Shown: one piece after another, positions 1 through 64,000 of the stretch
How the letters are laid out: the number at the start of each line of letters is the position of its first letter
Position numbering within the stretch: position 1 is the stretch's first letter
Origin: Bacillus niameyensis
GTDB taxonomy: Bacteria > Bacillota > Bacilli > Bacillales > Bacillaceae_C
Assembly (NCBI RefSeq): GCF_001375535.1
Contig: NZ_LN831197.1
Span: 3,104,383-3,168,382, forward strand
Direction: 5' to 3'
DNA length: 64,000 nucleotides
Position numbers and translations under genes: made by a program
Notes under the pieces: model-generated
What the model was told of the DNA's origin: nothing
Seen by the model: only the letters and a program-made list of their open reading frames with translations
Database searches by the model: none

Positions 1-1
1 A

Positions 2-1669
2 ATGCTTTATAAATATGCGATTGAAACGGCAACAAAGGAAGTTGTGCTCAAAGCGGACCCATATGCATTTTACTCTGAAAAGCGTCCAGAAACAGCCTCG
101 ATCATTTATCAATTGGATACATATAAATGGAAAGATGAAAAATGGATGAAGCGTAGAAAAACGTGTGATCACTATCACCAGCCTATGCTCATTTATGAAC
201 TGCATCTCGGATCGTGGAAAAGGAAGGAAGGTGGAGACTTTTATACCTATCGTGAATTAGCTGATGAGGTGATTGATTATGTAAAATCATTTGGATATAC
301 CCATATTGAATGTATGCCGCTAATGGAACATCCTTTTGATCGATCATGGGGATACCAAATTACAGGATTCTATTCCGCGACAAGTCGTTACGGAACTCCT
401 GAGGATTTTATGTATTTTGTAGACCGCTGTCATCAAAAGGGAATAGGTGTCATTCTAGATTGGGTTCCTCTTCACTTTTGTAAAGACGCACATGGTCTAG
501 GTCGATTTGATGGAACTCCTCTATATGAACCAATTTATCCGGAAAGGGCTGAACGATTAAACTGGGGTACTTATAATTTTGACTTCAGCAAGCCAGAAGT
601 TATAAGTTTCCTTATTTCCAATGCTCTGTTTTGGTTAGAAAAATATCATATTGATGGGTTTCGAATAGATGCAGTCTCTTCCATGATTTATTTAAATCAT
701 GATAATGCTGGGGCGCAATTAATAAAAAATCATCTTGGAGGAGAAGAAAATATTGAAGCAATTGCTTTCATTAAAAAGTTAAACGAAGTTGTTTTTGAAA
801 AGTATCCGCACGTTTTGATGATGGCTGAAGAGGCAACAGATTATCCACTAGTAACCTCTCCAACCTATAACGGCGGGCTTGGATTTAATTATAAGTGGAA
901 TATGGGTTGGACGAATGACGTCTTAAAATATATGAAAATGGGTTTTGAAGAACGGTCTGACCATCATCAGTTATTGACCTTTTCCTTCCTTTACGCATTT
1001 TCCGAAAACTTTGTTTTGGCGTTTTCGCATGATGAAGTCGTACACGGAAAACGGTCATTGCTCAATAAAATGCCAGGAGATTATCTGGAAAAGTTTGCTC
1101 AGCTTCGCTTATTAATTGGTTACTTCTTCACTCATCCAGGGAAAAAGCTGTTGTTTATGGGAAATGAATTGGCTCAATTTGACGAATGGAAGGATTTAGA
1201 GGAGCTTGATTGGAATCTTTTAGACTTCGATTCTCACAGTCAATTTCATATATATTTCAAAGCGTTAAGTCAATTTTATAACAATACAAGTTGCTTATGG
1301 CGAGTGGATCATGAACAGGATGGATTTGAGTGGATTGATCCGCATGATTCAAAACAGAATGTCATTACATTTATGCGGAAGGGCAGGAGAAAAGGGGATT
1401 ATTGTCTCATCATTTGTAACTTTAGCGTCAATGTTTACGAACAATATCGGATTGGTGTCCCATCTCTCGGATCTTACATTGAGGTTTTTAACAGTGATCT
1501 CGGAATATACGGAGGTTCAAATCAAATTAATTCAAAAACGATTAAAGTGGATAAAGAGCCTTATCATAATCAACCTTATAGTATGAAGGTTACCGTTCCC
1601 CCACTTGGAATGACTATATTGATGAAACAAACAAAAAAAAGACGGAGGAGTGGTATTAAATATGTCTAA
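2..1669 (+). CDS. glgB: 1,4-alpha-glucan branching enzyme GlgB (5' end cut by window edge)
   Basis: Makes the alpha-1,6 branches of glycogen by cutting and re-attaching alpha-1,4 chains, in the cytosol. The visible 555 residues hold the end of the N-terminal carbohydrate-binding region and the whole GH13 catalytic barrel. By family pattern the catalytic residues are Asp223 (GFRIDAV), Glu276 (MAEEAT) and Asp344 ([10 protein letters not shown]), numbered from base 2. Bacillus GlgB is about 630-670 residues, so roughly 90 N-terminal residues lie before the window and the ATG at base 2 is internal. It overlaps glgC by 8 bp, which indicates one transcript. Confidence 0.96.
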
Positions 1670-2846
1670 AAAATGGATCGCTATGCTACTTGCGGGCGGG
1701 CAAGGAACGCGGCTAAATGAATTAACAACAGAAATCGCAAAGCCAGCCGTTCCATTCGGCGGAAAATATCGAATTATTGACTTTACATTAAGCAATTGCA
1801 CTCATTCAGGCATTGATACTGTAGGAGTTTTAACACAATATGAACCTCATGTTTTGAACGATTATGTTAAAGGTGGAAGGGCCTGGGACTTAGATCGAAC
1901 TTATGGTGGAGTTTCCGTGCTTCCTCCATATAAGGCAAAAGATGGCGGACATTGGTATAAAGGCACAGCTAATGCAGTATTTCAAAACATCCAGTTCATT
2001 GATAAATACGATCCAGAACATGTTCTAGTGATCTCTGGCGATCATATATACAAAATGGATTATACGAGATTACTTCACTATCATATTGAAAAAGGTGCAG
2101 ATGCATCGATCGCCGTAATTCGAGTACCTTGGAGTGAAGCAACTCGGTTTGGGATCATGAATACAAATGATTCAGGCAAAATAATAGACTTTGAGGAAAA
2201 GCCAACCTTTCCTAGAAGCAATCTTGCTTCGATGGGGGTTTATTTATTTAATTGGAAAATGCTAAAAAGCTATTTACTCGAGGATGAGGAGAATCAACTT
2301 TCTTCCAATGATTTTGGCAAGGATATTATTCCAAAAATGCTAGCTGATCAAGGAAAACTGTATGCTTATCAGTTTAATGGCTATTGGAAGGATGTTGGCA
2401 CTGTCGAAAGCCTGTGGGAAGCAAATATGGATCTCCTTGAGGACAGCAGCGGGTTAAAATTGGATGATCCTTATTGGAAAATATATGCGGGGAATGCCAA
2501 CCATCCACCTCAATACATTTCCAAAGAAGCTCGAGTTACCCAATCACTTGTTAATGAAGGCTCACTTATATACGGAAACATTCAGCATTCTGTCGTGTCC
2601 TATGACGTGCAAATTGGGGCTGGCTCTGTCATTACAGATTCCGTTATTATGCCAAACGTAAAAATCGGTAAAAATGTAAGAATTGAAAGGGCGATTATCG
2701 CATCTAATACTGTGATTGAGGATGGTACGATCATAGGACCGTCTGCTTTAACAAATGAAATTTCATTGTTCGGGAATTGGCATTGCCTCTCTGAAAATAT
2801 GAAAAAGGTAATCGGTGGCGAACCTCGTTTTCCTCATTATCAGTAG
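1662..2846 (+). CDS. glgC: glucose-1-phosphate adenylyltransferase catalytic subunit GlgC
   Basis: Makes ADP-glucose from glucose-1-phosphate and ATP, the committed step of glycogen synthesis. The N-terminal nucleotidyltransferase fold shows [12 protein letters not shown] and [15 protein letters not shown] near the start, then [15 protein letters not shown] and YWKDVGT; a left-handed beta-helix of hexapeptide repeats fills roughly the last 100 residues. I chose ATG 1662 over an in-frame GTG at 1650 because the protein then begins MSKKW like its relatives and the SD sequence GGAGGAG (1644-1650) lies upstream of it; the GTG starts on the last base of that SD. Length, 394 residues, is usual. Bacillus enzymes work as a GlgC-GlgD pair. 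Confidence 0.95.
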
Positions 2847-2893
2847 TCGGAATTTGTCTGAAGAGTGCACCTTTAAAGGAAAGGACGTTTGAA

Positions 2894-3997
2894 ATGAAGG
2901 TATTTGGCATTATCAATTTAATTAATGAAAAGCCATTTTTAAAAGAGTTGACGGCAAACCGTTGCTTGGCATCTGTACCATTTGCTGGGCGTTATCGATT
3001 AATAGATTTTACTTTGTCTAATTATATGCATGCTGGCATAAAGCAGGTAGCAGTTTTTACAAATAATAAATTCCGCTCGATTCTCGATCATCTCGGTTCT
3101 GGAAAGGAGTGGGACTTAGATAGAAGTCATGGCGGTCTATTTGTCCTTCCGCCTGCTCAGCCAGATGAACCGGCATGTGGAGACATTTCGGCCTTCCATG
3201 AATATTTTGATGTTTTAAAGCGGTCATCCGCAGATACTGTCGTCATTTCTCCGGGTTATCACGTAGGGAAAGTAGATTATCAGGATGTTATTCGCGAACA
3301 TGAAAGAAGTAAGGCCGATATAACGGTTCTTTATAAAGATTATAATGGATCACAGCTAAAAAAGCCGATCTACCATAAATGTATATTTCAAGATGATGGA
3401 CGGTTAATGAATATGGAACTATACACTGCACCTAAAGAAGGAGATCCTATATGTTTGGAAACATACATAATGAAGAAATCCTTATTTATGAACTTAGTTG
3501 AGAGTTGTTTTCGAAACCAGGAGTATGATTTTTTAAAGGATGCGATTAAGGCTAATCTTGATAGTTTACTTGTAAAAGGTTATTCGTTTCAGGGATATAT
3601 GCCCTTCATTCATTCAATCGAAAGCTATTATGAGAGTAATATGGAATTTTTAAATCCAGAAGTTATACGTTCCCATTACTACGATCAATGGGAAATTTGT
3701 ACGAAAGTAAAGCATGAAGCTCCAGCTAAGTACGGAGCAACCTCATCTGTATCAAATGCTTTTATCGCTAATGGCTGTGATATTCAAGGTACAGTTGAAA
3801 ATAGTATTTTATTCAGAGGTGTAAAGATCAAAAAGGGAGCGGTCGTGAAAAATAGCATCATTATGCAAAAGGGTGAAATTGAGGAAGATGTTTATCTTGA
3901 TCATGTCATTTCCGATAAGCAAGCACTATTTAAAGAGAAGTCCATTCTAATAGGTGAACAGCAGCCTAAAATAATTAAAAAGTCAGAAGTGATTTAA
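2894..3997 (+). CDS. glgD: GlgD, non-catalytic partner of ADP-glucose pyrophosphorylase
   Basis: A GlgC paralogue of 367 residues in the third operon position. It keeps the sugar-binding strand (FAGRYRLIDFTLSNYMHAG) and a C-terminal beta-helix. The glycine-rich nucleotide loop of GlgC ([10 protein letters not shown]) is absent: the N-terminus runs directly from FGIINLINEKPF to the Arg-rich strand. In Bacillus relatives GlgD enhances and regulates GlgC activity without being an efficient catalyst. The SD AAAGGAAAGGA precedes the ATG, 47 bp after glgC. Confidence 0.93.
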   Translation: MKVFGIINLINEKPFLKELTANRCLASVPFAGRYRLIDFTLSNYMHAGIKQVAVFTNNKFRSILDHLGSGKEWDLDRSHGGLFVLPPAQPDEPACGDISAFHEYFDVLKRSSADTVVISPGYHVGKVDYQDVIREHERSKADITVLYKDYNGSQLKKPIYHKCIFQDDGRLMNMELYTAPKEGDPICLETYIMKKSLFMNLVESCFRNQEYDFLKDAIKANLDSLLVKGYSFQGYMPFIHSIESYYESNMEFLNPEVIRSHYYDQWEICTKVKHEAPAKYGATSSVSNAFIANGCDIQGTVENSILFRGVKIKKGAVVKNSIIMQKGEIEEDVYLDHVISDKQALFKEKSILIGEQQPKIIKKSEVI

Positions 3998-4009
3998 TGG
4001 AGGCACGTT

Positions 4010-5452
4010 ATGAATGTATTATTTGCAGCTTCTGAATGTGTACCTTTTGTTAAAACAGGGGGACTTGGAGATGTCATCGGATCACTGCCAAGAGCATTGG
4101 ATGAGCAAGGTGTAAAAGTAAGTGTTATTTTACCAAAATATGAAGACCTTCCGTTTGAATATAAGCAGCAAATGTCGTTTTTAGCTAGTGTGAAAGTTCC
4201 AGTTGGTTGGAGATTACAATACTGTGGTATCGAGATGATGGAGATTGATGGAATTGATTATTATTTTTTAGACAATGAGTATTATTTTAAAAGACATGGG
4301 AGCTACGGTTTCTTCGATGATGGAGAGCGCTTTGCCTTTTATTCGAGAGCAGTATTGGAGGCTTTGCCCCATTTACGCGATAAGCCAGATATTATCCATT
4401 GTCATGACTGGCAAGCAGGCCCGATTTGTGTGCTATTAAAAGCCCATTATAAAAACCACCCTTTTTATCAACATATAAAGACAGTATTTACCATTCATAA
4501 TTTGCGTTACCAAGGTGTTTATCCTAAATCAGTATTAGCGGACTTATTAGATTTAAGTGAATTATATTATCAGCTTAACGGTTTGGAATTCTACGGAAAT
4601 GTCAGTTATTTAAAGGCTGGCCTTGCCTATTCAGATTTGGTGACAACGGTCAGTCCCACATATGCGGATGAAATTAAAGACCCGTACTATGGTGAAAAAT
4701 TGGATGGGGTGTTACGGGAAAAGGGAGAGACGCTAAAAGGAATTTTGAATGGAATTGATGACACTTTGTATGATCCAGCTACAGATCCATTTATTCCTGT
4801 TCAATATAGTCAATTTGAAGGAAAGGCAGAGAATAAGCTAATTTTACAGGAGTCACTGGGTTTACCTGTAGATAGAGAGATACCACTATTGTCGATGGTC
4901 ACTCGCTTAGTCGAGCAAAAGGGACTAGATTTAGTGCTTCACGTGTTCCATGAAATGATGAGGATGGGAGTTCAATTTGTGCTGCTCGGCACAGGAGATG
5001 AGAAATATGAGCAGGCCTTTAGAGATTTAGCAGCACAATATCCTGAAAACGTATCTTTTCAAAATGGCTTTAATGAAGCTCTAGCGCGGCAAATCTATGC
5101 TAGTTCTGATTTGTTTTTAATGCCTTCTCAATTTGAGCCATGTGGCATTGGGCAGTTGCTCGCGTTACGCTACGGCACATTGCCTCTTGTTAGAGAAACA
5201 GGAGGATTGCGCGATTCTGTTGTCCCGTATAATGAATTTACGAATGAAGGATATGGCTTTTCCTTTACTCATTATAATGCCCATGACATGCTTTACACCG
5301 TTGAGCGTGCTGTTTGGTTGTATCGTTTCCAGCCTAATAAGTGGAAGATGTTAGTGAATAGGGCATTGTATCTCGATTTTAGCTGGCGCGCATCAGCTAC
5401 TCACTATAAGGAATTGTACGAGGAATTGGTAAAAGAGCTAGTTATTATATAG
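4010..5452 (+). CDS. glgA: glycogen synthase GlgA (ADP-glucose type)
   Basis: GT5 glycosyltransferase that extends alpha-1,4 glucan from ADP-glucose. The ADP-glucose signature KTGGLGD begins at residue 15. The N-terminal GT-B domain carries the IHCHDWQ and VFTIHNLRYQG blocks, and the C-terminal domain has TRLVEQKG and the retaining-enzyme block PSQFEPCGIGQLLALRYG. At 480 residues it is full length. It starts 12 bp after glgD with SD GGAGG. It is the last gene of the operon here: a terminator follows and no glgP (glycogen phosphorylase) comes next, unlike B. subtilis glgBCDAP. Confidence 0.96.
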   Translation: MNVLFAASECVPFVKTGGLGDVIGSLPRALDEQGVKVSVILPKYEDLPFEYKQQMSFLASVKVPVGWRLQYCGIEMMEIDGIDYYFLDNEYYFKRHGSYGFFDDGERFAFYSRAVLEALPHLRDKPDIIHCHDWQAGPICVLLKAHYKNHPFYQHIKTVFTIHNLRYQGVYPKSVLADLLDLSELYYQLNGLEFYGNVSYLKAGLAYSDLVTTVSPTYADEIKDPYYGEKLDGVLREKGETLKGILNGIDDTLYDPATDPFIPVQYSQFEGKAENKLILQESLGLPVDREIPLLSMVTRLVEQKGLDLVLHVFHEMMRMGVQFVLLGTGDEKYEQAFRDLAAQYPENVSFQNGFNEALARQIYASSDLFLMPSQFEPCGIGQLLALRYGTLPLVRETGGLRDSVVPYNEFTNEGYGFSFTHYNAHDMLYTVERAVWLYRFQPNKWKMLVNRALYLDFSWRASATHYKELYEELVKELVII

Positions 5453-5475
5453 ATTGGAAGAATTCAATTTTGCAA

Positions 5476-5518
5476 ATAGACCTACTTTCAATTATTAAAA
5501 GTAGGTCTATTTCCTGTT
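5476..5518 (+). terminator. terminator of the glg operon
   Basis: Perfect 13-bp inverted repeat (5476-5488 with 5498-5510, core GACCTACTTT), 9-nt loop, then a short T-containing tail. It sits 24 bp after the glgA stop codon. Confidence 0.8.
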
Positions 5519-5552
5519 TAAAGAAGCCAGCCCATTTATAGGTCATTTATAA

Positions 5553-5580
5553 ACCAAGTGCTAAAAGGGCGCATAGAATA
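5553..5580 (+). promoter_or_regulatory. candidate sigma-K promoter
   Basis: ACC at 5553-5555, 16 bp, then CATAGAATA at 5572-5580, which fits the sigma-K pattern (AC, 16-17 bp, CATANNNTA). It lies about 40 bp before the small Gly/aromatic-rich gene and implies late mother-cell expression. Prediction by pattern only. Confidence 0.5.
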
Positions 5581-5621
5581 AATGGATTTTAGATATTTAA
5601 GATAAAAAAGGAGGATGCGGT

Positions 5622-5870
5622 ATGGATCAATACAGTGCAATACAAAGATATGGGGTGCCTAATGATGATATGAGATTGATCCCTTTTGGTTTCGGTAGGC
5701 CATTTGGGTTCGGACGTCCCTTCTATGGACGGCCTTTTGGTTTTGGCTTTGGTGCTGCCCCATTGTTAGGAGGTTTTCTCGGAGGCCTTGCCGCTGGTTC
5801 TTTAATTAGGCCACCATACGGATTTGGCTATCCCTACTATCAACCATATCCATATGGGTACTATTGGTAG
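5622..5870 (+). CDS. small Gly/Phe/Tyr/Pro-rich protein, possible spore outer-layer protein
   Basis: An 82-residue protein with a strong SD (AAAAAGGAGG) 7 nt before the ATG. After a short polar N-terminus it is built of repeats such as FGFGRPFGFGRPFYGRPF, a small hydrophobic Gly/Ala/Leu stretch near the middle (LLGGFLGGLAAGSL), and a Tyr/Pro tail (YPYYQPYPYGYYW). This composition is typical of cross-linked or self-assembling surface proteins and of Bacillus spore coat proteins. I do not recognise a specific family. The sigma-K-like promoter upstream supports, but does not prove, a coat role. Confidence 0.75.
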   Translation: MDQYSAIQRYGVPNDDMRLIPFGFGRPFGFGRPFYGRPFGFGFGAAPLLGGFLGGLAAGSLIRPPYGFGYPYYQPYPYGYYW

Positions 5871-5893
5871 ATATTAAAACTTTATAGATCACG

Positions 5894-5923
5894 AACCTCT
5901 CTAAAAGGGAGGTTTTTATTTTC
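5894..5923 (+). terminator. terminator of the small Gly-rich gene
   Basis: Hairpin AACCTCTC / GGGAGGTT with one G-T pair and a short A-rich loop, followed by TTTTATTTT, 23 bp after the stop codon. Confidence 0.75.
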
Positions 5924-5970
5924 GAATAAGAGAATGTTCAGCCTAGCCCCGGCTTAAAATCTTCCAATTG

Positions 5971-5999
5971 TTTTCACTTCCATATGGATTCGTTATAAT
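5971..5999 (+). promoter_or_regulatory. sigma-A promoter of the RNA methyltransferase gene
   Basis: TTTTCA (5971-5976), 17 bp, TATAAT (5994-5999). It is about 85 bp before the start codon. Confidence 0.55.
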
Positions 6000-6082
6000 A
6001 GGTAAGTATGCAGAAAAAATCATGATGAAAGAAATATTTTATTATAGATCGCGATTAGATAAGGTAATGGGAGGAACTAATA

Positions 6083-7480
6083 TTGTTGAATGTAAAAGGA
6101 GAGTCCATGATTACAGATATCCGCCAATTAGATCCAAAAGGCGCAGGACAAGCTGTTGTTTGGCGGGAAAATGAACTAGGGAATAAGAAAAAGTTAAAGC
6201 TGACAATTCCTCATACTATCCCTGGAGAACAAGTTCGTGTAACTGTGGAAAAGCCGCATCTTAGGAGATGGAAGGCAAAGCCAGATGAAATTTTACAAGC
6301 GAGTCCGGAAAGAACGGAACCAGACTGCCCTCATTTTGAAAAATGCGGAGGTTGTGTTTGGCAACATTGGCAATATACTGGTCAATTAAGGCAAAAAACG
6401 AATCATGTGAAACAAGCACTTGAGTCTCAAGGATTTGATCCAGATCTTGTCCAAGATACGATCGGCATGGATGACCCTTGGCGCTATCGAAATAAAATGG
6501 AATTTACTTTCAGCGCGGATGGCGAGCTTGGATTACATGAGCAAGGGAATTTCCGTAATATTATTTCGCTGGAAACTTGCCTGATCGCTAGTAAAGATAT
6601 GGTAGAGGCTACAATGGAAGTTGCGAAATGGGCTAAGGATTATAAATTAAAAGGCTATGATAAGGATAAGCATGAAGGATTGCTTCGCCATTTAATGGTT
6701 CGCCAATCTTATGAGACTGGTGAGATGATGCTAGCCCTTTTTGCAACGGAAGCACCTACAGATCATCTTGAAGTTGCTGTAAAAGGCCTCATTGAGCGGA
6801 TTGAGGGTAAATTCCCACAAGTTCAAAGCTTAATATGGCTGGAAAATACCCAATGGGCAGACCGTACTCAGGCGGAAAAAACACATGTCTTATCAGGACG
6901 TGACTTTATTTATGACGAGCTGCTTGGTTATCGCTATCGCCTTTGGTTCGATACATTTTTTCAAACAAACCCAACGCAGGCGCAAAAATTGGTTGAACTT
7001 GCAATAGAAATGGGACAACCGAAGAAAACGGAAAAGATGATTGATCTATTCTGTGGGGTTGGCACCTTTTCGCTTCCATTTGCGAGCCGTGTGAAAGAAC
7101 TTGCTGGAATTGAAATTGTGGAAACATCGATTGAATCAGCGAAGAGAAATGCGGACGATAACGGTATTACAAACACATACTTTCTTGCGAAGGATGCTCG
7201 TCTCGGTATCGACCAAGTGCATGAAACATTTGGTAAACCAGAATTATTATTGCTTGATCCACCACGTTCAGGCGCTGGCGGCAAGGTAATGAGAAGAATT
7301 GGCCGCTCCCAGCCAGAACGAATTGTATACGTATCTTGTAACCCAGATACATTTGCAACAGATATAAAGGAACTTATACCTTTTGGATATAAACTGGAAA
7401 GCGTTCAACCAGTGGATTTATTTCCGCATACGTATCATGTGGAGTGTTGTGCGTTGTTGACGTTAGAAAAGACTAATTAA
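6083..7480 (+). CDS. RNA (uracil-5-)-methyltransferase, TrmA/RlmCD family
   Basis: SAM-dependent enzyme that makes 5-methyluridine in RNA, most likely 23S rRNA. Order: N-terminal TRAM-like beta domain (residues about 8-70), an iron-sulfur cysteine set (C82, C88, C91 in DCPHFEKCGGC, and a later Cys in SLETCLIA), a Rossmann domain with DLFCGVGTFSLPFA near residue 320, the catalytic Cys in YVSCNPDTF near 420, and the proton-abstracting Glu in HVECCALL near the end. The TTG at 6083 has GGAGG 8 bp before it; an ATG at 6107 with its own AGGAG is a real alternative. B. subtilis has two such proteins (YefA/RlmCD and YfjO) and I cannot say which this matches. Confidence 0.88.
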   Translation: MLNVKGESMITDIRQLDPKGAGQAVVWRENELGNKKKLKLTIPHTIPGEQVRVTVEKPHLRRWKAKPDEILQASPERTEPDCPHFEKCGGCVWQHWQYTGQLRQKTNHVKQALESQGFDPDLVQDTIGMDDPWRYRNKMEFTFSADGELGLHEQGNFRNIISLETCLIASKDMVEATMEVAKWAKDYKLKGYDKDKHEGLLRHLMVRQSYETGEMMLALFATEAPTDHLEVAVKGLIERIEGKFPQVQSLIWLENTQWADRTQAEKTHVLSGRDFIYDELLGYRYRLWFDTFFQTNPTQAQKLVELAIEMGQPKKTEKMIDLFCGVGTFSLPFASRVKELAGIEIVETSIESAKRNADDNGITNTYFLAKDARLGIDQVHETFGKPELLLLDPPRSGAGGKVMRRIGRSQPERIVYVSCNPDTFATDIKELIPFGYKLESVQPVDLFPHTYHVECCALLTLEKTN

Positions 7481-7608
7481 AATATACCTTTCCATTCTAA
7501 TTTGAATTCGGGTTTTTGGGATTATTAAATAGAAGATCAATTTATTATCAATAGTTTTATCGTTGGGCTGGATTCAATAGTGATTCAGTCCTTTTTAACT
7601 TTCTCGAC

Positions 7609-7668
7609 TTTTTATTGCAAATGCAACAAAGTTAAATTATAATTTTTTTGTTGCATTTGCAATAAAAA
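7609..7668 (+). promoter_or_regulatory. promoter with paired MarR operators
   Basis: Two perfect 22-bp inverted arms (7609-7630 and 7647-7668) separated by 16 bp. Each arm contains a dyad of its own, TTGCAAATGCAA or TTGCATTTGCAA. Between them lies TATAAT (7638-7643), with TTGCAA (7615-7620) 17 bp upstream as -35. The left operator covers the -35 and the right one the transcription start, the geometry expected for autorepression by the MarR protein encoded immediately downstream. Confidence 0.75.
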
Positions 7669-7688
7669 TACGTGTTAAGGAGTTCATT

Positions 7689-8686
<998 letters not shown>

Positions 8687-8734
8687 ACCTTTTAAGGATG
8701 GATTACATGATTAGGGAATTTATTAAATGAGGGG

Positions 8735-8783
8735 TTGACACATTAAATTATATGTATTATGATTATCTCGAATTAGAGATAAT
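8735..8783 (+). promoter_or_regulatory. promoter overlapped by an MhqR-type operator
   Basis: TTGACA (8735-8740), 17 bp, TATGAT (8758-8763), a near-consensus sigma-A promoter. A palindrome with 8-bp arms ATTATCTC / GAGATAAT around GAATTA (8762-8783) begins on the last bases of the -10 element. It matches the MhqR box of B. subtilis (TATCTCGAATTCGAGATA type), which controls quinone and azo-compound detoxification genes. Repression by MhqR and induction by hydroquinone-like compounds are inferred. Confidence 0.75.
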
Positions 8784-8812
8784 TTAATCAAAGATACCTT
8801 TAGGAGGAAAAA

Positions 8813-9235
8813 ATGTTAGATATAGGTTTACTTATCATTAGGTTGATAGTTGGTATATTATTTATAGGTCACGGTAGTCAAAAATTGTTTGGTTGGTTTG
8901 GAGGACATGGTTTAAAGGGGACAGCTGGTTGGTTTGAGTCAATCGGTATTAGACCAGGCGTGCCTATGGCATTTATAGCTGGAATATCAGAGTTCATCGG
9001 TGGATTACTATTCATTCTTGGATTATTTACGCCGCTCGCCGGAATTTTAATTGCAGGAACGATGATTATGGCAATTATAAAGGTACATGCTCCAAATGGT
9101 TTATGGGCAACATCCAATGGGTATGAATTTAACTTGACTCTTTTGGCAGTAGCAATCGGTATTGCATTAACGGGAGCAGGTCAATATAGTTTGGATATAT
9201 TTTTTGGTAAATGCCTCGAAATAGAGATTTACTAA
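8813..9235 (+). CDS. DoxX family membrane protein, MhqP-like
   Basis: A 140-residue, four-helix integral membrane protein of the DoxX family, with the characteristic N-terminal RLIVGILFIGHGSQKLFGWFGG. A close B. subtilis counterpart is MhqP (YdfP), encoded with MhqN and MhqO and repressed by MhqR. The MhqR-type operator and the adjacent mhqN-like gene support this assignment. The SD AGGAGG sits 8 nt before the ATG. DoxX proteins are linked to thiol and quinone stress; their exact reaction is unsettled. Confidence 0.85.
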   Translation: MLDIGLLIIRLIVGILFIGHGSQKLFGWFGGHGLKGTAGWFESIGIRPGVPMAFIAGISEFIGGLLFILGLFTPLAGILIAGTMIMAIIKVHAPNGLWATSNGYEFNLTLLAVAIGIALTGAGQYSLDIFFGKCLEIEIY

Positions 9236-9254
9236 TTAAGGGGGAATCGGGTTT

Positions 9255-9593
9255 ATGACTGAATTTACACAACTTGTTAAAGAAAGGCGATCTGCAAGTA
9301 ACTTTCTTCCAGAATATACAATTACGAAAGAAGAATTAGACTCCATATTTGAACTAGTTAAATTGGGTCCATCCGCTTTTAATCTTCAACATACAAATTA
9401 TGTTGTAGTTACGAATCCAGAGAAAAAGGAGGAAATTAGAAAAGCTGCAAACGGGCAATATAAGGTTCATAGTGCTTCAGCGGTCATTCTAGTTTTAGGT
9501 GATAAAGAAGCTTATAAAAACGCGGCACAAATTAATGAAGGTTTGTTGATGCTAGGTATTCTCAATAAACAACAATATGATTTCCTTGGATAA
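9255..9593 (+). pseudogene. MhqN-like nitroreductase, C-terminal half missing
   Basis: The 112 residues match the first half of an MhqN/YdfN-type FMN nitroreductase: ERRSASNF (phosphate-binding Arg-Ser), GPSAFNLQHTNYV, ANGQYKVHSASAVILVLGD, and end just after LGILNKQQYDF, where B. subtilis MhqN runs on to about 206 residues. None of the missing half (second FMN contact, PMIGFD-type block, Arg tail) appears in any frame downstream, where the sspO terminator soon follows. This is a 3' deletion rather than a frameshift. Nitroreductase dimers need both halves, so the product is probably non-functional. The SD GGGGAA and spacing after the mhqP-like gene are intact. Confidence 0.8.
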
Positions 9594-9651
9594 CCTCCTA
9601 AATGTACCGAATTTGTAATGTTAAATAGGTATATATCACGGTATCAAAGTT

Positions 9652-9707
9652 AAAAAGAAGGCTTTCATGAAAGTTCACTGTTAACAACTCTCATGGAAGC
9701 CCTTCTT
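9652..9707 (-). terminator. terminator of sspO
   Basis: Read on the minus strand: AAGAAGGGCTTCCATGAGAG, a 14-nt loop, CTTTCATGAAAGCCTTCTT, then TTTTAA. It starts directly after the sspO stop codon. Confidence 0.75.
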
Positions 9708-9709
9708 CG

Positions 9710-9862
9710 TTATTGATTCTTTTTCCGTTTTTTATTATTTTGTTTTTGCTTTTCAGTTAATGGTTCGTTGGCAAATTCTTCACTAATTTTCGCACCGAAG
9801 TTTGATCCCTTTTCAGGATTCATCCCTTCCATATTACTTCCAGTTCTTTTTCTTCTTGGCAT
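9710..9862 (-). CDS. sspO: small acid-soluble spore protein O (SspO/CotK)
   Basis: A 50-residue gene. The protein runs from MPRRKRTGSNMEGMNPEK through EEFANEPLTEKQKQNNKKRK to the end NQ. The C-terminal half closely fits the SspO family (EEFANE-LT-Q-NNKKRKKNQ) and the N-terminus (basic, then GMN) also agrees. The SD GGAGGTGA is near perfect, 5 nt before the ATG. Minor SASPs of this type are made in the forespore under sigma G. In B. subtilis sspO is paired with sspP; no sspP is visible here, since a terminator follows at once. Confidence 0.88.
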   Translation of the reverse strand: MPRRKRTGSNMEGMNPEKGSNFGAKISEEFANEPLTEKQKQNNKKRKKNQ

Positions 9863-10504
9863 GATCCTCACCTCCATGGTTCATTTTTCCCATGTTTGTG
9901 GAAATTATCCTGCATTAACGGGCACTAAATTGCGCCTCAGCCTTTTGATTGACTTCATTTTACATTAATGTCATTGCCCCCACTTTCTGTTTATTTTAGG
10001 AGTCCATTTAACCGTATTTTTAACCCAATTTGTTTAGAATAGTTTGATAGGTTTAGGTGTGTTTAAGAAGAGAGTCCCTATAAGATCTCTTAGTATAGTG
10101 AAATGAGTCTACCTTTTCCTTTTAATTTTCGGAAATGTTAAAACACTCCCCCGCTCTTATCTTCTATCCTATAAATGTTACTCGCTAATTTAACTCATTT
10201 ATATAAATATTCAAATTAACTCGAATTGTATTTCAATTATTGTATACTAATTAAGAGAAGGGACTAAAAACCACTGTAAAAAGTAACATGAAAGTTAATA
10301 TCGTAAATTTACTCTTCAAACCAGTATTAATAGGCACTACTACAAATAGGTCATACGATGGGACTTAACGATAATAATACAATGCCATATACAGTTATGT
10401 GTCAAGAAGCTTTCGATAGGGCCGTTTCTACACCACAGAGAGATGATCTTAATGGAATAAATGCAAAGTATTAATAATAATTAAAAGGGGAGAGATGAAT
10501 CATA
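9863..10504. other. AT-rich intergenic region before the lipoprotein gene
   Basis: About 640 bp without a convincing gene. It holds the upstream region of sspO and, near 10240-10250, a possible -10 (TGTATACTAAT). An open frame of 38 codons begins at ATG 10358 but has no ribosome binding site and no family resemblance, so I do not call it. Confidence 0.4.
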
Positions 10505-11305
10505 ATGAAATTTAATAAAATGTTATTTTTTGTCACTTTTTCAGTTGCGTTACTTTTTTATGGCTGTCAACAAAAAAGTGATATAAGTATTAACAATGAA
10601 AATTCTAAATTAGCTACAGAGAAAGCTAGTATAGAAGAGAATGTAGATAAAGAAAAATCCATAGACAATGTTGAAGAACATGAAGGTTTAGTGATTGAAG
10701 CTCTTGCAGAATATAACGCGCTCGCTTTAACCTTTGAAGAGTTATATTCTGATGCAGATCTTGTTTTGGAACTTAAAGTGAAAACTGTAGATTCATTTAT
10801 TGAGGAACAAACTGGAAGTATCTTGAGTAATGTAATACCAGAAGTTGTTCACATTTATAAGGGTGAATATAACGGAAAACCTATACAGGTTGTAGGCGGG
10901 AAGATGAATTATAATGAATATATGTCCAATGAAATTATAAAGGAAAAACTTGAAGGTAGAGAAGATCCAAATCCTAATGCTGAAAAAGCGAAGCATGAAG
11001 ATGTTCTTTTTATTATGGATAATGGATATATTTATGAAGCGGGAGATAGGTATTTTTTCTTTGGAAAGGAATATGAAGATGAGAACTTTATTAGGCCGCT
11101 ATATGCTTACCAATCATCATTTAAAGTAGAAAATCAAACAGTTTCAAATAAAGCTATACAAGAGGATGAACCCCTATTTACAGATATAAAGAATGTGTTT
11201 TCTGTAAATAGTAAACAAAGCAATAGTACGTTAGAAAATGGCGAGCCAAAAGTAGGCATTAACAAAAATGCTTTTGAGGATATGCTTAATGGATTAAAAG
11301 ATTGA
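10505..11305 (+). CDS. lipoprotein of unknown function
   Basis: 266 residues with a type II signal peptide: a basic start, a hydrophobic core and the lipobox LFYGC with Cys21 as lipidation site. After a polar, Lys/Glu-rich linker the mature domain (about residues 60-210) contains alternating beta-like segments (VLELKVKTVDSFIEEQTGS, RYFFFGKEYEDENFIRPLYAY) and a low-complexity tail. I do not recognise a family. SD AAAGGGGAGAG precedes the ATG. It stands alone between a long intergenic region and a terminator, so it is probably monocistronic and outer-surface anchored. Confidence 0.8.
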   Translation: MKFNKMLFFVTFSVALLFYGCQQKSDISINNENSKLATEKASIEENVDKEKSIDNVEEHEGLVIEALAEYNALALTFEELYSDADLVLELKVKTVDSFIEEQTGSILSNVIPEVVHIYKGEYNGKPIQVVGGKMNYNEYMSNEIIKEKLEGREDPNPNAEKAKHEDVLFIMDNGYIYEAGDRYFFFGKEYEDENFIRPLYAYQSSFKVENQTVSNKAIQEDEPLFTDIKNVFSVNSKQSNSTLENGEPKVGINKNAFEDMLNGLKD

Positions 11306-11320
11306 TTATTCCTGCATTCC

Positions 11321-11356
11321 AAACGGTGGATAACGTTAATTTATCCACCGTTTTTT
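11321..11356 (+). terminator. terminator of the lipoprotein gene
   Basis: 12-bp perfect inverted repeat (core AAACGGTGGATA, 11321-11332 with 11342-11353), 9-nt loop and a run of six T. Confidence 0.85.
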
Positions 11357-11365
11357 CAATTTCCC

Positions 11366-12142
11366 TCATGTTTGTGAAAATAAATCCTTTTTCATTACGA
11401 AAGCCAAATGTCTTCCACATTGTTTATCCTGGCGATAGGAGAACCCTTCATGACTTTTAAACGTACACATTGGATCAATGGAAATCTGTCCCTCTGGTAT
11501 TCCTGCTAATAGGCATTGTTTTTTTACCGTTTGTTGATTATCAATATGGTATTTATTCGTTTGCTCATTGTAATCGATGTAATCATCTGCATAGCCAAGT
11601 GCTTTGTATTTCATAAATACGTCTTCATCCACTTCAAACTTCTCCTGGCTTAGCGCTGCACCAATTTGAACATGGAACCTACTTGAAGGACATTGTTCCA
11701 CTTGAATTAAATGGTTGAAAAGCCTTAAGGAAATCTCCTTGACAGTCCCTTGCCAACCAGAGTGAATCACACCAATAACCCCATTTACCTCATTATAAAA
11801 AATTACGGGGACACAGTCGGCAGCAAAGCTACATAATAAAAGATTCGGTTCATACGTGTATAAAGCATCTGTGTCTTGTATGGCAGAATCCATTCGTTTA
11901 GCACCTCTGCCTCTATCGTTCAATGTCACCCGATGGAAATTTGCACTATGTGTTTGCTGAGCACAGACGAAATCTTCAAGCTCACAATTCAAAAGGGTTG
12001 CCAGCATTTTGCGATTTTTTAAAACATGTTCATCGTTTTTACAGGCATGAAGAGCCATATTATTGTTTTCCAACATTGTATGATCTCTTAACGTCATTCC
12101 CGCAATTAATTTATCGTTTTTTACATATAATTTTGAATTCAT
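11366..12142 (-). CDS. YfiH/YlmD (LACC1-like) purine nucleoside phosphorylase family protein
   Basis: 258 residues of the family once called polyphenol oxidase and now known as zinc-dependent purine nucleoside phosphorylase/adenosine deaminase enzymes (YfiH, YlmD, human LACC1; also PgeF). Visible family blocks are CAQQTHSANFHRV, SFAADCVPVIFYN and IGVIHSGWQGTVKE, which supply the metal-binding His-Cys-His set. The C-terminal FSYRQDKQCGRHLAFV is also typical. Bacillus usually carries ylmD near ftsZ; this gene sits alone, so it may be a second copy. It converges with the lipoprotein gene. Confidence 0.88.
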   Translation of the reverse strand: MNSKLYVKNDKLIAGMTLRDHTMLENNNMALHACKNDEHVLKNRKMLATLLNCELEDFVCAQQTHSANFHRVTLNDRGRGAKRMDSAIQDTDALYTYEPNLLLCSFAADCVPVIFYNEVNGVIGVIHSGWQGTVKEISLRLFNHLIQVEQCPSSRFHVQIGAALSQEKFEVDEDVFMKYKALGYADDYIDYNEQTNKYHIDNQQTVKKQCLLAGIPEGQISIDPMCTFKSHEGFSYRQDKQCGRHLAFVMKKDLFSQT

Positions 12143-12338
12143 ATGATCACCTAATCTAACTATATGTTAGTGGATAGCAAAAGTATAGTAAGGGCATTGG
12201 AAAAGGAAATATAACAACTTAGACCTAATTTTTATGCTGACAATTTTCAGTCAATATAGTAACATGGACCTATACGTTTTAAAAACAGAACATTTCATTA
12301 GTTCCCACTTTGCTGAAATTCAATTAGGGGTGACGGTC

Positions 12339-13571
12339 TTGGATATTTATGTGGCAAGGCAACCGATTTTGGATACAGAACAGAAGGTTTATGCCTATGA
12401 ATTATTATATAGAAGCAATGAGGAAAATACATTTTCAGATATTGAGGGAGAACAAGCTACATCTAATGTCATTAACAGTATTTTACAAATCGGTTTTGAG
12501 GAATTATCTGAAGGAAAGCCTTGTTTTATTAACTTTACCGAAAAATTACTAGAGTTAAACATCCCAGACTATCTCCATCCGGAAATGATTGTAATAGAAA
12601 TATTAGAAACAGTAAACCCTACGGATCAGGTTATAGAAAATTGCAAAAGGCTAAAAATGCAAGGGTTTACAATTGCGTTAGATGATTTTGAAATGAAGTC
12701 TGGAAATATCAATTTTTATAAACTTCTTGGTTTAGCAGATATTATTAAAGTTGATATACGTGCTACCCCGCGTGATCAGCAATTAAAAATGATGCGTTTA
12801 CTGAAATCTTATGATCTAGTATTCTTGGCTGAGAAGGTGGAAACAAGAGCAGAATATGAACAATGTTTAAAAGATGGATATACTTATTTTCAAGGCTACT
12901 TTTTTAGTAAACCAGTCATTCTCTCGACAAGTGATGTTCCAATTCAAAAGCAAAATGTTTTTCTTATTATGCATGAATTATCTAAACAGGAGCCAGATTT
13001 TGAATACATAACGACCATGATCGAGGCAGATTTATCTCTTTCTTATAAATTATTAAGACTTAGTAATTCTTCTGTAATAGGCCCAATTTATCAAATTAAG
13101 TCGATTAAACAAGCGATTCTTTTTTTAGGGTTAAAGGAATTGAAGAAATGGATTTATGTTTTGTCTTATCGAGAAACTACTAATACATCGGATCCAATAG
13201 GAAACGAAATCATTAAATTGTCATTCACTAGAGCAAAGATTAGTGAGTTAATTGCATTAGCAATAGGGAAACGCAATGAAAGCTCAAGTTATTTTCTCAT
13301 CGGAATGCTTTCGCTTATCGATGCACTTTTAAAAAAGCCGCTTAATCAATTGCTCAAATCTTTGCCATTAGAACAAGATATTAGAGAAACTTTATTAGGA
13401 GTTAATACCCCCTATTCTGAAATCTTTGAATTAATTATTGCCGTTGAAAGGGCTGATTGGAATGAAATTGAATATCTATGCAAAAAGGTAGGTGTTGGGA
13501 AACAGAGGTTATTTCAAATGTATCAAGACTCAATGAAGTGGACGAATGAAATCATGAAAGGATCATTTTAA
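12339..13571 (+). CDS. EAL-HDOD domain protein, YuxH family
   Basis: 410 residues starting at TTG 12339, which has AGGGGTGA upstream and gives the YuxH-type N-terminus (LDIYVARQPILD) and length; an in-frame start 105 bp earlier lacks an SD. The N-terminal half is an EAL-like domain with ELLYR, FINFTEKLL, VIEILETV, ALDDFEM, IIKVDI and QGYFFSKP. The EAL and DDFG signatures are altered (ELL, DDFE), so c-di-GMP hydrolysis is uncertain. The C-terminal half is an HDOD domain (LSLSYKLLRLSNSS, SIKQAILFLGLKELKKWIYVL). Likely a signalling protein; its target is unknown. Confidence 0.87.
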   Translation: MDIYVARQPILDTEQKVYAYELLYRSNEENTFSDIEGEQATSNVINSILQIGFEELSEGKPCFINFTEKLLELNIPDYLHPEMIVIEILETVNPTDQVIENCKRLKMQGFTIALDDFEMKSGNINFYKLLGLADIIKVDIRATPRDQQLKMMRLLKSYDLVFLAEKVETRAEYEQCLKDGYTYFQGYFFSKPVILSTSDVPIQKQNVFLIMHELSKQEPDFEYITTMIEADLSLSYKLLRLSNSSVIGPIYQIKSIKQAILFLGLKELKKWIYVLSYRETTNTSDPIGNEIIKLSFTRAKISELIALAIGKRNESSSYFLIGMLSLIDALLKKPLNQLLKSLPLEQDIRETLLGVNTPYSEIFELIIAVERADWNEIEYLCKKVGVGKQRLFQMYQDSMKWTNEIMKGSF

Positions 13572-13689
13572 AACGATATAAAAGGCAAAATATTAATGAC
13601 ACGAAACAAATATCAATTTTATTTTGCCGAGTAGGATTAAAGGGTTCTCTTTATATTTTTATGAATTTAGTCAAGAACACCCCTTTCTT

Positions 13690-14004
13690 TAGAAATGGGA
13701 TGAATTGCTTTACCGCTTTACAAACATGTGTTCCTGTGGTAAAATTTCCTTATCAAAACGTTCTTTGAAAACTACACATATAGGGTTGCTACCAGAAAGG
13801 CTTGGTAGCGTAAAATGTGTAAGCATGACCATCTCTATTGTTGCTGAAGATGCGAAAACCAAGCGAGTAGGCGTAATCAATGGAAGGATGCAGAAACGTT
13901 TTGCTTCGGAGAACCGTAGGGACTACGGGGTTAGCCTGCTAAGATAACTGGTGGATGCACTGGTGTTCGCAGGAATCTTGTTACTTTAGTGGCGAGTAGT
14001 TCAA
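13690..14004 (+). mobile_element. decayed IS200/IS605-type element: tnpB 3' remnant and right end
   Basis: The open frame 13705-13947 has no start signal. It reads like the tail of TnpB: a CSCGK..LSKRS segment resembling the first half of the TnpB zinc ribbon, an apparent deletion, then a basic C-terminal tail. Downstream is a right-end-like hairpin CTTGTTAC-TTTA-GTGGCGAG (13977-13996) followed by TAGTTCAA (ending 14004), the form I know from IS605-group right ends. No tnpA and no TnpB catalytic core are present. The family call rests on these motifs and should be confirmed by alignment. Confidence 0.5.
13773..14004 (+). ncRNA. structured RNA region, possible orphan TnpB guide-RNA (omegaRNA) scaffold
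   Basis: Several stems follow one another. First is TACACAT/ATGTGTA (13773-13779 with 13815-13821), enclosing GCTACCA/TGGTAGC (13788-13794 with 13803-13809). Then comes AACCGTAG, GGA, CTACGG (13912-13928), and then the wobble-paired right-end hairpin at 13977-13996. In living IS605 elements the RNA across the tnpB 3' end and right end serves as the TnpB guide scaffold, and the guide would start right after base 14004. Expression is unproven. Confidence 0.38.
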
Positions 14005-14064
14005 ATGAAGATTACCCAGTATTTAATTTCCTTGCATACTTCGCTTATTTGTGTAATGCGCACT

Positions 14065-14098
14065 GAAAAAAGCCAGCCTCCATTATAAGAAGCTGACT
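14065..14098 (-). terminator. terminator of the ABC transporter operon
   Basis: On the minus strand AGTCAGC, a 14-nt loop, GCTGGCT (one G-T pair), then TTTTT. It lies 15 bp past the stop codon of the last operon gene. Confidence 0.7.
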
Positions 14099-14112
14099 CT
14101 GTCCTTTATACC

Positions 14113-14988
14113 TTATTTAGGATTGACGATAATAATTTTATCTTCTTCCATTTCCATCCTTACCTTATTTGTATCAGTTATACCGATTGCTTCTAAATAT
14201 TCCTCTGGTATTTGAACTCTCCTTGCACTATCAAGAACAGCTAGTTCAACATGTGTTTCTTCTTCTTGAAGACTTTCTTCACTGTCGGTATTTTCATGTA
14301 GAAAGTGGGATCGGCGTAAAATTTCACTTGACGTTTTGCCATCACGAATTGCTACAATTCGATCCATCTTCTTTGTGAGTTGGGTATCATGGGTAACAAT
14401 GACAATGGTTACACCAAGTTCACGGTTTAAGTTGCGTAAAACATCTAAAATTAAATCGGCCGTTTTGACATCGACACTTCCAGTTGGCTCATCTGCAAGA
14501 ATAAGTCTTGGGTTATTAGCAAGTGATATTGCGATTGCGACACGTTGCTGTTCCCCACCAGAAAGAGACCCCAATTTACTATGGAGCCGATGCCCCATCC
14601 CAACCATTTCCAATATTTCTTTTGCCCGAGAGCGTTTATGATGACCTTTAATTAACATTGGCATTTCAACATTTTCCACAGCAGATAGGTACGGTATTAA
14701 GTTTCTCGCATTGTTTTGCCAAACAAATCCTACCGTTTCTAATTTATATTTGACTAGTTCTTTATCTGAGAGTCTTAGTAAATCTTTCCCATCGATTAGT
14801 AATTTTCCTGCTGTTGGTCTATCAAGTCCCCCAAGCATATTTAGGAGAGTTGATTTTCCACTGCCACTGCTGCCGATAATCCCCATCATCTCTCCGTCCT
14901 CCACTTGGAGGTCGAGACCTTGCAAGGCAATTACTTCGTGGTCATCGTCAATTTTATAGATTTTCATAAGGTTTTGGCAATCTATCAT
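14113..14988 (-). CDS. ABC transporter ATP-binding protein with AbrB-like C-terminal tail
   Basis: 291 residues. Residues 1-225 are a MacB/LolD-type ATPase: Walker A GSSGSGKST, Q-loop VWQNNARN, signature LSGGEQQRVAIA, Walker B LILADEPTGSVD, H-loop VTHD. After an acidic linker the last 45 residues (SARRVQIPEEYLEAIGI and KVRMEMEEDKIIIVNP) look like a SpoVT-AbrB swapped-hairpin domain, unusual on an ABC ATPase. ATG 14988 overlaps the permease stop by one base (TGATG) with AGGTGA as SD. It is the last of four operon genes and probably pairs with the upstream FtsX-like permease. Confidence 0.9.
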   Translation of the reverse strand: MIDCQNLMKIYKIDDDHEVIALQGLDLQVEDGEMMGIIGSSGSGKSTLLNMLGGLDRPTAGKLLIDGKDLLRLSDKELVKYKLETVGFVWQNNARNLIPYLSAVENVEMPMLIKGHHKRSRAKEILEMVGMGHRLHSKLGSLSGGEQQRVAIAISLANNPRLILADEPTGSVDVKTADLILDVLRNLNRELGVTIVIVTHDTQLTKKMDRIVAIRDGKTSSEILRRSHFLHENTDSEESLQEEETHVELAVLDSARRVQIPEEYLEAIGITDTNKVRMEMEEDKIIIVNPK

Positions 14989-17822
14989 CAATCTTCACCT
15001 AGCTTTATCGCTTGATCTATTTTTATCTTCCTTAAAAATCCAATTAAGATTGCTGAACCAACGATGAGCATGATCGCTGTAAATATATAAATTTTCGTTT
15101 CATCTGATGCATCTGAAACAGCAGCAAAAGGTGGCATCATTTGCTCAATATTTAAAGATAATTTAAATAAAGGTACGTAAATTAAACTAGTTACCCCACC
15201 TATAATCATCCCTAGTAGACATGCAATACCAGATGTAAATATTTGTTCTGTTATTAACATCGTAATAATTTTAGGAAGCGAAATCCCCATTGCGCGAAAG
15301 ATTCCATATTGTAATGTTCGCGATTTCATTGTCAATATCCAGTAGAGGAGAAAGCCAATGAATGAGATTAATAGTGAAATGAAAAACCCTAGTGTCATTG
15401 CTCCATTCACACCAAGCAATAACGCACTGTTTTTTAACTCAGTCACTTTTGGAACAACGTCACTCATGAATTGTACAGGAATTTTCGCTTCTTCAATATC
15501 GTTATAAAATTCTGCTCGTGAACTTCCAGGTTTTAATTTCATCCACACTTCATATGGTTCGAGACCAAGCATCGTTTGTACATATGGTAAATTGGCCACA
15601 ATGAGAGCTGCAACATTTTCTTTACTTTCAGCATCTTTTTCTAATGGGTTAAATGCTGGCCAATAATCTACTAGCCCATAAACTATGAATTCTCCTGTAT
15701 CGGATCCATTCCAGCTCAATGAAACAGTATCTCCTGGTCCAACCTTTAATTCATCAGCGGTATGTTTAGATAGCAATATGGCGCTTGGTTCCTTAGATAT
15801 CAAATTTAAATAATAGTACCAATGATGTGGTAAAAGTGATTCCTTAAACCAAGCAGTTTCTCCAAAATCCTTCGTTTCGATGGCCATTAATTGTCCGTGC
15901 CTAATCGATCGATCACCTGCCATTACATCAATACGGTTTTTTCTAAAAACCTTAGCAGTCGACTCTACTTGTTTTAAATTAGCGATAGGATCAAAAGGCG
16001 GTTCGGTATAAACAACCTCCTCTATCTCCATCTCTTCTTTAGTTTCCTCTTCTGGGCCCCCCATTCCAGGTGGTAATGGAGGAGGGAGATTACTTGTCCA
16101 TCTTTGCTGCAAACGTACCTCTGCCCCATTATTGTAGAGTAACTGTTCTTCCAAATTTGTATTGATCGTTCGCGCTGCACTTGCACTAAATACGCCCATT
16201 CCGATTGTCATAATTAAAAACATCATCAAAAATTGATACTGTTTAGAAGCTCTGCTTACTTGGAGAAATGTGCTATATAATGGAAGTGGCAAAAGCTTCT
16301 CTCCAAGCTTAAAAAGTGCTTTTAAGATCCACGGATAAATCCGTAGTGCGACAAGGGCAAATCCAATAATAAATAAGGCTGGTAAGAAAAATAATTTAGG
16401 ATCCATCATTAAATCTGCGCTATCAATATTAAAGGCTATTAATTCTGCACGTTGATTGTTGAACTTGACCAACTCATATACAGAGAATCCAAGTAAACCA
16501 AATTCGAAGATCATCATCGTCCATTGCATTTTACCAACATTTCGAGCCATTCGTTGTTTATGATGAACAATACTTTGTCCTGAAGCACGAAATACAGGGA
16601 TCATAATCATAATGATGGAGGTAATGACCGTTAATACTCCATATAAATAGGCTTTTTTGGAAAGCTCAATAGGTAATAAAGATCTTTGAACAAACTCTAA
16701 AAAACCATTAGAGGCGCCTAGAATTTTACCTAGCTGTAATCCGATCAATGGTCCAAGGCCTAAAGCGATTAACCCTAAAAGTAATGCTTCAATAAAGTAG
16801 ATCAACAGTATTTGCCATCTACTTGCCCCCCGACTAAAAAACACTGCAATTTCATTTAATTGACGACTGACGATTAAACGAGAAATCATATATAAATAAA
16901 GAGCTAGCATAATTAGGACTGGGACGTTTAGCGACCAAAGCATTGTTGTCATTTGTTTTACTTTTTTCTCGTATGATTTTAAAATGCCGTTAATTGGGAA
17001 GTTAACTAAAACATCGGTTTCTTTTACAGTTGCTATTTGCTGTGTAATTTTCCCGGATAATCCAAGTAATGTTGGAAAGTAGGAGTCCGTAATTTGATGA
17101 TAATCAAATGCTGTACTAAATCTCCCAATCCAAAGTAATTCCTCATGTTTTGATAACAATTCATTTCTAAACCAGTTTTCGTGCACGATAAAATCTTCAC
17201 TTAAGCTTTTGGGGATAAGAGACCAATATGGGCTATTTTCCGCCTTTTGTTGGAAAGCTCCGACTGGTTTCACGACAAATTCTACTTCACGGTCTTTGTT
17301 GTAAACGATGAAAGGAGTACCAAGCACCATGTTTCTTTGTTGCAAAGCTTCTTCTGTAACAAGTACTTCGACAACACCATTAACTTCCTCTTCGCTTGGA
17401 AATCTTCCGTCTACAAGAGTAATTTGTTCTTCAATACCTGTAAGCATAATTAGTTTCGTATCTCTTGGAGTTCGTTCCGCTTCTTGCCTTGCTTCATCTT
17501 GGTACATTACCTTCAGTGGAACCGTTCCAATCGAAATGTTTTCAGCTAGTATTGGAAGTCCTACATCTTCGGTTAATTCTTTATTAAGTTGTTCTACTTT
17601 TAAAAAGGATTCTGCTGGGTTTTCAATTTTCGGTGATGAGAAGGAGTCGGAATATGAAAATAACCCAGGAAATTCCCTCGTTTTTATTTGATAATCTTCC
17701 AATTCTTTGATTAATAATTTTTGCATGACCCCTGATGTATACATTGGAATACTGGAAACAAGCGAAACGGCTATCAATAGTCCGAGGAATAGACTTCCAG
17801 TTAACCAGCGATTATTCACCAT
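14988..17822 (-). CDS. FtsX/MacB-type ABC transporter permease
   Basis: 944 residues. A first transmembrane helix (SLFLGLLIAVSLVSSIPMYTSG) is followed by a large extracytoplasmic domain (to about 290), helix groups around 290-420 and 440-540, a second extracytoplasmic domain with a Pro/Glu-rich loop (LPPPLPPGMGGPEEETKEEMEIEE), and a terminal three-helix FtsX domain. Two FtsX modules in one chain form a complete permease. ATG 17822 has only a weak SD, while a strong purine run lies about 40 bp upstream beside in-frame ATC/ATT codons, so the true start may be a few codons earlier at a rare codon. It exports or extracts an unknown substrate. Confidence 0.88.
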   Translation of the reverse strand: MVNNRWLTGSLFLGLLIAVSLVSSIPMYTSGVMQKLLIKELEDYQIKTREFPGLFSYSDSFSSPKIENPAESFLKVEQLNKELTEDVGLPILAENISIGTVPLKVMYQDEARQEAERTPRDTKLIMLTGIEEQITLVDGRFPSEEEVNGVVEVLVTEEALQQRNMVLGTPFIVYNKDREVEFVVKPVGAFQQKAENSPYWSLIPKSLSEDFIVHENWFRNELLSKHEELLWIGRFSTAFDYHQITDSYFPTLLGLSGKITQQIATVKETDVLVNFPINGILKSYEKKVKQMTTMLWSLNVPVLIMLALYLYMISRLIVSRQLNEIAVFFSRGASRWQILLIYFIEALLLGLIALGLGPLIGLQLGKILGASNGFLEFVQRSLLPIELSKKAYLYGVLTVITSIIMIMIPVFRASGQSIVHHKQRMARNVGKMQWTMMIFEFGLLGFSVYELVKFNNQRAELIAFNIDSADLMMDPKLFFLPALFIIGFALVALRIYPWILKALFKLGEKLLPLPLYSTFLQVSRASKQYQFLMMFLIMTIGMGVFSASAARTINTNLEEQLLYNNGAEVRLQQRWTSNLPPPLPPGMGGPEEETKEEMEIEEVVYTEPPFDPIANLKQVESTAKVFRKNRIDVMAGDRSIRHGQLMAIETKDFGETAWFKESLLPHHWYYYLNLISKEPSAILLSKHTADELKVGPGDTVSLSWNGSDTGEFIVYGLVDYWPAFNPLEKDAESKENVAALIVANLPYVQTMLGLEPYEVWMKLKPGSSRAEFYNDIEEAKIPVQFMSDVVPKVTELKNSALLLGVNGAMTLGFFISLLISFIGFLLYWILTMKSRTLQYGIFRAMGISLPKIITMLITEQIFTSGIACLLGMIIGGVTSLIYVPLFKLSLNIEQMMPPFAAVSDASDETKIYIFTAIMLIVGSAILIGFLRKIKIDQAIKLGED

Positions 17823-17865
17823 TTTACGTAATATTAACCTAATAATTGCGATCTCTATTCCCCCC

Positions 17866-18918
17866 CTACTTAATGATGACTGTATCTCCTTCTTTAAGTC
17901 CTTCTAACACTTCCACTTGTGTAGAGGAGATAATCCCCACTTTAATATCAATCTCTCTTTTTGTGTTATCTTCTATAAGTTGCACATAATTTCGTCCAAT
18001 GATGGAACGCAGTGCATTTTTAGGAATAATGAGAGCATCTTTCTTTTGAGCTGTAATAATTTCAAATCCAATTGACTTTCCTACTGCCATATCTTCAGGT
18101 GGATTCTCCATATCAATAAATATAGCTTTTCCATAAAAATCAGGGTCCTTCTTAGCAACATCTGCGGGTACCGATTTCGGAATTTGAACGACTTCACCTT
18201 TTAACTCTTCCTTGTCCCCTTCAATAGTGGCTTCCATGCCAAGCGTAATGTCCGCTATATCAGCAGCGTCATTTGCACGATATTGAAGTTGTAATTCTGT
18301 TGTCTCAGCTACTTGGAAGATTGATTCAAAAGCTGGTACGATATCACCTTGATGAATATCAGCTACGAAAGTAACAATCCCATTAATAGGAGAAGTAATT
18401 CTAGCTTCCGCCAGTTGATTATTTAAAAATGCAAGGCGATTCTTTAAACCTTGAACATCTAATCTCCCGATCTCAATAGCATATTTATTAGGCTGTTCCT
18501 CGTTCTGCATTTGTTGTAAGCGAATTTCCGCTTTCTTTAATTCAAGTTTTGCTTGTTCAATTTCAAAGGCTAGATTACCAGTATCTAATTCTGCTAATAT
18601 TTGTCCTTTTTCAATTGTGTCTCCTTTTACAACGTTAATGTCTTTTAGTCGCCCGCCATCCTTTGAATAGTACAAATCCTGATTCTTTTTCGGAACGACA
18701 GAACCTACTCCTTTTACACTATGGATGATCTCGCCTTTTTCTACCTTTGCAGTTTTATAATCTAACTGTGCTGGTTCAGTTAATGGCGGGGCGAGAACAG
18801 GTTCTTCTTTCGGAAGAAAAGTACAGCCGCTTAAAAGAATAGATGTTATGGTAAGAACACCTAGCAGACATGTAACATATACATATTTAGATAATGATCT
18901 CATTTTTTTCATAGACAA
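17866..18918 (-). CDS. MacA-like efflux adaptor lipoprotein
   Basis: Membrane-fusion/adaptor subunit. A basic N-terminus and hydrophobic stretch end in the lipobox LLSGC (Cys32 counted from TTG 18918). It is followed by a biotinyl-lipoyl half-motif (VKGVGSVVPKK, VKGDTIEKGQILAELDTGN), a coiled-coil hairpin (about residues 110-150), the second lipoyl half (ARITSPINGIVTFV) and beta-barrel domains. TTG 18918 is preferred because GGAGG lies 9 nt before it; ATG 18912 is also possible. The start overlaps the ATPase gene by about 30 bp. In Gram-positives such adaptors couple to MacB-like permeases. Confidence 0.87.
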   Translation of the reverse strand: MSMKKMRSLSKYVYVTCLLGVLTITSILLSGCTFLPKEEPVLAPPLTEPAQLDYKTAKVEKGEIIHSVKGVGSVVPKKNQDLYYSKDGGRLKDINVVKGDTIEKGQILAELDTGNLAFEIEQAKLELKKAEIRLQQMQNEEQPNKYAIEIGRLDVQGLKNRLAFLNNQLAEARITSPINGIVTFVADIHQGDIVPAFESIFQVAETTELQLQYRANDAADIADITLGMEATIEGDKEELKGEVVQIPKSVPADVAKKDPDFYGKAIFIDMENPPEDMAVGKSIGFEIITAQKKDALIIPKNALRSIIGRNYVQLIEDNTKREIDIKVGIISSTQVEVLEGLKEGDTVIIK

Positions 18919-19582
18919 TGTTTTGTGCCTCCAATGTATAAACATGTTCTATCATTTCTAAAATAACCGGGTCATGTGATGTCATAATAATAGTCGTCGT
19001 CTGACTATCGACTAATTTTTGAAAGACATCCATCATACGAAATCCTGTTTTACTGTCTAATTCAGCAGTTGGTTCATCGGCTAAAATAAGCATTGGTCTT
19101 ACGGCAATGGCTCTTGAAATAGCAACTCGTTGTTGTTCTCCCCCGGAAAGTTCATATGGATAGTGTTTACTTCTTTTTGCGAGCCCGACTAATTCGAGCG
19201 CTTCCTCTATTTTTACTTTCCAATCACGACGTGGAATACTAGCAATCCTTAAACCAAATTCAATATTTTCTTCCACTGTCATAAACGGTACGAGCCCATA
19301 GGATTGAAATATGAACCCTATTTTTGTTCGACGTAATTCAGACCGTTGTTTTTCGTTGTATTCACTTATAGGTTGTCCTTCTATGTATATTTCTCCAGCA
19401 GTTGGCTGGTCCAAAGCTCCGATTAAATTAAGCAATGTTGTTTTTCCCGATCCAGATCTACCTCGAAGCGCCACTAATTGATTAGGCTCAATGTAAAGAT
19501 GAATGTCATTTAATATGTCCACCTTCTTGTTACCGCTTCCAAAAGATTTACTTACACTGTCCATTTTTACGACTGGTACCAC
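18887..19582 (-). CDS. ABC transporter ATP-binding protein (MacB/LolD type)
   Basis: 231 residues: Walker A GRSGSGKTT, Q-loop IFQSYGLVPFMT, signature LSGGEQQRVAISRA, Walker B LILADEPTAELD, H-loop MTSHDP. The GTG start has AAGGAGG 7 nt upstream. First gene of a four-gene operon (ATPase, adaptor, permease, second ATPase). Two different ATPases for one long permease suggest a mixed ATPase dimer, or that one of them plays a regulatory part. Confidence 0.92.
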   Translation of the reverse strand: MVPVVKMDSVSKSFGSGNKKVDILNDIHLYIEPNQLVALRGRSGSGKTTLLNLIGALDQPTAGEIYIEGQPISEYNEKQRSELRRTKIGFIFQSYGLVPFMTVEENIEFGLRIASIPRRDWKVKIEEALELVGLAKRSKHYPYELSGGEQQRVAISRAIAVRPMLILADEPTAELDSKTGFRMMDVFQKLVDSQTTTIIMTSHDPVILEMIEHVYTLEAQNIVYEKNEIII

Positions 19583-19963
19583 TTATTTCCCTCCTTTCGT
19601 GATGCAAATGTTTAAATAAAACCCTTTCAGATTATTATACAGTATCAACCAAGCAATTATCAGCTAAAATTTAAACTCTATTAAATATTTAGAATAATAA
19701 AGTGGTGTTTTAATCATTGGGATTTTTACAGCTGATAATGCGATATAAATTCTAAGCTCATTAGATAACGCAAGCATCTTAATTATCCTCGTAAAAAAAT
19801 GTTCTGAATCATTGATTCAGAACATTTGACTAAGAGACTAAGCTAGATATAGCGGTAACAGTGAGCCTCATTATCAGCTATATTGTTAGGTCTTACTTTT
19901 GGTTGTGGTTAAAAGCTTGTATCCAACCCCTTTATTATATTGTATCGGGGTGTGCTCATTTTA
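19583..19963. other. intergenic region between ABC operon and amino acid permease
   Basis: About 380 bp. It contains the leader of the ABC operon (a TATAAT at about 19636-19641 on the minus strand, without a clear -35) and the terminator of the permease gene. No further gene is seen. Confidence 0.5.
19790..19828 (-). terminator. terminator of the amino acid permease gene
   Basis: Almost perfect palindrome with 15-bp arms (19797-19811 with 19813-19827, core ATGTTCTGAATCA). On the minus strand it is followed by seven T. Confidence 0.85.
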
Positions 19964-21355
19964 CTATTGATGATTCATCGAGCTATGTTTTCTACCATAA
20001 ATAAAATATATGAATAATCCTATTAGGAACCAAATACCACAGGCAAGCCATGTTTGCTTGGAAAGCTGTGTCATTAAGAATAAACATAATAGAAAAGAGC
20101 AAACGGGTAAAACGGGATAGAAAGGTACTTTAAAACTCCCTTTTGGGACACTCTTATTTTTCCGTAAAAAGAGGATGCCAATCGAAACGATCGTAAAGGC
20201 AAGTAAAGTCCCCATATTAACCAATTCCGCTAAATTTTCTAATGGTATAAATCCAGCACAGAAGGCGATTAGCGTTGCCAAAATCCAAGTGCTTTTTACA
20301 GGTGTTTTATATTTGGGGTGAAGCTCACAAAACTTTTTTGAAAGTAATCCGTCACGCCCGAATGCGTAAAGAAGTCTAGTCCCCCCGTACAACATTACAA
20401 GTATGACGGTCGTCATCCCGACGACAGCCCCTAGAGAAATAATACCAGCTACCCAATTTTGATTAATAAGCTGCATCGCAAAGCTAACTGGATCATTAAC
20501 ATTAAGTTGTGTGTAGGAAACTATTCCAGTCAAAATGAGTGAAACAGTAACGTAGAGAATAGTGCAAATGAATAATGACCCGATGATCCCGATAGGCATA
20601 TTGCGTTGTGGATTTTTTACTTCTTCTGCTGCAGATGAAACAGCATCGAATCCAAGATAAGCAAAGAATACAACGGCTGCTCCGCTCATGATTCCTTGTA
20701 TTCCGAATGGCATAAAAGGTTGCCAATTCGGAGGCTCAACATAGAAAACGCCGACAGCAATGAAGACAAGAATAACTCCCACTTTAAGAAAGACCATAAT
20801 CTTATTTAACTTCGCAGATTCTTGTACTCCGCGCATTAATAAAAGGGCAATCGCCATTACAATAAAAACAGCTGGCCCGTTTATATATGTTCCATTTTGT
20901 GAGTTAAAGGGTCCGGAAATGGCCTTTGGAAGAGTGAGGTGAAATCCTTCTAGTAAAGCAGCTAAATAGGAAGACCATCCAGTAGCAACAGAAGCAACCG
21001 CTAAACCATACTCTAGTACTAATGCCCAGCCGACTAACCAAGCGATAAGTTCGCCAAATACAACATATCCATAAGTGTATGCACTACCTGTTACTGGTAC
21101 TGATGAGGAAAACTCGGAGTAACACATACCTGCTAATGTACAGACAATCGCAGCAATGATAAAGGAAAAAATAATAGAGGGTCCAGAATGACTTGCGGCA
21201 ACTGTTCCAGGAAGGATAAATATTCCTGTTCCAATAATGGCTCCAACCCCAAGTAATATTAAGTCAAATCCGCTTAACGTTTGTTCAAGTTGGATATGGT
21301 TACTTTTATCTAATAATGTATGAAGACTTTTCTTTCGAAATAAATCGTTTTTCAC
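19964..21355 (-). CDS. APC-family amino acid permease, YfnA-like
   Basis: 463 residues with about 12 or more transmembrane helices. The first helix shows the APC substrate-binding pattern LLGVGAIIGTGIFILPG, the third has TGSAYTYGYVVFGELIAWLVGW, and the sixth AVVFFAYLGFDAVSSAAEEVKNP. This arrangement is that of the cationic amino acid transporter subgroup including B. subtilis YfnA. It is monocistronic, ended by the palindrome at 19797. The specific substrate cannot be read from sequence. Confidence 0.9.
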   Translation of the reverse strand: MKNDLFRKKSLHTLLDKSNHIQLEQTLSGFDLILLGVGAIIGTGIFILPGTVAASHSGPSIIFSFIIAAIVCTLAGMCYSEFSSSVPVTGSAYTYGYVVFGELIAWLVGWALVLEYGLAVASVATGWSSYLAALLEGFHLTLPKAISGPFNSQNGTYINGPAVFIVMAIALLLMRGVQESAKLNKIMVFLKVGVILVFIAVGVFYVEPPNWQPFMPFGIQGIMSGAAVVFFAYLGFDAVSSAAEEVKNPQRNMPIGIIGSLFICTILYVTVSLILTGIVSYTQLNVNDPVSFAMQLINQNWVAGIISLGAVVGMTTVILVMLYGGTRLLYAFGRDGLLSKKFCELHPKYKTPVKSTWILATLIAFCAGFIPLENLAELVNMGTLLAFTIVSIGILFLRKNKSVPKGSFKVPFYPVLPVCSFLLCLFLMTQLSKQTWLACGIWFLIGLFIYFIYGRKHSSMNHQ

Positions 21356-21525
21356 AAGATAAACCTCATTTTCTTGAATTGGTATAAAGGAATTCTATAA
21401 GTTTATTGGGGGAAGGTCAAATAGGAAATTGGCGATTTGTGTCTGGTTTTGTCGAAAGGGTGAATGTAGTAGAAAAATGAGGGTATCCAGTCGGAAAATT
21501 TAAGTGCAAGCCAGGGGAAAATGAT

Positions 21526-21745
21526 CTTAAGTCCGAAGCCTGCGGAAAAGAACGAGGGATGGGCTATGAGAGGTGCTCTCAAGTCCCGAAGCTCGTGAAA
21601 AGAACGGGGAATGGGTCATGAGAGTAGTTGTCACGGCAGGAGTCCATCTTTTTTGCAGTAGAAGAGTCATGAGAAGCGATCGTATGACACATAGAAACCA
21701 ACTTAGACGAAGAATGCGCTATGAGAATTCATCTCATAGCGCACA
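21526..21745. repeat. degenerate 52-bp tandem repeats with ATGAGA core (4 units)
   Basis: Units begin at 21526, 21578, 21630 and 21682. The ATGAG core recurs at 21566, 21618, 21669 and 21721, spaced 52, 51 and 52 bp. The first two units share AAGTCC, GAAAAGAACG, ATGGG and ATGAGAG. A hairpin (TCCCG/CGGGGA) lies between cores of the second unit, and the last core sits in a perfect 11-bp inverted repeat (GCGCTATGAGA/TCTCATAGCGC, 21717-21743), possibly acting as terminator for the minus-strand gene that ends at 21768. Period and core match the array at 58.5 kb. Confidence 0.7.
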
Positions 21746-21767
21746 GACAAAGATTATTACGATGTAT

Positions 21768-22958
21768 TTATTTCGTATAGTTATCAAAATACCCTTGAAT
21801 AAAGACGATCGGCGTTCCTTTATCACCACTGCCAGACGTTAAATCAGACAGAGAACCGATTAAGTCTGTTAGTTTTCTTGGAGTTGTTCCTTGGGCTTCC
21901 ATCGCACCAACGAGGTCTTCTCCTTTATTATCAATGTATTTTGAAATAGCCTTCTGTAATTCTTCGCCTCTTAGGTCTGCAAAGTTATTATCAGCTAGGT
22001 ATTTTAATTTCACTTCATTTGGTGTTCCATTCAGTCCAGATGTGTATGCTGGTGAAACAACTGGATCAGCGAGTTCCCAAATTTTACCGACAGGATCTTT
22101 AAATGCCCCATCTCCATAAATCATAACTTCAACATTTTTACTAGTCTTTTCTCTCAAGGTTTCTTGAATTTTATCAACAATAGGCTGACATTCTCGCGGG
22201 AAAAGCTTTATTGCATCCTCTGTTGCTTTATTGGATCCAAGTAAGCCGTAGTTCTCGTTATAGCCGCTACCATCAATGGACTGGGATAGAACATCATCTA
22301 AGCTATAAATTTTTTCCCCGCCATTTGCCTGTAAAATTCTTTTAGTTCTTTCTCGCGTATGGATATCACATGTAAGTACATGCTTCGTGTATTCCAAGAT
22401 TGTCTTTGGATTATTTGAGAAGATCACTTCACACTCTGTTCCAAACTCTTCAATTAATGATTTATAGTATTCAATATAATCAACACCTGTAAAGGTATGT
22501 TTAATATAACCAAAATGATCACGAAATTGCTTTTCTGTTAATACATCTGTCCAAGGATTAATCCCTTTTTCGTCAAGCAAATCGATATCGACTAAATGAT
22601 TACCAACTTCATCAGATGGATAGCTTAACATTAAAATGACTTTTTTTGCTCCTTTGGCAATACCACGGAGGCAATTAGCAAAACGATTTCGGCTTAAAAT
22701 TGGAAAAGTGACACCAATGACTTCTTCGCCGAATTTTGTATTAATATCTGTAGCGATTTGGTCAATTGTCGCATAATTGCCTTGAGCGCGAGCCACAATT
22801 GATTCTGTAATTGAAACAATATCCTTATCATGAATCTGAAATCCTTCTACTTCTGCAGCTTTCAATACGCTGTCAACAACAATTTCCTCAATTTTGTCAC
22901 CTTCATTAATAATCGGGCAACGTAATCCTCTAACAACTGTTCCAACAACTCTTTCCAT
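21768..22958 (-). CDS. CofE-like coenzyme F420-0:L-glutamate ligase family protein
   Basis: 396 residues of the F420 ligase (CofE) family. The N-terminal VVGTVVRGLRCPIINEGDKIEEIV and DKDIVSITESIVARAQGNY are family blocks, and later SYPSDEVGNHLVDIDLLDEKGINPW and IYGDGAFKDPVGKIWELADPVVSP supply acidic, likely metal-binding residues. True CofE is about 250 residues; this is a longer variant found in Firmicutes. Bacillaceae are not known to make F420, so the substrate is probably different. It is divergent from a LysR regulator across a 104-bp region with a palindromic operator. Confidence 0.8.
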   Translation of the reverse strand: MERVVGTVVRGLRCPIINEGDKIEEIVVDSVLKAAEVEGFQIHDKDIVSITESIVARAQGNYATIDQIATDINTKFGEEVIGVTFPILSRNRFANCLRGIAKGAKKVILMLSYPSDEVGNHLVDIDLLDEKGINPWTDVLTEKQFRDHFGYIKHTFTGVDYIEYYKSLIEEFGTECEVIFSNNPKTILEYTKHVLTCDIHTRERTKRILQANGGEKIYSLDDVLSQSIDGSGYNENYGLLGSNKATEDAIKLFPRECQPIVDKIQETLREKTSKNVEVMIYGDGAFKDPVGKIWELADPVVSPAYTSGLNGTPNEVKLKYLADNNFADLRGEELQKAISKYIDNKGEDLVGAMEAQGTTPRKLTDLIGSLSDLTSGSGDKGTPIVFIQGYFDNYTK

Positions 22959-22997
22959 ATGAATCGCTCCTTATATGGTATCGGTCTTTATCTGTAC

Positions 22998-23019
22998 TAT
23001 ACAATGACATTGTGGTATA
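22998..23019. promoter_or_regulatory. candidate LysR-type operator
   Basis: Nested dyad between the two divergent genes: outer TATAC/GTATA and inner ACAATG-A-CATTGT (23001-23013). Position and symmetry fit a LysR recognition site controlling both directions. Confidence 0.55.
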
Positions 23020-23062
23020 AGTAAAATTAATATAATTAATAGTAGGTATAAGGTGTGGTTAT

Positions 23063-23950
23063 ATGATAAGTAAGTTAGATTTATATAAAGTTTTTTGTAC
23101 CGTTGCTAATAATGAAAGCATATCTAAAGCTGCTAAGGAACTTTTTATGACACAACCAGCCGTCAGCCAAGCGATTAGGCAGTTAGAAAGGGAGTTAGAC
23201 ACACGTCTGTTTAATCGTACCCCGAAAGGTGTTACATTAACGGATGAAGGAAAACTTCTTTTCGAGTATGCCCATTCAGCAATTAATTTACTTGAAGTTG
23301 GGGAAGAAAAAATTTTAGAGTTTAAAAATTTAACAGCGGGGGAACTAAAGATTGGAGTTGGAGACACAATTTCCCGTTATTTTTTATTACCATCACTTGA
23401 GTACTTTCATAATCAATATCCCAATATTAAGTTTAAGATTGTGAATGGAACGACGCTCGAAATATGTTCTCTTCTAAAATCGGGAAAGGTCGACATTGCC
23501 ATTTGTAATCTTCCTGTTGATGACCCGGCCATTGAATTAAGACCTTGTTTCGACATCCAAGATATATTTGTATGTGGAGAAAAGTTTAGAAGGCTTTTCC
23601 AAAAGCCTATTAGCTTTCATGATTTAGTGAAACTTCCCCTCATTTTCCTCGAACCAAACACGATATCACGAAAATTTGTGGAGGAGTTTTTACATGGGAA
23701 GGGAATTCAACTTGAACCAGAATTTGAACTCGGATCACATGATTTATTGTTGGAATTTGCAAAAATCAATTTAGGAATTGCCTGTGTGACAGAACAGTTC
23801 TCTGAAGGCTATCTAGAAAAAGGTATTTTATATGAAGTTCCACTCAAAGAGCCTATTCCAAAAAGAAGTATCGGCGTCTGCTCCCTTAAAGGTGTAGCTC
23901 TTTCACGAGCAGCTACGAAGTTTGTAGAGATTGTTGAAGGGATTAAATAG
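23063..23950 (+). CDS. LysR family transcriptional regulator
   Basis: 295 residues: N-terminal winged HTH with the canonical NNESISKAAKELFMTQPAVSQAIRQLERELDTRLFNRTPKGVTLT pattern (residues about 14-60), then the two-lobe effector-binding domain, including GDTISRYFLLPSLEYF and GKVDIAICNLPVD. Divergent from the CofE-like gene, so it most likely controls that gene and itself. The inducer is unknown. Confidence 0.92.
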   Translation: MISKLDLYKVFCTVANNESISKAAKELFMTQPAVSQAIRQLERELDTRLFNRTPKGVTLTDEGKLLFEYAHSAINLLEVGEEKILEFKNLTAGELKIGVGDTISRYFLLPSLEYFHNQYPNIKFKIVNGTTLEICSLLKSGKVDIAICNLPVDDPAIELRPCFDIQDIFVCGEKFRRLFQKPISFHDLVKLPLIFLEPNTISRKFVEEFLHGKGIQLEPEFELGSHDLLLEFAKINLGIACVTEQFSEGYLEKGILYEVPLKEPIPKRSIGVCSLKGVALSRAATKFVEIVEGIK

Positions 23951-23989
23951 TATATGAATTAGAACAGGTGTTAAGGAGGTAGAAGTGAT

Positions 23990-24853
23990 TTGAGGATTGA
24001 AAAGTTATCCATACAAGGTAGCAACCCATTGAATGAGGATGCCTTAGTCATGAACGAGAAAGTTCAATTATACGGTGTAATTGACGGAGCTACTTCGCTC
24101 AAACCGTTCACTGGCCCTAATGGAGAAACAGGTGGTTATTTGGCCGCAAATTTAATTAAAAATTACATAGAAGACCAGGCTAACTCATCGATAAGATCGA
24201 CACCTTTAACGGAAATAGTATTACAAGCAAATGCTTTACTGAAAGACTCAATGATTAAAAATGGTGTAGACGTAGAACAAAAGGAAGACCTTTGGACTGC
24301 GGGCTTAGCTTTAATCAGAATCGGTGAACATCATATTGAGTTTGTGCAAATAGGGGACTGCATGATATTAGCTAAGTATAAGGATGGGGATATTCGTCTA
24401 ATTACTCGCGACCAAGTTCATCATATCGATCAGAAGACGATGGAGCTTTGGAAAGTTGGAATTGAGCGGGGAATGAGAAGCCAGAAAGAATTAAGGCAGT
24501 TTGTGACACCGTTAATTTTGCAAAATAAACAGATGATGAATACGTTGGACGGTTATTCAGTCGTAAGCGGCGAGCCAGAAGTGAAAGACTATATAGAAGC
24601 TGGTAAAATCAATCGAATATTACTTGAAGAATTGCTTATTATTTCTGACGGTTTATTTTTCCCTAAAGCTTTAACTAGCGACACTTCCCGTGGTGATAGT
24701 TGGAAGCTGCTAATCAATAATATTCAGGAAAAGGGCCTCAAGGGATACGCCGACTGGCTGATTAACTTGGAAGATTCAGATCCCGAATGCCAACAATACC
24801 CTCGTTTTAAAAAATCCGATGATAAGACGGGGATACGAATTTTGTTTAACTAA
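23990..24853 (+). CDS. PP2C-like protein phosphatase domain protein
   Basis: 287 residues from TTG 23990, with AAGGAGG 10 nt upstream. The start NPLNEDALVMN followed by YGVIDGATSLKP matches the metal-binding N-terminus of PP2C phosphatases (Asp in VIDGA); VQIGDCMILAKYKDGDIRLIT is the second block, and LLIISDGLF carries the SDG aspartate. It would dephosphorylate Ser/Thr proteins or act in a stress pathway. It follows the LysR gene by 40 bp and ends in a strong terminator. No partner kinase is nearby. Confidence 0.75.
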   Translation: MRIEKLSIQGSNPLNEDALVMNEKVQLYGVIDGATSLKPFTGPNGETGGYLAANLIKNYIEDQANSSIRSTPLTEIVLQANALLKDSMIKNGVDVEQKEDLWTAGLALIRIGEHHIEFVQIGDCMILAKYKDGDIRLITRDQVHHIDQKTMELWKVGIERGMRSQKELRQFVTPLILQNKQMMNTLDGYSVVSGEPEVKDYIEAGKINRILLEELLIISDGLFFPKALTSDTSRGDSWKLLINNIQEKGLKGYADWLINLEDSDPECQQYPRFKKSDDKTGIRILFN

Positions 24854-24858
24854 TAAAC

Positions 24859-24900
24859 GAATCCCTCATGCAGACTATGGAACATGAGGGATTCATTTGT
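24859..24900 (+). terminator. terminator of the PP2C-like gene
   Basis: Perfect 12-bp inverted repeat GAATCCCTCATG / CATGAGGGATTC (24859-24870, 24883-24894), then ATTTGT. Confidence 0.75.
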
Positions 24901-25023
24901 AATTAGACGGGCTTATGTCACTATTAATAATGGAGTTTTTTGAAAATATAAATAGCAGGTTGAAAACTCTCGATCGCACTGCTATTCTATAGAAATCATT
25001 TTATCAGGAAGGGGAACTTATCT

Positions 25024-26184
25024 GTGCATGTTACGACTGTTCCAAAAGAATATTTTAATGAAGCGATAAACTTATCCATGTATGCTTTTCAATATGAACT
25101 TTCAAAAGAGGAAAGGGAAAAAGTATTGAAGGGGATGGAGAGCCACGAAATATTGGGGATTTTTGATAGCGAAAAGCTAGCCTCCAAATTACACATCCGT
25201 CCCTATGAGATATTTCAACATGGTCGGAAGATAAAAATGGGAGGTGTAGCAAGTGTTTCTTCCTATCCCGAATATCGGAGACAGGGTCATGTAAAAGAGC
25301 TTATTACTCGGGCATTGGAAATTATGAAGGAAAACGGTCAGTTGCTTGCCTTTCTTCATCCGTTTTCTATTGATTTTTATCGGAAATTCGGCTGGGAGTT
25401 ATTTGTAGATAAAAAGTTTCTTATTATCGATAAAGGGGACTTAACTTTCCGAAATGATCAAAAAGTAGGATCTTTGAAGCGTTTTGAAAAAGGAGAATGG
25501 CATGAAGATCTGCAAGCTGTTTATGAAAAATATGCAGGGCGTAGTACAGGAATGCTTGTACGTGATGATGTCTGGTGGAAAGAGCAAGTTATAGTTGATA
25601 CTATTCCGGTGATTTTTTATTCTGATGATGATAGACCCGAAGGATATTTGCTCTATAAGAAGGTTCAAGATAATAAAATGATTGTAAAGGAATTCATTGT
25701 TTTAAATCAACAAGCGCGAAGAGAATTGTGGAACTTTATTTGTCAACACGATTCGATGGTTGATAAAGTTGAAATCGTAACTTCCGTACATGAGCCATTA
25801 CCATTTATTATGAAAAACCCGCGAGTTAAGATAGAAGTCGTCCCTAACTTCATGGGGAGGATCGTTGATGTTGTCTCCTATTTAAAACAATATTCGTGGG
25901 CTAGTGATGGTGATGCCATTCGATTGAATGTGTTGGATGAATATGCACCATGGAATCACGGACTGTTTGAGCTATCAGGCCAAAGTTCAAGAAGAGTTTC
26001 TGGAGTTGTGAAAGACCAACATACGATTACTCTCACTATTAACACATTATCTACAGTAATGCTAGGCTATAAAACAGTTCCAGAATTAGTGGAAATAGGC
26101 TTGATACAGGGGAATGAAGAGGAATTAAGACGATTAGAAAGAGTTATTCCAAAGCAATTGACTTTTTTTCCAGACTTTTTCTAA
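25024..26184 (+). CDS. Eis-like GNAT N-acetyltransferase
   Basis: 386 residues, the length of the Eis family (two GNAT lobes plus an SCP2-like C-terminal domain). The first lobe has GGVASVSSYPEYRRQGHVKELI as acetyl-CoA loop and AFLHPFSIDFYRKFGWE; the C-terminal part is beta-rich. The C-terminus ends in FF; in Eis-type enzymes the terminal carboxylate acts in catalysis. Starts at GTG 25024 after AGGAAGGGG. Relatives acetylate amines on aminoglycosides or proteins; the natural substrate here is unknown. Confidence 0.82.
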   Translation: MHVTTVPKEYFNEAINLSMYAFQYELSKEEREKVLKGMESHEILGIFDSEKLASKLHIRPYEIFQHGRKIKMGGVASVSSYPEYRRQGHVKELITRALEIMKENGQLLAFLHPFSIDFYRKFGWELFVDKKFLIIDKGDLTFRNDQKVGSLKRFEKGEWHEDLQAVYEKYAGRSTGMLVRDDVWWKEQVIVDTIPVIFYSDDDRPEGYLLYKKVQDNKMIVKEFIVLNQQARRELWNFICQHDSMVDKVEIVTSVHEPLPFIMKNPRVKIEVVPNFMGRIVDVVSYLKQYSWASDGDAIRLNVLDEYAPWNHGLFELSGQSSRRVSGVVKDQHTITLTINTLSTVMLGYKTVPELVEIGLIQGNEEELRRLERVIPKQLTFFPDFF

Positions 26185-26193
26185 CCACTATAA

Positions 26194-26227
26194 ACAAAGC
26201 GAGGGCGGTTCCTCGTTTTGTTTTTTA
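26194..26227 (+). terminator. terminator of the Eis-like gene
   Basis: ACAAAGCGAGG / CCTCGTTTTGT with one G-T pair and a 6-nt loop, followed by TTTTT. Confidence 0.8.
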
Positions 26228-26300
26228 CTTTATGAAGGAATTTTGCCATTAGCACAGAACGTATTAATGGATGATCATTGCGAGAAAGGATGTGAACGAA

Positions 26301-28163
26301 TTGAATCCAATTCATTTAGGTGCTCCGATTCACGGTGTATCTGTTTATGCAGCATCTTACGGAAAAGAAAATGGCGAAGAGCGGATATATGCTGTTTCAA
26401 CAGGAAATCCTTGCGTTTTACATATTATAGATCCTATTAAAGGGATTTGTATAAGGCGATTGGAAGTAGAGGGTTCTAATCATTCATGGGGAACCATCGT
26501 TTCTACTGATGGCAGGGTTTACATAGGAGGGGACGGATACTTATATCAGTATACTCCAGGGGATGAAGAGGTCGTCAATCTTGGGATCGCAATCGAGGGA
26601 GAAACATACTTTTGGCGCCTGGCAGCAGGAGAGAATGGTCAAGTCTTCGGTGGTACGTATCCTGGAGGGAAGGTATTTTCGTATGATCCGGAAAAAGATC
26701 AGTTCAAAAGTTTTGGGCAAATTGCAAATGGGCAAAAATATGTGCGCAGTCTTGCCTTCTCATCACCTTATCTCTATATTGGTTTAGGCTCACAGAGTGC
26801 TCAATTAATTAGAATGAACATAAATACTTTCGAAAAGAAGGAAATCCCGTTCCCTAAAACTGTAACAGATCAATCATTTGTGTATGATGCAAATGTCGCA
26901 GACTCTTTTTTGTTTGTAAGAGTCACACCTAGCAATCAACTTTTAATCTATGATTTGGAAAAGGAAGAGTGGGTCGATCAAATCGATTCAACAGACGGTT
27001 TAGACGTATCGACTCCTGATAGTGAAGGGCGCGTATATTTTATTAAAGATGGAATTTTACACTCTTATCATTTATCTTCATTAACACTAAAAAAGATAGA
27101 GGCGACAATCAATGACTTCGCAATGGGATTTGGCTGGGTGACGATGAAGGGGAGAACGCTTTTAGCGAGTGCAAAACGAAATGGAGACTTTTGGTTATAT
27201 GACCCAATTACGGAGGAATTTCAAATCGTTCCTGTTGAGCTTCAAGGTCAACCGATTTCGATCCAATCACTTGTACAGGGACCAGATGGGAATCTTTATA
27301 TCGGTGGTTATTTGGTCGGTGGGTTTGCTAAGTTCGATTATCGTGAAAACCAGTTTACGGAATACCCAGGTGTTGGTCAAATTGAAGGCATGGTAACTCA
27401 TAAAGATAGAATTTATATGGGTGTTTATACGAAGGCTAGAATTTTTGAATATGAGCCTAGTCAGCCGTGGGTAGATGGGGAAAATCCGCGTTTTCTATTC
27501 TCTTTAGATCATCTAAAACAAGATCGGCCATTTGCTATAGTATCAGCAGGTGAAAAGGTGGCGATTGGGACGGTGCCTGATTACGGAGTGCTAGGTGGAG
27601 CGCTAACACTTTATGACCCAATTACAGAAGAGTATGAGGCCTATGTGAATATCATTCCGAATCAAAGCATTATTGTACTCGCTTATCAAAATGGAATAAT
27701 TTATGGAGGCACTTCCATTTGGGGTGGACTTGGTAAAGAACCGACAGAGCAAGAGGCTAGACTCTTTGCATGGGATACAGCAAGAAAGCAATTACTATGG
27801 GAAACTACGCCGCTTCCAGCGGAAAAGGCCATTTCTGCCCTTTATTTTGATGAAAAAGGCGAACTTTGGGGCTTATCAGGAGGCTATTTATTCCAATATG
27901 ATGTTGAACAGCAATATTGTATCCAGAAAGTCCAAATACTTGATTATGATTGGGAACAAGCGACTCATTTTTACAGAGGAGGTACTCTTTTTTTAGATAA
28001 CGATGGAATGCTAGTAGGGTCTCTATTTGGGAAATTGTTTCGTTTTAATAGAACAACAGGTGACTGGGAGATTCTTCACGACAAAGCGATTTTAAATCAG
28101 CGGGATCGGCAAGGGAATATATACTTTGCCCATGAGACGAATTTATATCAATATAAGGTTTGA
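26301..28163 (+). CDS. large beta-propeller protein of unknown function
   Basis: About 620 residues, without a signal peptide or membrane segment. Repeating units such as DGRVYIGGDGYLYQY, NGQVFGGTYPGGKVFSYDP, DGNLYIGGYLVGGFAKFD and NGIIYGGTSIWGG recur about every 45-60 residues, each with a G-G-x-L/F-x-x-Y/F-D-P type strand, as in seven- or eight-bladed propellers of the SMP-30/quinoprotein kind. I prefer TTG 26301, preceded by AAAGGATGTGA; ATG 26271 lacks an SD. No enzyme motif is evident, and the neighbours (Eis-like enzyme, secreted GHL10) give no firm role. Confidence 0.75.
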   Translation: MNPIHLGAPIHGVSVYAASYGKENGEERIYAVSTGNPCVLHIIDPIKGICIRRLEVEGSNHSWGTIVSTDGRVYIGGDGYLYQYTPGDEEVVNLGIAIEGETYFWRLAAGENGQVFGGTYPGGKVFSYDPEKDQFKSFGQIANGQKYVRSLAFSSPYLYIGLGSQSAQLIRMNINTFEKKEIPFPKTVTDQSFVYDANVADSFLFVRVTPSNQLLIYDLEKEEWVDQIDSTDGLDVSTPDSEGRVYFIKDGILHSYHLSSLTLKKIEATINDFAMGFGWVTMKGRTLLASAKRNGDFWLYDPITEEFQIVPVELQGQPISIQSLVQGPDGNLYIGGYLVGGFAKFDYRENQFTEYPGVGQIEGMVTHKDRIYMGVYTKARIFEYEPSQPWVDGENPRFLFSLDHLKQDRPFAIVSAGEKVAIGTVPDYGVLGGALTLYDPITEEYEAYVNIIPNQSIIVLAYQNGIIYGGTSIWGGLGKEPTEQEARLFAWDTARKQLLWETTPLPAEKAISALYFDEKGELWGLSGGYLFQYDVEQQYCIQKVQILDYDWEQATHFYRGGTLFLDNDGMLVGSLFGKLFRFNRTTGDWEILHDKAILNQRDRQGNIYFAHETNLYQYKV

Positions 28164-28171
28164 AGTTATAG

Positions 28172-28220
28172 AAAACCCATTCCATACTGGAAAATTACTA
28201 GCGTGGAATGGGTCTGTTTT
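28172..28220. terminator. bidirectional terminator
   Basis: Inverted repeat ACCCATTCCA / TGGAATGGGT with A-rich left and T-rich right flanks between the convergent propeller and GHL10 genes. Confidence 0.7.
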
Positions 28221-28232
28221 AGAGGTAATTCT

Positions 28233-30053
28233 CTACTTATTCTCTCGCCATTTTAATATTAGGGAGTCTGCATTTGCCGACAGAATATCATGTAGTTCTG
28301 CAGAGATTAATTGATTGTCTTTCTGACGGTCAATCAATTGTTTGAATCCTTCCATATGCTTAACAACCTTCGTTGCAGATTGTTGTTGTTCAAAATGACC
28401 AACTGATGTTAAATGTAGAGTGAGAGAACGATAGACTTGTTCCGACAGTTCTCCTTGATAATTTTCTAACGTTGACAGCATAGTAGAGCTAGTGATCTCC
28501 TCAGGTTCATCTGTATAAGCTACAGTAGCCTCATCACTTTCCACTCCGTTATAAGAAATCGAACTTACACCATACGTATAGCTTTGATTTGGATCAATGT
28601 TCTGATCAGTAAAGGTTATACTGCCTTCTTTACTATATATAACACCGACAATGTTTTCGGGATTATTGTAGTCACCAGCTTTATTTCCTGCAAAACGGTA
28701 AATAACGTATTTTTTTGCATCTGTTTGGTTTTGGTTATCAATCGTAATCGTTACAGAATCTCCATTTTTCTCAGCGCTTACTTCGTTTGGTTTATTTGGT
28801 TTTTCTGCACCGTTCCAAGCAGTTGCAGGTGCCAAGGCCTTCGAAGGATAAATTTCTTCGCTAACAATGTCTTGATAGCCAATCGGGTTATTTAAAATAT
28901 CTCGCAAAGTAAAGTGCATTTGCCCTTTTACTTTACCATTCGCACGGTTATCGAGAATTTGCTCAGGAATCTCCCGTGGATTGTACCAAGTGTTATCATT
29001 GTTAGAATTGGTATTTACTTTATAATCAGCCATTCCTATATAAAGATTAACTGGGTGTACCTGGGCTTGGGTATCTACTTTTTCACTCCACCAATCTAAA
29101 AGAATGGAATAGTTCGCAATAGCGAGTTGCCTAGACCAGTAGATTTGTGGTGTGAGATAGTCAATAGAGCCTTCTCTTACCCATTGAAGTGAATCAGCAT
29201 ATAGAGCATCATAATGAGGCGCGCCGCCTTGTGTATCACTTCCGTTTGGATCATCGGATGAATTTCTCCAAATACCTGATGGCGAAATACCAAATTGGAC
29301 CCATGGCTTAATTGTTTTTATATTATCGTTAATCGAGCTTACGAGTTGACTGACATTGTTTCTTCGCCAATCACCAATGTCAGTAAAGTCACCACCGAAT
29401 TCCTCGAAAGTTGCTTGATCGGAAAAGTCCTTTCCGGGATAAAAGTAATCATCCATATGGACAGCATCGACGTCATAGTTTTCTACTAATTCTTTAACGG
29501 TTTCTACTAGATATTCTTGGACTCCAGGAATTCCGGGATTTAAGTAATATTGAGAGCCGTGTTTTACGACCCATTCCGGTTGCTTTTTAGCGATATTATC
29601 GTCTGTTAAGTCATCCAGACTTTGGCTGGCCATTGTGACACGGTAAGGATTGATCCAAGCGTGTAATTCCATACCATGTTCATGAGCAGTATCTAACATA
29701 ATTTGCAATGGATCATATCCTGGATCCACTCCCTGCCCTTTACCAGTGATATAACGGGACCATGGTGCTAATTTTGAGGGGTATAGTGCATCAGCTGTCG
29801 GTTTTACTTGAAATACGACTGTGTTAAAATTTTTTTCTTCAAGCGTTTTAATCGTAGATTTAACCCATGCTGTATAATCAGCTTCATTCATTCCGGCTTT
29901 TAAATCGATATTCGTAACTGTTGAAATCCAAGAAGCGCGCATTTCATGTTTTGGGGGATTAGTACTTGCCGCAGATACATCATTAAAATGGAAGAAGAAC
30001 ATTGAGCTTAAAAGCACACCAGCTAAAAGGAAACGGACTATTGATTTCTTCAT
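28233..30053 (-). CDS. secreted GHL10 glycoside-hydrolase-like protein with FN3-like and FIMAH domains
   Basis: 606 residues. A signal peptide (basic start, hydrophobic core, VSAAS cleavage region near residue 29) precedes a GHL10/DUF187 TIM barrel (about 35-400): MRASWISTVTNID, FNTVVFQVKPTADALYPS, HAWINPYRV, AVHMDDYFYPG (likely acidic catalytic region) and GISPSGIWRN. Then come an FN3-like domain (about 415-515) and a C-terminal FIMAH-type helical domain (about 530-600). B. subtilis YngK is a relative of the barrel part. It probably acts on cell-wall or environmental glycans outside the cell. The start region has no extended AGGAGG; the SD is weak. Confidence 0.87.
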   Translation of the reverse strand: MKKSIVRFLLAGVLLSSMFFFHFNDVSAASTNPPKHEMRASWISTVTNIDLKAGMNEADYTAWVKSTIKTLEEKNFNTVVFQVKPTADALYPSKLAPWSRYITGKGQGVDPGYDPLQIMLDTAHEHGMELHAWINPYRVTMASQSLDDLTDDNIAKKQPEWVVKHGSQYYLNPGIPGVQEYLVETVKELVENYDVDAVHMDDYFYPGKDFSDQATFEEFGGDFTDIGDWRRNNVSQLVSSINDNIKTIKPWVQFGISPSGIWRNSSDDPNGSDTQGGAPHYDALYADSLQWVREGSIDYLTPQIYWSRQLAIANYSILLDWWSEKVDTQAQVHPVNLYIGMADYKVNTNSNNDNTWYNPREIPEQILDNRANGKVKGQMHFTLRDILNNPIGYQDIVSEEIYPSKALAPATAWNGAEKPNKPNEVSAEKNGDSVTITIDNQNQTDAKKYVIYRFAGNKAGDYNNPENIVGVIYSKEGSITFTDQNIDPNQSYTYGVSSISYNGVESDEATVAYTDEPEEITSSTMLSTLENYQGELSEQVYRSLTLHLTSVGHFEQQQSATKVVKHMEGFKQLIDRQKDNQLISAELHDILSANADSLILKWRENK

Positions 30054-30450
30054 TTAGGGCCTACCTCTCACATTTATAATTTTTTTAGTCTTTCTTCTGT
30101 CCTCACATGATGGCTTGTCCATTGAATTAACTGAGTAACTTCTTTCACCTCCTAATCTACTTCTTTACCTATTATAGGGACTAAAGTAGTAGTATTAATG
30201 TTCTAAACATACTAAATATTTAGAATTATTATTTACATTATATAATACTGACATAAAAAGTCAAATATTACGGAAAATAATAAAAAATAATTTTAGTAGT
30301 TTCTAACCTTGATGATTTATCTTGATAATTGTTAGATTCTGTGTAAATTACTGTGAGAAGTAGTTGTTTGGGGTTTAATTTTTACGGATTTTCAAGTAAA
30401 GTGAATCATGTTGATTCCTAGAACAATTCTATTATGTTAGGGAGACATTT
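30054..30450. other. intergenic region between divergent GHL10 and DacA-type genes
   Basis: About 400 bp, very AT-rich, serving as divergent promoter region. TATAAT-like elements occur near 30239. A short dyad GAATCA-TGT-TGATTC lies at 30403-30417, 34 bp before the carboxypeptidase gene, and may be an operator. No gene seen. Confidence 0.4.
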
Positions 30451-31452
30451 ATGAAACTTTTTAAATGGATATTATCTATAATGTTCCTGACCGTGGCGAT
30501 AGGGAGTGTCTATTATCTTAGTAAACCTAGTACGGTCACTGAATTAACAGTACGGGAATTACCAATGATGCAAAGTGCTAGAATAGCAAAGAAACCGGAT
30601 TTTCTTGAAAGAAGAGTTCGAGACTCTCTTACAGATTTACAGGTTGAGGCAAAGGCTGCGATCTTAATTGATGCGGATACAGGATATATTCTATATGAAT
30701 CAAATATGGAACAATCTTTCCCTGTTGCAAGTATGTCAAAAATTATGACAGAGTTATTAGTATTGGAAGAGATTCAACAAGGAAAGCTAGAATGGGGACA
30801 ATCGGTGCCTCTTAGCGCATATGCCCATGCCATTTCCACTTCTCCGGGACTAGCATCTGTTTATTTAGATAAGAATCAGACTTATACGATAAAAGACTTA
30901 TTTGATGCTATGGCTATCCATTCTGCAAATGATGCAGCTATTGCATTAGCGGAGCTAGTTGCTGGCAGCGAAAAAGACTTTGTTATAATGATGAATGAAA
31001 AGGCAAAACAAATGAGTCTAGCGAACTCTCATTTTGTTAATAGTTCAGGTTTGAACAATCGAGATCTTGGCGACTATTTTTCTACCGGAAGTAAGGATGA
31101 GTCTAATCAGATGTCAGCTAAAGATTTGGCTATGCTGGCACGGGGGTTGATCGATCAATATCCAGAGATTCTCCCTATTATTTCTCGTGCATCTTTTACA
31201 TTAGGAAAAAATCAGTATGCTAATACTAATCAAATGTTACCAGAAATGAATAATCCACAAGTTAGGTTTGAAGGGGTAGATGGTTTAAAAACGGGATTTA
31301 CAGATGAGGCTGGCTATTGCTTTGTTGGGACGGTGAAAAGAAAGGATACGAGATTAATCTCGGTCGTTATGGGGACTGATTCCATCGAAGCACGTTTCTT
31401 GGAAACGAAACGTCTTTATGATGCAGCATTTCAACAAATTGACAGAAAATAA
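30451..31452 (+). CDS. D-alanyl-D-alanine carboxypeptidase, DacA/PBP5 family (membrane-anchored)
   Basis: 333 residues. An N-terminal transmembrane segment (residues about 6-23) leads into the serine peptidase S11 domain. All three active-site motifs are present: SxxK at S94-K97 (SMSK), SxN at S158-N160 (SAN), KTG at 280-282. It trims the terminal D-Ala from peptidoglycan stem peptides. It lacks the usual C-terminal beta domain and amphipathic helix of DacA/DacF, so it is anchored by its N-terminus, as in shorter Bacillus relatives. Confidence 0.9.
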   Translation: MKLFKWILSIMFLTVAIGSVYYLSKPSTVTELTVRELPMMQSARIAKKPDFLERRVRDSLTDLQVEAKAAILIDADTGYILYESNMEQSFPVASMSKIMTELLVLEEIQQGKLEWGQSVPLSAYAHAISTSPGLASVYLDKNQTYTIKDLFDAMAIHSANDAAIALAELVAGSEKDFVIMMNEKAKQMSLANSHFVNSSGLNNRDLGDYFSTGSKDESNQMSAKDLAMLARGLIDQYPEILPIISRASFTLGKNQYANTNQMLPEMNNPQVRFEGVDGLKTGFTDEAGYCFVGTVKRKDTRLISVVMGTDSIEARFLETKRLYDAAFQQIDRK

Positions 31453-31512
31453 TCCCCTTTTGCTTTGTTTTTAAAATTTAAATTCGAAAGCGGGAAGGAT
31501 GTAGGTGATTTT

Positions 31513-32229
31513 TTGGATATTATTATTTTTGTTTTTATTGTCTTGTTGGCGTCCGTTTTACAAACAAGTACTGGTTTTGGCTTTTCCATATTGGCAACTC
31601 CTTTTTTACTCTTGCTTTTTGAACCAAGAGAAGCTATTCAAATAAACTTGATTTTGTCTTTAATCATTTCTCTTGCTTTAATAAGTAAAATTAGGAAGGA
31701 TATTGACTTTGGTATACTGAAGCGGTTTGTGATTGGCAGTATTATCGGCTTGCCGTTCGGGATTGCTCTTTTCAAAATTTTAGATATCGATAAGTTGAAG
31801 TTTGGGATTAGTCTCATCATTTTAATGTTGACACTTTTGCTCATATTTAAGTTTCGGATGAATCAAACAAAAGGGCGCGATTTGCTTGTTGGGGGAATAT
31901 CTGGGTCATTAACGACTAGCATAGGGATGCCCGGTCCGCCACTGTTGCTTTATTTTTCCGGAACAGATACACAAAAAGAAACATTGCGCGGGACGACATT
32001 AGCTTTTTATTTATTTATCTATCTAGTCAGTTTGTTGATCCAAGTTCTTTTTGCGGGAACAAATCAAATTGTCTGGATATCAAGTGGTTTAGCGATACCG
32101 ATTGTTTTTCTTGGCCTGTTTCTCGGTCAAATTCTTTTTAAATTCATTAATCAAGGGATTTTTCGTCTGTTTACATATGCGATTTTATTATTTACAGGGA
32201 TTTATCTCTTACTCGAAAGTTGGAAATAA
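31513..32229 (+). CDS. TSUP (TauE/SafE) family membrane transporter
   Basis: 238 residues with about eight hydrophobic segments. The N-terminal half shows LLASVLQTSTGFGFSILATPFLLLLF and the C-terminal half the matching repeat GISGSLTTSIGMPGPPLLLYFSG, the duplicated TSUP signature. I chose TTG 31513, preceded by AGGTGA; the longer frame back to 31465 has no SD. Family members export sulfite, sulfoacetate or similar anions. It lies 60 bp after the carboxypeptidase and 30 bp before brnQ. Confidence 0.87.
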   Translation: MDIIIFVFIVLLASVLQTSTGFGFSILATPFLLLLFEPREAIQINLILSLIISLALISKIRKDIDFGILKRFVIGSIIGLPFGIALFKILDIDKLKFGISLIILMLTLLLIFKFRMNQTKGRDLLVGGISGSLTTSIGMPGPPLLLYFSGTDTQKETLRGTTLAFYLFIYLVSLLIQVLFAGTNQIVWISSGLAIPIVFLGLFLGQILFKFINQGIFRLFTYAILLFTGIYLLLESWK

Positions 32230-32259
32230 TATTTTTTGGGGTAAGTTTGGAGGATTGTA

Positions 32260-33555
32260 ATGGAAAAGAAACTACCAATGAAAGAGGTTCTTGCTTTAGG
32301 CTTTTTTATGTTTGCCTTATTTCTAGGAGCTGGGAACATTATATTCCCGCCATTACTTGGACAGCAAGCTGGTCAATCGTTATGGGCAGCTGTTTTGGGA
32401 TTTTTAGTGACCGGAGTTGGATTACCCCTATTAGCTGTTATCACTATTTCTGTCCAAGGCGATTTAGATGAGCTATCAAAAAAGGTTCATCCTGTGTTCT
32501 TAGCAGTGTTTCCGATTATTATTTATTTAACAATCGGCCCCTTTTTTGGTATACCACGTACTGCAACAGTCGTTTATGAAATAGGGGTGCTCCCATTTCT
32601 TACTGAAGAAAGTAAACTCAGTTTGTTTATTGCAACACTTATCTTTTTTTTGCTAACCTTTTGGCTTTCACTAAATCCTGCAAAATTGGTAGATCGGATC
32701 GGAAAGTTGATTACGCCGGTCTTATTTATTTTAATTGTAGTTATTGCTATAAGAGCTTTTGTATGGCCTATTGAAAGTATCGGTATCGCAACAGGTACGT
32801 ATATAGAACAAGCTTTTTCTAGTGGTTTCCTCGAGGGCTTTCTAACAATGGATGCGATAGCAGCTCTTGTTTTCGGACTTGTCATCATTAATCGAATTCA
32901 GGAAATGGGAGTAAGGGCAAAAGCGGATATACGGTCTTATACGATTAAGGCGGGGATTCTCGCGGGGATCGGCTTATCATTTGTCTATATTACACTCTCT
33001 TATATTGGAGCGACCAGCGTACATGCGGTTGGGTACCAGGATAATGGCGGAACCATTTTAGCGGTCGTCACTTCCATACTTTTCGGTCCGCTTGGTACGA
33101 TTCTTTTGGCACTCGTCATTATCGGTGCATGTCTAACAACCTCGATTGGATTGGTATCAGCATGTGGGGAATTTTTAACGAAACGATTCACTAAACTTTC
33201 CTATCCTCTTGTTATCGGAATGGTTTGCCTCTTTAGTTTTGTCATGTCTAATATGGGATTAAGCCAGTTAATTTCTGTTTCTTTACCTGTCCTTATAATG
33301 ATCTATCCCGTCGCGATTGTACTCATAATACTATCTTTATTCCATTCGCTGCCAAGCTCAGTTTACATCGGAGCCATTATTGGTGCTGGACTAATTAGTA
33401 TATACGATGGTTTAAAAGAGGCAGGCTTCGAGCATGAATTAATATCGAACGCTTTTTCATATTTACCCTTGTTCGAACATGGGGTAGGTTGGTTACTGCC
33501 GAGCATCGTTGGTGGGTTGCTAGGATTTCTTATTGCAAAAAATAAAAATGTTTAA
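32260..33555 (+). CDS. brnQ: branched-chain amino acid:cation symporter BrnQ
   Basis: 431 residues, about 12 transmembrane helices, with the family N-terminus FFMFALFLGAGNIIFPPLLGQQAGQSLW (Na+/substrate site) and the blocks GPFFGIPRTATVVYE and GACLTTSIGLVSACGEF. It takes up leucine, isoleucine and valine with Na+ or H+. SD GGAGG precedes the ATG. It ends the short run carboxypeptidase-TSUP-brnQ before a strong terminator. Confidence 0.93.
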   Translation: MEKKLPMKEVLALGFFMFALFLGAGNIIFPPLLGQQAGQSLWAAVLGFLVTGVGLPLLAVITISVQGDLDELSKKVHPVFLAVFPIIIYLTIGPFFGIPRTATVVYEIGVLPFLTEESKLSLFIATLIFFLLTFWLSLNPAKLVDRIGKLITPVLFILIVVIAIRAFVWPIESIGIATGTYIEQAFSSGFLEGFLTMDAIAALVFGLVIINRIQEMGVRAKADIRSYTIKAGILAGIGLSFVYITLSYIGATSVHAVGYQDNGGTILAVVTSILFGPLGTILLALVIIGACLTTSIGLVSACGEFLTKRFTKLSYPLVIGMVCLFSFVMSNMGLSQLISVSLPVLIMIYPVAIVLIILSLFHSLPSSVYIGAIIGAGLISIYDGLKEAGFEHELISNAFSYLPLFEHGVGWLLPSIVGGLLGFLIAKNKNV

Positions 33556-33558
33556 TGG

Positions 33559-33600
33559 AAATAGGGTAGAGAGCATTGTGTTCTCTACCCTATTTAATTT
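33559..33600 (+). terminator. terminator of brnQ
   Basis: 14-bp perfect arms (33559-33572 with 33582-33595, core AATAGGGTAGAGA) followed by AATTTT. Confidence 0.85.
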
Positions 33601-33732
33601 TAAAAAAATTCCTACAAGGTGTAACGAAATACAATATGATTCGTCAAATATGATAAGCAATCTGTCGGGGTGGAACATGTAAACTAAAGTTCACCAGTAA
33701 GAGTGAACAGCAAGGTGAAAGGATCTGAGTGT

Positions 33733-35706
33733 ATGAAAAAGAAAGCGAGGATGGGATTCTTCCTTCTGTATATTGTGATTTCCGTTTTGTTTATGGATCT
33801 TGTTTTCAGACTAGCTACATTAGGTGATCCCTTTTCGATGAATGTTATTATACCGTTTTTATTTTTGGGTGCGCTCACATTTATATTTCTCTTTATTTTA
33901 TGTTTTTTTACAGGGACGATAAGATTTATTTTCTCCTTTATTTTCCTCGGAATTGTGGCGTTTATCTATTCGTCGCAATTGTTATATTTTAAGGCGTTTC
34001 GGACGTATTATAGCGTTTATTCCCTAGGAAATGGAGCTCAAATCGCCGAATTTTGGCAAGATATTGTAGACCTTTTGATAAAGCATTCCATTTGGATTGT
34101 TTGTTTATTTTTCCCGGTCCTGTTCTTTATAGCTTTTGGCAAGATTATGTTCACGTTTGAGAAAATAAAGTGGAATAAGAGATTGATTTTTGCTTTCTGT
34201 ATTATGCTTTTTTACGCGGCAGGAATGGGAAGTATTTACGCAGGAGCAAGAGATCAACATTCGGCATATGATTTATATTTTAAGAGTAGCTATCCACTTT
34301 TATCCGTTGAACGGTTAGGTTTATTTACAACTATGCGTTTAGATTTACAAAGGCATATTTTAAAATGGTCACCTAAGGTAGACGTTCCAGTTATAGTTGA
34401 ACATGAGGAGTCTAATGAAAAGCCAGACCCGGAGATTGATTTAGAGGATGAAGAAGGCGAAGACATAGCGGCCGAAGAACAAATAATGGATATTGATTTT
34501 ACTCAATTAATGGCTAATGAGAATAATCAAGAAATTCAACAAATGCATCAGTATTTTGAAAATGTTGAACCGACTCTAAAAAATGAATACACAGGGAAAT
34601 ATAAGGGGTACAACGTTATTCTGCTTACAGCTGAAGGTTTTTCTCCTTATGCTATTCATCCAGAAGTGACGCCAACTTTATATAAATTAGCTAATGAAGG
34701 CTATCAATTTACAAATTTTTATACACCGCTTTGGGAAGTGAGTACATCTGATGGTGAATATGTAGCACTACAAGGTTTAATTCCAAAAAGTGGCGTATGG
34801 AGCTTCCAACAGTCAGGATCCAATTATCTCCCTTTTGTATTGGGCAATCAAATGAAGAAGTTAGACTATGCAACAAGAGCTTATCACAATCATACTTACA
34901 CATATTACGGGCGTGACACATCCCATCCGAATTTAGGATATGAGTATAAGGGGCTTGGGAATGGGCTCCAAGTGCAAGAAACATGGCCAGAATCAGATTT
35001 GGAAATGATGGAGGAGACGATACCAGAATACATTGAAGACCAGCCGTTTCATACGTATTATATGACGGTTAGTGGTCATATGCAGTATTCCTTTACTGGG
35101 AATTATATCGCATGGAAAAATAAAAAATATGTGGAGAATTTACCATATTCGGATCAGGCAAAGGCCTATATAGCCACACAGGTGGAACTGGATAGGGCGT
35201 TAGAGTATTTAATAGCTGAGCTAGAGAAGGCCGGGATTGCAGAGAAGACTTTGATTGCTTTAAGTGCAGATCATTATCCATATGGACTTGACGATGAAAC
35301 GATTGATGAACTTGTTGGACATAAGGTTGAAAAGAACTTCGAGCTTTATAAAAGTACTTTTATCCTTTACACAAAAGGAATGGAACCCGAGATTATTACA
35401 AAGCCTGCTTCAAGCTTAGACATTTTACCGACTCTTTCTAATTTGCTTGGGCTTGAGTACGATTCGAGGCTTTTGATGGGAAAAGATATTTTTTCCGATT
35501 CGGATCCACTCGTGTTATTTCTAAATAGAAGTTTTATAACAGATAAGGGAAGCTATAATGCAGAAACGAAGGAGTTCGTTGCCACGAATGATACCGAACC
35601 TGGGCAGGATTATATAGACTACATGTCATCTGTTGTTCAAGCGAAGTTTTATTACTCTACGAAAATACTAGAAAATGATTATTATAGTAAGGTATTTGGA
35701 GAATAA
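33733..35706 (+). CDS. LtaS-like sulfatase-fold membrane enzyme
   Basis: 657 residues from ATG 33733 (AAAGGATCTGA upstream; a GTG 30 bp earlier is less likely). Five or so N-terminal helices (to about 190) are followed by a strongly acidic linker (about 220-250, DLEDEEGEDIAAEEQ) and an extracytoplasmic alkaline-phosphatase-fold domain: NVILLTAEGFS (metal Glu), the nucleophile region WEVSTSDGEYVALQGL with Thr in the LtaS position, YHNHTYTYYGRD, MTVSGHM and ALSADHYPYG. It is therefore a lipoteichoic-acid-synthase-type phosphoglycerol transferase. The acidic linker and extra C-terminal segment differ from housekeeping LtaS, suggesting a paralogue. Confidence 0.87.
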   Translation: MKKKARMGFFLLYIVISVLFMDLVFRLATLGDPFSMNVIIPFLFLGALTFIFLFILCFFTGTIRFIFSFIFLGIVAFIYSSQLLYFKAFRTYYSVYSLGNGAQIAEFWQDIVDLLIKHSIWIVCLFFPVLFFIAFGKIMFTFEKIKWNKRLIFAFCIMLFYAAGMGSIYAGARDQHSAYDLYFKSSYPLLSVERLGLFTTMRLDLQRHILKWSPKVDVPVIVEHEESNEKPDPEIDLEDEEGEDIAAEEQIMDIDFTQLMANENNQEIQQMHQYFENVEPTLKNEYTGKYKGYNVILLTAEGFSPYAIHPEVTPTLYKLANEGYQFTNFYTPLWEVSTSDGEYVALQGLIPKSGVWSFQQSGSNYLPFVLGNQMKKLDYATRAYHNHTYTYYGRDTSHPNLGYEYKGLGNGLQVQETWPESDLEMMEETIPEYIEDQPFHTYYMTVSGHMQYSFTGNYIAWKNKKYVENLPYSDQAKAYIATQVELDRALEYLIAELEKAGIAEKTLIALSADHYPYGLDDETIDELVGHKVEKNFELYKSTFILYTKGMEPEIITKPASSLDILPTLSNLLGLEYDSRLLMGKDIFSDSDPLVLFLNRSFITDKGSYNAETKEFVATNDTEPGQDYIDYMSSVVQAKFYYSTKILENDYYSKVFGE

Positions 35707-35708
35707 GA

Positions 35709-35740
35709 CGGCGAGGGCATGGTTGCTCTCGCCTTTATAA
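35709..35740 (+). terminator. terminator of the LtaS-like gene
   Basis: GGCGAG / CTCGCC (35710-35715, 35728-35733), followed by TTTATAAA. Confidence 0.65.
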
Positions 35741-35843
35741 ATGATACTGAATTGTAACAATGATTAGGCAGGATTCATGATAAAATGTATAGAAAAACTT
35801 AGGAATATTGCGAAGAAGATAAGGACGGAGAGTGTAATCCATT

Positions 35844-36779
35844 TTGAAATCCATATTGGTTGAATCTTTGATTCGTCGATTTTCTCTAGAAGTTCTTGCA
35901 GGAGATAATCAATTACAGCGAACAATTACAAAATCGCAAACATATCGTCCAGGTCTTGAATTTATTGGATATTTTGACTTTTTCCCAATGGAACATGTTC
36001 AAGTACTTGGCGAAAAAGAAATTACTTACTTACATAATTTAAGTCATGATGAACGTAAATTACGAATCGGGAATATCGTCAGTTATCACCCTCCTTGTTT
36101 TATAGTGACGGATGGTTTGGAAGGGTTGCAATATTTAACTCGTTATTGTGAAGAAGAAAAAATTCCGTTATTACGAACGAATGAAAGAGAATATGAATTT
36201 GTTGCCAAAGTAGATGCCTTTTTAACGAAATCTCTCGCACCTGAAATTGCCATCCATGGAGTATGTCTAAATGTTTCGGGACTTGGTATTTTACTTCGTG
36301 GAAATTCTGGTGTTGGTAAAAGTGAAACAGCTCACACATTAATTGGTCGAGGGCATCGATTAATCGCGGATGATATTGTTGTATTAAAGAAACTTAGCCC
36401 TGAGACGCTACTTGGTACACATAATGATACGAATCGGGAATTTCTTGCCTTGCGCAGTATTGGTCTGTTAAATGTTGTCAGGCTCTATGGGCGAAAAGCT
36501 TTTCAGGAAGAAACGAGAATTGCTTTAGATATTAAATTGACGAAATGGCAAGGTAGTGCCCTTAATAATGAATTGGAAGTAGAGCCTGATTATAAAGATT
36601 ATATGGGGGTTCGAATACCCCATATTGAAATTCAACTTCAGCCGGGGCGGGATGTTGCGGGGTTAATTGAAGCAGCGGCCAATAACTGGTTACTCATGCA
36701 GCAAGGCTATAGTGCTGCAGAGGAATTCTTAAAAAGGATTGAACCAGAGATGAACGATTCTGGGAAAAGTAAATGTTAA
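35844..36779 (+). CDS. HPr kinase/phosphorylase paralogue
   Basis: 311 residues from TTG 35844. Full HprK architecture: N-terminal domain (residues 1-130, TYRPGLEFIGYFDFFPMEHVQVLG) and C-terminal kinase with IHGVCLNVSGLGILL (likely catalytic His), Walker A GNSGVGKSE (153-161), GHRLIADDIVVLK, LRSIGLLNV, and the PGRDVAGLIEAAANNW segment where canonical HprK has PGRN.A.I.EVAA.N.R. The Arg at the end of that signature is replaced (NWLL) and a loop is shortened, so it is divergent. It is not next to lgt or ppaX, as B. subtilis hprK is, and is likely a second copy. It may phosphorylate HPr, Crh or another protein. Confidence 0.83.
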   Translation: MKSILVESLIRRFSLEVLAGDNQLQRTITKSQTYRPGLEFIGYFDFFPMEHVQVLGEKEITYLHNLSHDERKLRIGNIVSYHPPCFIVTDGLEGLQYLTRYCEEEKIPLLRTNEREYEFVAKVDAFLTKSLAPEIAIHGVCLNVSGLGILLRGNSGVGKSETAHTLIGRGHRLIADDIVVLKKLSPETLLGTHNDTNREFLALRSIGLLNVVRLYGRKAFQEETRIALDIKLTKWQGSALNNELEVEPDYKDYMGVRIPHIEIQLQPGRDVAGLIEAAANNWLLMQQGYSAAEEFLKRIEPEMNDSGKSKC

Positions 36780-37138
36780 ACGAGATGGGGCTGCCCTATA
36801 AGTCCCTCGAATAAAGCAAGAGGAGAAAAATGACACTGTTTTTGTATATGGTGCTTTGATATCAAGCGCTAATTGATGACCAAAATCCTAGCCCGAATCC
36901 AAAAATGGTACTCATACGCGATGAAGCCCTCTTATCATGGCCCGTTGACCGAGTTTATCGATGTATATGGTCCATGATGGAGGCTGGATTTAAAAATCGT
37001 ATTTTTGTTTCTAATTTAGAACATTGTCTTAACGGATTTTTTAACACTGAGCCATGCCTGCGGAAATAGGTGCAGCCAAAAAGGGAAGTGATCTTCCACT
37101 TTTTGGACAGCTCCAGCTCGTTTTCCTTATTAAGTTCG
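36780..37138. other. intergenic region with a possible gene fragment
   Basis: About 360 bp. An open frame on the plus strand (36860-37069) reads like protein (MVLIRDEALLSWPVDRVYRC from ATG 36905, ending at a TAG at 37067) but has no ribosome binding site, and I do not recognise it. It may be the remnant of a lost gene or chance. Confidence 0.3.
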
Positions 37139-37642
37139 TTATTTATCTTCTGAATCGAGATGAACTTCATCATTTATGTTGGAAGGTTGATAATCATCAA
37201 TGTCTTCCTTTTCATCATCTAAATGAGGCATTGATAGTTCTTCAGAAGCCTCAGTTTGATACTGTAAGGTTCTTGGACGCGTCTCAGTTAGTCTGTCCTC
37301 ACTTAAAACGTTATCAACCATATATTTATGAAAAAACCATTCGAAAATGGTTGTACCAATAGCGGCGATTAAAGACATCGTTAATAATGGGAACCCATCC
37401 GTAAGAGCTGCACTTAAAAACCAAATCACGATAAATGAAAGGCCAAAGTCAGCCATTGAAGCAATTGAGTTGTTTGTTCTAGGGAGTAGGAGCAAATCAC
37501 CCATAATATAAGAGGCGACTCCTAATATTAACGTAATTAGAAATACGTTTCCAAAACTCATTCCGTAGAACATCCCAAGAATGACGTATAAAAGGACGAG
37601 GCTTGAAACGAATTTTATTGTCATTGCTTTTACATGGTCCAT
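37139..37642 (-). CDS. DUF2512 membrane protein, YndM-like
   Basis: 167 residues. Four transmembrane helices in the first 110 residues (FVSSLVLLYVILGMFYGMSF, VFLITLILGVASYIMGDLLLLP, ADFGLSFIVIWFLSAALT, LLTMSLIAAIGTTIFEWFFHKY) match the DUF2512/YndM family of spore-formers. The last 55 residues are an acidic cytoplasmic tail. Strong SD (GAAAGGAGGAG) before the ATG. Function unknown; the family is confined to sporulating Firmicutes. Confidence 0.87.
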   Translation of the reverse strand: MDHVKAMTIKFVSSLVLLYVILGMFYGMSFGNVFLITLILGVASYIMGDLLLLPRTNNSIASMADFGLSFIVIWFLSAALTDGFPLLTMSLIAAIGTTIFEWFFHKYMVDNVLSEDRLTETRPRTLQYQTEASEELSMPHLDDEKEDIDDYQPSNINDEVHLDSEDK

Positions 37643-37819
37643 TCTATATCAACTCCTCCTTTCGTTTTATTGTGTGTATAATTGACTGCCCTATTCAGGT
37701 TTTAAATGGATATACGATCACAATATTCCGGTTAGTAATTATGAATTGAACTATGAAATCGCGGTATGCTAATGATGTGCATTAGAATGCGCAAAATTTT
37801 ATAGATAATGGGGGCTATT

Positions 37820-38332
37820 ATGGGAATTCTAACTGGGAATCCAAAGTATGAACCGATGCATTATGGAGAGGTTTTTGGGGTTTGGTCTTCTCTAACAGCA
37901 GCCAAAGGAATGATCGCTTGTTATCAGACACATATCAATCATACAGGTGACGATGACCTTAAGGATTTGCTTGAGGAAGCAGTGAAGATGAAACAACAAG
38001 AAGTTAAGCAGATGGAAACTTTGCTGAAAGATAATGGTGTTGGACTGCCACCTACACCCCCAGAAAGACCAAAAACGAACTTAGAAGATATTCCAGTTGG
38101 AGCACGGTTTATGGACCAAGAAATAGCAGCCTCTTTATCAGCAGATATTGCAGCAGGGCTAGTCGCTTGCAGCACGATCATTGGTGAATCTTTGCGAGAA
38201 GATATTGCGATGATGTTTGGACAGATGCACACACAGAAAATGGCGTTCGGTGCAAAAGTTCTTCGATTGTTAAAGGAGAAAGGCTGGATCATCATACCAC
38301 CTCTTCATAAACCTCCATTAGAGGATTGTTAG
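37820..38332 (+). CDS. DUF3231 family protein (single repeat)
   Basis: 170 residues from ATG 37820 (GGGGG 6 nt upstream; an ATG at 37808 is the alternative). One four-helix bundle of the DUF3231 family, with YGEVFGVWSSLTAAKGMIACYQTHINHTGDDDLKDLL and VACSTIIGESLREDIAMMFGQMHTQK. Longer relatives carry two such units, about 330 residues; this is the one-unit form. The fold resembles ferritin-like and CotF-type coat proteins, so a spore-associated role is plausible but unproven. Confidence 0.83.
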   Translation: MGILTGNPKYEPMHYGEVFGVWSSLTAAKGMIACYQTHINHTGDDDLKDLLEEAVKMKQQEVKQMETLLKDNGVGLPPTPPERPKTNLEDIPVGARFMDQEIAASLSADIAAGLVACSTIIGESLREDIAMMFGQMHTQKMAFGAKVLRLLKEKGWIIIPPLHKPPLEDC

Positions 38333-38355
38333 GGTATAAATTGACGTTCTAATAT

Positions 38356-38396
38356 AAAACAACAGACCAAATGCTTGTAAATTGGTCTGTTGTTTT
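38356..38396. terminator. bidirectional terminator
   Basis: 15-bp perfect arms (38356-38370 with 38382-38396, core ACAACAGACCAA) with A run left and T run right, between convergent genes. Confidence 0.85.
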
Positions 38397-38406
38397 CGCG
38401 AATTTT

Positions 38407-40365
38407 TTAATATTCCAAAACTACCATTTGGTGACAATTCAGTTGAGGAAGACTGTACGTTATTTGATCCCCTTCTTGGTTGTATGCGATGTCCGTCATT
38501 TCAGGAGCCAAATAAACTCTTTTAATGGCCTTCGACGTTTTCAAATTTACTTTAATATTGTATAACGGAATGATATCTTCGATCACCTCGACTCCATCAC
38601 CTCGTTTTACTGGTGAAGCATAAAGAAGATGGTTGATGAAGCGGTTTTCACTTTCCTGATGTTGGATCGTTGTAATACCTTGAGCTGGCAGAGTAGTATG
38701 AATCGTTTTCTGCTCCCCAAGTAGACGATTAAGGGCGTAAAGAACGGTTTCTTTCAAAATGAGACTACCCTTTGTCGCATACTCATCAAATATTTTCCAA
38801 GCAATGTAAATGCCGTCGGGCCCCTCTACCATACCAGGTCCACCATTTTCTTTAGAATTTGGGGTATGCTGGTGGGAGCAGAAAGAAAATACATCGCGAT
38901 TAAAATAGGAGTTCTCTCTTCTTCCTAATTCTTCACCGCCATTTAGTTCAATCTTCTCTCCTTGAGAATAAAAAACAAATGCGGTCGGTTCAAAACTCCC
39001 GTAACGATATAAAGGTCGATAATAATCGGGTCTATTTTGGTTCTCGCTAATCCATGAAGCTCCAAAATCAATACTAAACTGTCCTGCACTATTTATCCCG
39101 GATTTCCCTGTAGCGAGCACTTTCCCACCTAAGGCTACATATTTTTTCAACTTCGCCTCTAATTCTGGTGAAGTAACAATATGATCTGGTAAAATGATCA
39201 CTTTATATCGTGAAAAATTGGATTCTAAGTCTAAAACATCAAAAAGTATCTTGCCTTCTAATAATATCCTTACAGCTCCAGCATCAGTTACCCCTGAATT
39301 ATAGTTATTTAAACCTTGCTCTTCCACTGCCTCTAATGAGAGTAAACCAACATCGGCAACATTTGTTACATTTATACACCAAGGTTCCTTTTTTGCTATT
39401 TGGCTATACGCTTCTCCGATAAGTGAATATGTGGACTCATCCATTAATCCATCTGGGTGAAGCTGATCACCTATGGAACAACGTGCTCCGTTAGCAATGC
39501 TTAGCGCGGTTTCATAGCGTAATGCATTAGGGTGCTTGAACCCACCAAATTCTCCCCATGTCGTATGAAATTTCCCTGTCATTCCCAAATAATCTAAACC
39601 AATGGGTTGTGCATAGCGAGCAGATACAGGGAAGTGATCATAACCCCAGCCGCCAGTTGGGAGAGATTCTAATTCTAAATGGGTATTTACATGTAAAAGA
39701 TCCCTCCTGCCTCTGCGTACATGTCCACTATTATGAAATATTGGCATATCAGGCTTAATGCTATGAATGCGCTCTCTTACTTTTGTAGTGTAATTTTGGA
39801 ATGTTTTTTCTCCTAACTGTATGACAGATTGTTCATCACGTGGATCTTTACCTTTACTTCTTAATTCACTAACGCAATATTGACAATAACATTTGCGGAC
39901 TCCGACAATATCAAGGAAGATCCCATCTGCGTCATAATTTTGAACAACTTCTTCTATTTGATCTAGAAGAATATCCAAATAAGGAGTATTCATACAGAAT
40001 TCATGATAGCCTGGTACCATAAATCCTCCCCCGGCCTTGTCTTCTCGGTTTCTTATTAACCACTCTGGATGCCTTCTCGCCAATTTCTCATCAAATCCAG
40101 CGGAAATATACACGGGTGTACGAACATTAATTTCATGAGCAGCTTCAATCATTGCACCAAGTAAATCGAATTCAAGTCCTGGATGCATTTCATTTTTTTC
40201 AGAAGGATGGTAGGCCCAACCATGGTGACATTTTGAGAAAACTGTGATGGAGTCTATACATCCTTTTTTTAACATACTTTGAAACTGATCCTTGGAAAAA
40301 TTAGATCCTATTCCATCAATCTTTTCGGATGTGTGAAAATCTAAATGCACTTGTCTAAATCGCAT
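38407..40365 (-). CDS. GHL6-type glycoside hydrolase with beta-galactosidase-like trimerisation domain
   Basis: 652 residues, no signal peptide, so cytosolic. The N-terminal TIM-barrel (about 1-330) starts MRFRQVHLDFHTSEKI and has HPSEKNEMHPGLEFDLLG, VRTPVYISAGFDE, DADGIFLDIVG (likely catalytic acid), CYCQYC (a Cys cluster as in A4-type hydrolases), TWGEFGGFKH and IGDQLHPDG. A GATase-like trimerisation domain follows (FSRYKVIILPDHIV, KKYVALGGKVLATGKSG), then a beta domain. It is divergent from the AraC regulator, with beta-mannosidase next, so it probably hydrolyses an imported oligosaccharide. Substrate unknown. Confidence 0.8.
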   Translation of the reverse strand: MRFRQVHLDFHTSEKIDGIGSNFSKDQFQSMLKKGCIDSITVFSKCHHGWAYHPSEKNEMHPGLEFDLLGAMIEAAHEINVRTPVYISAGFDEKLARRHPEWLIRNREDKAGGGFMVPGYHEFCMNTPYLDILLDQIEEVVQNYDADGIFLDIVGVRKCYCQYCVSELRSKGKDPRDEQSVIQLGEKTFQNYTTKVRERIHSIKPDMPIFHNSGHVRRGRRDLLHVNTHLELESLPTGGWGYDHFPVSARYAQPIGLDYLGMTGKFHTTWGEFGGFKHPNALRYETALSIANGARCSIGDQLHPDGLMDESTYSLIGEAYSQIAKKEPWCINVTNVADVGLLSLEAVEEQGLNNYNSGVTDAGAVRILLEGKILFDVLDLESNFSRYKVIILPDHIVTSPELEAKLKKYVALGGKVLATGKSGINSAGQFSIDFGASWISENQNRPDYYRPLYRYGSFEPTAFVFYSQGEKIELNGGEELGRRENSYFNRDVFSFCSHQHTPNSKENGGPGMVEGPDGIYIAWKIFDEYATKGSLILKETVLYALNRLLGEQKTIHTTLPAQGITTIQHQESENRFINHLLYASPVKRGDGVEVIEDIIPLYNIKVNLKTSKAIKRVYLAPEMTDIAYNQEGDQITYSLPQLNCHQMVVLEY

Positions 40366-40499
40366 ATTTTAGATACCCCTTCTTTAAGTAATTGTAGATC
40401 TCCATTTATTATAGGAATATATAAGACTGACAAAATAGAAGATTCTAGATTTTATATAGCACAAAATCGACTATTTTATGATATAGTCTGGATATATTA

Positions 40500-40515
40500 A
40501 TTTAAACGGTTTCAT
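40500..40515 (+). promoter_or_regulatory. candidate CcpA (cre) site
   Basis: ATTTAAACGGTTTCAT fits the cre pattern WTGNNARCGNWWWCAW with one mismatch (T for G at position 3). It lies just before the SD of the AraC-type gene, where binding would block transcription under good carbon supply. Confidence 0.45.
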
Positions 40516-40527
40516 TGGAGGCGTAGC

Positions 40528-41412
40528 ATGAAACTAATTCAACTTTCGATTCCACCATTACCACAATTTATTACGATAGGTCATGCGGTTTGGGCTAAAG
40601 GTGAGCAACATTTGGAAAGGTGTTTTAATGTTTTTGATATGCTCCTAGTTATGAAGGGAGAACTTTATATGAAGGAGGATGACCAACTTTATACTATTAG
40701 CAAAAATAAGATGCTTGTGCTTGAGCCCGGGCATACACATGTAGGTTTTAAACCTTGCGAAGAGGAAACTGAAATATATTGGATTCACTTTTATCATCCG
40801 CTGCCAACTTCAAGGATAGAATATAATGAAATTTCTTGGTCAACTCCGCTACCAGTTGGTACAGATCAAGATAGAGTGCCTAGCAAACAACGTATGTTTA
40901 TTCCGAAATGGGCTACAATTGATCCAGCGCCCTTTTTACCTATTCTTGAGGAGATGTTAATTGTTCAGAATAAGTTAAATGAAGGCAACGCATTATTGTT
41001 GCAAAGCTTAATGATCCAGTTATTTACACACATACAAAATTGGCTTCAGCATGGTGTACAAGGAGAAACAAGCATTTCACGATCTCTCATGCTAAGTCAT
41101 CAAATTGAAGACTACTTACGACGAAACATTGGCAAGCCGTTTCAGTTAAAACAGCTTGAAAAAGAATTTCATTTTAATACCGAGTATTTGTCTCGATGTC
41201 TTAAAAAACATACCGGTAAGACGCCCCTTCAATATTTACAGTTCCTTCGTATTGAAGAAGCTAAAAAGATGCTTATTTATACTGACGAATCCATATCCCA
41301 AATTTGTGTCAATCTAGGGGTGGATAATTATAATTATTTTATCAGGCTATTTCGAACTCAAGTCGGAATGACACCAGGACAATATAGAAAGGTAAATAGT
41401 GGATTCTTATAG
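40528..41412 (+). CDS. AraC family regulator of the glycan locus
   Basis: 294 residues. N-terminal cupin-like sensor (MLLVMKGELYMKEDDQLYTISKNKMLVLEPGHTHVG, residues about 35-75) and C-terminal double HTH (about 190-290): PFQLKQLEKEFHFNTEYLSRCLKKHTGKTPLQYLQFLRIEEAKKML and ISQICVNLGVDNYNYFIRLFRTQVGMTPGQYR. It lies between the divergent GHL6-type hydrolase and the beta-mannosidase, so it is the likely local activator, probably binding a sugar released from the substrate. SD TTGGAGGCG precedes the ATG. Confidence 0.9.
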   Translation: MKLIQLSIPPLPQFITIGHAVWAKGEQHLERCFNVFDMLLVMKGELYMKEDDQLYTISKNKMLVLEPGHTHVGFKPCEEETEIYWIHFYHPLPTSRIEYNEISWSTPLPVGTDQDRVPSKQRMFIPKWATIDPAPFLPILEEMLIVQNKLNEGNALLLQSLMIQLFTHIQNWLQHGVQGETSISRSLMLSHQIEDYLRRNIGKPFQLKQLEKEFHFNTEYLSRCLKKHTGKTPLQYLQFLRIEEAKKMLIYTDESISQICVNLGVDNYNYFIRLFRTQVGMTPGQYRKVNSGFL

Positions 41413-41537
41413 TAGTTTGGCAAGCTATATTCAAGAAATTCGCAATCTGGAGGAACGGTTATCCTCTTATCATTAGTATATTTTTTAAAAAGTCGATATA
41501 ATAGAACCGTTTACAGGAATTTACGAGGGGGAGAAAA

Positions 41538-44069
41538 ATGACGGACAGCATGTTGATTTCAGAGGGTTGGCGCTTTAAACAGAATGACTCTGAGGAGTGG
41601 CTCCTTGCCAAGGTGCCTGGCTGTGTACATACAGATTTATTGGCCAATCAAAAAATCTCCGATCCTTTTTATGGGAAAGATGAGTTGGATGTACAATGGA
41701 TTGACAAAAAAGATTGGGAATATGAAACTACTTTCGATCTTTCGGAGGATCTTTTTAATAACGAGAATTTGGAAATTATCTTTGACGGGTTAGATACCTA
41801 TGCAGATGTTTATCTAAACGGTCAACAAATCTTGTCGGCTTATAATATGTTTCGCATCTGGAAGGCGGATATTAAACCATACGCTAAATTAAAGGATAAC
41901 CAATTACGAGTATATTTCCGTTCACCTATTCAAGAAGATCTCCCTAAATTAGAGGCGCTTGGTTATGATCTTCCAGCAGGAAATGACCACTCTGAAGATG
42001 GTGGCTTAGGCGAAAAGCGGATTAGTGTGTTTGCTCGAAAAGCGCCTTACCACTATGGATGGGATTGGGGTCCAAGGTTTGTTACGAGCGGAATTTGGAA
42101 AGACGTTCGCATTGAAGGCTGGACAGGAGTTCGAATTACAGATTTATTCATTCAGCAAAAAGAAGTTACGGCTGAAAAGGCAATAGTAAAAGCAGTAATT
42201 GAAGTTGAAGCTGATCAAGATTGGAAAGGTTCTTTGCTTTTATCTGCTGAAGGGCTGCAATTGGAGAAAGAAGTTCAAATTCAAAAAGGTTCTCATTCAC
42301 TAGAGTGGGATTTTCAAATCGACAATCCTAAACTTTGGTGGTCTCGCGGACTTGGTGAACAAAACTTTTATCACTTTTTGGCGAAATTTGTTGAAAATAA
42401 GGAAGTTTTGGCAGAGAAATCAGTGCGAACTGGATTGCGCTCCATTCGTGTAGTACGGGAGAAAGACGAAGTTGGGAAAGGTTTTTACTTTGAATTGAAT
42501 GGCGTACCAGTTTTTGCTAAAGGTGCCAACCATATTCCGAATGATAGTTTTGTAACCGACATCACGTATGAAAGATATCGCCATGAGATTGCTAGTGCCG
42601 CAGAATCGAATATGAATATGTTGCGTGTCTGGGGTGGCGGAATTTACGAATATGATGAGTTCTATGATTTATGTGATGAATATGGGATTTTGGTTTGGCA
42701 AGATTTCATGTTTGCTTGCAGTATGTACCCTGGGGATAAGGACTTTATTGAAAACGTGAGGGTTGAAGCCCAAGATAATATAAAGCGTTTGAGAAATCAC
42801 CCATCTATTGCGCTATGGTGTGGAAATAATGAAATGGATTATGCATGGGCACAATATGTAGAAAAGCGTGGCTGGGGTTGGAAACAGCAATATTCTGCAG
42901 AAATTCGCGAGAAGATTTGGTATGAGTATGAGGAAATCTTCCATCACATGTTACCAGAAGCCATCAACCAATTTGCCCCGAAAATGGATTATTGGCCATC
43001 ATCTCCTATGAGTGAGCTGACAGGAGATGATCGACAACATTCAAGCACCACGAGCGGCGATATGCATTATTGGGGAGTGTGGCACGAAGCCAAGCCATTT
43101 GAGGATTATAAAAAAGTGATTGGACGTTTCATGAGTGAATATGGCTTTCAGTCATTCCCTGAGTTGAAAACGGTTAGAACTTATGCGCAAGAAGAGGATC
43201 TAGAGCTAGAGTCAGATGTTATGCTCCATCACCAAAAAAATGGGCGTGGAAATCAGCTTATTAAAGAATACATGGACATGTATTATAAGGAACCGAAGGA
43301 CTTTCCTTCATTCTTGTACATGAGTCATATTCAACAGGCAGATGCGATTAAAATGGCGATCGAGGCACATAGAACAAGAAAGCCATACTGTATGGGAACA
43401 CTGTATTGGCAAATGAACGATTGTTGGCCAGTCGCTTCATGGTCAAGTATGGATTACTACGGCCGTTGGAAGGCATTGCAATATACTGCGAAAAGAAGTT
43501 ATCGTGATGTGATGCTTGCCATTGATGGAACAGAGGAAAAGCTAGATTTTTATATTGTTTCGGATCTACTCGAAGAGGTTACAGGAACGTTATTTGTAAA
43601 ATTGTATGATTTAGATGGGAAATTGTTAGAAGAGATAAGTAAGGACGTTGCCATTGGGGGCAACACATCTGCAATCGTCAAATCTATCCTTGTTGGGGAT
43701 TTATTGAAAGACTATGAAGCAAATAATGTTGTTCTTTATGCGACGCTTGAAAAAGATGGCTATGTTATGGATGATAAAGAGCACTATTTTGTATCAATGA
43801 AGGACATTCAACTTACTACACCGGAAATTTCATGGAGAGAGATCGAAGGCAGTGGAGGATCTGAATTTATTTTAGAGACTAATGTGTTAGCAAAAAATGT
43901 GTGGATTGATGCAGAAGTAGAAGGAGTTTTCTCAGATAACTATTTTGATTTACTCCCAGGTATTCCGAAGAAGGTTACTTTCTATGCCCGTAGTAATGGC
44001 GAGTCTGCTTTCGTACCTAGTCAACCAGATAAAGTGGAGATTACCTCCATGGCAAATTACGTAAAATAA
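41538..44069 (+). CDS. beta-mannosidase (GH2)
   Basis: 843 residues, no signal peptide. Order: sugar-binding jelly roll (1-190; ISEGWRFKQ, KVPGCVHTDLL, YHYGWDWGPRF typical of GH2 mannosidases), immunoglobulin-like domain (190-300), TIM barrel (300-640) and C-terminal beta domains. Acid/base is Glu432 (WCGNNEMDYAW), nucleophile Glu534 (MSEYGFQSFPE). It removes terminal beta-mannose from short manno-oligosaccharides in the cytosol. With the GHL6-type enzyme and AraC gene it forms a small glycan-use locus; no sugar transporter gene is in the window. Confidence 0.94.
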   Translation: MTDSMLISEGWRFKQNDSEEWLLAKVPGCVHTDLLANQKISDPFYGKDELDVQWIDKKDWEYETTFDLSEDLFNNENLEIIFDGLDTYADVYLNGQQILSAYNMFRIWKADIKPYAKLKDNQLRVYFRSPIQEDLPKLEALGYDLPAGNDHSEDGGLGEKRISVFARKAPYHYGWDWGPRFVTSGIWKDVRIEGWTGVRITDLFIQQKEVTAEKAIVKAVIEVEADQDWKGSLLLSAEGLQLEKEVQIQKGSHSLEWDFQIDNPKLWWSRGLGEQNFYHFLAKFVENKEVLAEKSVRTGLRSIRVVREKDEVGKGFYFELNGVPVFAKGANHIPNDSFVTDITYERYRHEIASAAESNMNMLRVWGGGIYEYDEFYDLCDEYGILVWQDFMFACSMYPGDKDFIENVRVEAQDNIKRLRNHPSIALWCGNNEMDYAWAQYVEKRGWGWKQQYSAEIREKIWYEYEEIFHHMLPEAINQFAPKMDYWPSSPMSELTGDDRQHSSTTSGDMHYWGVWHEAKPFEDYKKVIGRFMSEYGFQSFPELKTVRTYAQEEDLELESDVMLHHQKNGRGNQLIKEYMDMYYKEPKDFPSFLYMSHIQQADAIKMAIEAHRTRKPYCMGTLYWQMNDCWPVASWSSMDYYGRWKALQYTAKRSYRDVMLAIDGTEEKLDFYIVSDLLEEVTGTLFVKLYDLDGKLLEEISKDVAIGGNTSAIVKSILVGDLLKDYEANNVVLYATLEKDGYVMDDKEHYFVSMKDIQLTTPEISWREIEGSGGSEFILETNVLAKNVWIDAEVEGVFSDNYFDLLPGIPKKVTFYARSNGESAFVPSQPDKVEITSMANYVK

Positions 44070-44076
44070 TTTTTCT

Positions 44077-44110
44077 GAGAAGGTTCAGTCATTTTGGCTG
44101 AACCTTTTCA
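44077..44110 (+). terminator. terminator of the beta-mannosidase gene
   Basis: GAGAAGGTTCAG / CTGAACCTTTTC (44077-44088, 44098-44109) starting 7 bp after the stop codon. Confidence 0.75.
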
Positions 44111-44120
44111 CTTGGAAAAA

Positions 44121-44149
44121 TCGACATAATTCGGGGCGTGCCAGGCACC
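44121..44149 (+). repeat. dispersed repeat, copy 1
   Basis: 29 bp, starting TCGACATAATTCGGGG and ending CGTGCCAGGCACC. It is one of three copies in the window with the inner dyad GTGCCAGGCAC. This copy is intergenic, 40 bp past the beta-mannosidase terminator region. Confidence 0.75.
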
Positions 44150-44306
44150 TGTTTGAACGTAGATATTGCCAAATCGAATGATTCGTATCTTGTATCAATA
44201 TAACGTTCGTCTTTTATCGAAGAAATTTGTCGAAAATAGTAGAAAACCATTTTATTATTAGTGTTTTTGTAGTAAGATGATAAAGTACTTTAAGGAGGAA
44301 TTCATT

Positions 44307-45560
44307 ATGTTTAAAGAACAATATGATGAAATCAAAGAAATGGCCGAAACGATTTTTAATAATCCGGAGTTAGGATATAAAGAACAGAAGACAAAGAAAA
44401 CTGTAGTTGACTTTCTGAAAAGTGTGAATCCAGAGATTGAACTAGAAGAGTTTAGTACGACAGGGTTGAAGACAAGTTTAGGTGATGGAAAGGAATTAAA
44501 GGTTGCCTTTATTGCTGAACTGGACGCGGTTTACGCCCCAACCCATAGAAATGCAGATTCTGATACGGGAGCAGCTCATAATTGCGGGCATTATACACAG
44601 GTAGCTATCGCTTTATCCCTTTATAAGTATCTATTTCAGTCGAAGATGTTTGAATCTTTTGATTACCAACTTGTATTTGTTTTTGTACCAGCGGAGGAAT
44701 ATTTGGATCTCACTTATCGGGACAAGTTGTTGAAGGATGGCGTAATTTCTTATTACGGTGGAAAGCCAGAAGCAATGAAGCTAGGTGTATTCGATGATAT
44801 CGATTGTGCGATCTGTGTCCATGCCATTGGTGGCGAATTTGAAAAGCGGACGATTGATATTAATACAGCATTGGCCGGATTCCTTTATAAATATTACGAA
44901 TTTACTGGAAAGGCAACACATGCAGGCTTCGACCCATTTTCCTCCAAAAATGCATATAGCATGTCTACACTCTTTAATGTCGCGATTGGATTAGCTAGAC
45001 AGCAGTTTAAAGATAGTGAAATGGTGCGCGTCAATCCAATTGTAATGGACTCGGACATGTCAACGAATGTAATTCCGAACAGAATTGTCGTTGGAACAGA
45101 TTTGAGAGCACAATCAGTTGAGTATATAAAAGAGGCAACTAAAAGAATTGACGATGCTGCTAAAGGAAGTGCCATGGCGCTTCAAGGGGAAGTGAATATT
45201 ACGACGAAAATGGGCTATCTACCATTCAAGCAACATCGTTATCTGTCTGAGTTTGTGAGAGAAACTTTTCAGGAGAATGATCGTATTGATGTTCTGCTTG
45301 ACAATAATGCCATAAGTGCTGGCGGAGATATTGGTGACTTATCATTTATGATTCCTTGCATTCAAATAGGGCATAGCGGGTTTACTGGAACGATTCATGG
45401 CGATGACTTCATTGATGTTGATCCCGAATTTTTGTTCGAGATTTTTCCGGAGTTTTTATCCGAAGTATTAGTAAAATTGAGTGGAAGGATCGATAAGTCG
45501 AAACTGTATAAAAGATCTTTTTCTGAATATGAAAAATTAATTCAGTCTATTGTGGACTAA
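44307..45560 (+). CDS. M20 family amidohydrolase/peptidase
   Basis: 417 residues from ATG 44307, with AAGGAGG as SD. M20 features: FNNPELGYKEQKT near the N-terminus, the metal Asp in AELDAVY, the HNCGHYTQ metal block, VPAEEY (catalytic and metal Glu), and the dimerisation lid FTGKATHAGFDPFSSKNAYS. Related enzymes remove acyl or aminoacyl groups from amides (IAA-amino-acid hydrolase and p-aminobenzoyl-glutamate types). It begins a likely operon with a DUF3100 membrane protein and a second membrane protein, so its substrate is probably imported by, or handled with, them. Confidence 0.88.
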   Translation: MFKEQYDEIKEMAETIFNNPELGYKEQKTKKTVVDFLKSVNPEIELEEFSTTGLKTSLGDGKELKVAFIAELDAVYAPTHRNADSDTGAAHNCGHYTQVAIALSLYKYLFQSKMFESFDYQLVFVFVPAEEYLDLTYRDKLLKDGVISYYGGKPEAMKLGVFDDIDCAICVHAIGGEFEKRTIDINTALAGFLYKYYEFTGKATHAGFDPFSSKNAYSMSTLFNVAIGLARQQFKDSEMVRVNPIVMDSDMSTNVIPNRIVVGTDLRAQSVEYIKEATKRIDDAAKGSAMALQGEVNITTKMGYLPFKQHRYLSEFVRETFQENDRIDVLLDNNAISAGGDIGDLSFMIPCIQIGHSGFTGTIHGDDFIDVDPEFLFEIFPEFLSEVLVKLSGRIDKSKLYKRSFSEYEKLIQSIVD

Positions 45561-45575
45561 TGGGAGAGTGTATGG

Positions 45576-46364
45576 ATGAAACGGAATTTTATTTTTTTAC
45601 TAATTTTTGTCTTGATTGTCATCATGATAGCTGAATTCATAGGCTTTCAGACGATCCCTCTTGGAAAATTTAATATAGGGTTATTGCCGTTAGTTTTTGC
45701 TATTTTGATTACGATGATACTGGGAATTGGGTTATTTAGAAAAGGTATTTTCAAGAAAGTATATAGTAAAGAGAATGTCAATTTTGCTAGTACGTATTTG
45801 ATTTTTATTATGTTGCCATTAATGGCACGCTATGGTGCAGATGTTGCGCCGAAATTGCAAGAAATTTTAAGTATTGGCTGGGTATTTTTAATTCAGGAAA
45901 TCGGAAATCTTGGTACGGTTGTTTTGGGTCTGCCAATTGCTCTCTTAATCGGGCTAAGACGGGAGGCAATCGGAGCTACACTTGGGATTGGTCGTGAAGG
46001 AGAACTTGCCTATATTTCTGAGAAATACACTTTAGAATCACCAGAAGGTAGGGGTGTTCTATCTCTTTATATTATTGGAACTCTATTTGGCGCGATTTTC
46101 TTTAGCGTCTTTGCACCAATTTTATTGGATTTGGGATTCCGCGTTGAAGCGCTCGCCATGGCGTCTGGGGTTGGATCGAGCAGTATGATGACTGCCGCTT
46201 CTTCTACTTTGGTTGCGAGAATGCCTGAGATGGGAGAGACAATCAGAGCATATGCGTCAGCCAGTCAATTATTAACGAGTTTCCTAGGAACTTTTACAAT
46301 GGTCTTTTTGGCTGCTCCGCTACAAAAATTTATGTATAGACTTATGGTGAGAGGTGAGAAATAA
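45576..46364 (+). CDS. DUF3100 integral membrane protein
   Basis: 262 residues with about seven transmembrane helices: the first at residues 5-25, pairs near 35-55 and 70-85, others around 100-125, 160-185 and 230-250. The block GRREAIGATLGIGREGELAYISEKY has a Bacillus-wide DUF3100 look, and ASGVGSSSMMTAASSTLVA suggests a substrate-path helix. Starts 15 bp after the M20 gene. Together with the next membrane protein it may form a two-subunit transporter for the M20 substrate; this is inference. Confidence 0.82.
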   Translation: MKRNFIFLLIFVLIVIMIAEFIGFQTIPLGKFNIGLLPLVFAILITMILGIGLFRKGIFKKVYSKENVNFASTYLIFIMLPLMARYGADVAPKLQEILSIGWVFLIQEIGNLGTVVLGLPIALLIGLRREAIGATLGIGREGELAYISEKYTLESPEGRGVLSLYIIGTLFGAIFFSVFAPILLDLGFRVEALAMASGVGSSSMMTAASSTLVARMPEMGETIRAYASASQLLTSFLGTFTMVFLAAPLQKFMYRLMVRGEK

Positions 46365-46849
46365 TGTCCTTGTTATCCAATAAATATATTAAATTTAGTT
46401 TAATTCTTCTTTTAAGTGTGTCACTGATCTTATTTACACAAGGGATCAAGTTGTTGAAGAATCCCGATTCTACAGAAATTTCAATGATGACGATTGCTGG
46501 ATTGACTGTACTCTGGGCTTTTTCAATGATCGGCATTGCAATATCGGATTTAGCGCAAAAAACACCAGTAAAAGTTATTCGTGATTTTCCAGTTTTAGGC
46601 TGGGTATCGATCACCTCTCTTGTGCTATGCATGACTTCTGACTTTTTTGTCAAAGCGATCGCTGCGGTAGATTTCCTTTCAATAACAACACCTATTTTGA
46701 CATTTGCCGGAATCTCAGTTGCAGATCGACTAGTTGATTTGCGGAAAACATCTTGGAAGGTTGCGATTGTTGCAGTGTTTGTTTTTACCGGAACATATGT
46801 AGGAAGTGCTTTGCTGTCACAGTTAGGTCTATATTTGTCAGGGAAATAA
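46364..46849 (+). CDS. small integral membrane protein, partner of the DUF3100 protein
   Basis: 161 residues with about five hydrophobic segments (residues 12-28, 41-62, 77-95, 99-118, 130-153). ATG overlaps the upstream stop by one base (TAATG), a sign of translational coupling and a shared complex. I do not recognise a family beyond its regular place next to DUF3100. The non-membrane loops are short, so transport is the likeliest role. Confidence 0.75.
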   Translation: MSLLSNKYIKFSLILLLSVSLILFTQGIKLLKNPDSTEISMMTIAGLTVLWAFSMIGIAISDLAQKTPVKVIRDFPVLGWVSITSLVLCMTSDFFVKAIAAVDFLSITTPILTFAGISVADRLVDLRKTSWKVAIVAVFVFTGTYVGSALLSQLGLYLSGK

Positions 46850-46981
46850 GATAATTGAAGGAATTCCAAGTGCATATATTTGATTAAGAAAACTATGTTA
46901 CTTGACTTAAATCCAAGATGTTAGGTAGGATTTGTCTAAGTAGTAGTTGAACGTTTCAAATATTATCTAAGGAGGCCCTAT

Positions 46982-47512
46982 ATGTCAGTTTTGGACGTAA
47001 TTCGCTCAAGGAGAGAGATTACAAGTTTTATTAATAAAAAGATTCCGAATGAGTTACTTGGAGAGATTGTAGACGCCGCTTATTATGCTCCATCAGGAAA
47101 TAACTTACTTTCTAGGGAATTTGTTGTTATTGAAGATCGAGAAAAGTTGGATCACTTAGAGAAAACGACACCTTTCATGAAGTGGATGTCCAGTGCACAA
47201 GCTGCCATTGTTATAACGGGTCGACCTGATGTAAGTAAATACTGGTTGCAAGATGCATCGATTGCTTGTGCATTTATCTGGTTAACGGCTGCTGACTTAG
47301 GTGTAGGCGTTGGTTTTGGAGCTGTCTATCATTCTGAAGATGCTGAAGAGTCAAGAGTTCGGGAAACGCATGTACGCGAAGCTTTAAATATTCCAGCTGA
47401 CCGACGAGTAGTCGCTGTATTAGGTCTCGGGTTCCCGGCAGAAAATCCAAAGGAAAAAAAGATGCTTGATCGGGATGAGACAGTGTTTTACGGAGGATTT
47501 GGAGAGGTATAA
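46982..47512 (+). CDS. FMN-dependent nitroreductase family protein
   Basis: 176 residues. N-terminal RSRREITSFINKKIPNELL carries the Arg that holds the FMN phosphate; DAAYYAPSGNNLLSREFVVI, LQDASIACAFIWLTAADLGVGVGFGAV and VVAVLGLGFPAENPKEK follow in family order. SD AAGGAGG before the ATG. It follows the DUF3100 pair after 130 bp and may share their regulation. Intact, unlike the truncated relative at 9.3 kb. Confidence 0.87.
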   Translation: MSVLDVIRSRREITSFINKKIPNELLGEIVDAAYYAPSGNNLLSREFVVIEDREKLDHLEKTTPFMKWMSSAQAAIVITGRPDVSKYWLQDASIACAFIWLTAADLGVGVGFGAVYHSEDAEESRVRETHVREALNIPADRRVVAVLGLGFPAENPKEKKMLDRDETVFYGGFGEV

Positions 47513-47543
47513 CAGAATAATATTGGGTATGTAAGGTTCATAC

Positions 47544-47578
47544 AAAAAGAGCTTGGATCGAAACCAAGCTCTTTTTTA
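47544..47578 (+). terminator. terminator of the nitroreductase gene
   Basis: AAGAGCTTGG / CCAAGCTCTT with six or more T after it (47546-47576). Confidence 0.85.
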
Positions 47579-47668
47579 GCCTTCATAACTATATACCCTC
47601 GTCAATAGATATTTATCACTTATTGTTTTATTTTTATCGTTATATTCCTATCTCATAAACAATTAAAA

Positions 47669-47697
47669 GGCGCTCAGAAGATTACTTCTGAGCGTCA
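47669..47697 (-). terminator. terminator of the iron-type dehydrogenase gene
   Basis: CGCTCAGAAG-ATTA-CTTCTGAGCG (47671-47694). On the minus strand it is followed by CCTTTTAATT, 15 bp past the stop codon. Confidence 0.7.
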
Positions 47698-47708
47698 TTG
47701 TACATCAC

Positions 47709-48803
47709 TTATTCGACAAAATTCGGGGTGTGCCAGGCACCTTCGAGAGTTCGGATAGCACTCGCGACTTCTTCTGCCGTGACACCGCTATCCTTCATTA
47801 GGTGAATCGATTCGTTCGGGCGGACAGTTTGTTCGGCAATTGCATTAACCCACTTTTCTGCTATTCCGAGATCCTGCAATCGTTTTGGTAAACCAAGTTT
47901 GTCGTAAAATTCTCCGTAAAGTTTTACATCTTCAAACTTTCCTTCTAAGACAAGTTGTACTAAGATGCCATAGGCTACTTTATTTCCGTGCAAAATGGAG
48001 TGAGATTCGGGTACAATGGTTAATCCATTATGAACAGAATGGGCTCCCGCAATCCGGCCATATTGGTCACCAAACCCACCGACCATTCCGCCAATCATGA
48101 TAATCGTCTCAACCACACGAATAAAGTTATCTGTAACTTCCTTTTCCGTAGCAGCCTTGACAGCAGCCTCTCCATGCATAAGCATTTCATCCGCACATAG
48201 TTTTGCCGTGTCATAAGCAATCTTAACTGGCATAGACATGGCGGGCAGTTGACTAATGATAACATCCGCTTCCACCCACTTTGCCAACGTATCACCAATT
48301 CCTGCAATAAGTATTGAAACAGGAGCATTGACGAGAATGCGAGGTTCAATTAATAATAGGTCGATACTAGATGGATATATTTCATAGTGGGTCATGGCGC
48401 CTTCTTCATTATAGATAACACTGAGTGGCGTCCACGGCGCACAGTTCGAAGCGAGTGTCGGTATCAACACTTTTTTAATATTACAAAGGTGGGCTGCTCC
48501 TTTTACCGTATCAAGCACTTTCCCGCCACCAACTCCAATAATCGCATCAGCTTCGAATTCATTTGCGAAGTTAGCAAGTCTATTCATTTCTTCCAATGTG
48601 CATTCCCCGCCGTATTCGACATGCTCGCTTTGGATTGATGTGAAGGTTGGGAAAAAGGAGTTTGCGGCATTCCAAGATTTCTTGCCTGTAACAAGTAAAA
48701 CACGGTGGATATTTCTTTCGAGTAAGCGTTCTTCCAATTTATCTAGAACGCCTATTTTACAAATGTATTCAGCAGGGGCACCGCGAACAATGATCTCCTC
48801 CAT
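47709..48803 (-). CDS. iron-containing alcohol dehydrogenase family protein (glycerol-dehydrogenase-like)
   Basis: 364 residues. N-terminal NAD-binding domain with VLLVTGKKSW and ADAIIGVGGGKVLDTVKGAA (GGGK..D signature), then PTLASNCAPWTPLSVIY, and the metal domain with the Asp in IAGIGDTLAKWVEA and His residues in AGAHSVHNGL and SHSILHGNKVAYG. That set fits glycerol-dehydrogenase-like members. Its last ten codons (GAWHTPNFVE plus stop) lie inside copy 2 of the dispersed repeat, so the original C-terminus may have been replaced. Substrate not predictable. Confidence 0.87.
   Translation of the reverse strand: MEEIIVRGAPAEYICKIGVLDKLEERLLERNIHRVLLVTGKKSWNAANSFFPTFTSIQSEHVEYGGECTLEEMNRLANFANEFEADAIIGVGGGKVLDTVKGAAHLCNIKKVLIPTLASNCAPWTPLSVIYNEEGAMTHYEIYPSSIDLLLIEPRILVNAPVSILIAGIGDTLAKWVEADVIISQLPAMSMPVKIAYDTAKLCADEMLMHGEAAVKAATEKEVTDNFIRVVETIIMIGGMVGGFGDQYGRIAGAHSVHNGLTIVPESHSILHGNKVAYGILVQLVLEGKFEDVKLYGEFYDKLGLPKRLQDLGIAEKWVNAIAEQTVRPNESIHLMKDSGVTAEEVASAIRTLEGAWHTPNFVE
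47713..47741 (+). repeat. dispersed repeat, copy 2 (inside the dehydrogenase 3' end)
   Basis: 29 bp, differing from copy 1 at two positions. On the minus strand it encodes the end of the dehydrogenase, HTPNFVE. Confidence 0.75.
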
Positions 48804-48870
48804 ATGTGCAACATCTCCTATTTAGAAATAAGTATCTGCTATAAAAAGGTAACTTAAAAAAATAATGATG

Positions 48871-48980
48871 GAAGTCAAAAGAATAACAGCCAAACTTGAA
48901 AAATTATCTATACAAGTCAAAAGAATAATCCCAGACTCGAAAGAATAACGATGGCACTCAAAAAATTAGCCATCAAACTT
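48871..48980. repeat. short degenerate direct repeats of about 20-21 bp
   Basis: Five to six units spaced about 20-22 bp with consensus close to ACTCAAAAGAATAACNATC (copies near 48874, 48895, 48916, 48936, 48956, 48977). They fill the gap between the dehydrogenase and metQ genes, next to copy 3 of the dispersed repeat. No coding frame. Confidence 0.6.
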
Positions 48981-48986
48981 GCGTAA

Positions 48987-49023
48987 TTCGACAAAATTCG
49001 GGGCGTGCCAGGCACGCCCCGAA
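48987..49023. repeat. dispersed repeat, copy 3, in a perfect palindrome
   Basis: TCGACAAAATTCGGGG... as in copies 1 and 2, but here extended to a perfect inverted repeat: 14-bp arms ATTCGGGGCGTGCC / GGCACGCCCCGAAT around a single A (48995-49023). It lies 6 bp beyond the metQ stop on the minus strand and could end transcription, although the T run is short. Confidence 0.75.
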
Positions 49024-49028
49024 TCTAG

Positions 49029-49844
49029 TTATTTCATCCATTCTGGCTTTCCGAAGCCTTCGAATTGTTCGTCAATGATTTTTTCGAATTCAGCAGATTT
49101 GACGATTTCTACAAGGTCTTTCGCTAATTGTGAGTCTTCGTTATCAGCTTTAACTGCTACGACGTTACGATATTGGTCAGGCATATTTTCAAGAGCTAAA
49201 GCGTCTAGTAAATTCATGTCAGCAGCTAACGCGAAGTTTCCTGGGACTGCGGCTAGATCAGTTCCTTCTACAGCTCTTGGTAAAGCACCTGCTTCCATTG
49301 GCTGGAACTTCAAATTCTTAACATTTGTCACGACATCTTTCTCCGAAGCTTTTAGTTCTTCCGCATTTGGATCTAATTCAATAAGGCCTTGATCTTTCAA
49401 AACTAAGAATGCACGAGCGGCATTGGATGGGTCGTTTGGAATGGCGATCGTAGCGCCGTCCTCAATTTCCTCGATTGATTTAAATTTATTTGAGTAAATC
49501 CCCATCGGTGCTGTTGGAACGGTAATCAAAGCAGATAAATCCATTTCATTTTCTTTTTCAAAATTCTCAAGGTAAATCGTATGTTGGAATAAGTTTGCAT
49601 CAATAGTATCTGTGTTTAACGCATTGTTTGGCTGAATATAGTCACTGAACTCTTGAACTTCTACTTTATAGCCCTTTTTCTCGAGCTCCGGCTTGATCGC
49701 CTTGTTTAACATATCACTATAAGGTCCTGGAGTTGCTCCCAGTTTAACTGACTTTTCATCTTGTTTATCCCCACTTTTATCTCCACAAGCAGCTAAAGCT
49801 ACAACAAGTCCTAAAGCTAAAATACCGAGTAAAAACTTTTTCAT
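49029..49844 (-). CDS. metQ: methionine-binding lipoprotein MetQ
   Basis: 271 residues. Lipobox LAAC with Cys20; mature NlpA/MetQ domain with VKLGATPGPYSDML, VEVQEFSDYIQPNNALNTD, ANLFQHTIYLENF, APMGIYSNK and IPNDPSNAARAFLVL. It binds L-methionine (or its derivatives) outside the membrane for the MetNP transporter. Third gene of metN-metP-metQ, under the SAM riboswitch. Confidence 0.95.
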   Translation of the reverse strand: MKKFLLGILALGLVVALAACGDKSGDKQDEKSVKLGATPGPYSDMLNKAIKPELEKKGYKVEVQEFSDYIQPNNALNTDTIDANLFQHTIYLENFEKENEMDLSALITVPTAPMGIYSNKFKSIEEIEDGATIAIPNDPSNAARAFLVLKDQGLIELDPNAEELKASEKDVVTNVKNLKFQPMEAGALPRAVEGTDLAAVPGNFALAADMNLLDALALENMPDQYRNVVAVKADNEDSQLAKDLVEIVKSAEFEKIIDEQFEGFGKPEWMK

Positions 49845-49856
49845 TATTTTCTCCCC

Positions 49857-50528
49857 TTATCTTTTATCTATCTTTTTTGCAATTAAATCGCCAGTTATTT
49901 GTAAGAACTGAACGAGAATAATAAGAATTACGACAGTTGAAATCATAATCGTGTCATCATAGCGATAATAACCGAAGCGAATCGCCAAATCCCCGATACC
50001 TCCACCGCCGACAAAGCCCGCCATAGCGGAATAAGCAACTAAACTGATTAATGTTAAAGTAATGCCTTGCACAATGCTTGAGCGTGCTTCAGGCAGTAAT
50101 ACATCTGTAATGATCATCCAAGGCGTAGCACCGCCCGCTATAGCTGCCTCAATGACGCCCTTATCAATGTCCCGTAAGGCTGTTTCTACAACTCTCGCGA
50201 AAAATGGAATTGCGGCGACTGATAAGGCAACACAAGCCCCAGTCGGTCTGTATGGATTCCCAACAATAAATGTCGTTAAAGGAATTAAGGCAACGATCAA
50301 AATGATGAATGGTATTGAACGAATTAAATTTGAGATAAAGCCTAGAATCGCATTGACGTAGCGATTTTGTAAAAATAGTCCCTGACTCGTACTAAACAAA
50401 ATAATACCGAGTGGTAAACCGATAACAATCGCTATTCCGATAGAAATACTGATCATATAAAGCGTTTCTCCAAAGGCTTTCCATATATCAGGTAACATTT
50501 CTACAAAGTGTTGAAAGTCAAAGGACAT
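49857..50528 (-). CDS. metP: methionine ABC transporter permease MetP (MetI)
   Basis: 223 residues, five to six transmembrane helices with the MetI-type pattern: GETLYMISISIGIAIVIGLPLGIILF, the NLIRSIPFIILIVALIPLT block and the EAA loop ALRDIDKGVIEAAIAGGATPWMIITDVLLPEA that docks the ATPase. Overlaps metN by 11 bp on the minus strand and is followed closely by metQ. Confidence 0.94.
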   Translation of the reverse strand: MSFDFQHFVEMLPDIWKAFGETLYMISISIGIAIVIGLPLGIILFSTSQGLFLQNRYVNAILGFISNLIRSIPFIILIVALIPLTTFIVGNPYRPTGACVALSVAAIPFFARVVETALRDIDKGVIEAAIAGGATPWMIITDVLLPEARSSIVQGITLTLISLVAYSAMAGFVGGGGIGDLAIRFGYYRYDDTIMISTVVILIILVQFLQITGDLIAKKIDKR

Positions 50529-51531
50529 TGTCGATCACCTCCACATGGGCACCGCGCTCTTCCATATAGGCAATTGCCTTCTCAACATTCGCCTGTTCAC
50601 CATTTAATTCCATTAGGAAAAGACCAAGCGGCTGATCCTGAATATATTCAATCGTTCCATGTAAAAAGTTTCCTCTCACATGATATTTTGCAATTGTATC
50701 GGAAATGATCCCTTGTCCAGCGACCTTCCCTTTGAAAAGAACTTTTACAAGACTGCCCTTCACTTCTTTCAAAATGGCATCCGGTACATGAAAAGAGACA
50801 ACACTGCTTATAAATTCTTGCGCTAACGCTGTTTTTGGATTGGAAAAAATATCATATACAGAACCTTCCTCAATAACCCGACCATCTTGCATGACCGCCA
50901 TACGATCACAAATTTCTTTTACAACATCCATTTCGTGAGTAATGAGAACGATGGTTATATTTAGTTCGCGATTTATCTTTTTTAATAGATGTAAGATTGA
51001 AAGTGTCGTGTTTGGATCTAAAGCGGAAGTAGCTTCATCACAAAGTAGTATAGAAGGATTATTTGCTAGTGCTCTCGCAATCCCGACTCGTTGCTTTTGC
51101 CCGCCACTAAGTTGGGATGGGTAAACGTCAATCTTGTCCGAAAGTCCGACCATAGATAGTAATTCTTTAACTCGTTCTTGTCTTTTCCCCTTTGGTACCC
51201 GCGCGGCTTTTAATGCAAAAGCAATATTATCACCGACTGTTTTCTGACTGATGAGATGGAAGTGTTGAAAAATCATCCCGATTTTTAATCGCGCTTTTCG
51301 AAGTTCCTCCGTCGATAATTTTGTTATATCACGGTCATTTACAACGATACTGCCACTCGTTGGCCGCTCAAGTAAATTGATACAACGCAGCAGCGAACTC
51401 TTTCCCGCGCCTGAATACCCAACAATTCCGAAAACTTCCCCTTCAGCGATCGTAAGTGAAACATTATCTACACCAGTCACTGTCCCGGTTTTTGTTTCAT
51501 AGACTTTCGATAAATTCTGTATATCTAGCAT
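50518..51531 (-). CDS. metN: methionine ABC transporter ATP-binding protein MetN
   Basis: 337 residues from ATG 51531 (SD AAGGGTGA; the earlier in-frame GTG is inside the SD). Walker A GYSGAGKSS, Q-loop IFQHFHLISQKT, signature LSGGQKQRVGIA, Walker B ILLCDEATSALD, H-loop ITHEMD. The C-terminal ACT-like NIL domain (about residues 260-337), which in this family binds methionine and blocks transport when the cell is replete, is complete. First gene of the operon, controlled by an S-box leader. Confidence 0.95.
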   Translation of the reverse strand: MLDIQNLSKVYETKTGTVTGVDNVSLTIAEGEVFGIVGYSGAGKSSLLRCINLLERPTSGSIVVNDRDITKLSTEELRKARLKIGMIFQHFHLISQKTVGDNIAFALKAARVPKGKRQERVKELLSMVGLSDKIDVYPSQLSGGQKQRVGIARALANNPSILLCDEATSALDPNTTLSILHLLKKINRELNITIVLITHEMDVVKEICDRMAVMQDGRVIEEGSVYDIFSNPKTALAQEFISSVVSFHVPDAILKEVKGSLVKVLFKGKVAGQGIISDTIAKYHVRGNFLHGTIEYIQDQPLGLFLMELNGEQANVEKAIAYMEERGAHVEVIDNVL

Positions 51532-51544
51532 AGCAATCACCCTT

Positions 51545-51580
51545 ATAAAAAATAAAATGCTCCTTCAACTGAAAGAGCAT
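51545..51580 (-). terminator. S-box attenuator terminator before metN
   Basis: On the minus strand ATGCTCTTTCAGTTGAAGGAGCAT, a hairpin with 6-bp base ATGCTC/GAGCAT, followed by TTTATTTTTT. It is the off-state terminator of the riboswitch. Confidence 0.8.
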
Positions 51581-51601
51581 CATTAACGAAATGGAAATGA
51601 A

Positions 51602-51704
51602 TTATCTTTCAGAATGAAATCATTCTGTAGGAATTGGCACCTTCCTTGTTTTACAAGGGGTTGCCGGACGTCATAGGGCCTTTCCCTCAGTCTCTCTTGA
51701 TAAA
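51602..51704 (-). ncRNA. SAM-I (S-box) riboswitch aptamer
   Basis: Minus-strand sequence shows the S-box core in order: TTATCAAGAGAG, ACTGAGGGAAAGGCCCTATGA, CGTCCGGCAACC, AAGGTGCCAATTCC and the closing strand GATAA. With SAM bound the downstream terminator forms and metNPQ is off; in methionine or SAM shortage it is on. Confidence 0.95.
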
Positions 51705-51803
51705 ATCCATATTTAATTGAATTAGTATGAATCAAATCATACGTTAGTTTCTGATTCTTGTCAATTACCTTTTTAAAAATAATCTATACTAAGATAATAA
51801 TTG

Positions 51804-52598
51804 CTATTTTTCTAGTATACGTGAATATAAATTTGGCCGGCGATCAGCATATACAGGGATGCGTTCCCTAATTTCATCTACAATAGAGAAGTCAACATCG
51901 ATAACAGCTAACTCTTCATTTTCAGAACCAGTCCACAACACATTACCCCATGGCTCAATGATCATCGATTGTCCGTTAAATTCATTATTTGGATCACTTC
52001 CGGTACGATTAACGGCAATGACAAACATTTGATTTTCGATAGCGCGGGCTTGTAATAAAATTTTCCAATGATCAACTCGTGTTTTTGGCCATTGTGCCGG
52101 AACGAATAACACTTTTGCTCCTGTAAGTGCATGGGTGCGCAGCCACTCAGGGAAACGAATATCATAGCAAATGACACCACCAGCTTCAATCCCATCGAAT
52201 TGGAAGCGATTAGCTGAATCCCCAGCTTCTAAATATAGATGTTCATCCATTAGTTTAAAAAGATGGGCTTTATCATATTCTCCAACAAGTTCACCTTTGT
52301 TGGAATAACTGTACATGGTATTATAAAAATGTTCCGATTTTTTTGTTGCAACAGAACCGCCAACAATATGCACGTGCAGTTCTTTTGCAAGAGCTGAAAA
52401 GAAGGCTTTTGTTCGCTGACCTTCAATATCCGCTGTTTGCTCAAGTTGATCAAGTGCATAACCGGTGTTCCACATTTCCGGCAACACAATGAGCTCGGCC
52501 CCTTGACTTACCGCTTTGCGAATAAGTCTTTCGGCTTCTGCATAGTTTTGATCCGGGTTATTAAAGGCAACATTAAGTTGAATGCAACCGATTTTCAT
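51804..52598 (-). CDS. mtnU: carbon-nitrogen hydrolase MtnU (omega-amidase-like)
   Basis: 264 residues from ATG 52598 (SD AGGGGTGA). Nitrilase superfamily with the catalytic triad Glu41 (LPEMW), Lys110 (YDKAHLF) and Cys144 (VICYDIRFPE). B. subtilis MtnU (YkrU) is encoded next to MtnE as here, and is thought to hydrolyse the 2-oxo-acid amide left when glutamine donates its amino group in the last step of methionine salvage. Divergent from mtnE across 142 bp. Confidence 0.88.
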   Translation of the reverse strand: MKIGCIQLNVAFNNPDQNYAEAERLIRKAVSQGAELIVLPEMWNTGYALDQLEQTADIEGQRTKAFFSALAKELHVHIVGGSVATKKSEHFYNTMYSYSNKGELVGEYDKAHLFKLMDEHLYLEAGDSANRFQFDGIEAGGVICYDIRFPEWLRTHALTGAKVLFVPAQWPKTRVDHWKILLQARAIENQMFVIAVNRTGSDPNNEFNGQSMIIEPWGNVLWTGSENEELAVIDVDFSIVDEIRERIPVYADRRPNLYSRILEK

Positions 52599-52665
52599 AG
52601 ATCTATCACCCCTAGACAATTTAGCTAAAAGATTATAAGATTTGCCTGAGAAAAGCAAGCGCAAC

Positions 52666-52705
52666 TGCCCGTTAAGCGACGTAGAAGTTTCCTAGTCGCT
52701 GGGCA
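52666..52705. other. imperfect hairpin between mtnU and mtnE
   Basis: TGCCC, a 4-nt bulge (GTTA), AGCGAC, 14-nt loop, GTCGCT, GGGCA. Located in the divergent promoter region. Could be an operator or an attenuator remnant; no S-box core is present. Confidence 0.35.
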
Positions 52706-52740
52706 CTGTAGCTAGACCATTAAGAAAAAGAGGTTTTCCT

Positions 52741-53904
52741 ATGGAACTTTCAAATAAAATGAAAAAACTCCCTAAACAATTCTTTGCCTCTCTTGTACAA
52801 AAGGTGGGGGCTGCTGTCGCGGAAGGAAGGGACGTCATTAATTTAGGGCAGGGTAACCCTGACCAGCCGACACCACCACATATCGTAAAAGCACTACAAC
52901 AATCAGCAGAAAATCCACTTTCACATAAATACTCCTTATTTAGAGGTCTTCCTGAATTTAAACAGGCGGCAGCCGATTTTTATAAACGGGAATACAATGT
53001 GGATCTTGATCCAGAGACGGAAGTGGCTATTTTATTTGGTACAAAGGTTGGGTTAGTTGAGTTGCCAATGGCGATGTTAAATCCAGGTGACTTGATGTTG
53101 CTTCCTGATCCGGGTTATCCAGATTATTTATCGGGAATTGCCCTTGCTGAAGTTCAGTTTGAAACAATGCCATTGAAACCGGAAAATGGTTTTCTGCCTG
53201 ATTATGATGCACTTCCTGATGAAGTGAAAGAACGGGCCAAGTTGTTATATATCAATTATCCGAACAATCCTACAGGTGCCGTGGCAGATTCTGCCTTCTT
53301 TGAAAAAACGGTCGCCTTCGCGAAAGAGCATAATATTGCCATTTCGCATGACTTTGCCTACGCTGCTATAGGCTTTGATGGTGAAAGACCGCCAAGCTTT
53401 TTACAGGCTGAAGGTGCAAAAGAAGTCGGGATAGAAATGTACACATTATCGAAAACATACAACATGGCGGGATGGCGTGTTGGTTTTGCCGTTGGAAATG
53501 CCGATATGATTGAAGCGATAAATCTTATTCAGGATCATCTGTTTTGCAGTTTATTTCCTGCGGTTCAGCATGCGGCAATCGCTGCACTTACAGAATCCCA
53601 AGAATGTGTAGATGAGCTAGTCGCACTTTACGAAGGCAGAAGGAATGCATTAGTAGAGGAATGTCATCGGATTGGTTGGAATGTCGAAGCGCCTAAGGGA
53701 TCGTTTTTTGCATGGCTTTCTGTTCCCGAAGGATATTCGAGTGAGCAATTTGCAGATCTTTTACTAGAAAAAGCCGATATAGCGGTCGCTCCAGGAAACG
53801 GATTTGGCGAATATGGTGAAGGTTATGTACGCGCCGGGCTGTTAGTGGATAAAGAACGGCTGAGAGAAGGGGTTCGCCGCATCGAAAAATTAAAGCTATT
53901 TTAA
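52741..53904 (+). CDS. mtnE: methionine-salvage aminotransferase MtnE
   Basis: 387 residues, class I/II PLP aminotransferase closely resembling B. subtilis MtnE (YkrV): KKLPKQFFASLVQKV, DVINLGQGNPDQPTP, LYINYPNNPTGAV, and the PLP lysine Lys238 in LSKTYNMAGWR. It converts 4-methylthio-2-oxobutyrate to methionine, the last step of the methylthioadenosine salvage pathway. The near-identical blocks and the neighbouring mtnU support the name. Confidence 0.93.
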   Translation: MELSNKMKKLPKQFFASLVQKVGAAVAEGRDVINLGQGNPDQPTPPHIVKALQQSAENPLSHKYSLFRGLPEFKQAAADFYKREYNVDLDPETEVAILFGTKVGLVELPMAMLNPGDLMLLPDPGYPDYLSGIALAEVQFETMPLKPENGFLPDYDALPDEVKERAKLLYINYPNNPTGAVADSAFFEKTVAFAKEHNIAISHDFAYAAIGFDGERPPSFLQAEGAKEVGIEMYTLSKTYNMAGWRVGFAVGNADMIEAINLIQDHLFCSLFPAVQHAAIAALTESQECVDELVALYEGRRNALVEECHRIGWNVEAPKGSFFAWLSVPEGYSSEQFADLLLEKADIAVAPGNGFGEYGEGYVRAGLLVDKERLREGVRRIEKLKLF

Positions 53905-53912
53905 TTAAAAGG

Positions 53913-53941
53913 ACGGGCATTTGCATAAACGCCCGTTTTTT
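53913..53941 (+). terminator. terminator of mtnE
   Basis: ACGGGC / GCCCGT (53913-53918, 53931-53936) with TTTTT following. Confidence 0.75.
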
Positions 53942-53979
53942 ACTACAAAAAAATTTGGAATTGAAGGCGGTGTCAAGAC

Positions 53980-54501
53980 ATGAGATGGAAGAGATGGGCT
54001 CTGCTAGGAGGTACTTTCCTTATTCTGATAATATCTGTTTTGTTTTACGTCAAGTGCATCCCATCTGGAATCCTTTTACTAAGTGGAGTCCATAAAAATG
54101 ATGTTGTGCTCGTTTCAGACAGTAATAAGTGGTTCCATCATTATCTATATGAAAAAGACGGAAAACTTGCTGGGATTTTAACTATACAGCGCAAAGGAAA
54201 TTCTCTGTTTTGGTCAAAATATTATAATAGTACAATCAAAACCGAAAACAAGGATGGGGTAAGAAGTATAATAGTTTTTAAGACTAGTCAACCGACGATA
54301 AAAAATGGAATGCCTTTGCAAAACACTGTATGGGGCGGGGAAGTAGCCCTTAATGGAAATGTTGATCAGAACATTGATATTATTTATAAAGGGGATATCA
54401 GACAACCTGATATAAAGAAAAAAGAGAATGGAAGGATCTACTTTTTCTATATATCTAATGATGTCGATAATACCGACCCAATAGATGTAAAGGTGAAATA
54501 A
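53980..54501 (+). CDS. membrane-anchored protein of unknown function
   Basis: 173 residues. One N-terminal transmembrane helix (WALLGGTFLILIISVLFYV, residues about 6-24) and an extracytoplasmic beta-rich domain with several strands (VVLVSDSNKWFHHYLYEKDGKL, ILTIQRKGNSLFWSKYY). I do not recognise a family. The SD before the ATG is weak (GAAGGCGG). It stands alone. Confidence 0.7.
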   Translation: MRWKRWALLGGTFLILIISVLFYVKCIPSGILLLSGVHKNDVVLVSDSNKWFHHYLYEKDGKLAGILTIQRKGNSLFWSKYYNSTIKTENKDGVRSIIVFKTSQPTIKNGMPLQNTVWGGEVALNGNVDQNIDIIYKGDIRQPDIKKKENGRIYFFYISNDVDNTDPIDVKVK

Positions 54502-54780
54502 ACTTTTTCCGTTCACGTCGGCGAGCCCCTATATATTAAATACCTCACGTTTTGAGAAAAAGATAAACATACAGCTTACTTCAAATGCTTGCTGTCACAG
54601 TTTTTAACTAGTTAAAACCTTGTTTTGGGGGTGCGAGGCTGGCGTTGCTTGGGCGGTTCATGGAAAGAGAATTATGTATTTTATCTCTTTTTTAATAATC
54701 GTATGTTAAGGTTAATCTGAATGTTTTGGTAGTTCCCTCTTATCTATACAAATTATCTAAAAAATTGGGGGAGGGTCAAT

Positions 54781-55308
54781 GTGAAACGACTGACAATTGG
54801 AAGGTTAAAAGATTACACACTTATATTCTTAGTTATTTTGTTGGTAGCAGGTGGTTTCAAATTTTATGATGAGAAGGCAGAAGAGAGAAGGCGACATGAA
54901 TCGTTTTTAAATAATTTGTACTTTGAACTAATGAGAAGTGTTCATGTAATCGATTTAACGTTATCTTTTGACCCTGAAACAGACGCGAACGAAAATCTTA
55001 CTGGATTGTTATATTCCATTGAAGACCGATTGCAAAGTATAGAGCTTACACTAAAATTGGGTCAACATTGGGTTGATAAGGATATCCATTCTGCACGTTT
55101 TCAACTTAGTTTCTTATATAGAGAAGATATACCTGGTTTTAGTAAAGATGGTGTATTAGATAATAGTGAAAAATTATATTTGGAGACGCTTCGAGATGAG
55201 CTTGAGTCCATTCGTGAAGGTATGTACTCAGAAGAAACGAAACAAGAAAATCCCAATCTGACTATTAAACAATTGAATAAGTTAATTTCAGAAGCCAATA
55301 GAAAATAG
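54781..55308 (+). CDS. membrane-anchored helical protein of unknown function
   Basis: 175 residues from GTG 54781 (SD GGGGGAGGG). An N-terminal transmembrane helix (residues about 12-27) is followed by charged amphipathic helices (DEKAEERRRHESFLNNLYFELMRSVHVIDLTLSF and ETLRDELESIREGMYSEETKQ) that probably form a coiled-coil bundle outside the cell. No family recognised. The upstream 280 bp hold nothing clear. It directly precedes the sigY operon but has its own terminator. Confidence 0.72.
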   Translation: MKRLTIGRLKDYTLIFLVILLVAGGFKFYDEKAEERRRHESFLNNLYFELMRSVHVIDLTLSFDPETDANENLTGLLYSIEDRLQSIELTLKLGQHWVDKDIHSARFQLSFLYREDIPGFSKDGVLDNSEKLYLETLRDELESIREGMYSEETKQENPNLTIKQLNKLISEANRK

Positions 55309-55343
55309 ATTTATTGCATTTAAAAATGGATAGGAATAGCTAA

Positions 55344-55374
55344 GGGAACCTAAAACGATCGGTTCTTTTTTTTG
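55344..55374 (+). terminator. terminator before the sigY operon
   Basis: GGGAACC, 10-nt loop, GGTTCTTTTTTTT (55344-55373). Confidence 0.75.
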
Positions 55375-55435
55375 TTATAGAATTAACTTCCTTTCCACAG
55401 CAAATAGTGTGATTACAAATATTTTTTAAAAGAAA

Positions 55436-55461
55436 TGAACGATTGAAGAAAAACGAGCGTC
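55436..55461 (+). promoter_or_regulatory. SigY-dependent autoregulatory promoter
   Basis: TGAACG (55436-55441), 16 bp, CGTC (55458-55461). This is the -35/-10 pair described for the B. subtilis sigY promoter, so the sigma factor gene is read by its own product. Confidence 0.8.
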
Positions 55462-55496
55462 CAATCTTATAGACGAACAGAAAGGAGGTTTTTTCG

Positions 55497-56027
55497 TTGA
55501 ATCAGCGGGAAGAAAAGAAGCTGATTGTAAAGGCTAAAAAGGGAAATGATGAGGCGTTTACGACACTTTTTCAACACCATTATAGTTTTATATATAAATA
55601 TTTAATTAAATTAAGCCTTGACCCTGATTTGACGGATGACCTTCTTCAGGAAACGATGTTAAAGGCTTATATTCATCTCAAGGATTTTAAGGGAGATTCA
55701 AAATTTTCAACTTGGTTAATTTCAATAGCCTCTAGAACTTTTTTAGATCACCAGCGCAAGGAAAAGCGAGAGCGAAAACGAGTGGAAAAGGTAAAGCATG
55801 ATACTTTACGAAAAGTGAGATGGACTGTGACTAGGGATGGATATGAATGGACTGAGTATATGACTCAATTTGCTGAACTTGACCCGGATATTCGGGCACC
55901 GATACTTCTAAGGCATTATTATGGTTTTACTTATGAAGAAATTGCCGTCATGTTGAATTTAAAAGAAGGAACGGTAAAAAGCCGAGTCCATAATGGAATT
56001 AAACAGATTCGAAAGGAGTGGTCGTGA
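55497..56027 (+). CDS. sigY: ECF sigma factor SigY
   Basis: 176 residues from TTG 55497 (SD AAAGGAGG). Region 2: [47 protein letters not shown]. Region 4: [39 protein letters not shown]. Length and the following gene set (yxlC, D, E, F, G) match the B. subtilis sigY operon. SigY responds to nitrogen starvation and affects maintenance of a toxin plasmid in B. subtilis W23; in most strains its inducer is obscure. Confidence 0.93.
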
Positions 56028-56350
56028 TGAAGAACAATGATCAAGAGTGGATCGATCAATTCAAACGGGATATGAAAAAGCTGGATGATTCCCATACACC
56101 AAAAATTCCGGATCAATGGCAGTTAATGAATACGTTAAATGAATTTAAGGTTAAACATAAACGGGCCTTCAAGCGGGAGTTAGCATTGTTCCTACTTACA
56201 GCTCTCGTTATTTTGACTTCCTATATGGTGTTTGCTCTAAAGTTGCCTTCATCATTTATTTGGATTCAAGGACTGGCCTTGCTTGCGACTCCAACTATAT
56301 ATTTTGCGGAAAAGCGTAAGAAAAAGCGGGTGAGCGAATATGAATTCTGA
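56027..56350 (+). CDS. yxlC: YxlC, negative regulator of SigY
   Basis: 107 residues from ATG 56027, one base into the sigY stop (TGATG), with AAAGGAG upstream; a GTG at 56018 is inside the SD. The first 45 residues are polar (WIDQFKRDMKKLDDSHTPKIPDQWQLM), the rest holds two hydrophobic helices (about 53-70 and 76-92). In B. subtilis YxlC with YxlD holds SigY inactive at the membrane. Confidence 0.9.
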   Translation: MKNNDQEWIDQFKRDMKKLDDSHTPKIPDQWQLMNTLNEFKVKHKRAFKRELALFLLTALVILTSYMVFALKLPSSFIWIQGLALLATPTIYFAEKRKKKRVSEYEF

Positions 56351-56549
56351 AAAACTACTCATCGTTTTGATGTTTTCTCCCCTATTGCTAGCACAAAGCA
56401 TATTTTTGTTTATTGATGCAAAGAAAAAGGGTTCTTATGCCTGGATCTGGGGGATTTGGGGACTGATCCAATTACCATGTCCAACCATTTTTTATTACTT
56501 TATTGTTATTCGACCGTATCGGAAGAAATTGAAACTGGAGGATGAATAA
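56340..56549 (+). CDS. yxlD: YxlD, small membrane partner in SigY control
   Basis: 69 residues, two hydrophobic helices (about 5-24 and 34-54) joined by DAKKKGSYAWIWGIWG and a basic C-terminus. Overlaps yxlC by 11 bp, as in B. subtilis, where loss of YxlD raises SigY activity. Confidence 0.88.
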   Translation: MNSEKLLIVLMFSPLLLAQSIFLFIDAKKKGSYAWIWGIWGLIQLPCPTIFYYFIVIRPYRKKLKLEDE

Positions 56550-56551
56550 TC

Positions 56552-56740
56552 ATGGATATTGCATGGGAACTAATAGCCCCTGTGATCGGGTTGCAATTAA
56601 TATTAATGACCATAGCGCTTGTTAGCTGTGTAAAGGAAGAAGAAACCAATGGGCCAAAGTGGTTGTGGATCCTCATTATTATTGCTGTAAATCTGATAGG
56701 TCCTATTCTTTATTTTATCATTGGCCGCAAAAAGCAATGA
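56552..56740 (+). CDS. yxlE: YxlE, PLDc_N-type small membrane protein
   Basis: 62 residues with two transmembrane helices and the GPKWLWILIIIAVNLIGPILYFIIGRK pattern of the phospholipase-D-nuclease N-terminal (PLDc_N) family. It sits between yxlD and yxlF as in the B. subtilis operon. It has a minor or unclear part in SigY control. Confidence 0.87.
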   Translation: MDIAWELIAPVIGLQLILMTIALVSCVKEEETNGPKWLWILIIIAVNLIGPILYFIIGRKKQ

Positions 56741-56755
56741 GTGGAGGAAGAGTAT

Positions 56756-57646
56756 ATGCTTTTATCTGTAAACCAATTAACAAAGAAATATAAAAATCAA
56801 TTAGCTGTTGATGAACTGACACTGACAATTGAAGAAAATCAGTGTGTGGCGCTTTTGGGTCCTAATGGTTCGGGTAAAACTACGACGATCAATATGTTAG
56901 CGGGACTACTCACACCAACATCTGGGAAAGTGACTTTTTTAGGGGGGGCGAAGATCAATCGTCGCGAAATCGGTTATTTACCACAATATCCAGCCTTTTT
57001 CTCATGGATGACAGCAATAGAATATCTAAATTTCGCGGGAAAACTCTCAGGTCTATCTAAAAAGGAATTAAAGACAAAGTGTGAGGAAATGTTGACCTTC
57101 GTTGGATTGGAATCTGCGAAAAATAAGCAGATTGGCGGGTTTTCAGGTGGAATGAAACAAAGGCTTGGCCTAGCTCAGGCCATGCTGCATGATCCAAAAT
57201 TATTAATATTAGATGAACCTGTATCCGCACTTGATCCAGAAGGGCGCCGTGATGTACTAGATATTATGCAAAAGTTAAAAAAGAAAATGGCCATTCTATT
57301 TTCAACGCACGTTTTGCATGATGCTGAGCAAGTGTGCGATGAGATTATCATGCTGAAGGCAGGAAAAATAAAATGGTCGGGTAACCTTAGTGAGCTTCGG
57401 AAAGTGCATGGTGATGACACGATCATCCTTTCAACGGTAGAACCTTTTGAGAATTGGCTTCAATCTAAAAAGTATATTCGTGAATTCGACTTGCTTTCAC
57501 CAGTTTCAGCGGAGATAAAACTATTTGATGCTAGCGGGCGAAACCTCCTTCTCAAAGACTGTTTACAATGTAACAGGACAATCACGCGCTTTGAAGTGAA
57601 GAATTATTCATTGGAGGATGCCTATATGGAGGTTGTAAATCAATGA
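56756..57646 (+). CDS. yxlF: ABC transporter ATP-binding protein YxlF
   Basis: 296 residues from ATG 56756 (GGAGGAAG upstream; GTG 56741 is less likely). Walker A GPNGSGKTT, Q-loop YLPQYPAF, signature FSGGMKQRLGLAQA, Walker B LLILDEPVSALD, H-loop FSTHVL. Pairs with permease YxlG (4-bp ATGA overlap). The transporter is the effector part of the SigY regulon core; substrate unknown. Confidence 0.92.
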   Translation: MLLSVNQLTKKYKNQLAVDELTLTIEENQCVALLGPNGSGKTTTINMLAGLLTPTSGKVTFLGGAKINRREIGYLPQYPAFFSWMTAIEYLNFAGKLSGLSKKELKTKCEEMLTFVGLESAKNKQIGGFSGGMKQRLGLAQAMLHDPKLLILDEPVSALDPEGRRDVLDIMQKLKKKMAILFSTHVLHDAEQVCDEIIMLKAGKIKWSGNLSELRKVHGDDTIILSTVEPFENWLQSKKYIREFDLLSPVSAEIKLFDASGRNLLLKDCLQCNRTITRFEVKNYSLEDAYMEVVNQ

Positions 57647-58419
57647 ACGTATTTATGACGTTGTTTAAGAAAGAATTACAAGAGGCATGGCGGGACAAGA
57701 AGCTTATTTGGCTTCCTATTGTTATTAGTATTCTTGCTATCTCTCAACCGATTAGCCAATACTATATGCCACAAATCCTAGAGATGGCAGGCGGTCTACC
57801 AGACGGAACGGTTATAGAAATTCCAACACCATCTGGAGCGGAAGTACTAGCAGGAGTGCTCAGCCAACTTGGGATCATGGGAACGGCTATCTTTGTTTTA
57901 AGTGTGATGGGAAGTATTGCCCACGAAAGAAATAGTGGGGCTCTCTCCCTTGTGATGGCGCGTCCTGTTCAAGCATTTCAGTATATAGGAAGCAAATGGG
58001 CCGCTAATGCAGTTATCCTCTTACTTTCTTTTGTTATCGGTTTTGGACTTTGCTATTATTATACGAATTTACTTTTTAGCCATGTGGAGGCCAAGCTGTT
58101 TTTTGGTAGTATGGCTGTGTATAGTATTTGGATACTATTTATTTTAGCAGTTACACTACTTGGAGGAACACTATTTAAAAAGATTGGCGGCATAGCGGGA
58201 GCAAGCCTTGTAACGTTGGCCTTTATAGCACTATGTGGATCATTATTTCCTAAATTTATGGGATGGAGCCCTGCGAACGCTCAAAGTCAAGCTAGCCATT
58301 ATTTGATAATGGGGTCATGGGGGGATTCATTTTCAGTCATGATCATTTCAAGTGTGCTTCTTCTTATATCCTTGTTCTTATTAACTACTTTTTTATTTAA
58401 GCGCTATGAAAATTATTAA
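57643..58419 (+). CDS. yxlG: ABC transporter permease YxlG
   Basis: 258 residues, ABC-2 type permease with six transmembrane segments (about 19-36, 77-95, 109-131, 139-165, 172-190, 225-250). The N-terminal FKKELQEAWRDKKLIWLPIV is the usual ABC-2 start. Last gene of the sigY operon. The 52-bp repeat array begins 48 bp after it. Confidence 0.9.
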   Translation: MNVFMTLFKKELQEAWRDKKLIWLPIVISILAISQPISQYYMPQILEMAGGLPDGTVIEIPTPSGAEVLAGVLSQLGIMGTAIFVLSVMGSIAHERNSGALSLVMARPVQAFQYIGSKWAANAVILLLSFVIGFGLCYYYTNLLFSHVEAKLFFGSMAVYSIWILFILAVTLLGGTLFKKIGGIAGASLVTLAFIALCGSLFPKFMGWSPANAQSQASHYLIMGSWGDSFSVMIISSVLLLISLFLLTTFLFKRYENY

Positions 58420-58467
58420 TAACGTATGAAAGACTCGGCGATTTAAAAGATGCAACTTAAAGCTAAT

Positions 58468-58888
58468 CGTTACCGTTTTACGTGAGGGCATGGCATGGCG
58501 GTAACGCATCAAGTCGAATCGTTACCGTTTTACATGAGAGCACGACAAAACGGTAACGAATCAGAGCAAATCGTTACCGTTTTATATGAGAGTACGTCAA
58601 GGCGGTAACGAATCAGAGCAAATCGTTACCGTTTTACATGAGATCACGTCAAGACGGTAACGAATCAGAGCGAATCGTTACCGTTTTACATGAGATCACG
58701 TCAAGACGGTAACGAATCAGAGCAAATCGTTACCGTTTTATATGAGAGTACGTCAAGGCGGTAACGCATCAAGTCGAATCGTTACCGTTTTACATGAGAG
58801 CACGACAAAACGGTAACGATTTACAGCTAATCGTTACCGTTTCTCATATGGGCGCCACATAGCGGTCACGATACACGGCGATCGTGAC
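58468..58888. repeat. 52-bp tandem repeat array, eight units, hairpin-forming
   Basis: CGTTACCG starts at 58468, 58520, 58572, 58624, 58676, 58728, 58780 and 58832, exactly 52 bp apart. Each unit holds CGTTACCGTTTT, an ATGAGA core, and CGGTAACG. CGGTAACG of one unit can pair with CGTTACCG of the next across 12-13 nt, giving seven stems, and an eighth variant pair follows (GTCACGAT / ATCGTGAC, 58865-58888). Unit variants recur in mosaic order (58572 and 58728 share one central variant, 58520 and 58780 another). No open frame spans the array. It lies between the convergent yxlG and MFS genes. Confidence 0.92.
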
Positions 58889-58903
58889 ATCCCTCTCATC
58901 TCT

Positions 58904-60070
58904 TTATACGGTTTGTGTCTTTTTCAAAGTTAATCTATAAACCTGATACAAAGCAAATGCGATAATAGACAAGATTAACCCGGAAATATAAGGCAATCCC
59001 GTAGCGATTTTAAATAACCAGCCACCTAGGGGGGGACCGACAATTCTGCCCATTGAATCAAATGATGATAAGAGGCCTGTCGTGCTTCCGTGCCCCGCTG
59101 TTGAAGTTTTCGTTAATAACGCGGATACACTTGGACGAATAACGCCATTTCCGATTCCGAAAATCGTTAGAAATATTGCTGCTGTAGTAAAGTTGTTAAC
59201 TAGTAAAATTAAGCCAAACCCGATAGCCGAAATCGCGATTCCAATTTGAATGACGAATCCCTCGCCATATTTTTTCGTCAATTTCCCAACTAAACCACCT
59301 TGCACAATGGCTCCAGCTAGTCCCATAATCATAAATAAATATCCGAGTTCGACTGTTCCTAAGCCAGCTCTTTTTGCAGCAAAATAAGCAAATGTTGCCT
59401 CAAGACCAGCAAGTGATAAGGAAACAAATAACTGAAGAAAATAGAGAATGGAGATAGGACCATTCATAGCTTTGAACATCGGTTCCTTTTTCTTCGATTG
59501 TGCACCTCTCTTCTCAGATGGCAAAGATTCACGAAGGATGGTCATGACAAGGAAAAAAGTAATGATAGAAGAAATACCAGCGATTATAAACGGCATACTT
59601 AAACTTGTTTTAGAGAAGATCCCGCCAATTGCAGGCCCTAAAATAAACCCTAAGCCAACCGATGCACCGACAACGCCCATTCCTTTTCCGCGATCTTCAG
59701 GTGACGTAATATCTGCTACATAGGCTGTAACTGTAGGCATATTGGCTGATGATAACAGGCCGCCAATGATTCTTGCAGCGAAAAGCATCCATAGCTCGGT
59801 AGCAAAAGCCATTAAGAAAAAGGAGATTGCCAGCCCGAAAATCCCAATCATAATGACAGGTTTTCTACCGATTCGATCAGAAATTCTCCCCCAAAAAGGC
59901 GAAAACAGCAGTTGCATTAGGGAGTAAACAGCCATTAATAGACCTAATTGAGTAGGAGATGCTCCCATTTCTTCAGCGTAAAATGGCAGGACGGGAATAA
60001 TAATACCAAATCCAACCATGACAAAAAACATAACAGCAAAAAGGACAGGTAATGCTTTTTTTGTGTCCAT
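58904..60070 (-). CDS. MFS drug:H+ antiporter (DHA1, TetA-like)
   Basis: 388 residues from ATG 60070 (CGGAGTGA upstream; the in-frame GTG four codons earlier is inside the SD). Twelve helices. Motif A GRISDRIGRKPV in loop 2-3 and the antiporter motif C GASVGLGFILGPAIGG in helix 5 place it in the 12-TM drug exporter group. Substrate not predictable. Convergent with yxlG across the repeat array. Confidence 0.9.
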   Translation of the reverse strand: MDTKKALPVLFAVMFFVMVGFGIIIPVLPFYAEEMGASPTQLGLLMAVYSLMQLLFSPFWGRISDRIGRKPVIMIGIFGLAISFFLMAFATELWMLFAARIIGGLLSSANMPTVTAYVADITSPEDRGKGMGVVGASVGLGFILGPAIGGIFSKTSLSMPFIIAGISSIITFFLVMTILRESLPSEKRGAQSKKKEPMFKAMNGPISILYFLQLFVSLSLAGLEATFAYFAAKRAGLGTVELGYLFMIMGLAGAIVQGGLVGKLTKKYGEGFVIQIGIAISAIGFGLILLVNNFTTAAIFLTIFGIGNGVIRPSVSALLTKTSTAGHGSTTGLLSSFDSMGRIVGPPLGGWLFKIATGLPYISGLILSIIAFALYQVYRLTLKKTQTV

Positions 60071-60226
60071 AGAAGTGTTCACTCCGGTCTATAAAAGATA
60101 TGATCATACTTTATTTGGATGGATAAAGAAAACTAACATAAAAATTTTACCACTCTAAGAAAGAATAACATAGTTAAAACATTTTATCCGAAGAATGATA
60201 TGGCAAATTATTGAAAAACATTATAT

Positions 60227-60268
60227 ATAACGAACATTATTGGATTTAATTTAAAAAACATTCGTATT
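60227..60268. promoter_or_regulatory. candidate inverted PurR boxes
   Basis: ATAACGAACATTA (CGAAC at 60231) and its inverted partner AACATTCGTATTT (TTCG at 60261-60264), 30 bp apart, upstream of a TTGACG (60274)/TAGATT (60298) promoter. This is the spacing and orientation of PurBox pairs in B. subtilis purine genes. Pattern-based only. Confidence 0.5.
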
Positions 60269-60324
60269 TATTGTTGACGAATATAGTTCTTTTATGCTAG
60301 ATTATAACTAACAAATAAACAATA

Positions 60325-60409
60325 AAGTTCATTGGATGTATATGCTTGGGAATATGGCCCGAACGTCTCTACCTGGTAACCGTAAATTACTAGACTACAT
60401 TAAGAACTT
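60325..60409 (+). ncRNA. purine riboswitch aptamer, guanine class
   Basis: Core elements in order: an outer AAGTTC/GAACTT stem, P1 ATGTA/TACAT, GGCCCGAACGTCTCTACCTGG, CCGTAAATTA and GACTACAT. The base equivalent to position 74 is C (60395), which selects guanine or hypoxanthine over adenine. Ligand binding should favour the terminator downstream. Confidence 0.93.
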
Positions 60410-60473
60410 GGAAATGCCGAGATAAGATGAGATCTGATCGATAGGTTAAATTTCCTTTATTCTTAAGTGTAGC

Positions 60474-60510
60474 AGACCCAGGTAGGTGTAATCCAACTTG
60501 GGTCTTTTGT
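60474..60510 (+). terminator. riboswitch terminator before the purine permease gene
   Basis: AGACCCAGGT / ACTTGGGTCT (60474-60483, 60496-60505; one G-T pair) followed by TTTGTATTTCTTTT. Confidence 0.85.
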
Positions 60511-60539
60511 ATTTCTTTTGAACTTTGGAGGGGAAAATG

Positions 60540-61841
60540 ATGAGTCGTTATTTTCAATTTAAAGAATTTAATACGAACTATCGTCAAGAATCAGTCGCTG
60601 GTCTAACTACTTTCTTAGCGATGGCTTATATTTTATTTGTAAACCCATCGATTTTAAGTGCAGCTGGGATGGATCAAGATGCCGTATTTGTAGCAACAGC
60701 ACTTGCTTCAGCAGTTGGTTGTTTAATTATGGGATTATGGGCGAAATATCCAGTTGCGCTAGCACCTGGAATGGGAATTAACGCATTTTTTGCTTTCACA
60801 GTTGTAATTGGAATGGGAATTCCTTGGCAAACAGCATTAGCTGGGACATTCATCTCTGGAGTCATCTTCTTTATTTTAACATTAACAAAAATTCGTGAAA
60901 CAATTATAAATGCAATACCTGATCAGTTAAAGCTTGCTGTATCAGCGGGTATTGGCTTGTTTATTGCCTTTTTAGGCTTCCAAAATGCTGGTATTATTGT
61001 GGAGGCAGACCCTGGAACAACGATTGTTGCTCTTGGCGATTTAACAGCACCTACTACTTTATTAGCCCTTTTAGGGTTAGTTATTACGATTATTTTAATG
61101 GTTAGAGGCTTTAGAGGAGCTATCTTCTACGGAATGATTGCTACTTCCATTGCGGGAATCATCTTTAAACTTATTGACCTGCCAACAGGAGTTGTTGCTC
61201 CAATTCCGGACCTTTCGCCAACTTTTGGTGTTATGTTTAGCCATATACCTGACTTGTTTACACCTGAAATGTTAGTTGTTATCTTTACTCTACTATTCGT
61301 TGACTTCTTTGATACAGCAGGTACATTAATGGCAGTTGCAAGACAAGCCGGCATTCTTGTAGACGGAAAACTTCCAAGAGCGGGTAAGGCATTAAGTGCA
61401 GACTCTATTGCTACTATGGTCGGAGCGATCTTTGGAACATCTACAACAACATCTTTCGTCGAATCATCATCAGGTGTAGCAGCTGGAGGGAGAACAGGAT
61501 TTACGTCAGTCGTTACAGCGGGATTATTCATTTTAGCATTGTTCTTTTCTCCGCTATTAGGTGTCGTTACACCGCAAGTGACTGCTCCAGCACTTATAAT
61601 AGTTGGTGTTCTCATGGCATCATCGTTGTCGGAGATAAAGTGGAAGGAATTTGAAAATGCTATTCCAGCGTTTTTAACGATTGTCACTATGCCACTTGCG
61701 TATAGCATTTCAACTGGTATTGCCCTTGGATTTATTGTTTATCCGTTGACAATGGTTGTGAAAGGTAAATACAAAGAAGTGCACCCAATCATGTATGTAT
61801 TATTTGTTGTCTTTATTGCCTACTTAGGCTGGGCTGTTTAA
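60540..61841 (+). CDS. pbuG: NCS2-family purine permease (hypoxanthine/guanine type), PbuG-like
   Basis: 433 residues from ATG 60540 (GGAGGGG 6 nt upstream). Twelve to fourteen helices of the AzgA/PbuG branch: TFLAMAYILFVNPSILSAAGMD, MGINAFFAFTVVIGMG, FFDTAGTLMAVARQAG (purine-binding helix), and GTSTTTSFVESSSGVAAGGRTG. The guanine-class riboswitch and PurR boxes upstream fit a hypoxanthine/guanine importer, and adenine deaminase follows. Substrate is inferred from family and control. Confidence 0.9.
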   Translation: MSRYFQFKEFNTNYRQESVAGLTTFLAMAYILFVNPSILSAAGMDQDAVFVATALASAVGCLIMGLWAKYPVALAPGMGINAFFAFTVVIGMGIPWQTALAGTFISGVIFFILTLTKIRETIINAIPDQLKLAVSAGIGLFIAFLGFQNAGIIVEADPGTTIVALGDLTAPTTLLALLGLVITIILMVRGFRGAIFYGMIATSIAGIIFKLIDLPTGVVAPIPDLSPTFGVMFSHIPDLFTPEMLVVIFTLLFVDFFDTAGTLMAVARQAGILVDGKLPRAGKALSADSIATMVGAIFGTSTTTSFVESSSGVAAGGRTGFTSVVTAGLFILALFFSPLLGVVTPQVTAPALIIVGVLMASSLSEIKWKEFENAIPAFLTIVTMPLAYSISTGIALGFIVYPLTMVVKGKYKEVHPIMYVLFVVFIAYLGWAV

Positions 61842-61863
61842 TAGATTGCTAGAAAAAAGAAGA

Positions 61864-61902
61864 GGGAATGCACATACTTGTATGAGCATTCCCAACTTTT
61901 TT
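61864..61902 (+). terminator. terminator or attenuator between permease and adenine deaminase genes
   Basis: GGGAATGC / GCATTCCC (61864-61871, 61886-61893), then AACTTTTTT. Confidence 0.7.
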
Positions 61903-61919
61903 AGGGAAGGGGTAAGATC

Positions 61920-63722
61920 ATGGAAACTATGAACAAAAGAAAAAAACTCTATGAAGTGAGCCAACAATTATCAAAGGTTGCTAGAGGAATCGATCAAGCT
62001 GACTTAGTTATCAAAAATGGTACGCTAGTCAATGTGTTTACAGGAGAATTAATGGAACATATCGACATTGCCGTTTCAGAGGGAAGAGTTGCCTATGTTG
62101 GTGCAGCAGATCATACAATTGGTGAAAAGACCAAAGTGATCGATGCGAACGGTCAATATATGGTGCCTGGTCTGTTAGACGGCCATATGCATGTTGAAAG
62201 TACGATGTTATCTGTTACTGAATTTGCTAAAGCAGGCTTGGCGAAAGGAACAACTGCTATTTTCATGGATCCTCATGAAATTGCCAATGTATTTGGGACA
62301 GAAGGCGTCCGCTACATGCATGAAGAAGGGCAGCAATTGCCATTAAAAGTTTTTACAACTTTCCCTTCTTGTGTTCCAGCTACCACAAATGGCTTTGAAG
62401 ATGGTGGTGCGGTGTTAAGTGTTGAGGATATTCGCGAAGGCTTAAAATGGGATAATGTTGCGGGGCTAGGAGAGGTTATGAACTTTCCAGGAGTAGTTTA
62501 TGGCGATCCGCTTATGCATGGAGAAATAGCGGAGACGATTAAAGCGAATAAAACAGTAACAGGCCACTTTCCTGCTGAAGATTCGCAAATGCTGCAAGCT
62601 TATTTAGCATCAGGTGTGAGTTCCGACCATGAAACGGTGACAAGGGAGCAAGGGCTAGAGAAACTTCGCTTAGGCATGCATTTAATGATTCGGGAAGGCT
62701 CAGCATGGCATGATGTAAAAGAAGTGATTAAAGTTGTGACAGAAGATAAAGTAAATACCGATAATATAAGTCTTGTCACAGATGATGTATACCCTCAAAC
62801 TTTGGTTGAACAGGGGCACTTGAATCATGTAGTAAGAAGAGCGATTGAAGAAGGGGTCGATCCTGTTACAGCGATCCAAATGGCAACGATCAATGTTGCC
62901 CGCTACTTTAAGATGGACCAGGATTTAGGCGCTATAGCACCGGGTAAAATAGCGGATATTCTTTTAATGGATGATCTTCGTACAATGGTGCCATCATCAG
63001 TAGTAGCCGATGGAGAAATCATTTTTGATAACGGCCAACTTGTTAAGGAATTCCCAAGCTTTACGTATCCAGAACATATTCGAAATTCAGTTCGTTTAAA
63101 AGCAGATCTATCTTCAGAGGACTTTTTATTAAAGAGCCGTACGAAAGAGGACTATGCAAAAGTGAATGTCATTAAGATTATTGAAAATAGCGCACGGACA
63201 GAAAAGATGGTCACTACATTGAATGTGCAAGAAGGTGTTATTCAACCAGATCTTAATGAAGACATTCTCACATTGGCCTGTATTGAACGCCATCGGGGAA
63301 CAGGACAAATTTCCCTTGGATTTGCTCATGGTTTCCAATTGAAAAAAGGAGCGGTTGCTTCAACAGTGGCCCATGATAGTCATAATTTACTCGTAATGGG
63401 AACGAATTCGGACGATATGGCATTTGCGGCAAATGAGTTAGCAAAAGTTGGCGGCGGTATGATTGTTGTAGAAAATCAGAAGATCCTTGCGTTAGTTAAA
63501 ATGCCAATAGCTGGTTTAATGTCAGATCAGCCGTTAGAAACAGTAGTGCAAGAGGTAAAACAGCTGGAAGCGGCTTGGAAAGAGATCGGCTGCCCGATCC
63601 ATGCACCGTTCATGACATTCTCTTTAATTGCCCTGCCTGTTATTCCTGAAATCCGAATTTCTAATCGGGGAATTGTGGATGTGACTGAATTTAAGTTAAT
63701 GGAGACAGAGATTATTCAATAG
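61920..63722 (+). CDS. adeC: adenine deaminase
   Basis: 600 residues of the Ade/AdeC amidohydrolase family; B. subtilis AdeC is about 577. Adenine is hydrolysed to hypoxanthine and ammonia. The N-terminal metal site is DGHMHVEST (Asp87, His89, His91), followed by MDPHEIANVFG, VTGHFPAEDSQM and SLVTDDVYP (metal Asp). The C-terminal half is the family-specific domain, with LACIERHRGTGQISLGFAHGF and VAHDSHNLLVMG. Behind the purine permease, it links uptake to salvage. AGGGAAGGGG precedes the ATG. Confidence 0.94.
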   Translation: METMNKRKKLYEVSQQLSKVARGIDQADLVIKNGTLVNVFTGELMEHIDIAVSEGRVAYVGAADHTIGEKTKVIDANGQYMVPGLLDGHMHVESTMLSVTEFAKAGLAKGTTAIFMDPHEIANVFGTEGVRYMHEEGQQLPLKVFTTFPSCVPATTNGFEDGGAVLSVEDIREGLKWDNVAGLGEVMNFPGVVYGDPLMHGEIAETIKANKTVTGHFPAEDSQMLQAYLASGVSSDHETVTREQGLEKLRLGMHLMIREGSAWHDVKEVIKVVTEDKVNTDNISLVTDDVYPQTLVEQGHLNHVVRRAIEEGVDPVTAIQMATINVARYFKMDQDLGAIAPGKIADILLMDDLRTMVPSSVVADGEIIFDNGQLVKEFPSFTYPEHIRNSVRLKADLSSEDFLLKSRTKEDYAKVNVIKIIENSARTEKMVTTLNVQEGVIQPDLNEDILTLACIERHRGTGQISLGFAHGFQLKKGAVASTVAHDSHNLLVMGTNSDDMAFAANELAKVGGGMIVVENQKILALVKMPIAGLMSDQPLETVVQEVKQLEAAWKEIGCPIHAPFMTFSLIALPVIPEIRISNRGIVDVTEFKLMETEIIQ

Positions 63723-63742
63723 GTAAAAATAAAGGTCTATAT

Positions 63743-63790
63743 AAAGCAAGCTAGGAAAAATTGATTTATTTTTCTTAGCTTGCTTTTGGT
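63743..63790 (+). terminator. terminator of the adenine deaminase gene
   Basis: AAAGCAAGCTAGGAAAAA and its complement TTTTTCTTAGCTTGCTTT with one mismatch, 8-nt loop, T-rich tail. Confidence 0.8.
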
Positions 63791-63922
63791 TTTAAATGTA
63801 AAACTAGGGAAATACAATCTGAAAATTAGGGAATACGATAGGTTAACAAATACCTTTTGGGAATATGCTTAATGTTATGATGGAATAAGAACATATTTCA
63901 TGAATTGGGAGTTTAGTAAATT

Positions 63923-64000
63923 ATGCTTAGTTATATAAAAGGAAAGGCAGAGGATTTTTTTCCAGGTTATTTTGCACTAGTCATGGCAACTGGTGCATTA
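63923..64000 (+). CDS. TDT family transporter (TehA/SLAC1-like), N-terminal fragment at window edge
   Basis: The last 26 codons of the window read from ATG 63923 through FFPGYFALVMATGAL at the edge. PGYFALVMATG is the first-helix signature of the tellurite-resistance/dicarboxylate transporter (TDT) family. GGGAG lies 11 nt before the ATG. The gene continues outside the window. Confidence 0.75.
   Translation, partial: MLSYIKGKAEDFFPGYFALVMATGAL

Follow-up and report, generated by a model that had tools for sequence, protein, structure and literature searches.

The repeats considered here occupy positions 58466..58881 of the window, by which we mean the whole 64,000-nucleotide stretch of the Bacillus niameyensis genome that was analysed. 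They are intergenic, lying between gene ends at 58419 and 58904. On one side, a gene for an ABC-2 family transporter membrane protein (57643..58419, + strand) heads into the array; on the other, an MFS transporter gene (58904..60082, - strand) does the same. Given that the former ends at 58419 and the latter, on the opposite strand, at 58904, the flanking genes converge on the array, just as the first-pass annotation of this DNA had placed it. Searches with three neighbouring genes returned ABC-2, ABC ATPase, and MFS transporter. At the array, Rfam gave no family and only sub-threshold microRNA matches; elsewhere in the window, a SAM riboswitch (51599-51706, - strand) and a purine riboswitch (60316-60417, + strand) score above the Rfam cut-off. 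Eight tandem units of 52 bp, to which no strand is assigned, begin at 58466, 58518, 58570, 58622, 58674, 58726, 58778, and 58830. In unit 1, the left arm ATCGTTACCG (58466..58475, + strand) recurs each 52 bp, and the right arm CGGTAACG (58499..58506, + strand) has a core that begins 33 bp past the start of the left-arm core. The eight exactly spaced starts previously reported are borne out by the positions of CGTTACCG (58468, 58520, 58572, 58624, 58676, 58728, 58780, and 58832, all steps 52 bp), by TRF (period 52, 7.3 copies, score 536), and by a reversed-pattern control of the spaced array pattern, which gave 0 matches in the whole genome; the seven starts of CGGTAACG, from 58499 to 58811, keep the same step. 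Units 4 and 5 differ at 1 base in 52, units 3 and 6 share one spacer, and units 2 and 7 another; with spacers recurring between units, the mosaic order of variants noticed earlier is thus real. The hairpin loop running from CGGTAACG to the CGTTACCG that follows also exists, yet measures 13 nt instead of the approximately 12 nt claimed. The final arm pair, GTCACGAT ... ATCGTGAC (58863..58888, + strand), carries altered letters exactly as described; that it records a maintained stem was an interpretation, to which the wider family lends no support.

Related arrays and a shared dyad

Searching the genome and its relatives revealed similar arrays in both. The window array's class occupies ten more places in its own genome, at about 97, 1866, 2402, 2468, 2763, 2964, 3681-3691, 3933, 4107, and 4423 kb of contig 6. 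One array in this genome reaches about 132 copies (L024 9017-15866, L025 3069-3385) and displays a repeating five-unit (260-bp) order plus a run of N. Arrays of the same length and other sequence are found as well, for example 75 copies at 3404 kb, and the arm families of this unit length are ATCGTTACCG, CTATTCGCCC, and TCTCAAGTCC. A second period-52 array lies in the window itself (21525-21624, about 1.9 copies); its arms are different, with the consensus TCTCAAGTCC ... GGGCCATGAGAG, and AAAA lies at its centre. Other array classes in the same genomes likewise have different arms that are still able to pair, which either demands several specificities or favours a structure-based reading. In a census of tandem arrays (period at least 30, score at least 100), periods of 51-53 account for 11 of 18 arrays in 844 kb from three carriers (the window's own genome, G060, and G062), or 9 of 16 without the window. 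The corresponding figure is 0 of 7 for 20 further genomes of the genus and family, sampled over 400 kb and including at least one carrier. The arrays at L019, L023, L024, L025, and L035 are flanked by common sequence, 33 to 638 bp long and located at the repeat edge or beyond it; such sharing at several loci indicates copying of larger intergenic segments. The window's own genome also contains 207-208-bp tandem repeats in two places close together (L192 3002-3409 and 6144-6834).

An imperfect dyad, TCGT-KM-CC ... GG-KM-ACGA, is common to arrays of many Bacillaceae, its arms 33 and 19 bp apart and its spacers unrelated. The two-unit pattern GGNNAYGA-N11-TCRTNNCC-N25-GGNNAYGA-N11-TCRTNNCC, whose chance expectation we estimate well below one, matched at least 109 stretches, and all those listed carry Bacillales record names; the genera among the listed matches include Neobacillus, Cytobacillus, Mesobacillus, Sutcliffiella, Pseudalkalibacillus, Scopulibacillus, Salimicrobium, and Halalkalibacter. 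One record labelled Paenibacillus bovis (L066/L028) is a genome of the window's own genus, and the label looks wrong. L066 is the same record as L028, and L119 continues L105; with L028 and L119 left out of the counts and duplicates removed, 124 arrays from 36 genomes were available. The consensus of 96 arrays reads A-W-TCGT-KM-CC-K ... AAAA ... M-GG-KM-ACGA-W-T-A. Its core letters were fixed by the array search, and their invariance is therefore no evidence in itself; the search placed no such constraint on the A-tract, on the edge letters, or on the KM preference. Where arrays of the window's own genome were chosen by the left arm only, the right-arm core was present in 7 of 7 listed places, one unit having one change. 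A variable-gap search of five carriers on both strands gave at least 453 matches versus 7 in reversed controls, and 8 of the listed rows were seen by eye to depart from 52 bp, by 1 bp each; spacing outliers of 10-11 bp are present, too few to interpret. Exact-core arms in 1.24 Mb run from left to right at 33 bp in 14 of 19 cases, from two arrays including the window's. The spacers themselves drift: at homologous neighbours the arrays are retained, and 62 of 105 spacer letters are identical in array pairs, against 0.29 in random pairs, in a sample of seven hand-picked pairs with homologous neighbours on both sides (five) or one (two), after exclusion of pairs that lay in other gaps or had one gene far away; here, too, the arm core was set by the way the arrays had been found.

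Possible half-sites, gene gaps, and replication polarity

The altered final pair had been read as a compensatory change that preserves a stem. At the named pair this argument fails, given that the KM bases pair perfectly in 10 of 94 distinct arrays versus 25.1 expected by independence, and that core changes, although mirrored between the arms, are mostly one-sided, with 16 of 161 changed pairs compensated; we therefore reject a compensatory RNA stem at a position where the family avoids pairing. In the core, C>T (44) and G>A (50) changes are about equal, and thus give no sign of one-strand selection for wobble pairs. Edge pairs do co-vary, 11/35 being paired in 63 of 96 arrays versus 44.2 expected and 1/45 in 70 versus 54.2; cells changed on both sides number 66 versus 47.4 in shuffles, a type of count that relatedness inflates. 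Within arrays, pair 4/42 shows excess pairing in both pairings (65 vs. 53.7 and 41 vs. 25.7). Inverted half-sites under a symmetric protein could explain the edge and 4/42 excesses equally well. One classification covered 72 of the 96 arrays, one array-end count 116 of 127, and one further arm analysis 66 of 124 candidate units, with the arm core fixed by the search. Array runs go from left to right arm in 48 cases, in reverse in 16, and are mixed in 51 (n=115), which favours the 45-bp dyad as the unit. The short-loop hairpin as unit is weakened by these array ends, and within arrays neither pairing is clearly favoured. On balance, half-sites on double-stranded DNA account for the stem and core evidence better than an RNA stem does. 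Pointing the other way are the differing yet pairable arms of other array classes and of 16 of the 27 published families. At the end of another array (L021, about 4600), the final arm pair is altered on both sides, GGTCACTGTTC ... GAACAATGACC, and by eye this is a stronger candidate for compensation than the last pair of the window array.

Of 66 gaps that hold arrays, 37 are convergent and 1 is divergent; of 303 array-free gaps, 46 are convergent and 64 divergent. Directions were taken from a simple ORF caller, and a first convergent tally gave 31 of 49 versus 38 of 236. Of 14 further genomes of the genus with an MFS match, four retain, within the stretch inspected, an ABC-2 gene that converges on the MFS gene, and in these four sister species the same gap carries no array; three of the four gaps (L207-L210) show a hairpin by eye. 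Among genes beside arrays, none is recurrent beyond common transporters, and the largest neighbour cluster, with 11 loci, looks like ABC ATPases as read from sequence. A strong terminator finds no support in the T tails: those after the hairpin are weak, with means of 2.6 and 3.0 T of 8 in 814 units, and at least 6 T of 8 in 55 and 54 of them. A terminator scan found none in the window array, but its loops of 3-8 nt only would miss one of 13 nt. The lower count of canonical terminators elsewhere in array gaps (22 of 68 vs. 46 of 100) does not reach significance (p 0.08), and neither does a replacement of terminators. Several familiar kinds of repeat were set aside: an intrinsic terminator array, since the T run expected after a GC stem is weak; a CRISPR array, whose spacers would be unique whereas here they recur with units; and type III toxin-antitoxin RNA repeats, both window neighbours being transporters and no recurrent toxin-like neighbour appearing among the clusters.

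In most units the two arms differ, one carrying GC and the other TA, TC, or GA. GC and TA are each self-complementary; thus, the GC/TA order is free of base-composition bias. We took the strand with positive local GC skew as leading and scored whether the GC arm comes first; the requirement for usable skew and clear orientation kept, from 124 arrays, 80 for the arm measure, 92 for the A-tract measure, and 54 for the strict GC/TA subset. Judged by local skew, the GC arm precedes the other in 66 of 80 arrays (p 3e-9); with four of the chromosomes studied at length set aside, it does so in 48 of 60 (p 3e-6), and within the strict subset in 42 of 54 (p 5e-5). Counted per genome, the majority agrees in 27 of 32, with 2 ties and 3 against, and 67 of 92 arrays have their A-rich strand as the leading one, with 25 against. 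In longer sequences orientation was obtained from model R1 and skew samples, and 40 of 43 listed places in five genomes follow replication, some of them lying within a few kb of each other and perhaps being copies. These comprise 19 of 19 in Sutcliffiella halmapala (G062), 3 of 3 in G061 (one with the nearest sample weakly opposite in skew), 6 of 7 in G060, 5 of 5 in G160 (one with the nearest skew sample near zero), and 7 of 9 in the window's own genome, where the 2964-kb place was included, and the 2402-kb place and the window array, having no GC arm, were excluded. Three more places agree, at 549 and 2318 kb in G062 and at 14.5 kb in G060. The window array itself has TA/TA at the variable arm bases and lacks an A-tract; being symmetric, it carries no direction. 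Restricted to convergent gaps, the polarity weakens (19 with, 8 against) and, as gene direction is correlated with skew, transcription could still contribute as a cause.

Interpretation and comparison with known systems

Among the roles first proposed, we prefer that of a protein-binding array. Tentatively, and with somewhat less than even confidence, we read the class of the window array as a phased half-site array for a putative DNA-binding protein, acting as double-stranded DNA. Left arm, spacer, and right arm form an imperfect dyad some 45 bp long which, with a 7-bp link, makes up the unit of 52 bp, or about five helical turns; the centre of the spacer is marked in most relatives by the A-tract that the window array lacks. 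Each arm may represent a half-site, putative protein dimers would sit on the same helix face at every unit, and the array would nucleate a protein-DNA stretch in gaps where promoters are undisturbed. The two-base difference between the arms in most relatives gives the unit a direction and, because this direction mostly follows replication, the complex may be read, or tolerated, one way only. The anatomy, the shared motif, the gene context, and the polarity in relatives are observed, whereas the protein itself is inferred, as is whatever the arrays may do to replication, transcription, or the structure of the nucleoid. A bolder proposal, which we consider quite unlikely, makes the arrays a direction-sensing chromosome element: the putative protein would occupy the phased dyads, the GC/TA arm difference would make the complexes polar, and arrays would be kept only in an orientation that allows replication, or a DNA translocase, to pass from origin to terminus. 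If true, part of the Bacillaceae would have a polar system of its own, dispersed and built from arrays. A search for candidates among recurrent array neighbours yielded no binding protein. RTP was also rejected for that role, as it shows no correlation with the arrays, exceeding the cut-off in 1 of 9 carriers tested and scoring 21.7 bits in the window's own genome (cut-off 26.7). A weak RTP-like match (24.9 bits, below cut-off) lies near the inferred terminus of Sutcliffiella halmapala (G062:C1:2513120-2513434).

Other accounts share part of this evidence. Selfish or neutral satellites, in which a hairpin unit slips or is copied single-stranded on the lagging-strand template and persists where least harmful, have a minor though appreciable chance of being the answer. 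Such slippage or copying would give a replication-related orientation by itself, and the observed polarity agrees with this, as do the array of about 132 copies with its five-unit order, the copies with shared flanks at several loci, the patchy distribution of the motif (5 of 150 genomes of the order and 4 of 83 genera, under strict filters by which weak matches are lost), and the array-free gaps of the four sister species. Yet slippage alone fixes neither a period of about 52 with unrelated spacers nor the same arms across genera, 1.24 Mb of sequence contains no solitary class-1 unit with an exact core, and Y1 transposase genes, with RAYT subgroups pooled, do not appear to track arrays: Y1_Tnp is present in each of the 9 carriers and also in 6 of 7 other genomes, 15 of 16 in total. 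Alternatively, the arrays might act as RNA, flanking transcripts folding into hairpin chains that stop or stabilize 3' ends or yield small RNAs. Although the window array folds far better than shuffles (z -11.4 and -11.0 on the two strands), convergent 3' ends are preferred, edge pairs and 4/42 pair in excess, the arms of other families differ yet pair, and B. coagulans repeats are transcribed and appear in RNA-seq (PMC8625621), we regard this as unlikely: perfect pairing is avoided at the KM bases, changes in the core fall mostly on one side and show no wobble bias, T tails are weak and canonical terminators in the gap not significantly rarer, no Rfam family was found at the array, and an exact 52-bp period is not required by RNA. 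The half-site reading has in its turn to be set against REP/RAYT-type systems, in which palindromic repeats are spread by a domesticated Y1 transposase. REP/REPIN elements with RAYT are extragenic imperfect palindromes with an internal mismatch, and the arrays resemble them in this and in the several arm classes per genome; they differ, however, in their head-to-tail tandem order with fixed period, in a consensus without the GTAG head that is a REP feature, in showing no linked transposase and no correlation with Y1_Tnp taken as a whole, and in that dispersed single palindromes were not seen among exact-core class-1 units. Such an origin is very improbable.

The window array is a member of a published class, the constant-length 52-nt tandem repeats of Bacillus, whose role was left unexplained (Subirana and Messeguer 2021; PMC8161180). 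That study, which covered 176 genomes, reports such repeats in roughly 30% of its Bacillus species and a length of 51-53 nt for 1886 of 4029 repeats, and it suggests two roles, a protein polymerizing on DNA or small RNAs (PMC8161180); an earlier survey gives other Bacillus repeat lengths (PMC6749651). The window array agrees with the class in length and copy number (51-53 nt and at least 4 copies; here period 52 and eight units) and in its non-coding, intergenic position, its own genome has several sequence families of one length, and its inverted arms recall the short signals that, with their reverse, often occur in one published repeat. It departs from the class in one respect: the published repeats are described as species-specific and without sequence conservation between species, whereas the arms here are common to many genera; this absence is a description and not a defining feature. 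Inverted arms of differing sequence are significant in 16 of 27 published families and not in the other 11; they are not universal, L058 and L116 also being without significant ones. Because the 52-nt class is already in print, novelty is limited to three features, namely the dyad common to the arrays, their preference for convergent gaps, and their replication polarity, which are new to the literature as far as our searches show: the main text of PMC8161180 makes no mention of a shared dyad, gene-context bias, or replication polarity, and a literature search on the orientation of 52-nt repeats found no paper. Since 2020-2021 these repeats have stood in print as an enigma, fixed in length and variable in sequence; the dyad, the fixed arm spacing, the gap preference, and the orientation make their role testable, by asking whether a protein binds the arms and what effect the reversal of an array has.

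Two polar systems offer further parallels to phased half-sites with a direction. The RTP-Ter terminators of Bacillus subtilis are imperfect dyads with unequal halves and act directionally. The arrays are alike in being imperfect dyads whose differing halves give direction, but they are spread over the chromosome, and in arrays. The KOPS and SRS octamers, for FtsK and SpoIIIE, are oriented along replication, and the orientation of the arrays follows replication as well; yet where those are short single octamers, the elements described here are arrays of dyads placed in gene gaps.
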